NCBI RefSeq assembly: GCF_005239225.2
Contig: NC_133290.1
Coordinates: 11,168,204 to 11,232,203, forward strand
DNA from: Populus alba
Taxonomy: Eukaryota; Streptophyta; Magnoliopsida; Malpighiales; Salicaceae
DNA: 64,000 nt
Direction of reading: 5' to 3'
Of this stretch, positions 1-64,000 are shown in pieces (the stretch's first letter is position 1; each line of letters begins with the position of its first letter). The notes below the pieces were generated by a model. That model did no database searches. It was not told where the DNA came from and saw only the letters and a program-made list of their open reading frames with translations. Both the position numbers and the translations under genes were made by a program.

Positions 1-480
1 GACCCTATAAAAGTTGTAAGGAGTATCTTGCACATCACATCACTCTTATGAATTACCAACTCCAAATTACTTTGCATATTTTTTACATGTTTTTTTAAAT
101 TGGCAAGACCATCATATTTATCCAAGCTCATTTTTATAGAGATATAATCTTGAGGAATTCATGTATTCAAAACGTTTCTAGAGAGGGGGAGCCCCACACT
201 TGATGAGGTTGTAGGCATCTTCTTAGATGTGCTCAAAGGTTGACCTCCATTTAGCATTTTGTTTGCTTGGTTTTGGGCAACTTGAGTATTCTGATGTGGA
301 GTGACAAGATTGGTGGTTATTACCTATCCCATGGTAATGAGAAGTAACATGCCTTGAATACCCACTTTAAGTAGGGGTACCATGATGAAGAGAGCGATCC
401 TTCGTGGGACTAGATGAACGTTGAGGCATGAAACTTTCTCGAATGTTGTTTTGCCTAGACTTTTCAAAGTAGTGTAGTTG
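1..480 (-). pseudogene. Ty3/gypsy gag relic (runs off the left edge)
   Basis: Read on the minus strand, about 1-160 translates to a gag-like stretch containing YDGLANLKKHVKNMQ and then VMCKILLTTF, the usual 'YDG..DP..H...' start of plant gypsy gag. The same repeat recurs, diverged, at about 12320-12770, where flanking words such as 'cacctgatgagggttgtag' correspond to 'cacttgatgaggttgtagg' here. No open frame is intact. It is an old fragment whose remainder lies to the left of the window. Confidence 0.6.
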
Positions 481-510
481 CTTGCATGCGCTGGGAGCGG
501 CCTTTTATAG

Positions 511-522
511 TGGTATCAGAGC
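511..522 (+). other. Primer-binding-site-like sequence, initiator Met tRNA type
   Basis: TGGTATCAGAGC is the classic plant LTR-retrotransposon primer binding site complementary to initiator tRNA-Met. It follows 'ttatag', which would suit an LTR end just upstream. No matching second LTR was seen, so this is either a decayed element end or a chance match. Confidence 0.35.
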
Positions 523-647
523 ATCTAATGTTACGAATGGTGTTGAGACTTGTTAGGGTGACACAACTCGATTTTTCCCCTAAATGGCTACACCGCTTGA
601 ATCAAGAGTTGTACTTGAATTCTGGTTAGTAGAAGTACCTGCATTAA

Positions 648-1288
648 GAGTCCGTTTGGCTAAGAGTTTGTGGTAGCGTTTAGCATGCAACAGTGACAAC
701 ATAATGTTTGGTTAAGAAATGAGCCGTGATTTTTATATGTGGGCCCTACCATTATCTGCGTTAAAAACACGATTTTGCTGAAGCAGAATTTACATGCTTT
801 TTGTCGCGTTTTTCCTCTCTGCACCATGCTTTTGCACATCACGCAAATTAATTGGCATGAACAGTGCAGCATGTTGCACTGTTCATGCCAATTAATTTGC
901 GTGAATAGTGCAGCATGCTGCACTGTTGAAGCTAATTAATTTACATGGAGAGTGCAGCATGATGCACTGTTCGGGTTAATAGTGTAGCGTGCTGTATTAT
1001 TTTGGTCGAACCGGTTTCGGTCCAAAACTTAAAATATATTAAAACAGGTTCGATCCAGTAAAATAAAAATTATTTTGTATTATTTTAATTGTATTTTATT
1101 TGAAAAATTAGTATTTAATATTATTTAATAAAACTACATAAATTAGACAAAGAACGCTTGATGACGTAGCATTTGCAAAATTGTAGATATTTTAATGGAA
1201 TAATAAAAAATATTTTATATAAATATTATTTATTTTATGATGTAATATCAATAATTAAATCTATAATATTTAAATTAAAAACTATCAA

Positions 1289-1342
<54 letters not shown>

Positions 1343-1539
1343 TTAAATTATTTTATAACCTCAATTTCAAAAGCATTCTTAACCAAACACATTAAACTAC
1401 TTTTTGTTCAACCTCAATTTCAACCACAGTTTTAACCAAACACTTATTTTTTCAAATCAACCTCAACTAAAAGTACTTTTTATAAAACAACTTTTTTCAA
1501 ACCATAACCACAACAGCTACCGCAATACCAAACACACTC
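648..1539. mobile_element. MITE-like element with Harbinger-type TAA duplication
   Basis: The ends form an imperfect terminal inverted repeat, GAGTCCGTTTGG on the left and the complement of CCAAACACACTC on the right. TAA lies directly outside on both sides (645-647 and 1540-1542), as expected for PIF/Harbinger insertion. The interior is non-coding and holds palindromic repeats near 841-985 and a TA microsatellite near 1298-1340. Short frames inside it are not genes. Confidence 0.55.
841..985. repeat. Palindromic repeat cluster inside the MITE
   Basis: Positions 841-868 and 875-902 are perfect 28-base inverted arms separated by 6 bases. Two further diverged half-units follow at about 903-985, each with the core 'agtgcagcatg.tgcact'. 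The structure would fold into a strong hairpin. Confidence 0.8.
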
Positions 1540-1557
1540 TAACAGGTAGATGTACTA

Positions 1558-1800
1558 CGCAAGTTGTAAAAAGAAAACTAATGGTCTTAAAAGGTGAAGC
1601 ACAAGTTGTAAAAAGAAAAGTCTTAAAATGTGAAGCACAAGTACAAGTTGTAAAAAGAAAAGTCTTAAAACGTGAAGCACAAGTTTTGAGTGTGGTTTGG
1701 CTTTGGCTAGATAATAAAATCTCACAAAATTATGTGGTTTGGCTTTGGCTAGATGATAAAATCTCACTAAATTATGTGGTTTGGCTTTGGCTTTCCCAAA
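1558..1800 (+). repeat. Two adjacent short tandem arrays upstream of the P450
   Basis: At 1558-1685 a unit of about 42-48 bases beginning 'caagttgtaaaaagaaaa' occurs three times. At about 1691-1797 a second unit beginning 'tgtggtttggctttggct' occurs three times at 42-base spacing. The frames through these units are by-products of the repeats. The rest of 1800-2129 is P450 upstream and leader sequence without a clear motif. Confidence 0.75.
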
Positions 1801-2129
1801 CATGACTAACTGTTCATCCGGCTGAAGGCTTTCATATCCCAAGTGTCTATGTCCCACTCTTACACGCTAGAAACCACACCTTTATACTCACATTGATGTC
1901 TTTTTCTTGATTGATTTCCTCCTACTAGTGGAATTAGTGGAACCACATTGAGAGAAATAATTGAGTTCACACATATTCACAATTGATTGATCACTTTGTT
2001 TTCTTCCTGTTACCATCTCCCTAGTTACTGCTATGTGCAGCGTCTTCTCTTTATGAAGCATGAGTTGGATTTAGGTTTGCTTTCACTAAGATAGAGCATA
2101 GAGCCGAAACTTAATAAATCAGACATAGC

Positions 2130-3703
2130 ATGGCTTGGATATTAACCACTCTAGCCTTGATTGCGCTCGCTTTCTTCCTCCGAGCTTGGCTGTCGAAAAG
2201 AAAGATCAAGGATAGCAAGTTACCCCCTGGTCCAATAGGGTTTCCTATATTTGGTAGCTTACATTTGTTAGGGAAGTTCCCTCACCATGACTTGCATCGA
2301 CTAGCAAAGAAGTATGGCCCTATCATGTATATGCGGTTAGGCTTGGTGCCTACTGTAGTTGTCTCATCGCCTCAGGCTGCCGAATTGATTCTTAAGACCA
2401 ATGACCTCGTCTTTGCTAGCAGGCCAGCAAATGAGGCTGCGAAGTATATCACTTACGAGCAGAAGAACTTATCATTTGCTCCATATGGCTCTTATTGGCG
2501 CAACGTGCGCAAGATGTGTACCCTTGAGTTGCTTAGCAACCATAAAATAAATTCTTTCATGTCCACGAGGAAAGAAGAGCTTGACCTCTTGATTGACTAC
2601 ATTAAAGATGCTTCTCGTGAGCGTGTTGCCGTTGATCTTAGTGCCAAGGTCTCATCTCTAAGCGCTGACATCAGTTGTAGGATGGTTTTAGGAAAGAAAT
2701 ACATGGAGAAGGAATTTGATGAGAAGGGGTTCAAACCAGTGATTCATGAGGGCATGCGTTTAGCAGCAAGTTTTAACTTGGGAGATTACATCCCTCCACT
2801 TGCGCCACTTGACCTTCAGGGTCTTACAAAGCGCTTGAAGGCCATAGGCAAGGTTTTTGATGACTTCTTCGAGAAGAGTATTGATGAGCACATTCAGTTC
2901 AAGGACGAAAACAGAACCAAAGATTTTGTTGATATCATGTTGGGCTTCTTGGGATCTGAAGAAACAGAGTATCGTATTGGTCGAGACAACATCAAAGCCA
3001 TAATCTTGGTAAATAGAATTAAAATAACTGTTAGTAAGCAGCACATAAATCACATGGTTATCCTTAAATCTGTACCTTTCTTTTTCAGGACATGCTTGTA
3101 GGCTCAATGGACACCTCAGCCACAGCAATTGAGTGGACTCTCTCCGAGCTTATCAAGCATCCAAGAGTAATGAAGAAAGTCCAGAAAGAGCTGGAAGAGA
3201 AAGTAGGCATGGATAGAATGGTGGAAGAATCAGACTTGGAGGACTTGGAGTACTTGCACATGGTTGTAAAGGAAGCTTTCAGGCTCCATCCAGTTGCACC
3301 TCTACTTATCCCTCACGAGTCAGTGGAAGATTGCACTATAGATGGCTTCCTCATCCCGCAAAAAACACGTGTTATTGTAAACGTTTGGGCTATTGGGCGC
3401 GACCAAAGTGCTTGGACTGATGCAAATAAGTTTATTCCAGAGAGGTTTGCTGGGAGTAACATAGATGTTCGTGGACGCGATTTCCAGCTTCTCCCCTTCG
3501 GGTCAGGGCGCAGGGGCTGCCCTGGAATGCATTTGGGACTAACCATGGTTCGGCAAATTGTGGCACAGCTGGTGCATTGCTTTGACTGGGAGCTTCCTAA
3601 CAATATGTTGCCGGAGGAATTGGACATGACTGAGGCGTTTGGTCTTGCAACCCCGAGAGCAAACCATCTGTGCGCCACTCCTACTTATCGCCTTCACCTC
3701 TGA
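2130..3703 (+). CDS. Cytochrome P450 monooxygenase, CYP71 clan, CYP736A-like
   Basis: Two exons, 2130-3008 and 3089-3703, joined across an 80-base GT-AG intron in phase 0, encode 497 aa, normal for plant P450s. The single intron sits just before the I-helix, a common CYP71-clan position. Visible parts are a hydrophobic N-terminal ER anchor (residues 1-20), the hinge PPGP (32-35), an I-helix oxygen-binding motif GSMDTS (298-303), the ExxR pair E355/R358, PERF (410-413) and the haem loop [11 protein letters not shown] with Cys437 as iron ligand. All catalytic elements are present, so it should be a working ER haem-thiolate oxidase using NADPH-P450 reductase. The CYP736A assignment is from remembered similarity. 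The substrate cannot be read from sequence; this clan is often involved in stress and specialised metabolism. No gene neighbours suggest a cluster. Confidence 0.92.
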
Positions 3704-4969
3704 TTATGGCTTGAGCAATGTTTCGATTTCTAGTTAATTAATATTCTCTGTTGGAAGTGTGATCATATAGGGATTGTCTTTGCTGCTTCTCTACTCTAAG
3801 AATGGAATGTTTATAGCTCTTTCCCTTGGATTCATGGAATCAATTGTAGACTCATATCAGCACGTTGATGTTTCTTTTTGCCTGTCCAGGATTTTATTCA
3901 AATTAAACTACATCCCACAATTTATTATTTGAATTTCTTATTTACTTTGATCTCCCGATCAAATACATGTAGGATTTTATGAGTAATTATTAGTTAATCC
4001 ATTGCCTCCACTTTCACTTGTAGTAATTATTCAAAAAAAATTCATAGTAGTAATTATTCAAAAAAAATTCTATATGTAGTTTATTTAGATCATAAATTCA
4101 CTTAAAACCCAAAATTAGCATAAACACTAACTTCCCTCAATTTGGGGATTTTTCAATTTCAAACACAATTAAGTGAGAAAACACAGTTATAATTTAAGAA
4201 CAAAGAATGAAAAAATTAGAGGCAACACCTAAAAGGGGAAAAAGATTATAATAAAAAAAAAGAGAGGATAATACATAGCAGGTCAACAGTAGAGTCCAAT
4301 AAGTTAAAAGAAATCAAAACTTGAGGGGAGAGAGACAGCATCACCTAGAGGAGAGAGATAATGTTGTCTGGAGGAGAAAGAGAACATCTAATGAAGGAGA
4401 GATAGAGTATTAATGGTAATGATTATAATTGAAGAGAGAGGGAGGGTATATAAAGAGGAGAGGAAATGGGAAAAAGTTAGGGATTGCCTTGATATATCAC
4501 TAATGAAATTTTTTATCGATGAGTTTATTGGTAATAAACTCATTAGCACATTATCAGTGGAGTCACCAATGAAAATTTTGAAACAATTGGTGACTCCGTT
4601 GATTACTTTGTTAGTCATTTAAAAAGTTTCTGAATTCTTGTGAAAACTCTAAAATTCACCGACGACTTTTTATATGTCGATATATCTATTGATAAATCCA
4701 ATCCCCTGAATTCTTCAATAAACTCACTATAATTATATGATGATAATGTTGTATGTTGGTGATTGCGTCAGTAATTAATATATCACCAAGAAAAACTATT
4801 AGTTTACATTCCTGAATTCTTCCTTACATTCTTTGTAATTCTCCAGAATTTATAGTCTGTTAATAATTTATTAATTTTTTTATTATTATAGGTGATTGTA
4901 TTGGTAAATTTATTAAAATTTATTTTCTTATATATTGGATATAACCTCTATCAAACCTAATTACAGAGT
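3704..4969. other. Intergenic region 3' of the P450
   Basis: AT-rich, no coding signal. The first 200 bases are probably the P450 3' UTR. About 4190-4450 is purine-rich (GA-rich). About 4490-4920 contains inverted repeats and words such as 'caccgacgac' that resemble CACTA or MITE subterminal repeats, but no ends were found. Confidence 0.5.
4519..4597. repeat. Two perfect hairpins in tandem
   Basis: ATGAGTTTATT (4519-4529) pairs with AATAAACTCAT (4533-4543) across a 3-base loop. GGAGTCACCAAT (4559-4570) pairs with ATTGGTGACTCC (4586-4597) across 15 bases. They may mark a decayed DNA transposon end. Confidence 0.7.
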
Positions 4970-6302
4970 TGTCATAACTCAATTTTTGATCTTTTTATTT
5001 TTATTTTTAAAAAATAAATAAATAAAAATAAAATAATTAAAGAATGAATTAAAATTTAAGTTAAGAGCAACATGATTGAAAGTTTAAAGATTTAATTAAA
5101 CTCTTGACTAGTTTAATTAATTAAATCAATGGCTTAATTGGAGAATTGATTTAATTAAAATTTAGATTATTTTAATTAATGAAATTAAGAGTTTAATTGA
5201 AGACTTAATAAGTTTGAAGACTTAATTAAACTTTGATTTAATTAATTAAATAAATTCAGGACTTAATTGAAATTAATCCAAGAGTAAAATTAAAAGATTG
5301 TTGGGATCAAATTGTTAAATTCCAGAGGCAGGGGTCGAATTGAAGATTCCTTTTTTTTTTTTTTACCGAAAACGGCACCGTTGCTAACAGCCGTGCATCT
5401 TCTCCATCCCGCGTCAACAGGGGAGCTCCCGATTCAGCAGGGGAGCTGATAATCTGCAACAAATCCGATCGTGGACCACGTCTCTCGCCCACGATCTCGT
5501 CGGGGAAGATAACAGTCCTGCAAAGGCAGGACTGGTTAGAGGCAAGCAGCTGGGTCTCTATAAAAGAGGCCGAAAATTTAACCCAAAAGGGGGGAGAGGT
5601 GCAGAACGAAAAAAAAACAACCCCAAAAAACAGAGCCAACAACCGAAAGAAAAACCCAGAACACAGGGGACGAAAACAGAGCAGAAACACAACCCAAAAA
5701 ATACAGAGAAGAGCAGAAAAATCGACAGAGAAGAGGCAGAACTGGAGCCAAAACAAAGGAAAGAAAAACCAAGATTTCCAGATAATTATCCCCGCCACTG
5801 CCATCATCCCGGTAGGCACCCCTGCACAAAAAAGAGAAGAAACACCCAGAACACAGAGCAAGAAAAACCAGAGAAAAAGGCCAGCAACAGTGAAGGAAGA
5901 AAAACCCAGCATAAAACGGGGACCCGAAAACCAGAGCAGGAGACAGAAGGGAACAACAGGGGGCACAACCCAGGAGATTGAACAAAAAACACTGGAAACA
6001 GAGACGAGAAAAAAAAAAGAGAAAAAGAGCAACCCAGAACACAGAGAAGAGTAGAGAAAAGCAGAGGAACAACCACTGTCTTCGTTCCTGCAGAAGAAGA
6101 ACAGCCCACAAATCAATAAAAATAAATCCAGCAGACGGGGGGCACAAGAGCAAAAAGGGAAAGCAGAAGGAGAGGTATCCAGCAGACGAAAGTCACCACC
6201 AGCGTTCCAGCCAAAGCTTCGCTATAGTCTCCATCGCCTCAAACAGAGCAGGTACGCGGCTTCTTCTCCTTCATTTTGTTACAGTTAACTAACATTTACA
6301 CC

Positions 6303-6399
6303 GTGCAAGTGAATTTTAATTCACTTGCACAGTGTGGCAACACGCGTGCGTTAGCGCACGCGTGTTGCTGAGCCCAGCCCAACCCATATGGGCTGGGCT
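6303..6399. repeat. Cluster of GC-rich hairpins inside the solo LTR
   Basis: Three consecutive inverted repeats are visible: arms of 13 bases at 6303-6315/6318-6330, arms of 14 bases at 6337-6350/6355-6368 (core ACACGCGTGCG), and arms of 10 bases (AGCCCAGCCC) at 6371-6380/6390-6399. Confidence 0.85.
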
Positions 6400-6568
6400 G
6401 AGCCCAGCCATCAATATATATGCTGGGCTGGATTTAACCCAGCCCATCCCAAAAAATAAATACAAAAAAATAAAAATAAAAAACAGAAAAATAAAAAAGG
6501 GTAGAAAAAATAAAAAAAAATAAAAAATGTATATGCATGAATAAAAATAATATAAATTTATTGGTTTA

Positions 6569-6835
6569 TTCACTGACGCCAAAGGTCAGGAATAAAAATA
6601 CCGGTTTAAATTTATATTATTTTTATTCAATGTATTTTATTTTATTTAGATAGAAAAATAAAAGATATGTGTATGCGTAAAAATAAATTTATTATTATTG
6701 ATTTATTCACTGATGCCAGAATCGGGAATAAAAAAATATTGATCTAATTTATTTTATAGCTACGTAATATTTACCAACGTTAAAGTTGGAAATATTCGTA
6801 GTTGAATATTCACTGGCGCCAGAGTCAGGAATATT
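6569..6835 (+). repeat. Three copies of a TTCACTGACGCCA-type motif
   Basis: TTCACTGACGCC, TTCACTGATGCC and TTCACTGGCGCC begin at 6569, 6706 and 6809. Each is followed within about 10 bases by a GGTCAGGAATA-like word and set in AT-rich DNA. They lie downstream of the hairpin cluster within the LTR. Confidence 0.7.
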
Positions 6836-7131
6836 ATAAACAAATTATCATAGCGTAAACTAATAAACATTTAGCAATTTAAGACGAAACTAGCAATGCA
6901 GCCTGTCTCAAGCAGGACGTTTAAGGGGTGATAATATCTTCCTTTTTACGTAACCAGTCCCGAACCATAGAATCTCTGTTGACCAGTTAGGGTTTCTAGT
7001 AACCATAATACTAGGTAGCGACTCCTTAAACAAAGAATATTTCTCATTAAAAAACAGGATGCCAGAAATCTGTTTTTTCCAAAGATTCATTAAATTTTTA
7101 AGGCCGCCGCGATATCAGGTGCGACAAGAGT

Positions 7132-8149
7132 TATTTATAATTTACTCAACAACAACTCTTTAAAACCACAACTACAATAATTACATGATCATTTAAAAGG
7201 TTTCAAGATATACATGTCACTCGACTCCAGGACTGAAACCCTGTTAGTGATTTCTTTTTATTTATAATTATTATTATAGCTCAGAATCTTACAATTTTTC
7301 GTACTAGATCTTTCGCGCTGTCGAAACGTTGAATAGGAAGAAGCAAGCATTCAGACTCACGCAGGATTTTGTTTTTTTTCCTTTTCCTCTCTATTAAAGG
7401 CTCAGGCCCCAGCTACAAAACTATATTGAGGCAGACAATATATGTTGGGTGCTGGTATTCTGACCTGCAAAATGAGACCTGCAAGACTTGTATGGAGGTG
7501 AAGATTCCTGGGAGCATAGAATTTTATGTTTTGATTTCATAATAATTAGTTTAATTATGATATAGGTCAATATAATGACATAGGAAGGATCGAACAATAA
7601 CATGAAGTTTCCTTTCTAGCTAGTTTACATAGTAAATTAAACATGGATTTGTTATTCTATAGCCGAAGACAAATGTAGGGACCTTGCCTTCTTACAAGCT
7701 TGTTGATAAATGATAATGGCAGCAGGGAGTGTCTCAATTGTGAGAATGTTGTGTTCAAAGAAAATGTCATTTACTCGAATTGTTAGTATATATCACAAAA
7801 GCATTTTATCAATAAGGTGGTTGTAGCGAGATTTTTATACTTGTAATTAATTATCATATGAAATTTTTTTATATTACACTTGTTATTTTCATTTTTCAAA
7901 AAAAAAAAAAAAAAAAAGCTAGATAGATATTTTTAAAAAATTATTTTAAATATTTTTTTAAAAAAATTGTAAATCAGAGAGGTTGACCTCTGATTTACTT
8001 TTATAATATTTTTAGAAATTAAATTCTATTTAAATTTTAATGATGATTCAAAATATAAAATTTCATTGAAAACTCTGAGTTTATAACTACCATGGTTTTA
8101 TCGCGATAGTTTTCGAGTTTTTAATTATGAGAAAGAGTGTTTTTTGTTT
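7132..8149. other. Intergenic, no gene seen
   Basis: AT-rich sequence with a poly-A run near 7899-7917 and an inverted 'gtaaatcagagaggttgacctctgatttac' type hairpin near 7970-8000. No convincing frame or RNA gene. Confidence 0.5.
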
Positions 8150-8302
8150 GCTATCACCCCGGTGAATATGCATACAAAATGTAAGCAAGTTCATGATGTG
8201 TATATTATATTTGATAGAATGCCTGAGAGGGATTCGGTTTGCTGGAATATGATTATTTCTGGCTATACGTAAAATGGGTATGCTAAGGTGGTTAAGGCAT
8301 GG
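8150..8302 (+). pseudogene. PPR protein fragment, PLS-class, CRR22-like
   Basis: One frame (codons in phase with 8171) reads a degenerate 'MHTKCKQVHDVYIIFDRMP' then 'ERDSVCWNMIISGYT', followed by an in-frame TAA at the expected Gln codon and 'NGYAKVVKAW'. This is the typical linker between PPR motifs ('MYAKC..V.DA...FDRMPERD...WN..ISGY.QNG'). Only about 50 codons survive, with no start, so it is a gene fragment. The parental gene should lie elsewhere in the genome. Confidence 0.75.
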
Positions 8303-8787
8303 TAATATATAAGAATATCTTGATTTAGGATTGCTTACTATAGTTGTTTTTTTTATTAATTATAAGTAATTAATAAAATATTACTAATTACTCTTTACTA
8401 AAATAACAACAAAATCTCAAAACCAGTTATAAAATGGAAGAATATATTGTAACAGAAAGTAAAACATTTGTTAATTAATAGGCATTAATATGTTTGACCA
8501 TTACTTTTAATCTTATGAGAAATCTATGTGTCGTCCCAGACCTATAATTCAATTCTCAGTATTAACTCAGAACAAAATATTTTATCAATTGTAATTAAGA
8601 GATAATTTCGGATTCAAGTCCTCTCGCAGGTTTTATCATAGCCTAAAATTGTGGATATTTTAAATTAGGGTAACATGTGCCAGAGCTTTTGAAATATTGA
8701 TTTAGGTGAAAATATTTCTTATCTAATTTATCTATAACATATTGTCTTTTAAAAATAAAATAAGGATGAAAACTTTTATTTAAAAGT

Positions 8788-8982
8788 GTGGTTGCTGTTG
8801 TTTTTCAAACTGCTTTTTACTCGAAAATGCATCAAAATAATATTTTTTTTTATTTATTAAATTATTTTTAATATCAACACATCAAAATAATTTAAAAACA
8901 CCAAAAAAATATGAATTTAAAGTAAAAAAAATATTTAATTTTTTTTAAAAAACTTTTAAAATACAGAAACAAACGGATCAAG
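8788..8982. mobile_element. Short Salicaceae-type MITE (approximate ends)
   Basis: The core 'cgaaaatgcatcaaaata', T/A-rich middle and 'aaacaaacgg' end match a dispersed short element seen repeatedly in this window. Ends are approximate and no TSD was established. Confidence 0.45.
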
Positions 8983-9231
8983 TAATTAGTGTTATACAAA
9001 AACTCACATAAAATCACGTGTTTAGGGTTATTTAGAGTCAGTGATAGCCATAAGACAAATTCTAACCCTAAGATGGATGAAAACTTAACCTAATTTAACA
9101 TAAGAACTAATTTTTTCGTTGGGGACAATTTGTGCTGAATAAATTAGATAAAACTATTTATACTCTTACCAATAATTGAAGATTGCTCACAAATTTTTAC
9201 AATTTAAATTAATTTGATTTATTGCGAGGCC

Positions 9232-9440
9232 CGTTTGTTTTTACGTTTCAAAAGCGCTTTTGAAAAAATTTAAATTTTTTTTATTTTTGTATTAACTTCA
9301 AATTAATATATTTTTAGTATTTTCAAATTATTTTGATGTGCTAATATTAAAAATAATTTTTAAAAAATAAAAAAAAATATTATTAATATGTATTTTAACA
9401 CGAAAAATTATTTGAAAAATAACCACAACTACACTGCAAA
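9232..9440. mobile_element. Short Salicaceae-type MITE (approximate ends)
   Basis: It starts near 'cccgtttgtttttacgtttc', has the palindrome 'aaaagcgcttttgaaa' and the core 'attttgatgtgctaatatta', and ends near 'aaccacaactacactgc'. Same family as 14127-14322. The stretch 9441-9832 holds no gene. Confidence 0.5.
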
Positions 9441-9832
9441 TAAGCTGAAATCATTTAAATTTTTTTTTAAATTGAAAACTTTATTCGTTTTTATCTTGAT
9501 TTCGAGACGCCACCGCATTAGATCTGCTTTTGCCGCTGGCTAAGATCATCCATATCCCCATTGATTCCTCCTCCGAGAGGGACAAAGAAATTAAAAAAAA
9601 TTTGCTTCCTATTTTTGAAGTAGTGCTATCGATCATTTACTACTTTCAATCCTTCCATGTCAAGCCTTGTCCTACTCTGCGAAAGCATCTGTACCAGCCC
9701 CGACCAGCCCAAAAGGTACAAGTCTTTATGTTCAGCTCGTCTTAGCTGGTGTTCCTATCTATTTATCTAGTTTCAATAAATTTTCTGAAAATATGAAAGG
9801 GAGTTTGACATTATCAGTAGCTTAAAAAGCGA

Positions 9833-10644
9833 TGATGACTCAAAATTCAAAATGGTTAGAAATAAAATGTATGGAGTTGGATAATAGGTTAATTATACAG
9901 TTGTTGAAATTTAATTCTTTTTTTTTTTGTCTAGGTAGATTGTAGCTTGATCTAGGAAGCCACATAGCTTGTGTGGAAAGTCAAATACCTTTAAAAGGTT
10001 TTCTTTAATAGATTTGAGGACTTTTGAATGCTTAAGTAAGTGTTTTTATAGAAAGAGTATAATGATATTTTAGAAAAAAAAAAAAACTCTAAAAATTTAA
10101 GTGAAAAAATATGTAGAGAATTGAGAAATTAAGAACTCTTTACATTGGTAGTTCATGGGGCATTTATAACTCACTAATCTTATCATTTTACTTGAGTAGA
10201 GGGGCTGGAGAGTAATTACATCCTTATAAATTAATATTGTTAGTTATAAGATGTATTCCACTCAAATGTATTGATGAGATGGAGAGGTGGCAGGTCATAA
10301 GATATTGTTATACACCTATGGGTTTAGGGGGAGTAAGATCCAAAATAAAATATATTTAGTAAAAATCTCTAAGGACTCGTGTGGGGTCTAAAAAATTAGG
10401 CTTAGAGAGTTGGGCTCGAGTTGCTTGTTAAGCCTAATAGACACCTAAAATGGGTCTAGGTGCGTTGCTTAGACCTATGGGTGATGGGCACATACACGAC
10501 ATCTGAGCCCATGGTCATTTAGGCCTAGGCATGCTGTCTAGGTCCATAGTTTTTTTTGTCTCCAAAGGGTTTTAGGCCCATTAAATTAGGCTTGAAACAA
10601 CAAAAAGTTTTGTTTTGGAAACTATTGATAAATCTTATCCACCA
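9833..10644 (-). repeat. 3' LTR of the 9.8-14.6 kb gypsy relic
   Basis: Shares with 13288-14563 a long diverged stretch, e.g. 'ttggataataggttaat', 'taaattaatattgttagt' and 'gatgtattccactcaaat'. Its minus-strand TATA-like word lies near 10150 ('gcatttataactcac' on the plus strand). Confidence 0.7.
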
Positions 10645-10839
10645 GTAACACTCCAAGTCTTTGTGATATTGATGTACAAAGACTTATAAAAATATCTTGT
10701 TAGTTTGATTAGATCATTGGTTTTTCTTCGTATGAGAAGTGAGGTGGAAACCTCAGGATAATTTACTGAAGAATCCATTTATAGGGGTGTACACCATAAT
10801 TGAAAAAGTGCTTCTATCATATGAGAATACCTGAAGATG

Positions 10840-11690
10840 ATCCAAACTTAGAAAAAATTATGAGAATATAAAGAGGAACCATGTAGGAACTTGTACTTTG
10901 AAAAAATTTTAAGAGGCTAAGGGAAACCTATACTTAGAAACTTTTTATATAAGGGTAAGGGGAACCCATTCCAGGAACCCATAATTAGAAAAGTTTCTAA
11001 GACGTTGAGGGGGGCCCATACTTAGAAAAAGTTTTTAAACGAGATTGAGGGAAACCTATGGAGAAAGTCATACTTAGAAAAATTTCTAGAAGGTTGAAGA
11101 GAACCAATAGAGGAGCCCATATTCCCTAATGGAAAAGACCATACTTCGAAAAAAATTTATAAACGAACCCATACCTAGAAAAACTTCTAAGAAGTTAAAG
11201 GGAACCCATTAAGTCGTCTCTAATGATAAAACGAGGCACATGGCCTCTAAACGATAGTATGGGGCTTGGAAGCCCCCCACTAAATAGTTTTTTGATCATG
11301 GATCACACCAAAATATAAGAGGCTTATGGTTTTCTAAGTGATGACGTGGGGCTAAATAGCCTATCAATTAAGAGTCGTATTAGCATGAGACTGCACTAGA
11401 GATAGGGAGATCCAAGATCATACTTGGAGATAGTGTGAGGCCCAAGAGCCCCCACTAAAAAGTTGTGTCAGTCCAAGATTGCACTAGAAAGCAGAAGATC
11501 TGAGATCAATCCCTGGAGATAATGTAAGGCTTAGGAGCCCCCACTAGAGATTCATACAAATTCGAGACTGCACTAGAGATTAGAAGATCTAAAATCAATC
11601 CTTAGAGATAGCATAAGGCCCGAGAGCCCCACTAAATAGTTATGATAGCCTGAGACTGCACTAAAGAGCAGTGGATAAGAAATGTGTATC
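10840..11690. repeat. Tandem arrays in the gypsy relic
   Basis: At about 10840-11210 a unit of roughly 35-60 bases repeats around 'cttagaaaaa.tttctaag'. At about 11380-11660 a unit of roughly 85-90 bases repeats three to four times, each with 'gagactgcactagagat' and 'gagcccccacta'. Tail arrays like this are typical of Tat-lineage elements. Confidence 0.7.
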
Positions 11691-11939
11691 AAAGATACAA
11701 TATTTTTATTTTATACATTCCTATCAAGGATATTGCATCCTAAGGTGATTTGAGTGCTAAGCGTAAGGGAGATTTTTTTCTCTTCCATATCCTAGGGTGG
11801 TAGGTGTTTGTTTTCACTATCCTGATAACTTTGAATGGGTCATCCCATTTTGATTCAAGGGTGCAGTAAGCCTTTAAGTTACATCAAACATCCATGGGGT
11901 GGTCCCTCCTAGTTCTTCCTTAAGATTTCATTCGTATTA

Positions 11940-12560
11940 GGAGAATGATTTTACTTGAAAGATCCTTCATATTGGTTATCCTTGTAATAACAAAAAGGCC
12001 CATACCATAGAACACTTGCCTTTTCCACTTATATATGATTTTTCGTTACTTTCTTAATCTAGAGCAAACTTATGTCTAACAAGGCATAAATCTTTCTCCG
12101 CAAAGCACCCTCCCTTACCCTATTTATCAAGGCCTTTGAGGTGTTATAAGCATCTTCTCATTAAACCTCTTCAAGAATACCTGTGTGGACTCGCCCTCTA
12201 ACTGGGTAACACCAAATAACTTTATAAAGCTTTTTTAGTGGGTATACTGGTGTTGAAAGGCACCATTAGTTTGGCATAGAGGTCATTAAAACCTCTAATA
12301 GATCCTGACTCTAAATTATTATATCAGGCATGTGTAGAAAATTTGAAGGTTTTGGGGAGGATTTTATACATCACAATGTTGTCCTACATGACTAGTTTTA
12401 AGTTATTATATAGGTTTTGCACATGTTTTCTTGGGTCAATATGACCATCATAGTTTTCCAAACCTATTTTTATAGAAATATAGTCTTTGAGGATTCAAGT
12501 ATTTAAAGCTTTTTTAGATAAAGGATAATTTCACACCTGATGAGGGTTGTAGACATTCTC
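11940..12560 (-). pseudogene. gag fragment of the minus-strand gypsy relic
   Basis: Minus-strand translation gives 'YDGHIDPRKHVQNLY', then 'ILPKTFKFST' and a degraded 'GSI.GFNDLYAKLM' stretch, matching the order of conserved gag segments. Several stops and shifts make it non-functional. Confidence 0.6.
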
Positions 12561-12841
12561 TTAGGGATGTTCAAATACCAATTGTCTCTCAATTTTTTCT
12601 TTACTGAGCTTTAAAGAGCCTGTAGAGTATAGTGTAGAAGAATAGGATCGGTAATTGATATCCATCATACGATTGTCAAGGGACACATTTGAAGTTCCCA
12701 CTTTGTGTAAAAGTATCGTGATAGCATGAACGACCTTTTAAGGGACTTGATGAGCACTAAGCCATAATGCTTAGGAATAAGGCTTATATGGTTGGATAAT
12801 AGGTTAATCATTTAGTTCTTACAATCTGATCCATTCTCATT

Positions 12842-12990
12842 AGCCAAGGTAGGTGGTAGTTTAATGTGAAAAGCCAAGGTAGGTGGTAGTTTAATGTGAA
12901 AAGCCAAAGTCGATGGTAGCTTTGTGTAGGAAGCCAGGGTGTGTAGTAGCTTGGTATAGGAATCCAGGGTGTGTGGTGGCTTGATGTGGC
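12842..12990 (+). repeat. Five 30-base tandem repeats
   Basis: The unit 'agccaaggtaggtggtag' plus 'tttaatgtgaaa' occurs twice unchanged and three more times with substitutions (gtcgatggtag, gtgtgtagtag, gtgtgtggtgg). A diverged pair lies at about 13380-13445. Confidence 0.85.
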
Positions 12991-13287
12991 GATAATGATG
13001 GGGTGTTGTGTGATGCTGAAGGTGCTAAAACCTGTTAGAGTAACAATGTTTGATATTTCCTTTGGGTTGCTGGTATGGTGTGAGCAAGGACTTGCACCTG
13101 ATTGAGTTATTGAAAGTCCAATTAGGTAGAAGTGTCCTTAGTAGTGGTAACAGGTAGATTCGTCATGCATCATAACCTAGGTGTGTCTTGGTTGTCTATC
13201 ATAAAATGGCCTGGGAATGTCAAAAACAAAATTTAAAAATAAACTAAAGGTTTTTCTTATCAGTTTTTCATAAATGGCGTCAATTAA

Positions 13288-14563
13288 TGATGAACCAAAA
13301 TCCAAGATGCTTAGGAATAAGGGTTATAAGGTTGGATAATAGGTTAATCACTTAATTCTTGCAATCTGATTCATTCTCCTTAGCTAAGTGGGTGATAGCT
13401 TGATATGAAAAGTTAAGGTGGGTGGTAACTTGGTGTGGAAAGCCAAGTACTTGCTAAAAGTTCCCTTTGGTAGATTTGAAAACTCTCGAATACTTAAGTA
13501 AGTATCTTTGTTGAGAAAGAGAAAGTGCAATAATATTTTAGAAAGAAAGGTTCTGAAAATATATAGAGAATATAGAGATTGGCAACCATTTACCTTGTAA
13601 TTCATGGGGTATTTATAGCCCATAAATCATGTCCTTTTGTTTGAGTGGAGGGGATGGAGAGTAATTTTATAATTGTAAATTAATATTGTTAGTCATGAGA
13701 TGTATTCCACTCAAATATATTAATGAGAAGAAAATATAGCAGGTCATATTAGATTTTTATATACCTGGAAGTGTAGGGGAAGTATAATCCAAGATAAAAT
13801 GTACTGGGTTAGTAAAAATCTTGAGAGACTTGTGTTGAGTTAAAAAAATCAGGCTTATAGGGTTAGGCACAGGTCATCCAGTTGAGCCTAATAGGTGCCC
13901 AAAATGGGCCCAAGCCTATAGGCAATTGGGCCCAAACATGTTGCCTAGGTGCTTAGTTGCGTTTGTTTACTTGCAGCTTTTGTGTTTGTGGTGCAAAAAA
14001 CACAGCAAGGTATTTGGTAACACACCAAACTGTGTTTTTTACTATGGAGCCCACTAAAAAATTGAGTTTAAAACGTAGTTTTTTAGAAGTAGTTTTTACA
14101 TACTTTTGTAACTAAGTTTCATAAAACTCTGTTTATTTTTGCGTTTTAAAAGCGCTTTTGAAAAAATTTAATTTTTTTTTATTTCAACTATTTTTTATTT
14201 TTTTTTTTCAGATTATTTTGATGCGCTGATATCAAAAATAATTTTTAAAAAATTAAAAAAATTATTTTGATGCATTTCCAAATAAAAAGAACTTTGAAAA
14301 GCAATCACAACTACCAAACATTTTATACATGTTTTTTTCTGCATATAAACCTCAACCATAATTTTTACCAAATACGTATCTAAATCTAACTAACCACACT
14401 TTTTTAAAATTTACTTTTTTCAAATCACAACCACAAAAACTACCACAAAAGCAAACGCACTCTTAGTTTTTTAGGTCTTCAAGAGGTTTTTGAGCCTATT
14501 AAATTAAGCATGAAAGAACAAAAAATTTTGTTTTAGAAACTACCGGTAAATCTTGATCCATCA
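13288..14563 (-). repeat. 5' LTR of the gypsy relic, enlarged by nested MITEs
   Basis: Homologous to 9833-10644 apart from a 505-base insertion at 13957-14461. Without it the LTR is about 770 bases. Confidence 0.7.
13957..14461. mobile_element. MITE inserted in the LTR, itself carrying a second MITE
   Basis: The insertion interrupts LTR sequence that is continuous in the other copy. It is flanked by CTTAG at 13952-13956 and 14462-14466. Its ends, TTGCGTTTG left and CAAACGCA right, are inverted. A second short element (about 14127-14322, with 'gcgttttaaaagcgctttt') sits inside it. Confidence 0.7.
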
Positions 14564-16929
14564 AAAAACAATTTGAGAAGTTATAAAATTATTCCATAAC
14601 TATTAATTCATTGACACCCATGAAAAAAAAGGGGGATAAAGACTTAATTTTTTGAAAAAAAAAGAAAAAGAAAAAGAAAAATTGTAACTTCAAATTTGAC
14701 TATATATTGAAGAGAAGACTTTTGGTATTTCGGTTTAGGATTAAGCTGTACATTTTGGTTGAAATTCATGATCTCATCCATTGTATTGTTATATTAATAT
14801 CTTTGACTATGAACACGAAGAATAACATGTTAGAACCTATAATTTTCTTAATAAGCTGGACAACTAGGCATCGGTCGGATAAGATTGGCATATGGCAATG
14901 CAAAATTAATGGATGTGGCACGGAAAGGGGCAAACAGAGAATAATTGATAAAATAATAGTAATATGCATGCCTTGGAGGTTGCACCATATAATCCTTGGA
15001 GGCATATGGAATAATAATTTAAGGTAGCTTGCTTTGCTGCATTTTCTAAAATGTAACATGCTTTTTCTTTATTTTATTGGATTCAACTCTTCATCACAAG
15101 GGGCAGTATCCTTCTGGCAGATTTAACTTATTTGTTCTTGTGTTCTGTATATCGCATAAAAATTTAAAATCCATGGAGAAGTCACTGTGTATTGATTTGA
15201 GTTTTTATGTCAAATTTGATATTTATATTTTTATTATTGTTCATTCATTTTTAATTCCTTTCTTAATTAATTTTTTTTTTAATTTTATCTTCAGCATTTA
15301 ATTTCAAATTATTTTTATATCAAATTTAGCCTCATTCTTTTAATTGTTATTTTTTTTTCTATTTTTACCATCTCTTAGCATTTTGATGAATTTGGAAATT
15401 TTACTTTTGTTATTTTTTAGGATTTATCTTCTATATGATTAGTCTTGGGCTCATGACTTAAGATTACATGATTTGAAGGTTAACACGGATTGATTTTGGT
15501 TTTTTTAAAAAAAAAAATTAATTTTTTTTCCAATTACATAATTAAACATTTGATTTATAGAATTAGTTTTCATACTTCTTTTTTTTAATCTTTTTCTATA
15601 TAGTTATCTCAATCTTGTGTCTATGATCATGATGTTAGAAGTTAACTTGGTTTTACTCATATTTTTTTAACTAGTTTTTCCCTTTAATATTGTGATAATT
15701 GAGTTTTTTAGTTGTATTTAGTTTGCTTTTCAATGGAGAATTATCATTTATAATGATAAGATCACAAATCCAACATGTTAACATGAAAAAACTCAAGTAG
15801 AATTTTTTTTATCTTTTTTATGTTGTCAGTTTTTTTTTATTATTGTTATTTTATTTTTTTGTTCATGTTATTTAAATTAATTAATTGAGTTTAGTAAACT
15901 AAGTCAATAATCAACTTTTTCTTAATATTTTTTTTTTCTTCATCCCTAGCACATCACCGCAAACTATATAGTGAACAACTATGTGTTTAAATAAATAGAC
16001 AAGTAGTGATACGTTGAAGAAATTCTTTCCTCCTTTGCTCGTGAGTCTCCCATTGCAAGCACCTCACACATTCTCTGACATGTCATATGGAATTCCAAAG
16101 AAGATCGACTTCCATTAATCCTATATGACGAGTTCTTCATTAGAAACGTTTACATTAATCATTTGTTTACATTCCTTGATGTTTGTCTGATTTACTTTCT
16201 TTGTTTAATCTTTCTTTTGTTTGTTTCCCTGAGAGGTTGGCCCAGCTTTTCTTATCAAGAATAAAGTTTTTTAATTAATACTTGGGTTTTCCTGAATCAT
16301 CCATTACAGGATTAATACATTCATAAAAAAATTTCTTTCATAATTTAAACAACAAAAAACTCAAATCCAAGAAAATAATTTATATAAAATTAAGTTTGGG
16401 TGGAGTGATTATTATTATTATCATTATTAAGTTATCAAAAATTCAAAACTTATGAACTTAACAATTATTTGATAACCTGAAGGGTTGTTGGCTTTATTTA
16501 ACAAGAGGGGTTGGTTCCAAAATCTCATATAGAATAATTGAAGTGCTTACTATAAGCTGTTGGCTGGTGGTATATATTACCCACAAATGAAGTGGAAGAG
16601 AAGTAAAGCTTGCTGAGAGATCATACGGGTAAAATCACAAATATGGTATCTGGATTTTGAAGTCCAATCAATTTTCTGATTATTTTCTCACATTAGTACG
16701 TGGCCAAACTTCTTTTTGAAATTAGCAAAATTGAGAAAATAATTTTCATTCTAATATAGAAATAGTAGTTGTGCATATAGTATATGGGTGACCTATAGAC
16801 ACACATTTGCTACATGCACATCCACAAGTCATGCATGTACTATATTCATGACCTATAAGCTCTGCATCTACTACATATGCAATCATTAGTCGCAAATACA
16901 ATAAATGTGTAACCTATTGGTCGTTCTTT
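14564..16929. other. Gene-poor region with T-rich repeats
   Basis: No convincing gene; a 106-codon frame at 14707-15027 shows no recognisable motif. From about 15210 to 15950 the plus strand is strongly T-rich with degenerate repeated phrases similar to 24840-27420, probably an old non-coding repeat. 16740-16920 contains repeated 'tacatgcacat/ctacatatgca' type words. Confidence 0.45.
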
Positions 16930-17100
16930 TTAGTATATATATGACCACCCGATTGATTATTTGAATACAAATTTCCTTTTCTTTTCCTCTCCCTTTACTT
17001 CTCCTTCCTCCCAACAGCAATCTCAACTCAGGTCAGTTGATCTCTCTCTACCACAAAAAAAAAAAAAAAAATGTCTATCTCCCTCACCGCGACAGACATC

Positions 17101-17102
<2 letters not shown>

Positions 17103-17138
<36 letters not shown>
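17103..17138 (+). repeat. CT dinucleotide microsatellite
   Basis: An uninterrupted CT run that creates overlapping Ser-Leu frames in all phases. Those frames are not genes. Confidence 0.95.
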
Positions 17139-17140
<2 letters not shown>

Positions 17141-17489
17141 TATCAATTCTCTCTCTATCCATCCACCTACAACAACCACCAGTCTCTTGCCACCGCCATT
17201 GCCACCACCCACAAGCACCTTATTTAACTAATTTGAAATATATTCACCTTTACCTCTATAAATGTGTTATCTTACTTGGCTAATTTGTGATTTTTTTAGG
17301 ATAAGAGTTTTAGGGTTTAGGTTAAGGTCTTGTTGATTTTGCCTAATTTAATATAATTTGAGATTAATTAGATATAAATTAGTTAAGTAAGTGCATGTAT
17401 TATCTTATTTAGTAAGAAAAATCGATGAATTGTATTGTGTTGATTATGTTAGTGTTAGGGTTTTAAGGTTTAGTTTGTGATTTTTAAGC

Positions 17490-18660
17490 CTTGCACATAT
17501 CACAATCCATGTTCATGCAACCCCACCTTCAGATTGACTTTGATTTTGTTGCTAATATGATGTTGATCATTGTCAAAGATGAAATAAGTATTAAAAATGC
17601 AACAATTCAAGCTACTATCCATAGATATTTTTTATATGATGTATCGTATAAAAAAGCTTGGTTAGCTAAACATAAAATATAGGATAGGTCATTTGGATCA
17701 CGTGAGGAGTCTTTTCAAATGATACTTAAGATGCTATTAGCTCTAAAAAAAATCAAATTCTAGTATAGTTTTTGAATGGAATCACAAGATGGTTGATGGT
17801 GATACAATAATATTTAGGAGAATACGTATTCTGGACATTTGGACATTCAATTCAGGGGTTTCAATATTGTTGTCCACTGATAAGTATTGACAACACTCAC
17901 TTATATGGAAAGTACAAGGTGAAAATCTTGATTAGAGTTTCTTATAACACAAATGATGGGGTTTTTTCATTGTGTTATACTTATATCTATCAGTGGTACC
18001 TATGCACTATTTTTCCATATTTGAGGTGCATTGCCTTAATATAGTAATGTGTCAACTTGGATTGCATCAACACATACCTGATGATGTTGACACACTTGAT
18101 AATGTGTATGCTATTAATCATTAAGGTAAAATGGATGATGATTGGTCGGTGGTTCATGTACAATATATCAATCTATGGCATGCAGGGAGTTAGATATCTA
18201 CATGTCTTGATATATAAACATAATAAAGCAATTCATAACACCACTATGGGAATGTGTTATGAAATGTCCATATGACATTCCGTGTCAGCCAACATATAAT
18301 CTCAATAATTATAAGCCTCGTGCATTAAGATATAATAGATTGGTATGTATAGATTAGTTTTTTCAACATATAATTAACCAAACTTGAGCAAAACCTAAGA
18401 ATTAACCAAACCTAAAACTCCTTGTCGAGGGCCTATTTACCTTAGGGATTAGTTGAGCCTTGGGCCAAGATATCTGATGCTAATTACAAAAAGGAATTCT
18501 TATTTATATATTTTATAAATGATAACATAATATATTTTTTTCTCATATATTAGGTGAAATTTTTAATAGACAAAAGTTGAAGAGTTGCGACCGCAATTCG
18601 TGATGCCACCTATGATGATGTGCATGACGTTTTCAATACTTGGTTCTTGTTGCGCCATTC
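17490..18660 (+). pseudogene. Mutator-like transposase relic joined to a plant mobile domain remnant
   Basis: Near 17515-17680 the frame reads 'DFDFVANMMLIIVKDEIS', 'VSYKKAWLAKHKI', matching the MULE N-terminal region. Around 17820-17960 another frame reads 'VFWTFGHSIQGFQYCCPL', 'ISIDNTHLYGKYKVKILI', the MULE catalytic-core start, with Asp of ISID visible. After a deletion, 18020-18190 reads 'MCQLGLHQHIPDDVDT', then a stop, then 'GKMDDDWSVVHVQYINLWHA', which matches the plant mobile domain (PMD/MAIL-type). About 18580-18660 may be its tail ('YDDVHDVFNTWFLLRHSS'). Stops and frame changes make it dead. MULE-PMD association is known in plants. Terminal inverted repeats were not identified. Confidence 0.72.
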
Positions 18661-19038
18661 TTCACTTGACGAGGTTGGGGAGGCTTAGCATTTGGACAAT
18701 GCAATATAAGAGAATGAAGTTGTTTATCATCCATGAGACGACATGGTTGTGGTTTTGATGGTATAGACCCATCAACAGGTTAAAATGTTAGAAGTCTAAC
18801 TATATAATTTAATTATTTTGTAATTGAATTGATATTGTTTATTATAATGAATTGTTTTGGTTTTAAGATTAAGTTTTTCTAATTATGAAATTTTATGTTA
18901 TGAAAATTAGGTGATTTGGTTGGCTTGAGTTATAACTATTGTTTTTTTGTGATTCTATTGTCTTTGAAACTATATTTTTGTTAGGCCAAGAACTAGAGTT
19001 GAGATATGCAGCTGAGTGGTGTTTTAATAGGTTGCGCA

Positions 19039-20586
19039 TGTAAAACCCGAGAACAAACTTATACAAAGAAAAAAAATATTGAAATTAAAATTTTAATAAT
19101 TACATAAATAACACAAATAAATAATAATAATAATAATAACAAGTATGAAAGTCATAAAGGGGAGGCCTGAATTAGGGGGGGGGCAAGAAATGGGGTCAAA
19201 ATATAATTAAGAAGAAATGGAACTATAAATATCCTATTTCTTCGCCCTCATAAAGCCGCTAGCAAACACATCAAAAAAAGGGGGAGATTTTAAGATTTTT
19301 CATTCAAATTTGGGAGAGAAAACATCAAAATTTTACCAATTTACAAGCCCTAGACAAGTCTATAGGAGAAAAAAACAACATTTAGACAAGAGAAATTACA
19401 AGAAACAAGTGTGGAAATTGTGAAGAAAAGAGGGGTAAGTGGCCAACTACATGCAATGAGAAGGGAGCTAACATTTTCCAAATTATTAAGAAGCAAAGCT
19501 CAGATTTCTTCCAAGTAAAGAGTTCCAATCCCAATTCCTACGAGTTTAGCTTCAATTTGGTTGAAATTGCACAATTTTCTTGAATAGGGAATTAGGGCTC
19601 TTGAACATAAATTGGAGGAAATGCAAAATTACCAAAAATTAAACCAATTAGAGTATTATAAATTACATTGGAGGAGAAATTATGTAAGGACAACAAAAAA
19701 AGAGAGTCTAAGGTGGCCAACCATTAGGAGGATGAATGGGAGGGATAAAAATCATGATTTTTCTTGTTAGATTATTCTTAAAGTATGGTTGTAATGTAGA
19801 TGATGACTAGAACATAGAATTGTCAAATTAAAAAGAAGAAGGAACTCCTAGTTCCTTTGGAGCTAAGTTCGGCCAAGGTGAAAATAATTAAGGGGAGGGT
19901 GAGTTTTGAGGTTTCTTATGAAAATTTTAAATGAATGAAGTGTAGTAGAAAGTTTACTAACAATAAAAACAAGATAACTTAATGGTGTGAGAATTGCATA
20001 AATCAATTGCCTAGGTCATAAGGAGTGGAATGGAGATATGGGCCACATGTATGGCTTAAAATGTGTTTTGAGGATAGTTATGAAATGTAGAAAATCATTA
20101 ACGCAAAATGTGCATGTGTTCTTAAAGTGGTTCTAGACCATCAAACAAAAACACACGGGAGAAGGAGGACAAAAATTAGCATAAATGGCCTTGGGAGGTC
20201 TTATTTAGGAGGCTTGTCATGCAAACGGCAATGGGATTAGCTACCTAAATGAGAAAAGGGGAATAATGATAATTGGAGATGCATTTAATCCATTGATGAA
20301 ATATTAGATAAATTCATTGCCTAGATTTCCAAGAGGATTCGGGCCTGATGATGATAAAATTCAAGGAGGGTCTCCCATAGAAATTGTAGCCTAAGGTGTT
20401 AGTTTTTCAAAGAATCTGACCCCACTTAATTTTGAGCTCTAAAACTCCAGATATAGATAAATATAGGAGGAGAGATCGAGTTGCCACCCTGCTAGCAAAT
20501 TCTGTCAAAATGACAAAACGACGAGATTTAGCCATGTTAAGAGTAGAATTCGTTATCCCTCCCTTTGTAAGATGTGCAACATCACA
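19039..20586 (+). mobile_element. LTR-like repeat, boundaries uncertain
   Basis: The stretch begins TGTAAAACCCGAGAAC and ends near GATGTGCAACATCACA. It has a TATA-like word (ACTATAAATATCC near 19222) followed by a leader-like purine-rich stretch, and no coding frame. Flanks (GCGCA and TCCTG) do not match, so a complete LTR is not proven. Confidence 0.35.
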
Positions 20587-22200
20587 TCCTGACTTTTAAA
20601 AAGAAATAAACCATATTTGAAAATGAATTTGCGATGTTCGTTATAAATGCTAATAAACCATAATTCTAAAGGATAATAATGGGAATGTATAATATGGAAA
20701 AAACAATTGCGAAAGAAGACCTAAAATATTATCTTGCAAAATGTAGTTTGAATATGGAATAATATGGTGTGTTTGTGGATTCAAAAGGAACTGTAAGAGG
20801 GATACAATAGCAACAAGGAAGCACGAGGTGAGTTTCTGTTGTTCGTAAATATTTTACACCTATACTTTTCTCAAATAACAATGATTTTAATAATTTAGTT
20901 TATCTTAGATCTCGTACTTATGGATGAAGCCAAGAGAAGAAAAGATATGATGAAACTTCTAGTTTTTTTTTTTTTGTATGAATTTGAAATTACATGAATA
21001 TTAATGCATTTTGTCTTTAAATAACTATATAATTTAAAATGTAATGGTACCCTTTTTATATTAATTATTGGGACATAAAATTGCACTATTTTGTTCTTGT
21101 AATCTTAACGTTGTTTATTTATGTTATTTATGAACTAAAGCATGTTTAAAGGTGAATATACGAGATGTTTTGGTTGTACTATGAATAATTGCTATTGAGA
21201 TCCATTGTGATTGTGACACTATTGTGAAATGAGTATAAGACATGTATCAGATAATTGTTAATAACTTGAGATATTTTAATTAAAAAAAAATTTAATAAAA
21301 TTTTTAGGAAAAAAAATTCCTTCATAATTCTTCCTTTCCATAATTGATATATTGATTCTGATGACGGGAATGTTAAAGTGCATGCATCATATGTGTGACT
21401 ATTATTTTCTTAACTATAATAGTTTAAAAAATAAATGTCTTTTGTGACAGTTAAATATAAAAAAATCTCAATTTTTCGCCATATCACCACTAACATCAGA
21501 TGACATCAATTTATTATTTTTGTTTTATAGTATATAGTAAGCTTAGTTTTGAAATCCGGTCCGGCTTGGCTGGTCGATCCAGGATCCGACCAATTTAGGA
21601 TAGAATTGGGCTGGATTAAAGAAAAAATAAAAAAAGTCATAACCCGGTGTGACCCCGCTGACCTGACGGGTTGACCCGGCAAAACCCGGTTGCAATCCGT
21701 TAATTTTTGTTTTTTTAATTAAAATAACATCGTTTTAATTTTTTTAAAATAAAAATTAATTTAGGTGATTAGATGATCCGGACAAAACTCGATAACCTGA
21801 CAAAAACTTAAAACTCGGATTTTGAACGGGTTTAAAATCTATAATAGAAAGTGTAGTGGGAGGGAAGCGACAAGGACAAGACTGAATCTCCATGTTCTCT
21901 GAATAGTTTATAATGCAAAAAGGGATTGAAAAGGTCACTTTGCCAAATCCAATGGAAGTATAGAAATCGAACCCACAGCATTATCATCATCAGTATAACA
22001 TGGACACTTCGTGTACCCCCACTATTTGACTTCGTCTGTTTGTTTGACTTCTCCGTGACAGCAAATCTGAGCCGTCCAAAACCCACTTTTTACTGACAAA
22101 AGCTCGCAAAAAGGACTGCATGCCCGCCTGTTTTTGGGGCCAGGCTGAGAACACCATTTCGTTTTCGGTTTTCAGAGCACTAGCGCTGCGATAACGGTGG
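20587..22200. other. Intergenic region with a CCGG-rich repeat
   Basis: No gene seen. About 21550-21830 contains repeated 'acccggt', 'ttgacccgg' and 'gatccgac' words typical of a dispersed plant repeat. The remainder is AT-rich without features. Confidence 0.45.
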
Positions 22201-24000
22201 CGTGCCTTATATTTAAAATTAAATCGAAATATTATTTTTTTATTTTTTAAAAATTTATTTTTAATATGAGTATATCAAACAAAATTTAGAAATATTAAAA
22301 AAATTAATTTTAAAAAAAAATAGAACTTTTACAAAAAAAACAATTGCAAAAACAAAAGTTTACTTTATTATTTCCTCTTAATTTCATCCTGTTTTCTTTT
22401 TTTATATATAAGAATTCCATCATGAGTTTATTTTCTTCAGGGGAGTTTTTTTACCTCTAATAAATAATGTTATTAAAAAAATTTCAAACTTTTATAAAAA
22501 CGTTTTCTAACCAGAAAAAAATTAAAACAAGAAAAAATTCAAACTTTTTTAAAAAAAAAAAAAACACTTTCCAGCTACAAAAAATAATTATTAATTTACT
22601 TTAGTATTTCCTATTGAATGTCATCCAATACGGTTTCAATTTTTTTATATAGGAATTTAATCATGAGTTTATTTTCCTTAAGGGGAGTTTTTTTTTTTTT
22701 TTAACTCTAATAAACAATGTCATAAGTCATCCCATTTAATAAAGTCATAGTGATTTTTATTCAAACACTCAAAGAGGGTGGGTGAGATTAGATTTATGTA
22801 TAATTTAAAATCTAACCTACCTTTCTTTTTAAAAAAGCATAATATAAATTGTAGAGAATATGGTAGTGATTATTTTTTAAAGTATTTTTTCTAGAAAAAA
22901 CATTAAAATAATATTTTTTATTCTAAAGTTATTTATACACATCAAAACAATTAAAGAATACTAAAAATTTTAATTTGAAATAAAAAAAAATTTAAATTTT
23001 AATAAAAAAAATAAGTTAAAACTCACTCACAAACAGTACCATTAAATAAGATGTACAACTGGCATATTTCAACACAAATGTTCATTCTTCTTTTTTATGA
23101 ATTCATTGAAAAAAATAAGACAACGCTAAAATAAAATTATAAATTCCATGTAATTAAATTTACTAATATTAACCGGCTGGACAGACATATATTATTCTTT
23201 TAAAATTATAGTTATGTGGATCCTAATTTATTTAAGACAACACTTATCAAATAAACTATATGGATAGTATATACATAGCTATGTTGAAAAAAAAAAAAAA
23301 AAACGGTGAGCATCCTTATCCCTTATAATAAGTAGCAAATTTTTGCTTTTCGTATAATTTTAAATTCAAGCTTTATGATTGTTAGTATAATAGTTATTGA
23401 AAGTTTATATAAGCATTAATTTTAAAATTTGTAGGATTAGTTGAGACACGTATAAGCTAACCCAAACATTCAAATTAATAAAAAAATAAAATAACTAATT
23501 TTATAGTGTTAAGGATTGGCCCCCATCTTGCATTTCTTAATGACGATATTGACTTATCATAGCACGTTAGAATGGAATCCAAGGGGAAACACAAAGATTA
23601 TGAATATAAATATGTTATCCTACAAAAATAAAAATAAAAATAGAAATATAAGATATACAAACTTTATCATATGAGTTGATATCCAGCTGTGTGACACATC
23701 CATCAATATCTTTCTCTGTTTTTGCATTATCAAGAAAAGTTTGCTCCCATTCTCTTCCCTGCTATTTTATAGCTTTTTTAATGAGTATTTATGATAACAG
23801 ATATTTTTAAAAGTAAAAATATATTAAAATAATATTTTTTTATTTTTTAAAAATTATTTTTAATATTAATATATCAAAATAATTTGAAAATATAAAAAAA
23901 ATGTTAATTTAAAATAAAAATAAAAAAATTTTAATTTTTAAATATTTTGTACTTAATAAAATCCTCTCTAAAAATCTATATATATATATATATATATAAA
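22201..24000. repeat. Cluster of short AT-rich MITE-like copies
   Basis: Copies or partial copies of the dispersed element (core 'atttttaaaaattatttttaat', 'atatcaaaataatttgaaaa') lie near 22210-22360, 22860-23030 and 23780-23950. The word 'catgagtttattttcttcaggggag' family occurs twice (22420-22450 and 22662-22690), indicating a local duplication of about 250 bases. No gene. Confidence 0.45.
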
Positions 24001-25860
24001 ATCTTCATCGGTAGTAATTATTCTGATTTGGAAATATTTTAGATAGCAACCAAGAACACTTTCCAAAGTCTATACTTAACTCCAAAATATTCATAGGACA
24101 TTAAAAGTTAAGATTTTAACCAAATAGGGGGGTGGTTTCCCATGGGATTCTTTTATCTCATTAATCACTTTCCAAGAAGATAAACATATTGATCTGAAAG
24201 AGACCCGGTCTCTGATTGTCCATTGTAATGGTGAAGCAGGTATCGAATTTCCACATTATAACAATTTTATTTGTTGGCTCGTAAAGATATTTTGCAATTA
24301 TATACCTAAAACATTTGACTTCTTTAAAAAAAAAAAAAAAAATTCCCTGTCATTGAGAGAGATTGCTTCTAATATTTTATAAAACCTAAATCGTGCTTCA
24401 TGTCATGATTAAATACTTCGAGTAGATCGGATAGATGAGATTAGATTTTTATTTTTTATAAAGAAGGGGAAAAAACTCCTCTTTTTTTTTCTGTGTTTAT
24501 AAAAAGAGCAGAGAGCTACCTGGTTTTTATTTACAGTCCGATTTTCTTAAAATCTTTTGATGAAAAAAAAATTCATGAGTGATAGACCCTTATATCTCTC
24601 CTCCGATTTTAACCATATATCCGGTTCAAAAGACCGAAAACCAACAAGCACGTTGACGTAAAATCCTTTGGGAAGCATGTGAGTAGGACCCTCACTTCGT
24701 TCTTACCGTGAAACACTATTCCAATGAAACAAGATGAATGGAAAGGATTTAGATGGGAACGGAAACAAAATTTAGAGAATGAATATGTATTTTTATACGG
24801 TGGTTCACGTCTAATGATCTGGTTAGGAGTTTAAAAAGTTAATATAAATTAAAAAAAAAGATTTATAATTCTTTTTATTTGTTATTAGATTATTTTAATC
24901 TCATGGTCCAAATCATGAGTTTGGCAGGATATTTCAAGTTGACTCGGTTTTGATTATTGGGTTTATAGGTTTGTGATGCTAATACGAGTTGATCATGATT
25001 GGTTTTATGTTTTCCTTTTCTTACCTCTATTTTGTTTTTTTGGATTTAATAGTCTATAATTGAGATACATTGTTTGTTTTTTTAAAAAAAAAAAGTTATT
25101 TTTTTTTCATGTTATCTTAATTACTTTTCTTTTTAAATTCGATCCAATCATTGTCATTTTTTTTCTAATTAAAATAAAGTCAACCTATTTAACCCAATCA
25201 ATATATGACCCGAGTCGCACATTTTTATTTTTGTTTTAAAACATGATAGAAATACCCGAACATTATTTTTTGCCCAAAAAAAATAGTATGGCCTCGCAGC
25301 GAAGTGCAGGTATTGAGAATAGTACAATACAAACTATTTTTAAAAAAAATATATTTTGTATTGACAAGGATATGTTAAATGTTTTAGTTATAATCTAAAT
25401 AGATGGTTCGAGCTAGGCTGAAGTTTTTGTAACATATAAAAGTGATGTCTAAGTACTGTAAGTGTATTTTAAAGAAGAAAAAAAAAATCTGCAACTTAAA
25501 AGCATATAAATAAAATAAAATAACTCTAATCCCTAAAAATCCAAATATAGAATAATAAAATTAAAAAAAATCACAAACGCAATCATATAAACGAGATAAC
25601 TTAATAAAAAACAAAACAGGAAAAAAGAAGAAGAAGACAATGTTTAATTTTAAAAAGAATCAAATTTTAAAGAATAAAACTGAAAAAGATAACAAAGAGC
25701 AACCTCCAAAAATATTTGGGCCACTCGGCTAAACCTAGTATCTACGTCATGAGATGGGGATAACCTTATTAAAAGGAAACCGAAGAAAATAAAGAAGTTT
25801 AACAACTTAAAAGGATGTAATCGATAAAAAAAAAAAAAAAGATATGAGCCCATATTAACT
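24001..25860. other. Intergenic, no gene seen
   Basis: AT-rich DNA with homopolymer runs. About 24840-25330 shares T-rich phrases with 25900-27400 and contains 'aacccaatcaatatatgacccgag'-type words. Short frames here are low complexity. Confidence 0.4.
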
Positions 25861-27420
25861 TTTCAAACTCATGACCCTAATTAATGATTAAATCGGAGAC
25901 ACCTCATCTGAAAAACCTCAATTTTCAAACTCAATTTTTTTTTTCCTTCTTTTCTCTTTCTACCTCAATTTTCATTGATACTCTTTTAAAATTTCAAAGT
26001 AGCCCTTTAACTTGTCATTCCATTAGATTTGGTCCTTGTTATTTTAATTGCTATTTTTTATTGGAATAATTTATAAAATTGGAATTCCTATTAAATTTCA
26101 GCCCTCTTTTTTAAAAAAAAAAAAATTCAAATTTGGTCCCCATTCTTTTGGTTGCAATTTGTTTTATTTGAGATACTTTTAAAATTGATTTTTTTTTCTT
26201 TCAATTTCATCATCCTTAAGGGTTTTTTTTTTTCCTATCAAATTTGAAACCTCATTCTTTTTATTGATATAATTTTTTTATATTGGCAAAAAAATTTTAA
26301 TTGATTTTTTTTTTATTCATCCTTCAATATTATGTTGATCGAAAATTGAGCTTCTTAACTAAGCTTAAGTCTAGAATTTCACAACTAGTGAGTTTTTGAT
26401 ATTAACCAAGGTTTAAAAGATTAATCTGGTTTTGTTTGTTTTTTTTAAGCTCATGTTTTTTTAGTTTTGTCTTTCAGCATCTATTCAATTGGAGATTATG
26501 CTCCATCATTTTTTTTATTTACTTTATATAGATTTTTTTTACTGATTTTGAAAAGAACTCGGGCCCTTTTAAAAATGACTTGGGCCATTTTTTTTTTACT
26601 TTCTTTTTATTTGTCATTTTTTGTTGAATTTACTTTGATAAAATTTTTAAATTAATATTTTTTTATTTTATTATTCAATATTAAATTGACTGAGAATTAA
26701 TTTTCTTTTCTTATTTTCAACCTTCAAGCTAAGAGTTTTTTTTATTTTTTTTTATTTTTATTTTCGGCTTCATGATTTTCTATAATTTTCTTTTTATTAC
26801 ATTATCCTAGTCTCATGATTTAAACCATTAATTTGGCGAGTTAGCTTTAGCTCGTGTTTTTTTATGATTTTTTTTAATTTAATATTTTTTATGTTTCGTA
26901 CTTCAACATTAAGTTGTTTATAATTGAGCTTCACAACCTTTTCTTGTTTGTCTTTTATTGGATTATCTCATTCACATAATTTAAGTCACAAAGTTTGATT
27001 GGCTTGCTTGGTTTGCTAGTTTTTTTTGGGTTTATTATTATTATTATTATCATTATTATTATTTTTTTTTTTTTTTATCATTCTATGTTGGATTTTGTTT
27101 AGAATTGGACTTTGATTTTTTTTTTATTTGCTTTTCTTAGACTCATGACCTAACCTGCTTATTTAACATGCTCATTTAAGTTGACTCGAGTCATATTTTT
27201 CTTTTTCATTTGATTGACTGGAATCTTAAATTTGTTGTCCCTTTTGTTTCAATAACCATTTTTTTTTCCAAGTTCGGTGATTTTTTTTTTTTTACTATTT
27301 ATTATTTTACTATCCATTTAGATTATACTAATATTTTGCTTAGATGAATCTAGACTCCGAGTTATTTTTTTTTTTATTTCTTTAAATCACATTTTTGTTG
27401 TTTGAATGTTTTTTTTTATC
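25861..27420. repeat. T-rich degenerate repeat
   Basis: The plus strand is dominated by T runs, with recurring phrases about every 200-250 bases such as 'ttcaatatta.gttgat.gaaaattgagctt' and 'ctcatgattt.aa.c'. This suggests an old tandemly organised non-coding element. Frames are uninformative. Confidence 0.45.
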
Positions 27421-27422
27421 TT

Positions 27423-27835
27423 ATAAAATAATGTGCTGACCCACTATATAGCACAAATCCACAAATATAGTTATAATCCCAAATACTAGCCTCAAGATTA
27501 TTATACTAATTTTTTTTATTGTATAATAAAGAGTAGATACATACCTACATACACAAATATATAAATAGAAGGCACTAGATTAAATGACTATTTGAGAATG
27601 TGGTAAAGTTGCCTTTTATGTCGTCTGAATTTTTTTTTTATATAAAATAATGTTCTAGCCCATTGTATAGCATAAGTCCACAAATATAGTTAAAATCCCA
27701 AATAATAACCTAAATATTATTATACTGATTTTTTCTATCATACAATAAAGAGTAGATACACATAATAAATATAGAAATAGTATATTAGTTGGCACTATAT
27801 TAAGTATCTGTTTGAGAATATGGTAGAATTGTTTT
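27423..27835 (+). repeat. Tandem duplication of about 210 bases
   Basis: 27423-27610 and 27640-27835 share 'aaaataatgt.ct..ccca', 'ccacaaatatagtta', 'aataaagagtagataca' and 'ggcacta.attaa' in the same order with moderate divergence. Confidence 0.8.
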
Positions 27836-28190
27836 TCAAAATGTTATTTTTAAAATTATATCAAAATAATATATATATTTTTATTTTTTAAAATTTATTT
27901 TTAAAATCAGTACATCAAATAATTTAAAAATATATAAAAATTAATTTAAAGCTAAAAATATCTCAAAAGTACTAAACACCTTTAAGCTGTGTTTAGCATT
28001 TTTGTTTCTACTTTTAATGCCTTTTAAAAATGTTTTCAACTCAACAGAACATTAAAATAGTATTTTATTAATGTTTTATAATAAATTTGAAGTAGTAATA
28101 TAAAAAATTCTAAAAAAAATATTTTAATATATTTATAAATAAAAAATTATTTTTAAAAACATTTTAAACAATAATTCCAAATATCCCGGG
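27836..28190. mobile_element. Two short MITE-like copies upstream of the LRR gene
   Basis: The same dispersed AT-rich family occurs at about 27836-27975 and 27990-28185, the second beginning 'gctgtgtttagcatttttg'. They lie about 300 bases upstream of the start codon and may abut the promoter. Confidence 0.45.
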
Positions 28191-28489
28191 TATGGAGCCA
28201 GGACGATTCAGAAAAAAATACGAAAGAAAACAAAAGGTATGTACGACCTTTACAGTCTGTAGTAACTCACCCCCACCAACTAACACTGCCCACCTCCTAA
28301 AACCGCCATTTTTAACAACACTCTCTCCCTCCTCCCTCTCTTACAAAAGAAAGAAAAAAAAAACCTTAACCCTCCTCCGTCTCTCTCTCTAGATTCCTTT
28401 CCTCTCCTTGAATTCACATTCCAGCTAGGGCTTCGAGCTCTCTAATCAAATCAAATGAATTACTAACACAGACTCTCCTTCTCTTTAAA
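28191..28489 (+). promoter_or_regulatory. Promoter/5' leader of the LRR receptor gene
   Basis: The 150 bases before the ATG are pyrimidine-rich ('ctctctccctcctccctctc', 'ctctctctctctag'), typical of plant 5' UTRs. A minimal upstream frame ATG AAT TAC TAA lies at 28455-28466, ending 23 bases before the main start. No clear TATA box. Confidence 0.5.
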
Positions 28490-31400
28490 ATGACTCTGTT
28501 CACCCTCTTTTCCACTCTCTCCCTACTCTTTCTATCCACTTCCGGGTCGGACCTCCGATCCTTACTCGAATTCAAAAAAGGTATTCTATACGACCCACTT
28601 GACAAAATCTTCTCCAAATGGGACCCCTCTTCTATACCCGACCCTAATTCCTGCCCCAATTCATGGCCCGGTATCTCCTGCGACCCCAATTCAGATTCCG
28701 TCATTGCTATAACCCTTGACCAACTTAGTCTCTCCGGCAACTTAAAGTTCTCTACTTTACTAGACCTTAAGTCACTGCAGAAAATTTCACTTTCGGGTAA
28801 TAATTTTACGGGTCGGATTGTACCTGCATTGGGATCCATGAGCTCGTTACAGTACTTGGATCTGTCTAACAACAATTTTTCAGGTCCGATCCCGGGTCGG
28901 ATCGCGGAGTTGTGGAATTTGAAGTATTTGAACTTGTCAATGAATGGTTTTGAAGGCAGGTTTCCGGTCGGGTCACCAGTTGGGTTTAGGAATTTGCAGC
29001 AATTGAGGGTTTTGGATTTGAGTTCTAATAGTTTTTGGGGCGATATTAGTGGGGTTTTAAGTGAATTGACTAATTTAGAAAGAGTGGATTTGAGTGATAA
29101 CGAGTTTTTTGGTGGGTTTAGTGAGATGAGTGTAGAAAATGTGTCAGGTTTGGCCAATACAGTGCATTTTGTGAATTTGAGCAAGAATAGATTGAATAGT
29201 GGGTTTTTCAAAGCAGAGGTAATTGCGTTGTTTAGGAATTTGGAGGTTTTGGATTTGGGGGATAATGTGATTAATGGAGAGTTGCCTTCACTTGGGTCTT
29301 TGACGAATTTGAAGGTTTTGAGGCTGGGGAATAATCAGCTTTTTGGAGGTATACCCGAGGAATTGATCAACGGGTCGATACCGATTGAAGAACTGGATCT
29401 TAGTGGCAATGGATTTACAGGTCTAGTGATTCTTGACTATTCTTTTTGTGATTATTATTGGTTTTTAATTTTTATTTGATATGTTTTTGGATTTTTCTGC
29501 TTTTTGTTAGAAATTTGTTTGGGTGTATAGTCAACTGTATGTAATAATTCTGATGATTTTTTATCCAATTTTAGCACTTAAAACCTGAGGTTACTTGTGA
29601 CACAGTATTTAGCTGGTAACCTGGATTTTGACCTTTTTATTTTCCTTTCTTTTTCGGAAATTACTTATATTTTTGCCTGGGTTTTCTAAGTATGGGTTTC
29701 CAAAAATAGTAAAACTACGTCCAAAGTGCGAATGGTGACTTTGTAGATTTGGACTCTAGAGGTACAGGCAAAATGTGGCCTTCTTGATTTGGATGCTAGA
29801 AGCTTTGGTAAAATGCTGTTTTCTTGTTAAATGAAGTGTAAACCTGTCGAATCTGAGTTAGCATCACAAGCTTTTTGGGTTGGGTCATTTAAATTGAGAT
29901 GCAGGAAAATTAGCTGGAACAAGTACATGTGTCCTTAAGTTAAGCCTTTCGCATTTCATATCCAAACTGAACATCAATGCATTTGTTTTGGATGTCTATG
30001 ATGAAAGATTTGAATATGGAGTATAAAGAAAGCAGTTGAAAAAAATAAAATAAAATGTAGAAGTTTGGTGTTACATTGTATTTTAAATAAGATGGTTGTA
30101 TACCATGGTTTTCTTCTTCCATAACTTCTTAATCTGAATCCTGTGTATATCTGAATTCCTTATTTTATATCTCTGCAGGTTCTGTTCATGGAACTCACTC
30201 CACAACTTTGAACATTTTGAATCTTTCTTCAAATGGTTTAACGGGTGCCTTGCCCACTTTTCTTCAAAGATGTTCAGTAGTGGATTTGAGTGGAAATATG
30301 ATCACTGGTGACCTGTCTGTCATGCAACAATGGGGAGCCAGTGTAGAGGTCCTTGATTTGAGTTCAAACCAGCTATCTGGAAGCTTGCCAAACTTGACTT
30401 GGTTTGTGAGGCTAAGTGAACTTAATCTTAGGAATAATTCCCTAGACGGCAATTTGCCTGCCCAATTGGGGGACCTTTCAACATCGTCTTCAGTTGACCT
30501 CAGCTTAAATCAATTCAATGGGCCCATTCCAGGTGGTTTTTTTACTTCATTGACCTTGATGAACCTGAATCTTTCAGGAAATCGGTTTTCAGGCCCAATT
30601 CCAGTTCAAGATTCAGGTGCTGGGGAATTATTAGTTTTACCTTCTTATCCATTGATGGAGTCTCTTGATCTCTCTCAAAATTCATTATCTGGTATATTGC
30701 CTTCTGGCATAGGCAACTTTGCCAATCTCAGATCACTGAATCTTTCAAATAATAACTTGTCAGGACTGCTGCCAATTCAATTGAGCAAACTAACCCACTT
30801 GCAGTACCTTGATTTATCTATCAACAGATTTCAGGGTAAAATCCCTGACAAGCTTCCATCCAGTCTGATTGGATTGAACATGTCCAATAATGATCTCGCT
30901 GGAAATATTTCACTGAACTTGAGAAATAAATTTGATATTTCTTCATTTCGTCCTGGGAATCCCTTATTAACCATCCCAAATACCGGGGTGGAGCCATCAA
31001 CAAATTCTGTTCCAGGTCAGATTTCTGTACATGGTAAAAATCACAGTTCAAAGCGTAATATTACAATAGCAGTAATTGTTGCTACAGTTGGGACTGCTGC
31101 AATGATAGCTTTTGTTTTACTGGCGTATCAGCGGGCTCAACAAAAAGAATTTCATGGTAGAAATGATTTTAGTGGCCAAACAACAAGGGAGGATGCTAAG
31201 CAAGGAAGATCTTCCCAAACTTCCCTTTTCAATTTCCACTCGAATGCTCACCGCTCTCCAACTTCATTGAGTTTTTCAAACGATCACTTGCTTACTGCAA
31301 ATTCAAGGTCGTTATCGGGGCAGGCAGAATTTGAAACTGAAATCGTTGAGCATGGTTTGCCTGAAGGAATGGCAGCTGGTTCATCTTCAATTCCTAATTT

Positions 31401-34400
31401 GCTAGATGACCATCCCACAACATCTGGAAAGAAGTCCTCCCCAGGTTCCCCATTATCTTCCTCACCTCGTTTTGTCGAGCCTACAAAATTGGATGTCTAT
31501 TCTCCAGACAGGTTGGCTGGGGAACTGTCCTTCCTTGACAGTTCACTTGCATTTACTGCAGAGGAGTTATCTCGAGCCCCAGCTGAAGTTCTTGGCAGAA
31601 GCAGCCATGGAACTTTATATAAGGCTACTCTGGATAGTGGACATATGCTGACTGTGAAGTGGTTGCGGGTTGGACTAGTCAAGCATAAGAAAGAATTCGC
31701 CAAGGAAGTTAAAAAAATAGGCTCTATAAGACACCAAAATATTGTTCCACTGCGAGCATTTTATTGGGGTCCTAGAGAGCAAGAGAGACTTCTTTTAGCT
31801 GACTATATCCAGGGTGATAGCTTGGCCCTACATCTATATGGTAAGCATTTTATTATGTTGAACTTTGTGTATTTCTCGTCATGTTTTTATTTTGTAACAA
31901 TTATTATGCTACTTCGATATATGTTTGAAAAAATGCCACATTACTGCTGCATGTTGATTGTTTGATTTTAACCTAGACATCTCGTTGATCATTGCGGGCA
32001 ATTTTAACACTCATGTCGATAGTGGTGCAGATCCAAGTTTCTGAACTTAAAAAGTGTTTTCAAACATGTTAAGTAAATTGCTTTTTGTGTGTTCTTGAAA
32101 TATAAAAACCTATGATATCTCATATTCTGAGCCTGCTACAAACAATAGGAATATTTCCTTGGAGTGTCTTGAATGTGGAGTAGTCCCACTTTGGAGAGGC
32201 TAACATTCAGGACAAGAAGCGCAATATAAAAAAGTAAAAGACACAGCCTCACTATTCCACTATTGAGGTTTGGAAAAATAGGGTACTTTACTACAATGCA
32301 CCTGAAGCAGACAATGCACCATCAAATATTGCAAGAATAACGTTCTTTAATATAATGAACCTCTGGTAGGCAATGGTGTCATCAAATTGATCTGTTTTCT
32401 GCCAGTTTTCCCGCATTTAGGCCAGGTTTAACATTGGAAAAAAAATTATGTTAATCTGGAATATAATCATCTGGGATATTACTGGTTTCTTACCTCAATG
32501 TCCAGACATATTAGGGAATTCTGTACCCTTCAGTTTATTTTGTAGAAAATTAGCCTCATATACTGGGAGCTTTGTATTATACTTAAATTAGAATGGTGTT
32601 GCTCCCTCCCTTTTTTTTTTCCTGAACGTTCAAAATTGAGAGTTGTTTCAGCAATCCAGGTTCTTTCTGTCGTGTCTGTATCTACAGAAGTTTAGAAGTA
32701 CCCATTTTGTGTCAGTTAAATATAATATGATAGGACTGTGTCCATTGAATATATTCCTGTACATGCTAGTCTGTCAATATCTCTTCTAAATCATTAGTGA
32801 TTCTACTGGCAAGAATGTCAGTTTAGCAGAAAGGACCATCTACAAATGTGAAAGATGCTGGGTCTTGAGATTGACTGGTTTTCCTATCACTGAAGACTGA
32901 TGGCTTCTTAAAGGATTGGTTTATAGTAAATGGGAACTAACTTGGATTAGTGTGTAAAAAACCAACGAGATTATAATAAGATTAGGCCTAAAAATTCTGA
33001 CGTGATCAATTGTTCAAGTGAAATTAAGTTTGTTAGGAGAGGGTTTTCTTTTAGAATGCAGATGTTACTCAACATTACTGCAATGATTTTCACTCATTAA
33101 GTTGCATTAATAATGATTCATCACATTGCATGTTGTAGTCCCAGGTGATTTGATTGGCTGTGCCATATTTGTGATGTTATAGCTGAAAAGTTATGCACTT
33201 GATTTTAGTCTTACGGTCTGGTTTGCCTATGAGTTCCCCCCCTAGTGGAATGGGGAATTTAAAACATTCTTGGTGCAGGAAATAACTATTTTATAGACGC
33301 AGAAACATTTAGTTGCATGACAAATCTTTGCACATATTCTTGACTTTAGACAATCTTTGTCTATTTATGTTGGTTTCTCAATGGTATAATAGATTACCTA
33401 TGTTTCCAGTGGGCAAATACAATAGAATTATGAATATTGCAGGTTGAGTGTGTTAATGGTGATAAAATCTGATTTTATTTTATTTTTTGTTATCACAAAT
33501 GCCATCTGATTAAAGCGAACACTTTTGATAATTAGAATGGTTATATGGTTGGGAGGAATATGAAATTACTGGGTCCTGGATATGGCTAGGTGGGTTTATG
33601 TCCGTGCAAGGCAAGGTGTCAGTCCTCTCTCTGTTTTTGTGCATGCTTGCACATGTGCCTAGGAATTAAATGGTATGGGGTCTATGGGAATGTAGAATCA
33701 AAACCGGAGATATGGCATGGCTAATGTTCTAGAGCTTGTATAGCTGGTTGGAAACTGCAAATGTTGTTTGATGGCCACAGCTGTTGCCCACTGCAAAGCT
33801 TGCTTCTAATACCATACCGGTTCTTCATTAGTTCCCTTCTCTTTTCATCTGACAGTTGTGAGCTTTGATTTTAGTTTTATAGTCTTCAGATATATACAAA
33901 ATGTCTACCAGTGTCTAGTGGTTAACAGATAAATTGATTGTAGTGTGCATAAAAGGGAGGCAACAATTTCAGTTGTCCTTGGAACTATGAGCTTGCTTCA
34001 ACTCTTAAGTAACAGGGACATGCATTTTGGGTGTTATACACAAGTATTTTACATTTTCATTTAGACACTGCTGGCTGCTGTTGCTATTCTTCCTAATTTT
34101 TTTTTTTTCTGGAACTCGTGTTGCACAGAAACAACACCTCGGAGGTACTCCTTGTTGTCATTCAGCCAAAGACTAAAAGTTGCTGTTGATGTTGCTTGTT
34201 GTCTACTGTATCTTCATGATAGAGGCATGCTCCATGGAAATCTAAAGCCAACAAATATACTCCTGGAAGGTCCTGATTACAATGCACGCCTCACTGATTG
34301 TGGACTTCATCGTTTGATGACCCCAGCTGGCATTGCAGAGCAGATACTAAATCTGGGAGCACTAGGGTACCGGGCTCCAGAACTTGATAATGCATCTAAA

Positions 34401-34706
34401 CCTGCACCTTCATTCAAGGCTGATGTGTATGCATTTGGAGTTATCCTGCTGGAATTGTTAACCAGAAGAAGTGCTGGGGACATAATATCAGGTCAATCTG
34501 GAGCAGTCGACCTTACAGATTGGGTTCGGTTGTGTGATCAAGAAGGCAGACAAATGGACTGTATTGATAGAGATATTGCAGGTGGGGAAGAACCAACGAA
34601 GGCAATGGATGATTTGCTTGCCATATCGCTCAGGTGCATTCTTCCTCTAAATGAGAGGCCTAACATCAGACAAGTCTTTGATGATCTCCGTTCTATATCT
34701 GTTTGA
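28490..34706 (+). CDS. LRR receptor-like protein with inactive kinase domain (At5g10020-like)
   Basis: Three exons (28490-29420, 30179-31840, 34129-34706), both introns GT-AG and in phase 1, encode 1056 aa. Order: signal peptide (1-19), LRR N-cap with LLEFKKGI and WPGISCD, about twenty LxxLxLSxNxxxG repeats to about residue 560, a transmembrane helix near 606-628, a Ser-rich juxtamembrane stretch, and a kinase-like domain from about 772. The glycine loop is degenerate (LGRSSHGTLYKA), the VAIK Lys is kept (K804), but HRD is HGN (about 900) and DFG is DCG (about 921), so catalysis is unlikely. Length and features match a known plant plasma-membrane pseudokinase receptor family, remembered as At5g10020-like. 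It probably acts as a scaffold or co-receptor; the ligand is unknown. All junctions keep frame, so the gene appears intact. Confidence 0.93.
29421..30178 (+). other. Intron 1 of the LRR receptor gene
   Basis: Begins GTCTAG after ...TTTACAG and ends CTCTGCAG. It falls within the LRR region after 'GNGFTG'. Nothing else of note inside. Confidence 0.85.
31841..34128 (+). other. Intron 2 of the LRR receptor gene (2.3 kb)
   Basis: Begins GTAAGC and ends TTGCACAG, interrupting the kinase-like domain after 'LALHLY'. No coding frame or mobile element with visible ends was recognised inside. Confidence 0.85.
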
Positions 34707-35309
34707 AATTTTGTACATGTGTCCTGGAATTAATTTTTGTCATTCCTCGACCCCCCCAAGTGTCCATTTCCCCCATTTTTTTCATTAATTGGTTTTAAAG
34801 CCTTCTGATTTTGGGGCTAATCATCACTTTTTTTTTTTGGCTGGAAATTTTCTTGTAAAGGAACAACCAATCTATTGATTATTTGACAGTGTTTTTGAGT
34901 TTGATCTTCAATCGAAAGGAATTTCAATTCTTGTGTTCTCATATATGTCTCTCTACCAACTTGAGATTGCGAGATATGTCTTTCATAGACACAAGAGAGG
35001 CAGCAAGAGTGCTAATGACGTGTTTCCGCATCATCTCCTAGTCTGCCCAAAATCCAAATTCCAAAGTGTATGGTCTCTTCCAGTTTTAAAATCAATACAG
35101 ATGGCACCATTGCAGAGACCATGGCAAGCTTTACACGGGCTTCAGCTAAACAGGAAATAGACAATTTGGAGCTTGAGAAAATTTATTTTGAGACCGTTGA
35201 GCAGAGCTTCCCTGCAAGCAGTTGATTTATTTTGAGAGTTGAGAAATTTTACACGTTAAGAGAGTCAGAAGAGAACGGTCAACTGTGTAATTTTTTCATA
35301 ACTTAATCT
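34707..35309. other. 3' flank of the LRR receptor gene
   Basis: Probable 3' UTR for the first 200 bases, then unremarkable sequence. A 75-codon frame at 34933-35160 has no recognisable motif and is not called. Confidence 0.5.
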
Positions 35310-36170
35310 TATTAAATTTTTAACTAATATAAATTGATCAAAAGAGAGGCCATAATTTATTTACTGGCTTTGAAAAATCAGAAAAGGCGCAGTATGGGTA
35401 TTGTTGCTATAATTTATTTTCCACTTTCTCATAATGATTGCAACACTAATGAACTATTTCATACTCTTTCATAATATTGCTCCTTTAACTAAAAAGAACA
35501 AATATCAAAAAGGGGGATTTTCTCCTTCCCGCGTATCTAACAAAATCTAAATATCCAAACATCTCAAGATGATTAGGTTTCCTATAGGTTAACATGTAAT
35601 ATTTTGTTCATTTCAAGTATCTCATTACTTTATTTACATTCTTCTAGTGATCCAAACTTAGATTACTTTGGTACCAACCTAGTATTCCAACAACAAAGTT
35701 GATGTCTAGCCTGATACAAGTTTAAACATACATCAAACTTCTAATAATTGATAAATAAAAAATTTCTTCCATTTAATGATGTTCTACTTCATTCTTTAGG
35801 CATTGCGTGGAACTAAATTTATCTCATTTCTGAATTGGAACAACATTTATTGAGCATCTATCCGTTCAAAACTTTATTAATATATTTCTTTTAAGGCAGC
35901 CCTAACAATTCTTGTGATTTATCATGAATTGTTTTTATTCCAATCGTATAGGTTGTCTCTCCTATATCTTTTATCTCAAAGTTATTTGAGAGAAATTTCT
36001 TGGTCTCATGTAGTAATCTAATATCATTTGTTGTAAGCAATATATTATCAACATATAAAATTAGAAATATAAATTTTCTCTCATTAACCTTCAGATATAC
36101 ATATAGTGGTCAACAATGTTGTTAAATTTAAAGAAAATAATTATATCATTAAACTTGAGATACCATTATC
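35310..36170 (-). pseudogene. Ty1/copia reverse transcriptase/RNase H relic
   Basis: Minus-strand translation of about 35900-36070 reads 'ILYVDNILLTTNDIRLLHE', 'TKKFLSNNFEIKDIGETTY', the copia RT segment with YVDD altered to YVDN. Toward lower coordinates it continues with 'YINKVLN', 'SLMYV*TCIRLDINFVVGIL' and 'HLEMFGYLDF', the RT thumb and RNase H. Many stops and frame changes show long decay. No LTRs were assigned. Confidence 0.8.
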
Positions 36171-36189
36171 TGAAAGCATATTGAAGTTT

Positions 36190-36475
36190 GTATATTGATT
36201 TCTTTCGCTTACACGCTATGTGCTCCTTTCATTCAACTAAAAACCCCTTTAGTTGATCTATATAGACCTCTTTTTTTAAATTCCCAATTAGAAAGATAAT
36301 TTTCATATTCATATAATATAACTTTAAGATAATTATATTGATTTCTTTCGCTTACACACTATGTGCTCCTTTCATTTAACTAAAAACCCCTTTAGTTGAT
36401 CTATAGAGACCTCTTCTTCTAAATTTCCAATTAGAAAAATAATTTTCATATTCATATAATATAACTCTAAATCAT
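36190..36475 (+). repeat. Tandem direct repeat, unit about 145 bases
   Basis: 'tgatttctttcgcttacac.ctatgtgctcctttcatt' through 'aattttcatattcatata' occurs at about 36193-36332 and 36338-36475 with few differences. Confidence 0.85.
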
Positions 36476-37495
36476 TTGTCCTTTCCTTCCACACCATTCT
36501 TGATTATCCCAATCTAGAAGGATGATCGCCGTAATGCTGCACACGTGCGATGGAAAAGAAACAATTTTATCTATTATTCCACATATTAATATATTGTTTT
36601 GCATCACAAAAGAAAACCCAAAACATAATGTCCAAAGATTTAAACATAACTAAGCCAATATTGCAGGACTCGTTTTATTTTAGATGATAATTAAAATCGC
36701 CTGAATCAACCTGGTAAAAAAAGTATATTTTCTTCCATATGGCCAAGAATCATAAAAAAAAATAGAATTTGAGAATTTATTTTTAAAATTTGAAATACTT
36801 TTGCATGGATTTTACAACAAGTTTGTAAAATTTTAAAGTATTTTGACTTACATTTCAAAAATACCAAAATAATTTTTTTTTAATATATGAGATTATGAAC
36901 TTATATGTAAGATATATTCTTGATATTAAATAAAAAGATAGCTTATTATATTTTTATATTGATATTAGAATGATTATATTTTTTACCTGATAAGATAAGA
37001 ATCTCTTTACTAAGAAGGACTTTTCTTCAACGTTAAACAGACCAATAGTTAGAAAATACAATATTTTCTTAGTTTATATCAGACAAATAAACGATGCAGC
37101 TTACCTTAGGTAAGATGTATTAAAGGTGCTAATACCTTCCCTTTACGTAATTAATCTTCTTATCCAAACTCTAAGATCAGTTAGGGTTTATATTGACTAA
37201 ACTATTAAGTGACGACTTTCATTTACTCTTTTGAATGATAAAGGACAACAATTTCTTGTCCTTTCCTTCCACACCATTCTTGATTATCCCAATCTAAAAG
37301 GATGATCGTCATGACGCTGCACATGTGCGATGGAAAACAAACAATTTTATCTATTATTCCACATATTAATATATTGTTTTGCATCACAAAAAAAAAAAAA
37401 ACCCAAAACATAATGTCCAAAGATTTAAACATAACTAAACCAATGCTCCAGGACTTGTTTTTATTTTAGATGATAATTAAAATCGCCTGAATAAA
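36476..37495 (+). repeat. Direct repeat pair flanking 0.55 kb
   Basis: 36476-36707 and 37255-37495 are near-identical copies starting 'ttgtcctttccttccac' and ending near 'aaaatcgcctgaat'. The DNA between them (36708-37254) includes, at 37080-37230, a sequence like the 3' part of the gypsy LTRs ('cagcttaccttaggtaag', 'agttagggttta', 'gtgacgactttc'). A weaker third copy lies near 38265-38340. Confidence 0.85.
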
Positions 37496-38744
37496 AGACA
37501 TAATTTTAGTTAATCATACCCAAGCAAACTCTCAAAAATATCATTCTGGTTGAATGAAAAAACAAAATATAGGAAAACACTGAATATAAGGTAAATATGT
37601 AAGTGAATAATTCAAAATTTTACTTTCTTTTGTTAACCTTTTTCTGTTTTTGCCATTTTCTTTCTATCATTTTCATACATACATTCCTTACAAAGAAAAT
37701 CATATTACCATCAACCTATATTTAATTAGAAGTTTTAAACTCTAGATATTTTTTGGATATATATTTTTTTACAATGCCATTCATGGCGTTTCTCTTGTAA
37801 ACTTTGACTTCGAGCCTACGTGAGAGTTAAATATGCCTGATAGAATTATTTTTTTCTTTGATTGTTACTGGGTTGAATAGCCTTGGCCTGGAGGTCATTT
37901 TTTTTTAAAAAAAAAAAATAATCTTCAAGATTTTAATATTATCTCTAAATATAGATATCAAACTCAAAATGATTTTTTTTTTAAATATCCATAAGTTTGA
38001 GAGGGCATGTTGAGAAAACAAATCGAGATGGTATATTTTGAATTAAAATCCAATTAATATAATCACCAATTATGGTGGAAATCAAGTACCACGTTAAAAG
38101 AATTTAAAAAATTTAAGATTGTAATTTATTTTCTTATTTGTTTAGTTTTATATCTATATATACCTTTTAATTTATTAATTGTAATAATCTATCGTATCAA
38201 TAAAAAAAATCTTATTTTTATCATAATATTAGAGCCAACTATCCTCCTATACTGAAGTCCTCTAATAATGTCCAAAAAATATAAATATAACTATGTGAAT
38301 GCGGGAGGACTAGTTTTATTTTACATCATAACAAAAAAGACGATAAAAACGTATACATAATCAAAAGAACTAAATGTAAAATGTTAGCTATTGGATCAAA
38401 AGAAAATCCGAGGCCAAGAATTTTTGTACAATTACGAGTCTTTTTACACATGGAATTTTTAGGAAACAATAAAACAATTCCATGGGGTTGACCTGATAAT
38501 CACAGAGATTTGCTTCCATATTTGATTTTTTAGATTTGCTGTACCCGTCATTCTAAATACATTATATTATTACCAATAATGCACGCACTCAATATTTTTC
38601 TCTAATTAATTATTGGATCTTCTTGCCATATATTCCACTCATGGCTCTGTATATATATATCAACAAATTAAACTACAAGTCATATTAGTGCTCTTATTTT
38701 AAAAAAAAAAAAACAGAGTAAAGAAAAGGATACTAAAATCAAAT
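37496..38744. other. Upstream region of the defensin-like gene with a copia-type LTR fragment
   Basis: About 38009-38222 starts TGTTGAGAAAACAAATC and ends 'tttatcat', followed by a decayed initiator-Met-type primer site ('aatattagagcc'). A related fragment lies at 39343-39437, on the other side of the defensin-like gene. A TATA-like 'tgtatatatatatcaac' lies near 38648-38664, about 85-95 bases before the start codon. Confidence 0.45.
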
Positions 38745-39166
38745 ATGAAAGGTGTCTCTGTGATCTTCCTGCTTCTTCTGCTCATCTTTGCTGTGACTGC
38801 TGGTAATCCCAATTTCTCTACCGAACAGTTTCTTGCAACACATGAATGATCATCAAGGAATACTAATATTCCTTTTATTATATTTGTTGTTTCCTTAAAT
38901 TAGCTATATATTTTTTATTGATTAATCTTATGTTATTTTGATGAGTATTTAATTCAAGATTTGTGATTTCACGTGCCAAATTACGTTGTGTGTACGCAGG
39001 AAGCAAGCATATGATTGCGGATGCAAAGCTTTGTCAAAAAAGTTCAGACCCCACGAATGAGTGCATAGCTATGAATTGTGATTCCGATTGCAAAGAAATT
39101 TATGGAAGCAAGGCTAAAGGGGTCTGTAATGGTTTTCTTTTCTGCAATTGTTTTCTGCCTTGCTAG
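38745..39166 (+). CDS. Defensin-like secreted cysteine-rich peptide
   Basis: Exon 1 (38745-38802) encodes a 19-residue hydrophobic signal peptide beginning MKGVSVIF. A GT-AG intron in phase 1 (38803-38999) follows, then exon 2 (39000-39166). The product is 74 aa. The mature part has eight cysteines with the spacing of a plant CS-alpha-beta fold: CxxxC in the centre (CDSDC) and CxC near the end (CNC), with the last Cys at the C-terminus. The intron just after the signal peptide is the usual arrangement for plant defensin-like genes. It is expected to be secreted to the apoplast, with a role in defence or signalling that sequence alone cannot settle. The gene is too small and split to appear as one long frame. 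Confidence 0.85.
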
Positions 39167-39460
39167 TTTCTCCAATAGCCATCTATGATGCCCACGTTGC
39201 GTGGCAGTCTTGGCACATCAAGATATATTGTCAAAAAAAATAAAAAGTGTGACAAAAAAATAATAAATAAAAAGATTGTCTTATTTTTCATTATTAACCA
39301 AGTGTTAAAACATGTGATTTGATTAAGAAATAATGAAATTATTGAGAAAACAAATCAAAATTGTATATTTTTATATGAAATCCAATTAATACAATCATTA
39401 ATTATAAAAAGAAATAAAGTTTTATCATGGTATCATAGCCAACAATGCGCATATACTGAA
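39167..39460. other. 3' flank of the defensin-like gene with copia LTR fragment
   Basis: Contains 'attgagaaaacaaatc' to 'ttatcatggtatcatagcc' (39343-39440), a partial copia-type LTR end with a primer-site-like word. The nested retrotransposon region begins at 39461. Confidence 0.5.
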
Positions 39461-41192
39461 TGTTGTTGCCCAATTTTGACTTACATTTTTGATAAAATTT
39501 TCAAAAAATCCAAAAAATAGCAAAAAACAATGAAAATCCAAAAAAATATGTTTTTAATATATTTGTATCATTTTTAGCATTTTCATCATCGTCTCTAAAT
39601 AATTTAATTTTTCAAAGGTCTTTAGAATGCATTCAACTTTTAACGTGCTATTTTTAAAATCAATGATTTTTCTCATTCGATTCGATGTTGATAAGAAAAA
39701 TAAAAAAATAAAAAAATCAAATTTATATATGAAAAAAAAAGTTGAAGGAATAAGTTTGGGGACCTAGCAACATTTTTACCTATAAATAGGAGTTTCCAAC
39801 ACATTCATAAGGGAGGTGCAATTTTGAAAAAAAAAAAAAAAACACAAAAAAAAACATAAACCTAAACCTATCTCTAACTAAACAACTGCCCCCCCCCAGC
39901 TTTGATCCCTTTCAAACTAAGCCGCCGCACACTCTACCCTCCTTCTCCCCCGAATGCAACTACCTTTCACTGCCTCCACACTGTTCCCCCATCTTCTTCT
40001 CCTCTTTCAGCCAACAACATAGAGCCCCTCCCTTTTGATTTTCTTTTTCCTCAGCCGCTGGACACAAGCCTCCCTTCCACCCTTTCTTAGGCTCCCTATT
40101 TTTTTTGTGATTCCTCCTCTGCCCACCGCGGCCTTCACTCCCTCTGTCTTCTCCAAACGCAAACTTCCCTATTTCCCCCATAGACCAGCCAAGACAGACC
40201 CACGACCTCCCTCCTTGAGCTGGCTCATTCCCCTCCAATCAAAAGGGAGTAGCCCGCAGGCCCTCATCTTCGCAAGACACGAACCGCCCACCGACAGCTG
40301 CATAGACTGGACAGAAACCAAAAGCCTAGCAGCCGGCGACCCCCTTGGTCTTGCCACCACCTGAAACAGAGAAGAATGAGAAATAAGAAAAGAATAGATT
40401 TGTAGAGAGAAGTAGATCTAAAATGAAGAAGAAGAGAAAGAAAAACAGATCCGTGAACAAGAAACAAAAAACTAAAATCAACGGCTTGCCTTGTTTTTCG
40501 GTGTTTTGCAAGTCACCGCCAGTAAGGAAGGGAAGAGGGGAGGAAGTCATTCCAGATCCACCCTCCCCTAGTTTTGTTCTTGCGGCGGCACGTGAACCCA
40601 CGCCTCGCTAGTGGCGGTGGTGCATGAAGCAGATGCGTTGCCACTGTCTTGCAGCTCTAGAAGTCTGCCTCACACTATTCCGAATTGTATTGGGTTAGTT
40701 TGTAAGTTTCAAATTGTTTAATGTAATGTTTGTTTAGTTTTGAGTTTTTATAATTTGTATTTTGTAAATGTGGATGTAAAAAAAGAAAAAAAAAGTAAAA
40801 GTGAATGTGTGTGTTTGGATTTTTTATTTATTTATGGATGTTTTTTTATATGATAAAATTGCAAAGAATAAAAAAGAATTTAATATTTTGATTTGCTCAT
40901 GGTAAAGAATTATGAACTTACACATAAGTTGTATTTCTAATATTTGATGAAAAGATAAAATTTTTAAAACTTCTTTAACACATAAAAACACGAAGCAACT
41001 TACCTCAGGTAGGGTGTGCTAGGGGTGCTACTATCTTCCCTAACCACAACTAATCCGTAACCATGAATCTCTGACAAGATTGGTACATTCAGGTTTTCTA
41101 GTAACCCTCAATTAAATACTAGGTGGCGACTCCCAACGAATTAAGCAATAAGAAGAAAATTGCCAACAGACACCGCGCGGTGATGTGCTATA
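39461..41192 (+). repeat. 5' LTR of the outer element
   Basis: Starts TGTTGTTGCCCAATTTTG and ends GATGTGCTATA, where the expected terminal CA is mutated to TA. It aligns to the start of the 3' LTR at 63158 and, inverted, to 45623-47521. A TATA-like 'ctataaataggag' lies at 39780-39793. The CT-rich stretch 39900-40360 is transcribed leader, not coding. Confidence 0.82.
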
Positions 41193-41195
41193 GAA

Positions 41196-41213
41196 TGGTG
41201 ACTCCGCTGGGAA
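41196..41213 (+). other. Primer binding site of the outer element
   Basis: TGGTGACTCCGCTGGGAA, three bases after the LTR end. It resembles the TGGCGACTC.GCTGGGGA site of Tat/Ogre elements, which I recall as tRNA-Arg type. Confidence 0.65.
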
Positions 41214-43186
41214 GGTACTATTTCTAACACTATTAGACTAAGCTTTGTGTATTTGATGTATTTAAGTTTTTGCCTTTTGTTTTATTTTGTTAATGTTTTT
41301 TTCATGCATTGTATAAAATTGTCTCATGCATCACTTGTATTTATTTTTGAAAGCACACACAAGCTTCTAAGTTAGGTGGGGAATTAACGATCTACCCTTT
41401 GACTATTGGTCAGGGTTCAAATGCGTGAAACACCCAGCTCATATTTGAGTGCCTGCTTGGTAATGGTGGGTATACGTACCTTAACCATTTCTCGCAAAGC
41501 CCTTATACTGTCTTTACGAAGATTGTCACTGGGCAGATATGAGACCTTGTTGAGACCAGGTAGAAAACCTATCCATGTTTACATAATGAATAGAACCTGT
41601 CCTTAGGTTGTATGTGCTATCGTTATTTGCATCAAGGCAAACCCTTCTTGAAGCATCTTGAACTTAAGACTTGTGGGTGACATAATGGCCGTCACTCATA
41701 AAATTTTCATTGTAGAATTTGGATAAGAATCAAGATTCTTGGTTCATCATACAAGAGTTATGACTATATGCGAGCCCTCGAAAGACGAGTTCATCATATA
41801 GATTACATGTTTATACATTTTTCATACATGCATCGAGATGAAAAGTAGGTTCCCTCACCCAAGATCTACTATACTAGACTGAGAAAAGTTGGAAAATAAA
41901 AAATAGGGTTCAATAAAAGGGTCATTGTCTAAAGAAAATTAAGAGTATCAAATGTGAAGTAGCTAGACTCTTTGATCTGCTTGAATAAGTGTTGAACTTT
42001 AAGAGTCGATAGGGAATGTCTGCATAGCCTCTAGTGGAAGAACTGTCAGTCCATGTCCCACACAAGGGAAACATCATTAACTTTTCTCCTCAGCACTCCA
42101 CCAGTAGGGGCCATAAACATTGAAGTGGCACCACCTCTCCTTCGTTTCAGTCATGAACAACAACAGCGCCTTCAATCATCAATGAAAGACAATCTCTTTT
42201 CTGGTTCAACTGCACTGTTAGTTGTTCATCGCTTTCATGTTTTGTAATAGCACCCAATAGCTGCTAGCTTTTTGTGTCTGATCTTCTTTAATGTCACCAA
42301 ACTCCATTCCTATCCTACAACATAAGATGTTAATTTGAAAAAACATTTGAGAGTATACCTTGAACTTTAACATAACAAAGCTCTCTCTATAGAGATCTGT
42401 ATGTGGCTCTGCAAGTGGGGAATGCAAGAGTGGATGTAGTAGTTTCATACGCTACAAAACTTTCTCTCATCAGTAAAGAGCACCAAAACACTGTAGTAGG
42501 CAGAAGAGCCAAATCTAGTATGAAAAACATGAGTATACCTTGAGCATCAATGTAGTAGAGCTCTCTCTATAGAGATCTGTTTGTGGATCTGCTAGTGGGT
42601 AATCCAAGAAGGAATGAAGTAGTTTCAGATCATCTATAATTTTCTCCTACCAGTGTTAGCATTAAAATACAGAAGTAGAGAGAAGAGACATGCCTAAACT
42701 AAAAAACATGAAGAAAACTGAAACTTTAATATAGTAGAACTCCCTCTATTGGTGCTTGTTTGTTGCACCACTAGTGAGGAATCGAAGAGGAGACATAAGA
42801 TTTTCAGATTCATTAGTTTCTCTTCTAGTAGAGACAATGCATTATTCCATGCGTTGACAGTGGCAGTGCTGCGTGTTACCAAGATTATCTAGCTGTTAGG
42901 AGGTTCTAACAATCCTTAAACAACCATAACAACACTGGAAGATTGACATAATGCTGTTTTAAGGATTGCCGAAGGAATTGAGCAAGCTATGAAGATGGGA
43001 AAGATTGAAGGTTATACCATGGGTGCTAGAATAATGATGAGAGATGAATCAGAAGATGATCTTGAAGGTGAGAAACCTTAATTATTTTGCCTAGTTAGAA
43101 CTTGCTATACTACTAATCAAATGTCTTTGCCAAGATGGATATACCTTATCCACTCGAGTTTGTCTACCAGCATTTGTCAGACTCCA
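41214..43186 (+). mobile_element. Internal region of the outer element, left piece
   Basis: No long open frame. About 42230-42880 has three diverged copies of a unit of about 180 bases containing 'gctctctctatagagatctg' and 'tagtttca'. About 42955-43080 has weak gag-like coding on the plus strand. Confidence 0.55.
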
Positions 43187-43191
43187 CACTA

Positions 43192-44812
43192 TGTTGCGAT
43201 GTCGTGGTCGCACAAATTAAATACCCTAGCTTCAAACACAACACACAAGATAATATAGAGCAAGCAAGGGGTCGATCCCACGAGGAAGATTTAGTTCAGA
43301 TTTTTATGCTATATGTTATGCAATTTAGGGGGGTTGGATGTTATATAGGCTAAAGAAAAAAATAAAACAAAAAACTATCAAACAAAATTTAATAAGATCA
43401 GAAAATTATCAAGAGAACAAACCTTGGTCGCAATCACACATCCACCTATAGAAATCAGAACTGATCCTTGAAACGAAATTCCAGTTTATATTCTGAATTT
43501 TTATCTTTTCTTAACGTTGGTTAATTAACGGATCCGCCGTATAACTAACCCTAACCAACAAATAATCACAGTGTCCGCACTAATGATTTAATCCAATGGC
43601 AGCCTTAAGATCTAGATAAATTCATTATCTTAACAACTAAGTTATCTGCTTATGTTGCTTTGATCGAATGTTCTCCCTAAGATTAATAACGTAGATCCGC
43701 TACAATTATTAAAATCAGTTGCTTCACAAGTTCATATACCACAACTCCGGTTTTGATATCAAACTTAGCAATAAATTGTCTATAATAATAACTTAGAGTC
43801 CGCTCTAGCAATTAAAATAAACAATCATAGGAAAAATAAGCATAGGAGAACAAACATATTCATCATATAAACTGAAAAGAAAAGGTAGAATAGATCTCAC
43901 AGTTCTTGAAATCCGAAGGTTTCCGTGTCCTTGCAACCAAGAAAATGAGTTTAGCCTTGCATGTTTATTGAACAACTAATCAAAAAGATGGAAGAATGCA
44001 TGATTTAGGGTTTCTTAGAGTAGGGGGGCGTTTTTCTCCTCTTGGGTGGCTGCCCCCCTTCTCTTCTCTCATTCTTTTTATACGCTAGGAAACCCTAATC
44101 TCTATTTTACAAAATAGTCCTCCCTTAAGTAGACAATTTACATTTAAGTAGTTCAATAACTATTTTCCTAAAAAAGGAGAAATAACTTTGCATGAAATCT
44201 TCAAGCTTTGACTTAGAGGAGCTACATTGCTGAAATAAAAACTTGGATGTCGGTTTAGATGCTTCGGAACGTAATCTGGACTCGTTTCTTCACGAAACCT
44301 GTTTGCTGGCAGAATTCAGTTGTCATCTTTGAAAAATCATATATCCCTCATATGACATCTTTTTTGGCTGAAATTTGGAGCGTTTATAGAACTTTGAGTC
44401 AGGAATCCAAAACAATTGAGTTTGCATCAATTGGACTTTTGTAGCTCTAGATATTCAAGTCGGACTAACTGAAGGTCAACACTGGCAGATTGCGAGATTT
44501 GACTTTGAAAGCTGTGATTTCCATGCTATTCCTTATTTTATTGTCTTGCCTTATATTTCCAGAAAGGTATGGATGTTAGCTTTTTAATGCCACTGGAATC
44601 ACTTCATTTCGACCTTTAGAGCTCACGTTCTGCACAAAACATCGACTGAACATCAAATGTGCCAATTACCTTCAATTTACTCCTTTTTGCATCTTTCATC
44701 CAAAAGTGCCTTCAAAACATAAAACAAAGAATATCAAGGCATTTTATATATAAAACATAGGCAAAAAACTAGTTAAATGTGGGTGAAACTATCGAATAAT
44801 ATGGTTGCATCA
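43192..44812 (-). mobile_element. Solo LTR nested in the outer element
   Basis: The plus strand starts TGTTGCGATGTCG and ends GGTTGCATCA, flanked on both sides by CACTA (43187-43191 and 44813-44817), a perfect 5-base TSD. Minus orientation is inferred because the word 'ggggtcgatcccacgagga' near 43268 is the complement of the 'gtggttcgaccc' block near the 3' end of the Athila-like LTR at 57060. It has no internal region. Confidence 0.88.
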
Positions 44813-44817
44813 CACTA

Positions 44818-45617
44818 GTTGCCTCGACTCCGTTAAATCCTATACAACCACTGTTTCTAGGTTGTATAATCTAGACAAGAGATGTGAATATCATGGTGGG
44901 GTTTTGGGCTATTCATTTGAATAGTTACAAAATTTTCAAGAATCGAGACTGGATGATGGTGAGCAAAAAGCAAGTTGAGTTTGTGAAAGATGATGTCATC
45001 AACCATATTGTCACCAAAACATCCTCAGATTGACAAAAGATAAAAAATGCTTAGCAAAGCACAAATATTGCCAAAAAAAGCTGATATAAAAATAGTGTTG
45101 AATTGTCAATCATTTTTTTGTGGAGTTTTTCCTTTTTCCATTTTGTTTTGGGATCACATCTCATCCTTTAACAAAACATGTCTTGTTCTCTGTCTCTTTG
45201 TTGTTCTGAAGTCAGAATATGTTAAACATTTCATTTTTGACAAAATATTTTGATCAAACTCCAACATGCAAAGTTAAAGCTAATCAATCTTAAAGATTAA
45301 AAGTATTTTGATTGCAGAAATGACTCGATATTTGTTAAAATGGCTAGATAAATAATATGAGACGACCAAACAATTTTTGAACTCACATATGAAATTGAAC
45401 CACATACCTTGTAGCTAAATTTTAGCAGTATACATATTGACATGTAGTGGATTCAGTAGTTATGGACTCGCGAATCATGATTCTTACAAGTCCAAATCAT
45501 TACACTAGATGAAGTCAAAATTTATTGGTTCTAACCGACCTTGCTTGAAATGAGAAAAGACCATCTTTGATAACCCCTCACTTTTTAAAGATATTTATCC
45601 TTTGTAAAAACATTTTT
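44818..45617 (+). mobile_element. Internal region of the outer element, middle piece
   Basis: Continuous with 43186 when the solo LTR is removed. No clear coding; stops in all frames. Short phrases such as 'MVSKKQVEFVKDDVINHI' near 44955-45020 may be decayed element coding. Confidence 0.45.
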
Positions 45618-45622
45618 AACCT

Positions 45623-47521
45623 TGTCGCACGTCAAATCCGTGCGGCATCGGCTGGTAAGTTTTTTTTTTCGTTATGCATTTGCCTTGCTTTGATTGGTTC
45701 GTTGGAGTCGCCACCTAGTATTTAATTGAGGGCTACTAGAAAATCTGGATGTACTGGTCTTGTCAAAGATTCATGGGTAAGGGACTGGTTGTGGCTAGCG
45801 AAGGTATGAGCACCCCTAACGCACCCTACCTGAGGTAAGCTGCTTCGTGGCTTTGACGTGTTAAAGAAGTTTTAAAATTTTATCTTTTCATCGGATATTA
45901 GAAATATAACTTATGTATAAGTTAATAATTCTGGACCGTGAGCCAATCAAAATATTAAATTCTTCTTTATTCTTTGCAATTTTATCATAAATAAATAAAA
46001 ATCCGTAAAACATATACAAACACACACATACACTTTCACTATATTTCTTTCATTTCCTTTTCTTTTCTTTTTTCATTTTATTACATCAACATTACAAATA
46101 ATAAAAATTCAAAACTAAGCAAAAAAATTACATGAAACAATTTAAAATTTGCAAAATAGCCCCTAAAACTCCAAGAATTTATAGGGGAGTCCTTCTGGAC
46201 TGCAGCAACAATGGCGGCGCGTCAACACCTTATTTTTTCCTTCCCTTCTTCGCCCGTGTGAAGGTTAGCGTGACCTGCAACAACAAAAACGCAAACAATA
46301 GTTGATTTACTTTGTTTTTTTTTTTTTTTCCTTTTAGATGTGTTTCCTCGGGTTGGTTCTTTTCAATTTTAGATCTGTAATCGGTTCTTTCTCTTTCTGG
46401 TAGCTGCTCCTTTCTTCTTCAGATGACAGATCTGACGGAGGTGAGTCGCGGTGGATGCGGACGGATACGCTGGTGCTTGGAGGCTCTGGTGTGGATGGGA
46501 GGCTGTTGACCGGTCGGCGATGCTGGTTGAAGGAGATGAAGAGAGGTTGCTGGCTGCTGCTGTTCAGGTGCTGTTGGGGGAAGAAGGACTACTGTTGGCT
46601 GGAGAAGGAGACCGTGGGTCTGAGGCGATGGGGAACGGCCCTGCCTGTTCTTTGGTTAGTGGAGATGAGGCTGTTTTGTGGTGCTGCTTATGGTCGGTTA
46701 AAGGAGAGAGAGTTGGGTCTGTCGGCTGTGGGCAGAAGCTGCCGCTGCTAGAGGTCAGCTGAAGGAGAGAAGGCTGGGTTGGTCGAGAGAGGAGAGGGAC
46801 GACGCTTAGAAAGGGCTGATGGAGAGATTGGGAGAACAGAGCTTAAGGAAACGATTGGGGGAAGAGAGGCGAAACTGTTCTAGGGTTATGGGTCTGTGGG
46901 GGAAAAGTCGGAGACTGGTTTGTGGGGAAGACAGGGATGGCTAAGAGAGAGGGAAGAACCACTGAGAGAGCAGAGTCAGAGGGCCGCTGTGGTGAAGGTG
47001 GGGAAGGAGATGCAGATCGGGAAAAAACTGGGGGGAAAGGGCTTGAACGGTTGGTTTCAGAGAGAAAAATCAAAGCCGGGTGGGGGGCGGCTGTTTGGGT
47101 TAGATAGGTTTAGGGTTAGGTTTCTCTCTCTCTCTTTTTTTTTTGTATTTTTTTTTAAAATTGCCCCTGCTTTTGTATGTGTTGAAAACCAGTATTTATA
47201 GGCAACAATGTTGTTAGGTTTCCAAACTTGGTCCCTTAACTTCTTTCTTTTTGTAAATTTGATTTTTCTTAATTTTTTTGTATTTTTTGAAAATGAGCAA
47301 TATCAACGTTGAATCAATGATTTTAAAAAATGACGCGTGAAAAGTTGAACGCGTTCAAAAGACCTTTGAAAATTTAAATTCTTTTTAGACGACGCTGAAA
47401 ATGCAAAAAATGATGCAAATATATTAAAAACGTAAACTTTTTTTATTTTCGATGTTTTTTTGCTATTTTTGGATTTTTCTTAAAATTTATCAAAACATGG
47501 GTCAAAAATTGGGTAGCAACA
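45623..47521 (-). repeat. 3' LTR of the minus-strand element
   Basis: On the minus strand it runs TGTTGCTACCCAATTTTTG to GACGTGCGACA. It is inverted relative to 39461-41192. The GC-richer part at 46190-47110 gives long plus-strand frames (for example 46451-46762) that are antisense to the LTR leader and not supported as genes. Confidence 0.82.
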
Positions 47522-47540
47522 GATGCTCCTCTTTACAATG

Positions 47541-49302
47541 TGATTAGTACTTAAAAGTGCATGTTTATCAAGGTTTTATATCATCATTTTGCACTTGAAG
47601 TATCAATAACTCCTTAACTAAAGCATGTTTTATAATAACAAGTTTGATATTATAAGATACCTTAATTTATGGTAAATGCTCATTTTAAATGCAGGACTAT
47701 CACATAAATAAAAGGATTGATTGATGAGTTTAAGTATTGAAAGTTAAAGACAAAGAGATGGCCAAACTTAGAAAAGAGATGTCGGTGCAGTCCAAACCGG
47801 AACATTGCTCGGTAATTGGATCATATCTGGAGCTCTAGATATCTGATTTAGGTTCATTTTATATGGATGGAAAGGTAAGACAAAGGCCTACAACTTTCAT
47901 GTGGAGCCCAAGATTTAAAAAGGTCATTTTGAAGTCCAAATTGAAGGAACAACGAAGAAGTCCGAAGCTGTCCTGCAGCCCAAACACTATTTAGTGTTCA
48001 GCCCATATCTTGAGTTATAGAAGTCCAAATGACCTCATCTTTTTTTTGTTGGAAAGCTGAGACAATTTCCTAGAACATTCTTGAGAATTCTGGGCAATTT
48101 ATGATGTTAGCAATGACGTCTTGTTCAGACAAGAAGATAAGGATTGTCACCAAGTCAAGATGTGGCCACCCACTCATCAATTAGTCAACAAATCAATAGT
48201 TCCAAATTTTGACCTATAAAAGGAGGAACTTACCATGTATTGAGGCATCTTGGTTTCCAGATCAAGATCATGCTCTTGCTTTCTCTCTTTGTATTGCTTA
48301 TGTTTTGCTTTCATTAATATCAAGTTTATGCACTTCATTTCATTTCCTTTATTTAGTTAACTTCTTTCTCATTTATGTTCTTGTCTTGTTCATTTATATT
48401 TCTATCTTTCATTATGTCTAGCTAAGCTAATTATGTCAAGGTGAAAAGGGTACACTAATGGTGTAAGAATAAGTATAATATAAACTTAACATGAACCTTA
48501 ATGTTGGATACTAACATGTTTTATATTTGTTATCTTGTTCACTTTTAATACTTTGCTTGTTAAATGGTTAATCTAGATTTATGTTGTATAACACTTGGTA
48601 CAAAAAATACTTGGTACTTTCATAGCCCATACTGTATGGTATAATCGACACCTGAGCTATGAAAGGGACTTGATTTGTTGTTAACATAAGTTATAATCAT
48701 GAATGCCTGCCAATATTTACAAGTATTAGCTTTATTCGAATAAGATAACTAATGTAATCATGTTAACAATTTATAATCTGATTGGAACCACCTTTATGTG
48801 TGGTTTCCAATTGAGTAATAAGAGTTTATATTATACTTGTTTGAAGTACCATTAGTGGATCCTCTAACCTTGACATTCGTTTTTATCATTGTTTAATCCT
48901 TACATTAATCTTCCAACTCAAAGTTCTCATTAATTTCTTCATCTTCATCTTCTTCTATTACTACTACTACTACTATTATTATTTTTATTATTATTATTGT
49001 TGTTGTTGTTATTTACATTCTGTAATGTATCCCTTTGATCTTTTCATAAACTCAGTATATAGGCTGGAAACCTGTGACCCGATCTTTTGGATCATTCTTA
49101 GGTGTAACAACGCCACGTACTGAGTATGATATTATTATTATTATTGTTATTGTTATTGTTATTGTTGTTGTTGTTGTTGTTGTCTTGTTATTTATAATTT
49201 ATACAATTAACCTCTTTGTGGTTTGACCCCGGTCTTGCCGAGTTATTTATTACTTCGACACTCCTGCACTTGGGAAAAGACATCAAGCTTTTGGTCGTGT
49301 CA
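47541..49302 (+). repeat. 5' LTR of the Athila-like element
   Basis: 1762 bases. TATAAAAGG at 48215-48223 is a good promoter TATA, with its twin at 56071 in the 3' LTR. ATT/GTT trinucleotide runs near 48956-49015 and 49129-49182 differ in length between the LTRs. A 'gtggtttgaccc' block lies near the end. Confidence 0.92.
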
Positions 49303-49308
49303 AGTTTT

Positions 49309-49326
49309 TGGCGCCGTTTCCGGGGA
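49309..49326 (+). other. Primer binding site, tRNA-Asp type
   Basis: TGGCGCCGTTTCCGGGGA begins seven bases after the 5' LTR. The usual Athila-type site is TGGCGCCGTTGCCGGGGA, so there is one mismatch. Confidence 0.85.
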
Positions 49327-49511
49327 GGTAAATTCTTGTATAAAGTTTTTCACTTTTCATTTTATCTATTTTTTTTTCTTTTGTTTTCTTTTGTTTCTTT
49401 TTCTTCTATTTTCTTTTCTTGCTTTTATTCTTTTCTTACACATGCATGAGAGTTTGGTCACGTACATTAAGTGGTCGACTTTGTAGGGTATCCTCATCAT
49501 TTTCAGAAAAT

Positions 49512-52496
49512 ATGGCCGAAGAAGATAATCAATCGCTTCATAATGAGAATAATGAGAATAACCGTATGAGAACACTTATAGACCATATGAATCCCACAAG
49601 AACAAGTGCACCCTCATGCATAGTTTTCCCTCCTGATGCATCTCATTTTAATTTTAAGCCAGACATTATTCAACTTTTACCTTCTTTTCATGGTTTAGAC
49701 CTAGAAAATCCATACTTGCATTTAAGGGAATTTGAGGAGGTCTGTAATACCTATAATGACTCAAATTGTAGCATGAACACCATTCGATTAAAGCTTTTTC
49801 CTTTTTCATTAAAAGATAAAGCTAAAACATGGCTACAAAATTTGAGACCAGGATCCATTCGTGCTTGGGATGATATGCAACAATAATTTTTAAAGAAGTT
49901 TTTTCCGTCTCATAGAACAAACTCTTTCAAAAGACAAATCATCACTTTCACTCAAAAGCCAGGAGAAACATTTTACCAATGTTGGGATAGGTATCGAGAT
50001 TTGCTTAATACTTGCCCACATCATGGTTTTGAAACATGGAGATTGGTTTCACATTTTTATGAAGGTTTAACACCTAGAGATAGGCAAATGGTTGAATTGA
50101 TGTGCAATGGAACCTTTGAAGATAAAGACCCTAATGAAGCAATGGAGTACCTAGACTTGCTAGCCGAAAATGCTCAAAATTGGGATACCACAAGTACTTA
50201 TGAGGCACCAAATAAAACTCAACCTCATACATCTAGTGGAGGTATGCACAACCTTAGGGAAGATCATGACCTCCAAGCCAAGTTTGCATCTTTAGCTAGA
50301 AAAGTCGAGGCACTAGAATTGAAAAAGAGTGGTCAATTAAAATCTGTTCAAGACATTGTGTGTCAAATCTGTGAAACAAATGAGCATGCAACCAATGATT
50401 GTCCAACTTTGCCTTCTTTCAAGGAATGCCTCCATGAACAAGCTCATGCTTTAAACAGTTTCCAAAGGCCCAACCATAACCCATATTCGCAAACATACAA
50501 TCCTGGTTGGAGAAATCACCCAAATTTTAGTTGGAAGAGTGATAGCAACAATGCACAAACTTCACAGCCACCGTTTCAAGCACACCATAATTTTCAAAAT
50601 TCTCATGGATATGCACCTCCTTATGCTCCACCTCTTAGAAGAAATCTTGAGGAAACATTGCATGCATTCATTGAAAAGCAGGAGACAATCAACACTCAAC
50701 TTGCTCAAAGCATGACAGATTTTAAAGATGCTCTTGCAAAATTAACAACTGCTCTCAGTTTCCAAGAGAAAGGTAAGTTTCCTTCTCAACCACAGCAAAA
50801 TCCAAAGGGGCAATACAATGCAAATGCAAGTGGTTCTGGAAGCCAACACATGGATCAAGTCAAATCAGTCATCACTCTTCGTAGTGGTAAGGTTATTGAA
50901 AAACCTATTCTTGAACCTTGTGAGAAAGATGATGAGTCTATCTCTAAGGGTAAGGAAGGGGTTGAACCTGAACATTGCAAAGAGAAGCCTGATTCCCCGC
51001 CAGCACTTCCATTTCCTCATGCCATGACCAAACAAAGGAAAGTCAATCACAACTCTGAAATCTTTGAAATTTTCAAACAGGTAAGGATCAATATACCTTT
51101 GTTGGATGCTATTAAACAGGTTCCTTCCTATGCTAAATTTTTGAAAGATTTGTGCACTGTGAAGAGAAAACTGAATGTGAAAAAGAAAGCCTTTTTAGCC
51201 GAACAAGTAAGTTCCATTCTTCAGAACAATAATGCTTTGAAATATAAAGACCCTGGTTGTCCTACAATTTCTTGCTTTATTGGAGAACATAAAATTGAAA
51301 GAGCCTTACTTGATCTTGGAGCTAGTGTGAATTTACTTCCATATTCAGTCTTTCAAAGTCTCAATCTAGGTGAGTTAAAACCAACTTCTGTAACTCTTTT
51401 ACTCACCGATAGATCTGTAAAAGTGCCTAGAGGAATAATCGAAGATGTGTTAGTACAAGTCGATAAATTCATTTATCCCGTGGATTTTATTGTCTTGGAC
51501 ATGCAACCTGTTGAAGCATGTAATTCATTTCCTATTATTTTAGGACGTCCATTTCTTGCAACTTCTAATGCATTGATTAATTGTAGGAATGGACTCATGA
51601 AGTTATGTTTTGGAAACATGACATTGGAGATGAATATTTTCAACATTTGCAAGCAACCTGGAGATGATAATGATTTACAAGAAGTAGATCTTATTGAAGA
51701 ATTAGTTCATGATCAACTTGAATCTACTTTGAGTAAAATTGAGTTGGATGAATCTGAAGATTTGCAAATGATTTATTCTCAGGAAGAAATCACGGATGAA
51801 AAAGGCACCAAAAATATTGATGCTAATCTTGTGTCAAAAGTGACAACAGATTTGACATTTGACATCCCACCAATCGATGATTACTTTCCTGAAGAATCCT
51901 TACTTTCTCTCAGTTCAATGCCTTGGTTTGCTAAAAATATCAATTTTCTTGCAACAGGAGATTTGCCAGCTCACTGGAGTACCGAAGACAAAGGAAAGTT
52001 TTTGAACGAAGTGAAGAACTTTTACTTAGATGACCTTTACTTATTCAAAAATTATCCTGATCAAATATTTCAAAAATGCATTCCCGACAATGAGGTAAGT
52101 AATGTCATTAAACTGTGTCATTCTGAAGCATGTGGGAGTCAATTCTCATTAAGAGAGACGACTGCAAAAATCTTACAAAATGGATTTTATTGGCCCACCA
52201 TGTTCAAGGACACACATGCATTCTGCAAAACTTGTGAAAATTGTCAAAAAGTTGATACTGGTCAAAAAGTTTTGCTTTATAATTCTCAACTCCATTTATT
52301 TCCTGAAAAACTAAGATCAAGATGGAGCGGTCCATTTATTTTGAAACATGTGTATCCTTATAGGGCCTTTGATATTGAGAATCCAAAGAATGACAATGTT
52401 TTGAAGGTAAATGAACATCGTTTAAAAGCTTACTTTGATGAGTTTCCTAGTGAAAATGAATCCATTGGTTTGAATAATCTTATTGATAAAGGTTGA
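49512..52496 (+). pseudogene. gag-protease-integrase remnant polyprotein with one stop codon
   Basis: A single reading phase of 994 codons runs from ATG 49512 to TGA 52496, broken only by TAA at 49884-49886. Gag comes first (FPPDASHFNFKPDIIQLLP, PGSIRAWDDMQQ). A CCHC knuckle (CxxCxxxxHxxxxC, 50361-50402) follows, then an aspartic protease with DLGASVNLLPYSV at about 51312 and flap ILGRPFL. The frame then jumps to the pre-integrase region (PWFAKNINFLATGDLPAHW), the integrase zinc region from 52116 (CHSEACGSQFS, FCKTCENCQK) and, after a second jump, the integrase C-terminal part (GQKVLLYNSQLHLFPEKLRS). RT, RNase H and the DDE core are absent, yet phase is kept at both joins. The second zinc-ligand His appears replaced by Gln. 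It may still supply Gag and protease if the stop is bypassed. Confidence 0.85.
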
Positions 52497-52705
52497 TTAT
52501 TTTGTTTTTCTCACATTTTTTTTTGTTGCTTTTTAGTGTGACTTTTGTTTTGCTAGTCTCTCACCCCGGTCAAATGGCGGATAACGGTACTCCGTGATAT
52601 AAGTCGGTTCTTTCAGTTTCCCAAATAATTGATATCTGTATATATTTGTACAATTCTGTGCTCTTTCTCCCTTCTTTGAATCTCGTCTCCAATTCTCTTT
52701 TGAAA
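52497..52705 (+). other. Spacer between polyprotein and ORF2
   Basis: Contains 'ctctcaccccggtcaaatgg' and an upstream ATG at 52646 in phase with ORF2. No other feature. Confidence 0.5.
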
Positions 52706-53254
52706 ATGGACACCACTCTTGAAAAGTTGAAAAGGTATTTTCCCGCTCTACCTTCAAATGCGATTACAAAAATTTACTGTGCTAGGTGTGCAAGATTGAG
52801 GTTGTTAATGAATCATGGAATTCCTGAATATATTCGTTGGCTGATTGAAGCAAAGGTCCGATTATCAGGTGAGTTCTCCAATTCTTTCATTTCACACATG
52901 CCTGGAACAGGTAAAAGTACTTTTGCAAAGAAACGTCGTGCAAAACGACTGAAAGTCTGTCACAGATGTGCCAGATGGACTTGCAATGCAACATGTCGTT
53001 CTTTAGGAATGGTATCTGTAAATCGTGAAGATAAAATACAATTCATTAAGGATGGCCTGAGTAAGGGGTCTTTAGATAATCTTTTGTTGACCCTTGAGAC
53101 GCATCCTAGTGGAGATGTGCATCGTGTAATTCATGATTTATGGCCACAATTCCATAAAGAACATGATCGACTTAGTCTTGGGAATTTGACTAAAAAAGAC
53201 CCTGTTTGCCAGTTTTTAAGAAAACTGGATGGGAAGCCTATCCCCGACCCATAG
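52706..53254 (+). CDS. Unrecognised Cys-rich ORF carried by the retrotransposon
   Basis: 182 aa from ATG 52706 (an in-phase ATG at 52646 would add 20 residues). I do not recognise the family. Visible features are CARC (C25-C28), a basic stretch KKRRAKR (75-81), then CHRC (C85-C88) and CNATC (C93-C97), which could form one or two zinc sites, and a C-terminal half without cysteine clusters. PGTGKST at 66-72 recalls a P-loop but lacks the first glycine at the right spacing. The frame is open and lies in the same direction as gag and LOG. It could be a lineage-specific accessory protein or a second captured host gene. Confidence 0.6.
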   Translation: MDTTLEKLKRYFPALPSNAITKIYCARCARLRLLMNHGIPEYIRWLIEAKVRLSGEFSNSFISHMPGTGKSTFAKKRRAKRLKVCHRCARWTCNATCRSLGMVSVNREDKIQFIKDGLSKGSLDNLLLTLETHPSGDVHRVIHDLWPQFHKEHDRLSLGNLTKKDPVCQFLRKLDGKPIPDP

Positions 53255-53353
53255 AGGGCGTTTAAGCCGTTCTTGGACGTAAAACCAAGGGAAGATGTGA
53301 GCCACAATCACAACTACCTGTATATACATGCTTTTTCAAAATAAATAATTAAT

Positions 53354-53354
<1 letters not shown>

Positions 53355-53396
<42 letters not shown>
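53355..53396 (+). repeat. GA dinucleotide microsatellite upstream of LOG
   Basis: About twenty GA repeats between the Cys-rich ORF and the LOG leader. Confidence 0.95.
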
Positions 53397-53398
<2 letters not shown>

Positions 53399-53447
53399 AC
53401 ATCTGGCCTACATATAGGTGGTATGATTGCATTTTCCATTTTTCATC

Positions 53448-53454
53448 TATAAAT
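53448..53454 (+). promoter_or_regulatory. TATA-like box in front of LOG
   Basis: TATAAAT lies 66 bases before the LOG start codon, followed by a pyrimidine-rich stretch ('cttctcttccttcccttc') like a plant 5' leader. LOG could therefore be transcribed separately from the element's genomic RNA. Confidence 0.4.
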
Positions 53455-53519
53455 TCTTCTCTTCCTTCCCTTCATTTCTACTCATCCCATACATTCATCA
53501 AATATAGAAGTGTGTAGAA

Positions 53520-54173
53520 ATGGCAGGTTCCTCAAGTCATCACATAAAAAATATTTTTGTTTTCGGTGGATCCAGTCCTGGGAAAGAAAAAGAGTTTTTA
53601 GAATCAGCAAATCATCTTGGTCGGGTACTAGCTAAGAGAAAGATTCATTTAGTGTATGGGGGAGGTAACCTTGGGTTAATGGGAGGTGTGTCAATGGCTG
53701 CATTTTTGGGAGGTAGTCAAGTTTTGGGGGTTGTCCCCAAAGCTTTAGCAAATGGGGACATCATTGGAAAAACAATTAGAGAAGAACTACAGGTCCCAAC
53801 AATGTCTGACCGACTGAATACCATGTTTAACCATGCTGATGCCTTCATTGCCTTACCAGGTGGTCTGGGCACATTGGAAGAGATCTTTCATATTTCATCT
53901 TGGGCCCAACTGCACATTCACCACAAACCTATAGGTTTGTTAAATGTTAATGGTTTTTATGATAAGTTGTTCTCTTTCCTTGATCAAGCTGTGGAACAGG
54001 AATTTCTAACATCTTCGGCACGACGAATCATAATCTCTGCTGCTACTGCTGAACAATTGATTGACCAACTACAATCTTTCATCCCTATCATTGATCCCTG
54101 CATGAGTCGCCTAGATTGGTCAACTAAGGAAAGCCGTAAAAAGCTTAGATTAGATTTGAGCCTTCATCTGTGA
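53520..54173 (+). CDS. LOG: LOG-family cytokinin riboside 5'-monophosphate phosphoribohydrolase, intronless
   Basis: 217 aa, the usual LOG length. LOG enzymes hydrolyse cytokinin nucleotides to the active free base plus ribose 5-phosphate in the cytosol and nucleus. A Rossmann-like start is followed by YGGGNLGLMGG (46-56) and the signature PGGLGTLEE (113-121) with E121. R98 is kept in MSDRL, but the Lys that normally follows Arg in this motif is Leu99. The last nine residues are LRLDLSLHL, an LxLxL (EAR-like) pattern. Typical plant LOG genes have several introns; this one has none and sits between the integrase remnant and 3' LTR of a retrotransposon, in sense orientation. The frame is open and all signature residues but one are present, so activity is plausible though the altered motif leaves some doubt. 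An alternative is a LOG-like protein with another nucleotide substrate. Confidence 0.9.
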   Translation: MAGSSSHHIKNIFVFGGSSPGKEKEFLESANHLGRVLAKRKIHLVYGGGNLGLMGGVSMAAFLGGSQVLGVVPKALANGDIIGKTIREELQVPTMSDRLNTMFNHADAFIALPGGLGTLEEIFHISSWAQLHIHHKPIGLLNVNGFYDKLFSFLDQAVEQEFLTSSARRIIISAATAEQLIDQLQSFIPIIDPCMSRLDWSTKESRKKLRLDLSLHL

Positions 54174-55397
54174 AAACTTGTGTCTTTTGGTTTTATTAAT
54201 AGCATATTATTTTGTTTTGTTACTTCTTATGTTTGCTTAAGTGTATTTCAGGTTTGTCATTATTCGCTGTTTCAGGTGATGTCTTCTATACTCTATCTTT
54301 GTACTTTACGACATTGAGGACAATGTCTCGTTTTGGTTGGGGGGAGAGGGTAGTACTTCAAAAAAAAAAAAAAACTAACTTGCTAACTGTTTTTGCTATT
54401 ATTAAAACCATTTGACAAAATTGTTATTAGGATGACAGAGTATGGAATCAATTTTATTGACTCTAGAGACGCATCTTAGTAAGTTTCATTACCAAGGTCT
54501 ATCATAATACTTCTTGAAATATTCAGGTTTACAAACTCTCACATTGTTATCACTTGATTCTGCTTATATACTCATTTAACAAGTATTATTAAACCTTCAT
54601 TTTCACACACACACTTTAACATATGATTATGGGTTGCACATTGGATTATTACATTAATTATGTTCTTTTGTTGAAGGTAACAACTAAGGGAAAATGATAG
54701 TATATAATTTGCAAAAAAAAAAAAAAAAAAAGAAAAAAGAAAGAAAAAAGAAAAAAAAAGATAGTATTGATGATAATAAAACGTGGATAAGTTTGGTTTC
54801 GTAGCCTCCATAACCTAAGCAATTAAGCTCGAAGGGGTGTTTTAACACCTAATACCCTAAAGTCAACTGACTTGGGAGCTATTGGCCCAAAGCTTGTTAC
54901 ATGGGTTAAGGAGAAAAGCTTAAGGGAATCAAACATTGCACTATCTACGTATCAGTATCTGCAACCCGAGTTGTTAAGCTCGTAGGGGTGTCTCAACACC
55001 TAATGCCCTAAGACCAACTGGTCTGGGAGTCATTAGCCTAAAACTCGTTACATGGGTTAAAGATACATTGTGTTTTAAGTATATGTGTATATAAATAAAA
55101 AGAAAAAAAAAGTAATCCCAACCCAAGGAAGTTCACCTTAAACATTTGAACATAATATTTTTTTCTTCCAACAAAAGCCCCACCATCTATGTTTTTATTG
55201 AGCACACAAAAAGAAGGTTTATTAATATCTTGTTTAAGAAGTATGAAGCAGGAATATAAATTTAATGAGAGTTTGTTTATCTGGATAGATTAATGGAAGT
55301 TGAATGATGAATGCCTTGCTTTATGGAACTTGCAAATTGTTTCTCTATTTTAACGCTTTAGATTACTAGGGACTAGTAATAAGCTGGTTGGGGGGTG
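54174..55397 (+). mobile_element. 3' non-coding region of the Athila-like element
   Basis: Contains GACATTG/CAATGTC inverted words (54310-54327), a first PPT-like tract TTGGTTGGGGGGAGAG (54335-54350), and an A-rich stretch near 54713-54762. Two direct repeats (about 54820-54912 and 54966-55062) share 'ttaagctcg.aggggtgt', 'aacacctaat.ccctaa' and 'gttacatgggttaa'. No open frame of note. Confidence 0.75.
55386..55397 (+). other. Polypurine tract before the 3' LTR
   Basis: GGTTGGGGGGTG directly precedes the LTR start TGATTAG. A similar tract at 54335-54350 lies about 1.05 kb upstream. Confidence 0.75.
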
Positions 55398-57143
55398 TGA
55401 TTAGTACTTAAAAGTGCATGTTTATCAAGGTTTTATATCATCATTTTGCACTTGAAGTATCAATAACTCCTTAACTAAAGCATGTTTTATAATAACAAAT
55501 TTGATATTATAAGATACCTTAATTTATGGTAAATGCTCATTTTAAATGCAGGACTATCACATAAATAAAAGGATTTATTGATGAGTTTAAGTATTGAAAG
55601 TTAAAGACAAAGAGATAGCCAAACATAGAAAAGAGATGTCGGTGCAGTCCAAACCGGAACATTGCTCGGTAATTGGATCATATCTGGAGCTCTAGATATC
55701 GGATTTAGGTCCATTTTATATAGATGGAAAGGTAAGACAAAGCCTACAACTTTCATGTGGAGCCCAAGATTTAAAAAGGTCGTTTTGAAGTCCAAATTGA
55801 AGGAACAACGAAGAAGTCCGAAGCTGTCCTGCAACCCAAACACTATTTAGTGTTCAGCCCATATCTTGAGTTCTAGAAGTCCAAATGACCTCATCTTTTT
55901 TTTGTTGGAAAGCTGAGACAATTTCCTAGAACATTCCTGAGAATTCTGGGCAAATTATGATGTTAGCAATGACGTCTTGTTCAGACAAGAAGATAAGGAT
56001 TGTCACCAAGTCAAGATGTGGCCACCCACTCATCAATTAGTCAACAAATCAATAGTTCCAAATTTTGGCCTATAAAAGGAGGCACTTACCATGTATTGAG
56101 GCATCTTGGTTTCCAGATCAAGATCATGCTCTTGCTTTCTCTCTTTGTATTGCTTATGTTTTGCTTTCATTAATATCAAGTTTATGCACTTCATTTCCTT
56201 TCCTTTATTTAGTTAACTTCTTTCTCATTTATGTTCTTGTCTTGTTCATTTATATTTCTATCTTTCATTATGTCTAGCTAAGCTAATTATGTCAAGGTGA
56301 AAAGGGTACACTAATGGTGTAAGAATAAGTATAATATAAACTTAACATGGACCTTAATGTTGGATACTAACATGTTTTATATTTGTTATCTTGTTCACTT
56401 TTAATACTTTGCTTGTTAAATGGTTAATCTAGATTTATGTTGTATAACACTTGGTACAACAAATACTTGGTACTTTCATAGCCCATACTGTATGGTATAA
56501 CCGGCACCTGAGCTATGAAAGGGACTTGATTTGTTGTTAACATAAGTTATAATCATGAATGCCTGCCAACATTTACAAGTATTAGCTTTATTCGAATAAG
56601 ATAACTAATGTAATCATGTTAACAATTTATAATCTGATTAGAACCTCCTTTATGTGTGGTTTCCAATTGAGTAATAAGAGTTTATATTATACTTGTTTGA
56701 AGTACCATTAGTGGATCCTCTAACCTTGACATTCGTTTTTATCATTGTTTAATCCTTACATTAATCTTCCAACTCAAAGTTCTCATTAATTTCTTCATCT
56801 TCTTCTATTACTGCTACTACTACTATTATTTTTTTTTTATTGTTGTTGTTGTTATTTACATTCTGTAATATATCCCTTTGATCTTTTTATAAACTCAGTA
56901 TATAGGCTGGAAACCTGTGACCCAATCTTTTGGATCATTCTTAGGTGTAACAACGCCACGTACTGAGTATGATAATTATTGTTATTGTTATTGTTATTGT
57001 TGTTGTTGTTGTTGTTGTTGTTGTCTTGTTATTTATAATTTATACAATTAACCTCTTTGTGGTTCGACCCTGGTCTTGCCGGGTTATTTATTACTTCGAC
57101 ACTCCTGCACTTAGGAAAAGACATCAAGCTTTTGGTCATGTCA
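55398..57143 (+). repeat. 3' LTR of the Athila-like element
   Basis: 1746 bases, colinear with 47541-49302. Scattered substitutions plus small length changes in the trinucleotide runs. Confidence 0.92.
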
Positions 57144-57148
57144 CAATG

Positions 57149-58950
57149 CTTACGAAGCAAAACTCTTCAATGTTTTGCATAGTAAGCTTTGTAAAGAAAA
57201 ACTTGTCTTCTTGTCTTCCTAGCTGCTTAATATCCACTCATTTAAAGACCTTACTTTTTTCTTTTTTTGTTTCTTTCTCTCTATGTGTGTTTTTTTTTTA
57301 AAAACTTGAGATCCCATCCGGCGACCTCCTGTAACCAAAACCAAAGCATTTGTGTAACTCGGTCAACCTGAAATCCCATCTGGTGATTTCCTCTAACCAA
57401 AGCTACATAAGATCCCATCTGTCGACCTCATTCAACTAGAACAAAAACATATGTGCAGCTTGATCAACTTGAAATCCCATCTGACGATTCCCTTTAACCA
57501 AAGCCATCTGAGATCCCATCTAGCGATCCCTTTTAACCAAAACCAAAGAATACGTGTAACTCGATCAACCTAAAATCCCATCTAGTGATTCCCTTTAACC
57601 AAAGCCACACGAAATCCCATCTGGCGACCTCATTCAACTAAAACAAAAAATATGTGCAGCTCGGTGAACCTGAAATCCCATCTGGCGATTCTCTTTAACC
57701 AAATCCACCTGAGATCCCATCTGGCGATTCCCTTTAACCAAAGCCACTTGAGATCCCATCTGGAGACCTCATTCAACTAGAACTAAAAAATGTGCGTAGC
57801 TCGGTGAACCTAAAATCCCATTTGGTGATTCCCTTTAACCAAAGCCACCTGAGATCCCATCTAGCAACCTCATTCAACTAGAACTAAAAAATATGCGTAG
57901 CTCGGTGAACCTAAAATCCCATTTGGTGATTCCCTTTAACCAAAGCCACTTGAGATCCCATCTGGCGACCTCATTCAACTAGAGCTAAAAATATAGGCAG
58001 CTTGGTCAACTTGAAATCCCATCTGGTGACCTTATTCAACCAAAACAAAAAAATATACGTAGCTCGGTCAACCTGAAATCCCATCTGGCAATTCCCTTTA
58101 ACCAAAGCTACTTAAGATCCCATTTGGCGACCTCATTTAATCAAAACAAAAGAATGTGTAAAAAGTGGTCTCATTGTAATGGGTGACCTACCCAGGTGGA
58201 AAAGAATGTGAAAAATGGTCTCATTATCATGGGTGACCTACCCAGATGGAAAGAATGTGAAGTGTGGTTTCATTGTAATGGGTGAGCTACCTAGATGGAA
58301 AAAATGTGAAAAACGGTCTCATTATGATGGGTGACCTACCTAGATGGAAAGAATGTGAAGTGCGGTCTCATTGTAATGGGTGACCTACCCAGATGGAAAC
58401 AATGTGAAGCGCGGTCTCATTGTAATTGGTGACCTACCTAAAGAAAAAGAAAAGAGTGGTCTCATTGTAATGGGTGACCTACCCAAGTGGAAGAATGGCC
58501 TCATTGTAATGGGTGACCTACCCAGGTAAAAAAAACATGAAGAATTGGTCGTGTTGTAATGGGTGACCTACCCAGAAAAATGTTGATGATGGCTCAAAGG
58601 CACACTCGAAAATAGGTAGGGTTAGAAACGCACTACTCGAGATGATGGCTTAAAGACACACACAAAAAAAGGTGAGGGCTCAAAGGCGCACTCGAAATGA
58701 GGTAGGGTTAGAAAATGCACTACTTGAGAAGTGAGGGCTCAAAGGCGCGCTCAAAAGGAGGTAGAGTTAAAAAACGCACTACCTAAAAGATGGTGGTTTA
58801 AAGGCGCACTCGAAATGAGGTAGGGTTAGAAAACACACTACCCAAGAGTTGGTGGCTCAAAGGCGCACTCAAAATGAGGTAGGGTTAGAAAATGCACTAC
58901 TTGAAAAATGATGGCTCAAAGGCGCACAAAAAAGAAAGTGAGGGCTCAAA
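57149..58950 (-). repeat. Tail tandem arrays of the minus-strand element
   Basis: Three arrays follow one another. At 57307-58150 a composite unit of about 100 bases repeats ('gatcccatctggcgacctc', 'attccctttaaccaaagcc', 'gtagctcggtgaacct'). At about 58155-58576 a unit of about 50 bases repeats ('tctcattgtaatgggtgac', 'ctacccagatgg'). At about 58578-58945 a unit of about 58 bases repeats ('ggctcaaaggcgcactcg', 'aggtagggttagaaaa'). No coding. Confidence 0.9.
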
Positions 58951-59667
58951 GGCTGGGTCGGTCAAGAGAGGAGAGGGACGATGCTTAGAAAGGGCTGATG
59001 GAGAGATTGGGAGAACAGAGTTGAAGGAAACGACCGGGGGAAGAGAGGCGAATCTGTTCTAGGGTTATGGGTCTATGGGGAAGATAGGGACGGCTGAGAG
59101 AGAGGGAAGAACCACTGAGAGAGCAGAGTCAGAGGGCCACTATGGTGAAGGTGGGGAAGGAGATGCAGATTGGGAAAAAACTGGGGGGAAAGGGCTTGAA
59201 CGGCTGGTTTCGGAGAGAAAAATCAAAGCCGGTTGGGGGGCGGCTGTTTAGGTTAGATAGGTTCAGGGTTAGGTTTCTCTCTCTCTTCTTTTTTTTTTGT
59301 ATTTTTCTTTCAAAATTGCCCCTGTTTTTGTATGTGTTGAAAACCAGTATTTATAGGCAATAATGTTTCTAGGTTTCCAAACTTGGTCCCTTAACTTCTT
59401 TCTATTTGTAAATTTGATTTTTCTTAATTTTTTTGAAAATGAGCAATATCAACGTCGAATCAATGATTTTAAAAAATGATGCGTGAAAAGTTAAACACGT
59501 TCAAAAGACCTTTGAAGATTTAAATTCTTTTTAGACGATGCTGAAAATGCAAAAAACGATGCAAATATATTAAAAATGTATTTTTTTTTTATTTTCAATG
59601 TGTTTTTGTTATTTTTGGATTTTTCTGAAAATTTACCGAAACATGAGTCAAAAATTGGGTGGCAACA
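58951..59667 (-). repeat. Truncated 5' LTR of the minus-strand element
   Basis: Colinear with 46772-47521 of the 3' LTR, high identity, ending TTGGGTGGCAACA. The part nearest the primer site is missing, cut off at the junction with tail repeats. The frame at 59142-59363 is LTR noise. Confidence 0.85.
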
Positions 59668-62250
59668 AGCCTAATAAAATATTTCTTTTCAAAAGAAACC
59701 TTGACTAGGATCACACCTTACATTGAGGGCAAATAAGAGATTTTTGTTATCAAAGATGAAGATAATGTTAGAATCAATGGATAAGGGGAAGTCTAAGAAC
59801 AAAAGTCCAATAGTTGAGAAAAGGCTAAAAGAAAAAAGACATAGACTGAGGGCTTGAAAGAAAACTTTAAGGAAGGCTATTGAAAAAAAAGAGAGAATAA
59901 ATTGCCAACACTTAAAGGCAAGTCAAAGATTAAGGAAGAAGAATCCCTATCAATTCTAAAAGAGGCAAAAAAGGTTTCAATTGAGAAAAGACAACAAATG
60001 CCAAAAGTCAACACAAGAAAAATCGAGCTTCATGTCTTTTGGTATGATAAAGCCTTTGATGTCTTCAAATAATTAGATTGCTTATTCATTAAGGAAGAAG
60101 TTGGATTTGCTTTATGACTTATGTTAAGAGAATTATGATATTTGAGGTTAACAAGGTTATATGTCACTATTGATGAATAATTGATGTTGATCCTAAGTCT
60201 TTCAAACCCTCAACCATCTTTTTAAGCTTGTGAATTTCCCTTTCTTTCATAGTCATAAACCATAACCTGCATTACATGCTTTTAAAAGCTCTTTTTAATC
60301 AAGTAAGTGATCTGAACTGATAAATGGCGTCTCAAAATTGGAAGAACTCTTCTATAAAGGTTGTGACTTCATGAATTAAGTTACTGGTTATTATGCATGT
60401 TGATAAAATAAATGCTAAGAAAAGAAACAACCTTTCTTGATAAAGCCTAAGCATTTTGCTTTTGAAATTCAAAAAAATATCACCTCATCACAGACCATCA
60501 AAAAGATATATCCAAAACAAGAGTTTAAGATGGATACAAAGAACCATGAAAAAAAAAGCCATTTTAATCTTGCAACCAGTCAATTTTTGTTTTTAAAATA
60601 CAAGACAATCAAAGAATTGCATATTTTGAATGATGTGTGTTGGGTCTTTGAGCATAAAGCTTGATTTTCAAAAGATCTTTTGCAAAACTAATATCTCTCT
60701 CATTTCATTTCAACAATTAAACTTGTATAGACATGACCTTTGAAATATGAGATTTGATTTTAGAACAAGAAAGATTATCAAACAATAAGAACATCAATTG
60801 AATTTGCAAAATCCTTGACAAGAATAACATCAACACTTCTCAACACTCCTTGAAAAGTTAACCAACCGGGGGCAATACATTAGACCCTGAAAAGGAAAAA
60901 CAAGCAGTATTAAGATTAGTTAGGGGGTAATGAAAGATGATTAAGTGATGAATTAGTGAACTGATGACAATGGTGTTCAAAGAAAGATAATAAGATGAAT
61001 GAGCACATTCAGATCAGTTGGGGTGCAAAGAAAGAATTAGATGATGAGTCATAAAAGTCCATCAAAGTTATGAATTAGCATCTGGTAATGAAAAAAAAAA
61101 AACTTCTTGATTATAGACAGATGAACAAACATGTTCAGATCAACTAGGGGCAATGTTGTTAAAAAACATTACATGATCTAGTGAACTCTAGCAGCAACTA
61201 AAAACAATGCTGCATTTGAGGGACACCTTCGTATTTTCATCTTGGGGTTACGCTTTGAAACAAGGCTATGATAGATGCCATCGTATAGTTGCATTTGAAT
61301 GAATGCCATAAAGATGAACACCCCCAAGACTAATTGTGGGGCCATCTGTTTTGGAGCTCAAAGGCGCACTTCATCACATGAATATGGGTGATAAAATGAA
61401 CATCATTGATGATGCCAATGCATTTATTTTCACAATCTGATTCGACAAGATGAGAGAAATCCATAGAGAAGAACATGGAGCTTACAATGATGAGCCTTGT
61501 ATTGCAAGCCATGAGATGCATGTTTAGACAACTAGATAGTTTCTAAGAAGACTGGTGATAACATATACTTGAAGAGTATTGTTTCAGCTTCAAGTTTATG
61601 ACTGATTGACAATTTTGATGGGTGTTAGCACGATGCACACAATCAATGAGAGAACAATTCTCAAGATAATCCAGAAGATGAATGATCAGTTAAGCTCATT
61701 CATGATGAATCAAGCAACACCACACTTGGGGCACACTCATGCTTGATAAGCAATGAGAGGAGTAATCATCATGGATAGCCCAGGATAGGTATGACATTTA
61801 CAGCTAAGTGGATGGCTAGCACATAGATAAGCTGGCAAATCAGAAGGACAAAGAAGGCTTTGGAATGCAAACAAAGGCAACTTATGACGATGGAACATCA
61901 AAGAAGGGGGACCTATATTCCAAATCAGGTAAGAATGTGTGCATGTTATCTAACCTCAAAACATTGCACAATTGTTTTTGAATTGTTATGGGAAAAATCC
62001 TCAATGAGGTCCAGTAAGATTGTGGAAAAAGAAAGAAGCATTGCGTTGATGATAACAAAGAAACACAGATTTTGATCCTGGAACGAGAAAAGAATGAGAT
62101 GAACCCTACCGCTAGGCGAATCTCAAAGAAATGAGAAGATCAATCCTGTCATCAATAAGAGTCTTCTGGTCAACCCTGTAATCAGGAAACACCAAGTTTT
62201 CCGCCCTTATTTTGCTAAGACTTCTCCAGCCAAGTCTTTTTGCCAGGTAA
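59668..62250 (+). mobile_element. Internal region of the outer element, right piece
   Basis: AT-rich with weak coding traces on the plus strand, e.g. near 59700-60070 ('EGK.EIFVIKDEDNVRING', typical of the end of a Tat polyprotein) with frequent stops. Nothing intact. Two copies of a phrase around 'agatcagttggggtgcaaag' and 'agatcaactaggggcaatg' lie near 61010 and 61137. Confidence 0.5.
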
Positions 62251-62259
62251 GCCACCATT

Positions 62260-62965
62260 CATCTTTCATTTGGGTAGGTCACCCATTATAATTAGACCAC
62301 CTTGCACCTTTCATTTGGTTAGGTTACCCATAACAATGAGACCACTTCATATTTTTTCCATCTTCTATTTGGGTAGGTCACCCATCATAATGAGACCATC
62401 ATATTCCATCTAGGTAGGTCACCCATTATAATGGGATCGTTTTTCACATTTTTTCCATCTAAATAGGTCACCCATTACAATGAAACCACTTTTTACACAT
62501 TTTTTTTTGGTTTTGGTTAAAAGAGGTCGTCAGATGGGATCTTAGGTAGCTTTGGTTAAAGGAATCGCAATATGAGATTTTAGGTTAATCGAGCTACACA
62601 CATTCTTTGGTTCTAGTTAAAAGAGGTTGCTAGATGGGATTTCAGGTAGGTTTGGTTAAAGGAATCGCCAAATGGGATTTCAAGTTGACCGAGCTACACA
62701 CATTCTTTGGTTGTGGTTAAAGGAGGTCACCATATAGGATTTCAAGTAGCTTTGGTTAAAAGATATCACCATATAGGATTTCAGGTTGACCGGGCCATTA
62801 ACATTATCTTAGCATTGGAAGAAAAGTGAGAAAAACCTTACCATTAGGAAATTATCAAAAGAAAAAAAAAAGAGAAAGTTCAAACCCTGCCATCAGGAAG
62901 AACATTTTATTTGGTTCTGGTTTAAGGAAATCACCAGATGGGATCTTAGGTTAACGAAAAAAAAA
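62260..62965 (+). repeat. Tail tandem arrays of the outer element
   Basis: 'gggtaggtcacccattata' units at 62270-62500 and 'ttggttaaagg.atcgcca' / 'agatgggat.tcaggta' units at 62505-62965. These are the inverse complement of the arrays at 57307-58576, with fewer copies. Confidence 0.88.
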
Positions 62966-63157
62966 AGAAGAAAAAAAAAGAAGAAGAGAGAAAGAAAGGA
63001 AAAAAAAGAGAAAGAAACCTAAAAAGAAAAAGTAAGGTCTTTAGATTAGTGGATATTCAGCAAGTTAGGAAGACAAGAAGACCAGTTTTCTTTACAAAGC
63101 TTAATATGCAAAACATTGAGGAATTTTGCTTCGTAAGCATTGTAAAAAGGGGGCATA

Positions 63158-64000
63158 TGTTGTTATCTAATTTTTGACCCACCTTTTTGATAAAATTTTT
63201 GAAAAATAAAAAAATTTCTAAAAACAAAAAAAAAATCCAAAAAAATACGTTCTAATATATTTGCATCATTTTTAGCATTTTCAGAATTGTCTTAGAATAA
63301 TTTAAATTTTCAAAGGTCTTAAGAACACATTTGACTTTTAACGTGTTATTTTTAAAATCAATGATTTTCTTCATTCGAGTCGATGTTGATAAGAAAAATC
63401 CAAAAAAATAAGAAAAATCAAATTTACAAAAAAAAAAAAGTTGAAGGACCAAGTTTGGGACATAGCAAGATTTTTACCTATAAATAGGAGTTTCAAACAC
63501 ATTCACAAGGGAGGGGCGATTTTGAAAAAAAAAAGCACAAAAAAAACCTTAACCTAAACTTATCTCTAACCAAACAGTTGCCCCCCGACTTTAATCCCTT
63601 TCAAACTAAGCCGCCGCACTCTCTACCCTCTTTCTCCCTCGACTGCAACTCCCTTTCATTGCCTCCATATCGTTCCCCCATCTTCTTCTCCTCTTTCAGC
63701 CAACAACACAGAGCCCCTCCCTTTTGATTTTCTTTTTCCTTAGCCATTGGACACAAACCTCCTTTCCACCCTCTCTTAGGCCCCCCATTTCCCCTGATTC
63801 CTCCTCTACCTATTGCAGCCTTCACTCCCTCTATCTTCTCTATACGCAAACTTCCCTATTTCCCCCACAAACTAGCCAAGACAGACCCATGGCCTCCCTC
63901 CCTGAGCTGGCTCATTCCCTTCCAATCGAAAGGGAGTAGCTCGCAAGCCCTCATCTTTGCCAAGACACGAACTGGCCACCGACAGCTACACAGACCAAAC
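63158..64000 (+). repeat. 3' LTR of the outer element (cut by the window edge)
   Basis: Starts TGTTGTTATCTAATTTTTG after the PPT at 63144-63153. Colinear with 39461-40330, with notable divergence. The CT-rich frames near 63600-63939 are leader sequence. Confidence 0.82.

Follow-up and report, generated by a model that had tools for sequence, protein, structure and literature searches.

To our knowledge, the additional genes of plant LTR retrotransposons are mostly without known function. The slot behind pol in Athila elements often holds an env-like frame, and two Athila-like elements with LOGL4-like frames were reportedly described by Steinbauerova et al. in Genetica in 2011. That work is cited for a LOG-type domain in elements by PMC9289625, which records a YgdH (LOG) domain in LTR-retrotransposon consensuses from two Citrus species and P. 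trichocarpa; reviews in the same field are PMC7264820 and PMC6317226. The presence of LOG in such elements is therefore already known from the Citrus, P. trichocarpa and Athila-like reports. Here we compare with these systems an element found in the window, by which we mean the whole stretch of 64,000 nucleotides of Populus alba DNA that was analysed.

Architecture of the element and its copies

The element spans positions 47541-57143, between two perfect CAATG target-site duplications (47536..47540 and 57144..57148) that the original prediction had noted; its LTRs and internal features lie on the plus strand. The 5' LTR (1762 bases, 47541..49302) and the 3' LTR (1746 bases, 55398..57143), each delimited by a blastn comparison with the other, are 97.2% identical, with 34 differences over 1746 aligned bases, transitions accounting for 24 of them (K = 0.0197). 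Substitution rates of 2.5e-9 to 1.5e-8 per site per year would place the insertion between roughly 4 and 0.7 million years ago. The element had been called young, with matching LTRs; the close pair is there, whereas the word young hinges on the assumed rate. Across the genome, the best non-self match of the 5' LTR is its own 3' LTR (97%), the rest reaching 96% at most among the best 40 of 4512 candidates, and the window element therefore represents one insertion. Both LTRs also match the Rfam family MIR2912 (RF04032) on the minus strand (47866-48021, 106 bits; 55723-55877, 104 bits), and this microRNA family looks LTR-derived.

From 5' to 3', the element is composed of gag, a shortened pol, a gene resembling those of viral nucleic-acid-binding proteins (NABP), a (GA)n spacer, a TATA-like leader, the LOG-derived gene, a tail and the 3' LTR. 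A primer-binding-site-like stretch, TGGCGCCGTTTCCGGGGA, which we take to resemble the tRNA-Asp type, is located at 49309..49326. The gag region (49512..50880) was assigned from its open reading frames and a Retrotrans_gag match just under the model cut-off (E 8.5e-05), and contains an in-frame stop at 49884-49886. The pol remnant (50881..52496) comprises a protease-like region (Asp_protease_2, E 0.0011), an integrase zinc-binding domain (Integrase_H2C2, E 1.3e-11) and an integrase C-terminal region. Gaps against the longer copies L013/L031 and L025/L034 place the loss of the reverse transcriptase (RT) and RNase H near 51786 and that of the integrase core near 52256. Because its own gag and pol are broken, the window copy would depend on other copies for its multiplication. 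The virus-NABP-like gene follows at 52706..53254 (182 codons); this gene, the gag stop and the missing RT, RNase H and integrase core had been overlooked in the original prediction.

Next to it are the (GA)n microsatellite and spacer (53346..53439), whose length differs in an alignment of 20 copies, and a conserved leader (53440..53519) with TATAAA about 70 bases 5' of the LOG ATG, a motif present in 32 of 33 other copies. The LOG frame runs without introns from ATG to stop over 217 codons (53520..54173), intact and in sense between the pol remnant and the 3' LTR, as had been predicted. It is separated from the LTR by a 1.2-kb tail (54174..55397), in which a G-rich tract lies immediately 5' of the LTR and two 90-base direct repeats (54823-54912 and 54974-55063) are 81% alike, the repeats being seen in other copies too. 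Outside the element, 57307-58927 and 62252-62792 hold tandem arrays of ~100-base units with ATCCCATCTGGCGA; 4-5 kb or so beyond, the unit is found again in reverse-complemented form, and this inverted layout may mark the ends of another element. Frames at 2130-3703 and 28490-34706 resemble, by eye, cytochrome P450 and LRR receptor-kinase gene pieces and look like ordinary host genes.

Matches in the P. alba genome were scored for the top 150 candidates of a protein query or the top 40 of a DNA query, with copy numbers as lower bounds and intactness biased upward. The LOG search returned at least 150 full-length matches, 94 to 100% identical (best 150 of 1770 loose candidates); 139 of these best-scoring copies are free of stops and 11 carry them. 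For the NABP-like protein, 15 of the best 150 of 1714 candidates contain stops, and the gag DNA search covered the best 40 of 1458 candidates. Full loci were taken from 20 of the 23 best LOG matches. In all 20, selected as they were by LOG match, LOG lies 3' of NABP-like sequence and 5' of the tail and LTR, an order on which chance or an assembly artefact was rejected; a position of LOG outside the LTR pair was likewise rejected. The NABP-like sequence is near full length in 17 of these loci and truncated in 3, and its frame is intact in 9 and broken in 11. Twelve share the shortened pol of the window, and L013 and L025 retain RT, RNase H and integrase sequence. A Pfam scan of L013 found RVT_1, RT_RNaseH and rve, in that order and in three separate frames, all absent from the window copy; none of the three frames scanned showed a second RNase H. 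A tentative Athila assignment follows earlier reports. An LTR pair with a perfect 5-base target-site duplication is found in the window (CAATG) and in two of 8 loci examined for duplications, L021 (CTTTT) and L027 (AAGTC); in the other 6, the stretch did not reveal where the far LTR ends.

The same placement of LOG in other copies, which the original prediction had put forward as a check, extends to 8 of 8 divergent loci with the same neighbours and to 28 of the 50 best NABP matches, 3' of which LOG is listed at one spacing. A same-strand LOG is listed 2.5-5.9 kb downstream of 19 among the best 40 gag matches, a set that includes the window. As a sample not picked by LOG, one 951-base stretch was taken from 12 of the other 21 gag matches. 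LOG is present in 4 of these stretches (one free of indels, the other three carrying indels of 1 or 2 bases), has been lost by one common deletion in 4 and is absent from the stretch in 1; the other 3 belong to the longer class, where LOG would come further on. The four LOG-less copies (L036, L037, L040 and L044) share one junction, after 53345 and resuming at 54136, retain the final 38 bases of LOG (54136-54173) and have multiplied as a subfamily. The remnant at a single junction, together with the presence of LOG in divergent subfamilies, identifies them as deletion derivatives, and a LOG-less ancestral state was rejected on these grounds. LOG is thus common yet, since these copies multiplied, dispensable for at least one subfamily.

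Identity of the LOG protein and its neighbour

The LOG frame encodes a LOG-family protein (PF03641 / TIGR00730; PF03641 E 2.7e-38) with the motifs YGGGNLGLMGG and PGGLGTLEE. Its predicted structure (pLDDT 85.7) superposes on AtLOG3 (2a33) with a TM value of 0.95 by target and an rmsd of 1.0, and its fold is therefore intact; the two proteins are 48% identical. The contrast originally drawn between intron-bearing plant LOG genes and an intronless element gene was borne out. The P. alba genome gave 16 pattern matches to cellular LOGs, and in the one examined (L055) the coding stretch is divided into at least five pieces, whereas the element frame is continuous. It had further been suggested that the gene was captured as spliced RNA or is a long-term passenger. 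RNA capture is, however, no better an explanation than DNA-level capture, after which introns could equally be lost as the element passes through spliced RNA, and the TATA-like leader conserved 5' of the ATG leans slightly towards a DNA-level event.

In a maximum-likelihood tree of 46 rows, chosen from the matches listed, 31 element-type rows form one clade (support 100/100, stem 0.72) inside the plant LOGs, and two bacterial rows stand apart from it. Because the element LOGs make up one clade in this tree, a single old capture by the element lineage is likely. The branch of Xanthoceras and Acer lies outside a 22-row group containing Populus and Parasponia. Annotated proteins of these two genera join LOG to element sequence. 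The Acer protein P0265 consists of NABP followed by LOG, and Acer P0274 and P0284 and Xanthoceras P0107 and P0242 run gag-pol into LOG; the Xanthoceras locus tags 032186 (LOG) and 032187 (NABP) are adjacent. Three further NABP/LOG pairs stand on source sequences of equal size (8723, 4511 and 3394), which suggests that they are physically linked. The annotated Xanthoceras proteins P0102, P0107, P0241 and P0242 have 336-406 residues; P0102 and P0107 display a tandem LOG pair, with gag-pol text between the two in P0107.

In the Corynebacterium LOG, Arg99 and Glu122 are proposed to be catalytic, the adenine site includes Met96, Lys100 and Glu121, and the likely prenyl site Met96, His97, Lys100, Glu125 and Trp129; alanine at AMP-binding or catalytic residues, Ser19 excepted, nearly abolishes activity (PMC4979012). 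The equivalents in the window protein are R98 and E121 for catalysis and M95, L99, E120, S96, H124 and W128 for the pocket. The PGGxGTxxE motif and the catalytic Arg and Glu are thus present, whereas the canonical Lys, Glu and His of the pocket are replaced by L99, H124 and S96, respectively. Because the canonical pocket is absent, the protein is filed as a LOG-family homologue and not as a cytokinin-activating LOG.

Over 196 aligned rows, the catalytic residues are kept in 188 (R98) and 191 (E121). Position 99 is L in 90 rows, K in 46, M in 43, I in 16 and H in 1, and position 124 is H in 130, E in 45, Q in 18 and Y, R or T in 1 each; P0289 is the only row that combines Lys with Gln. Outside the element clade, 15 of 15 rows have pocket Lys and Glu; inside it, 10 do. 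A 21-row subclade that contains Populus has Leu, Met or Ile in place of Lys and His or Gln in place of Glu, with the catalytic Arg and Glu kept; neither this subclade nor the element clade (31 of 46 rows) had been noticed in the original prediction. In a tree computed without the pocket columns, the K99- and E124-equivalents each need one change, and the changed-pocket set has a support of 89/92 and is present in 88% of bootstrap trees; with all columns included, its support is 99/95. The element LOGs of Xanthoceras and Acer retain the canonical Lys and Glu, and the ancestor was therefore probably a normal LOG.

The loss of pocket Lys and Glu in the Populus subclade makes cytokinin activation by the Populus element LOG doubtful. 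On the bacterial cytokinin-LOG equivalog model, whose cut-off is 300, the window protein reaches 114 bits. Wheat LOGs with conserved residues can still differ in product (PMC11593424), so that residues by themselves cannot decide activity. It had been proposed that transposition would spread a hormone-activating gene; the spread is evident, whereas the hormone-activating part is called into question by the pocket residues lost in Populus.

The 182-residue neighbour exceeds the cut-offs of both Pfam models for carlavirus-type NABPs, PF01623 and PF05515, with 29.0 bits for Carla_C4 (cut-off 20.9) and 26.3 bits for Viral_NABP (cut-off 23.0), the matches being local (35 and 81 residues, respectively). 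Both models are also matched at E < 0.01 by 24 of 24 relatives scanned, which were chosen from the matches listed. The protein displays a basic stretch followed by C-x2-C-x4-C-x3-C, a motif shared by the window and 85 of the 120 relatives listed, whose hosts include Populus, Xanthoceras and Acer. Its predicted structure (pLDDT 52) is too poor for use. No relative turned up among the IMG/VR viral contigs when LOG, NABP or the NABP alignment was used as query. Given the local match and the lack of an IMG/VR relative, descent shared with viral genes, with transfer in either direction, is likely rather than firm. Silencing suppression or nucleic-acid binding is known for some of the viral relatives; viral cysteine-rich proteins are described as silencing suppressors, and that of chrysanthemum virus B is reported to act as a hyperplasia-inducing transcription factor (PMC12172455).

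Tests of selection, proposed mechanism and competing explanations

Substitutions were classed as shared (in two or more copies) or private (in one), and their nonsynonymous to silent ratios per site (N/S) were compared by Fisher tests in which changes are taken as independent and are not assigned to the branches of a tree. For NABP, the shared and private ratios are 0.17 and 1.09 (p 8e-7, 27 rows), and 0.09 and 0.81 in the 18 closest rows (p 5e-5). The corresponding values are 0.12 and 0.39 for gag (p 0.006, 18 rows) and 0.25 and 0.64 for LOG (p 0.003, 34 rows); among the 21 closest LOG rows, chosen by LOG similarity, the contrast of 0.18 and 0.32 is not significant (p 0.40). Between window-type and divergent copies, dN/dS is 0.24 for LOG and 0.21 for NABP. 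Because shared changes show this surplus of silent ones and private changes far less so, selection on the mobile lineage followed by decay after insertion is likely, the signal being less clean for LOG. The original prediction would have been overturned by a LOG missing from every other copy and placed outside any LTR pair, or by a dN/dS close to 1 together with numerous broken frames. Neither outcome was seen: LOG is widespread, its dN/dS between window-type and divergent copies is 0.24, and 139 of the best-scoring 150 copies are free of stops. The 80-base leader has a core-to-divergent distance of 0.070, against a LOG dS of 0.177, and the conservation of leader and TATAAA across subfamilies suggests a candidate internal core promoter.

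In the reading that we favour, at a probability of roughly 55%, LOG is a once-captured accessory gene of a Ty3/gypsy element, located beside a virus-NABP-like gene and kept for the multiplication of the element, and its substrate in Populus is probably another nucleotide. An intron-bearing plant LOG gene would have been taken up by the element once, and the longer copies would supply reverse transcriptase and integrase. The virus-like protein may bind nucleic acid and counter host silencing, as its viral relatives do, and LOG may be expressed separately from the full-length RNA through the TATA-like leader. The pocket change would shift the substrate, with the LOG protein presumably hydrolysing a nucleoside 5'-monophosphate in the host cell. 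Through the action of both extra proteins on that cell, the element would be copied more often. This reading has to accommodate the sampled stretches, 4 of 12 sharing the LOG deletion and a fifth being without LOG in the stretch, the non-significant contrast in the 21 closest LOG rows (p 0.40), and a neighbour intact in 9 of 20 loci, with a local Pfam match and a predicted structure at pLDDT 52. A bolder version, which we put forward tentatively, regards the two genes as a host-manipulation cassette carried by rosid-tree retrotransposons since before the Xanthoceras/Acer-Populus split. LOG, captured once, would have been adapted through one pocket change to hydrolyse a different nucleotide, conceivably one with a signalling or defence role in the host, and its partner would be a viral-type, silencing-suppressor-like protein.

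The element LOG might instead still activate cytokinin, the pocket changes being tolerated and the free base, made wherever the element is expressed, favouring dividing cells and hence germ-line copying. The catalytic Arg and Glu, PGGxGTxxE and Trp128 are kept, the predicted fold matches AtLOG3, the Xanthoceras and Acer element LOGs are canonical at Lys and Glu, as befits an ancestor that was probably a normal LOG, and a hyperplasia-inducing viral NABP-like protein would suit a growth-promoting pair (PMC12172455). The Populus clade, however, has Leu, Met or Ile for the adenine/prenyl Lys and His or Gln for the prenyl Glu, and the 114 bits against 300 from the bacterial equivalog model may point the same way; we regard continued cytokinin activation as possible but doubtful. 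The multiplication of LOG-less copies, the non-significant LOG signal among the closest copies and the broken NABP in 11 of 20 loci would fit a passenger that rides along passively after a chance capture, of no benefit to element or host. Such a passenger is improbable in view of LOG frames open across subfamilies at a dS of 0.18 and a dN/dS of 0.24, of the conservation of the catalytic Arg and Glu (188 and 191 of 196 rows, respectively), and of LOG in element-linked Acer and Xanthoceras proteins. We give very little credence to the domestication of one or a few copies as host genes, with host use behind the conservation of the family. Some Populus copies are indeed annotated LOGL10 (P. trichocarpa, P. 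nigra) and a host transcript could make use of the conserved TATA-like leader, but at least 150 nearly equal copies, scattered over many sites amid the same element features, are what a mobile family leaves behind; none of them is conspicuous among the rest, and the annotation names derive from similarity.

Comparison with known systems

In the open-licence literature on LOG, on extra ORFs of LTR elements, and on viral NABPs and retrotransposons, no NABP-LOG pair was found described, and the virus-like partner, the single origin and the altered pocket appear new within the literature searched. The favoured reading concerns an identifiable enzyme whose active-site pocket has undergone one change that can be dated, adjoining a viral-type gene, at a copy number high enough to tell selection on the mobile lineage from post-insertion decay. 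It also carries a warning for annotation: Populus genes named LOGL10 include element copies, and a cytokinin function is not to be assumed for them.

The LOG elements of Citrus and P. trichocarpa and the Athila-like ones share with the present family a LOG-type extra gene in plant Ty3/gypsy elements, poplar included. By comparison with the passages of PMC9289625 on the Citrus and P. trichocarpa elements, the virus-like neighbour, the single-origin tree, the pocket change and the selection test are additional here. The element LOG agrees with AtLOG3, a cytokinin riboside 5'-monophosphate phosphoribohydrolase, in its fold, the PGGxGTxxE motif and the two catalytic residues. It differs in being intronless and mobile and, within the Populus clade, in the loss of both pocket residues, Lys and Glu. 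The carlavirus nucleic-acid-binding/cysteine-rich protein has the same basic stretch and four-Cys motif as the neighbouring gene, which here comprises 182 codons 3' of pol inside a retrotransposon, without a surrounding viral genome. A parallel is offered by the orchid Ty3/gypsy elements with an AlkB m6A RNA demethylase (PMC9289625), in which a host- or virus-type enzyme is likewise kept as an extra gene; there the enzyme and the plants are others, and the AlkB activity was shown in vitro.
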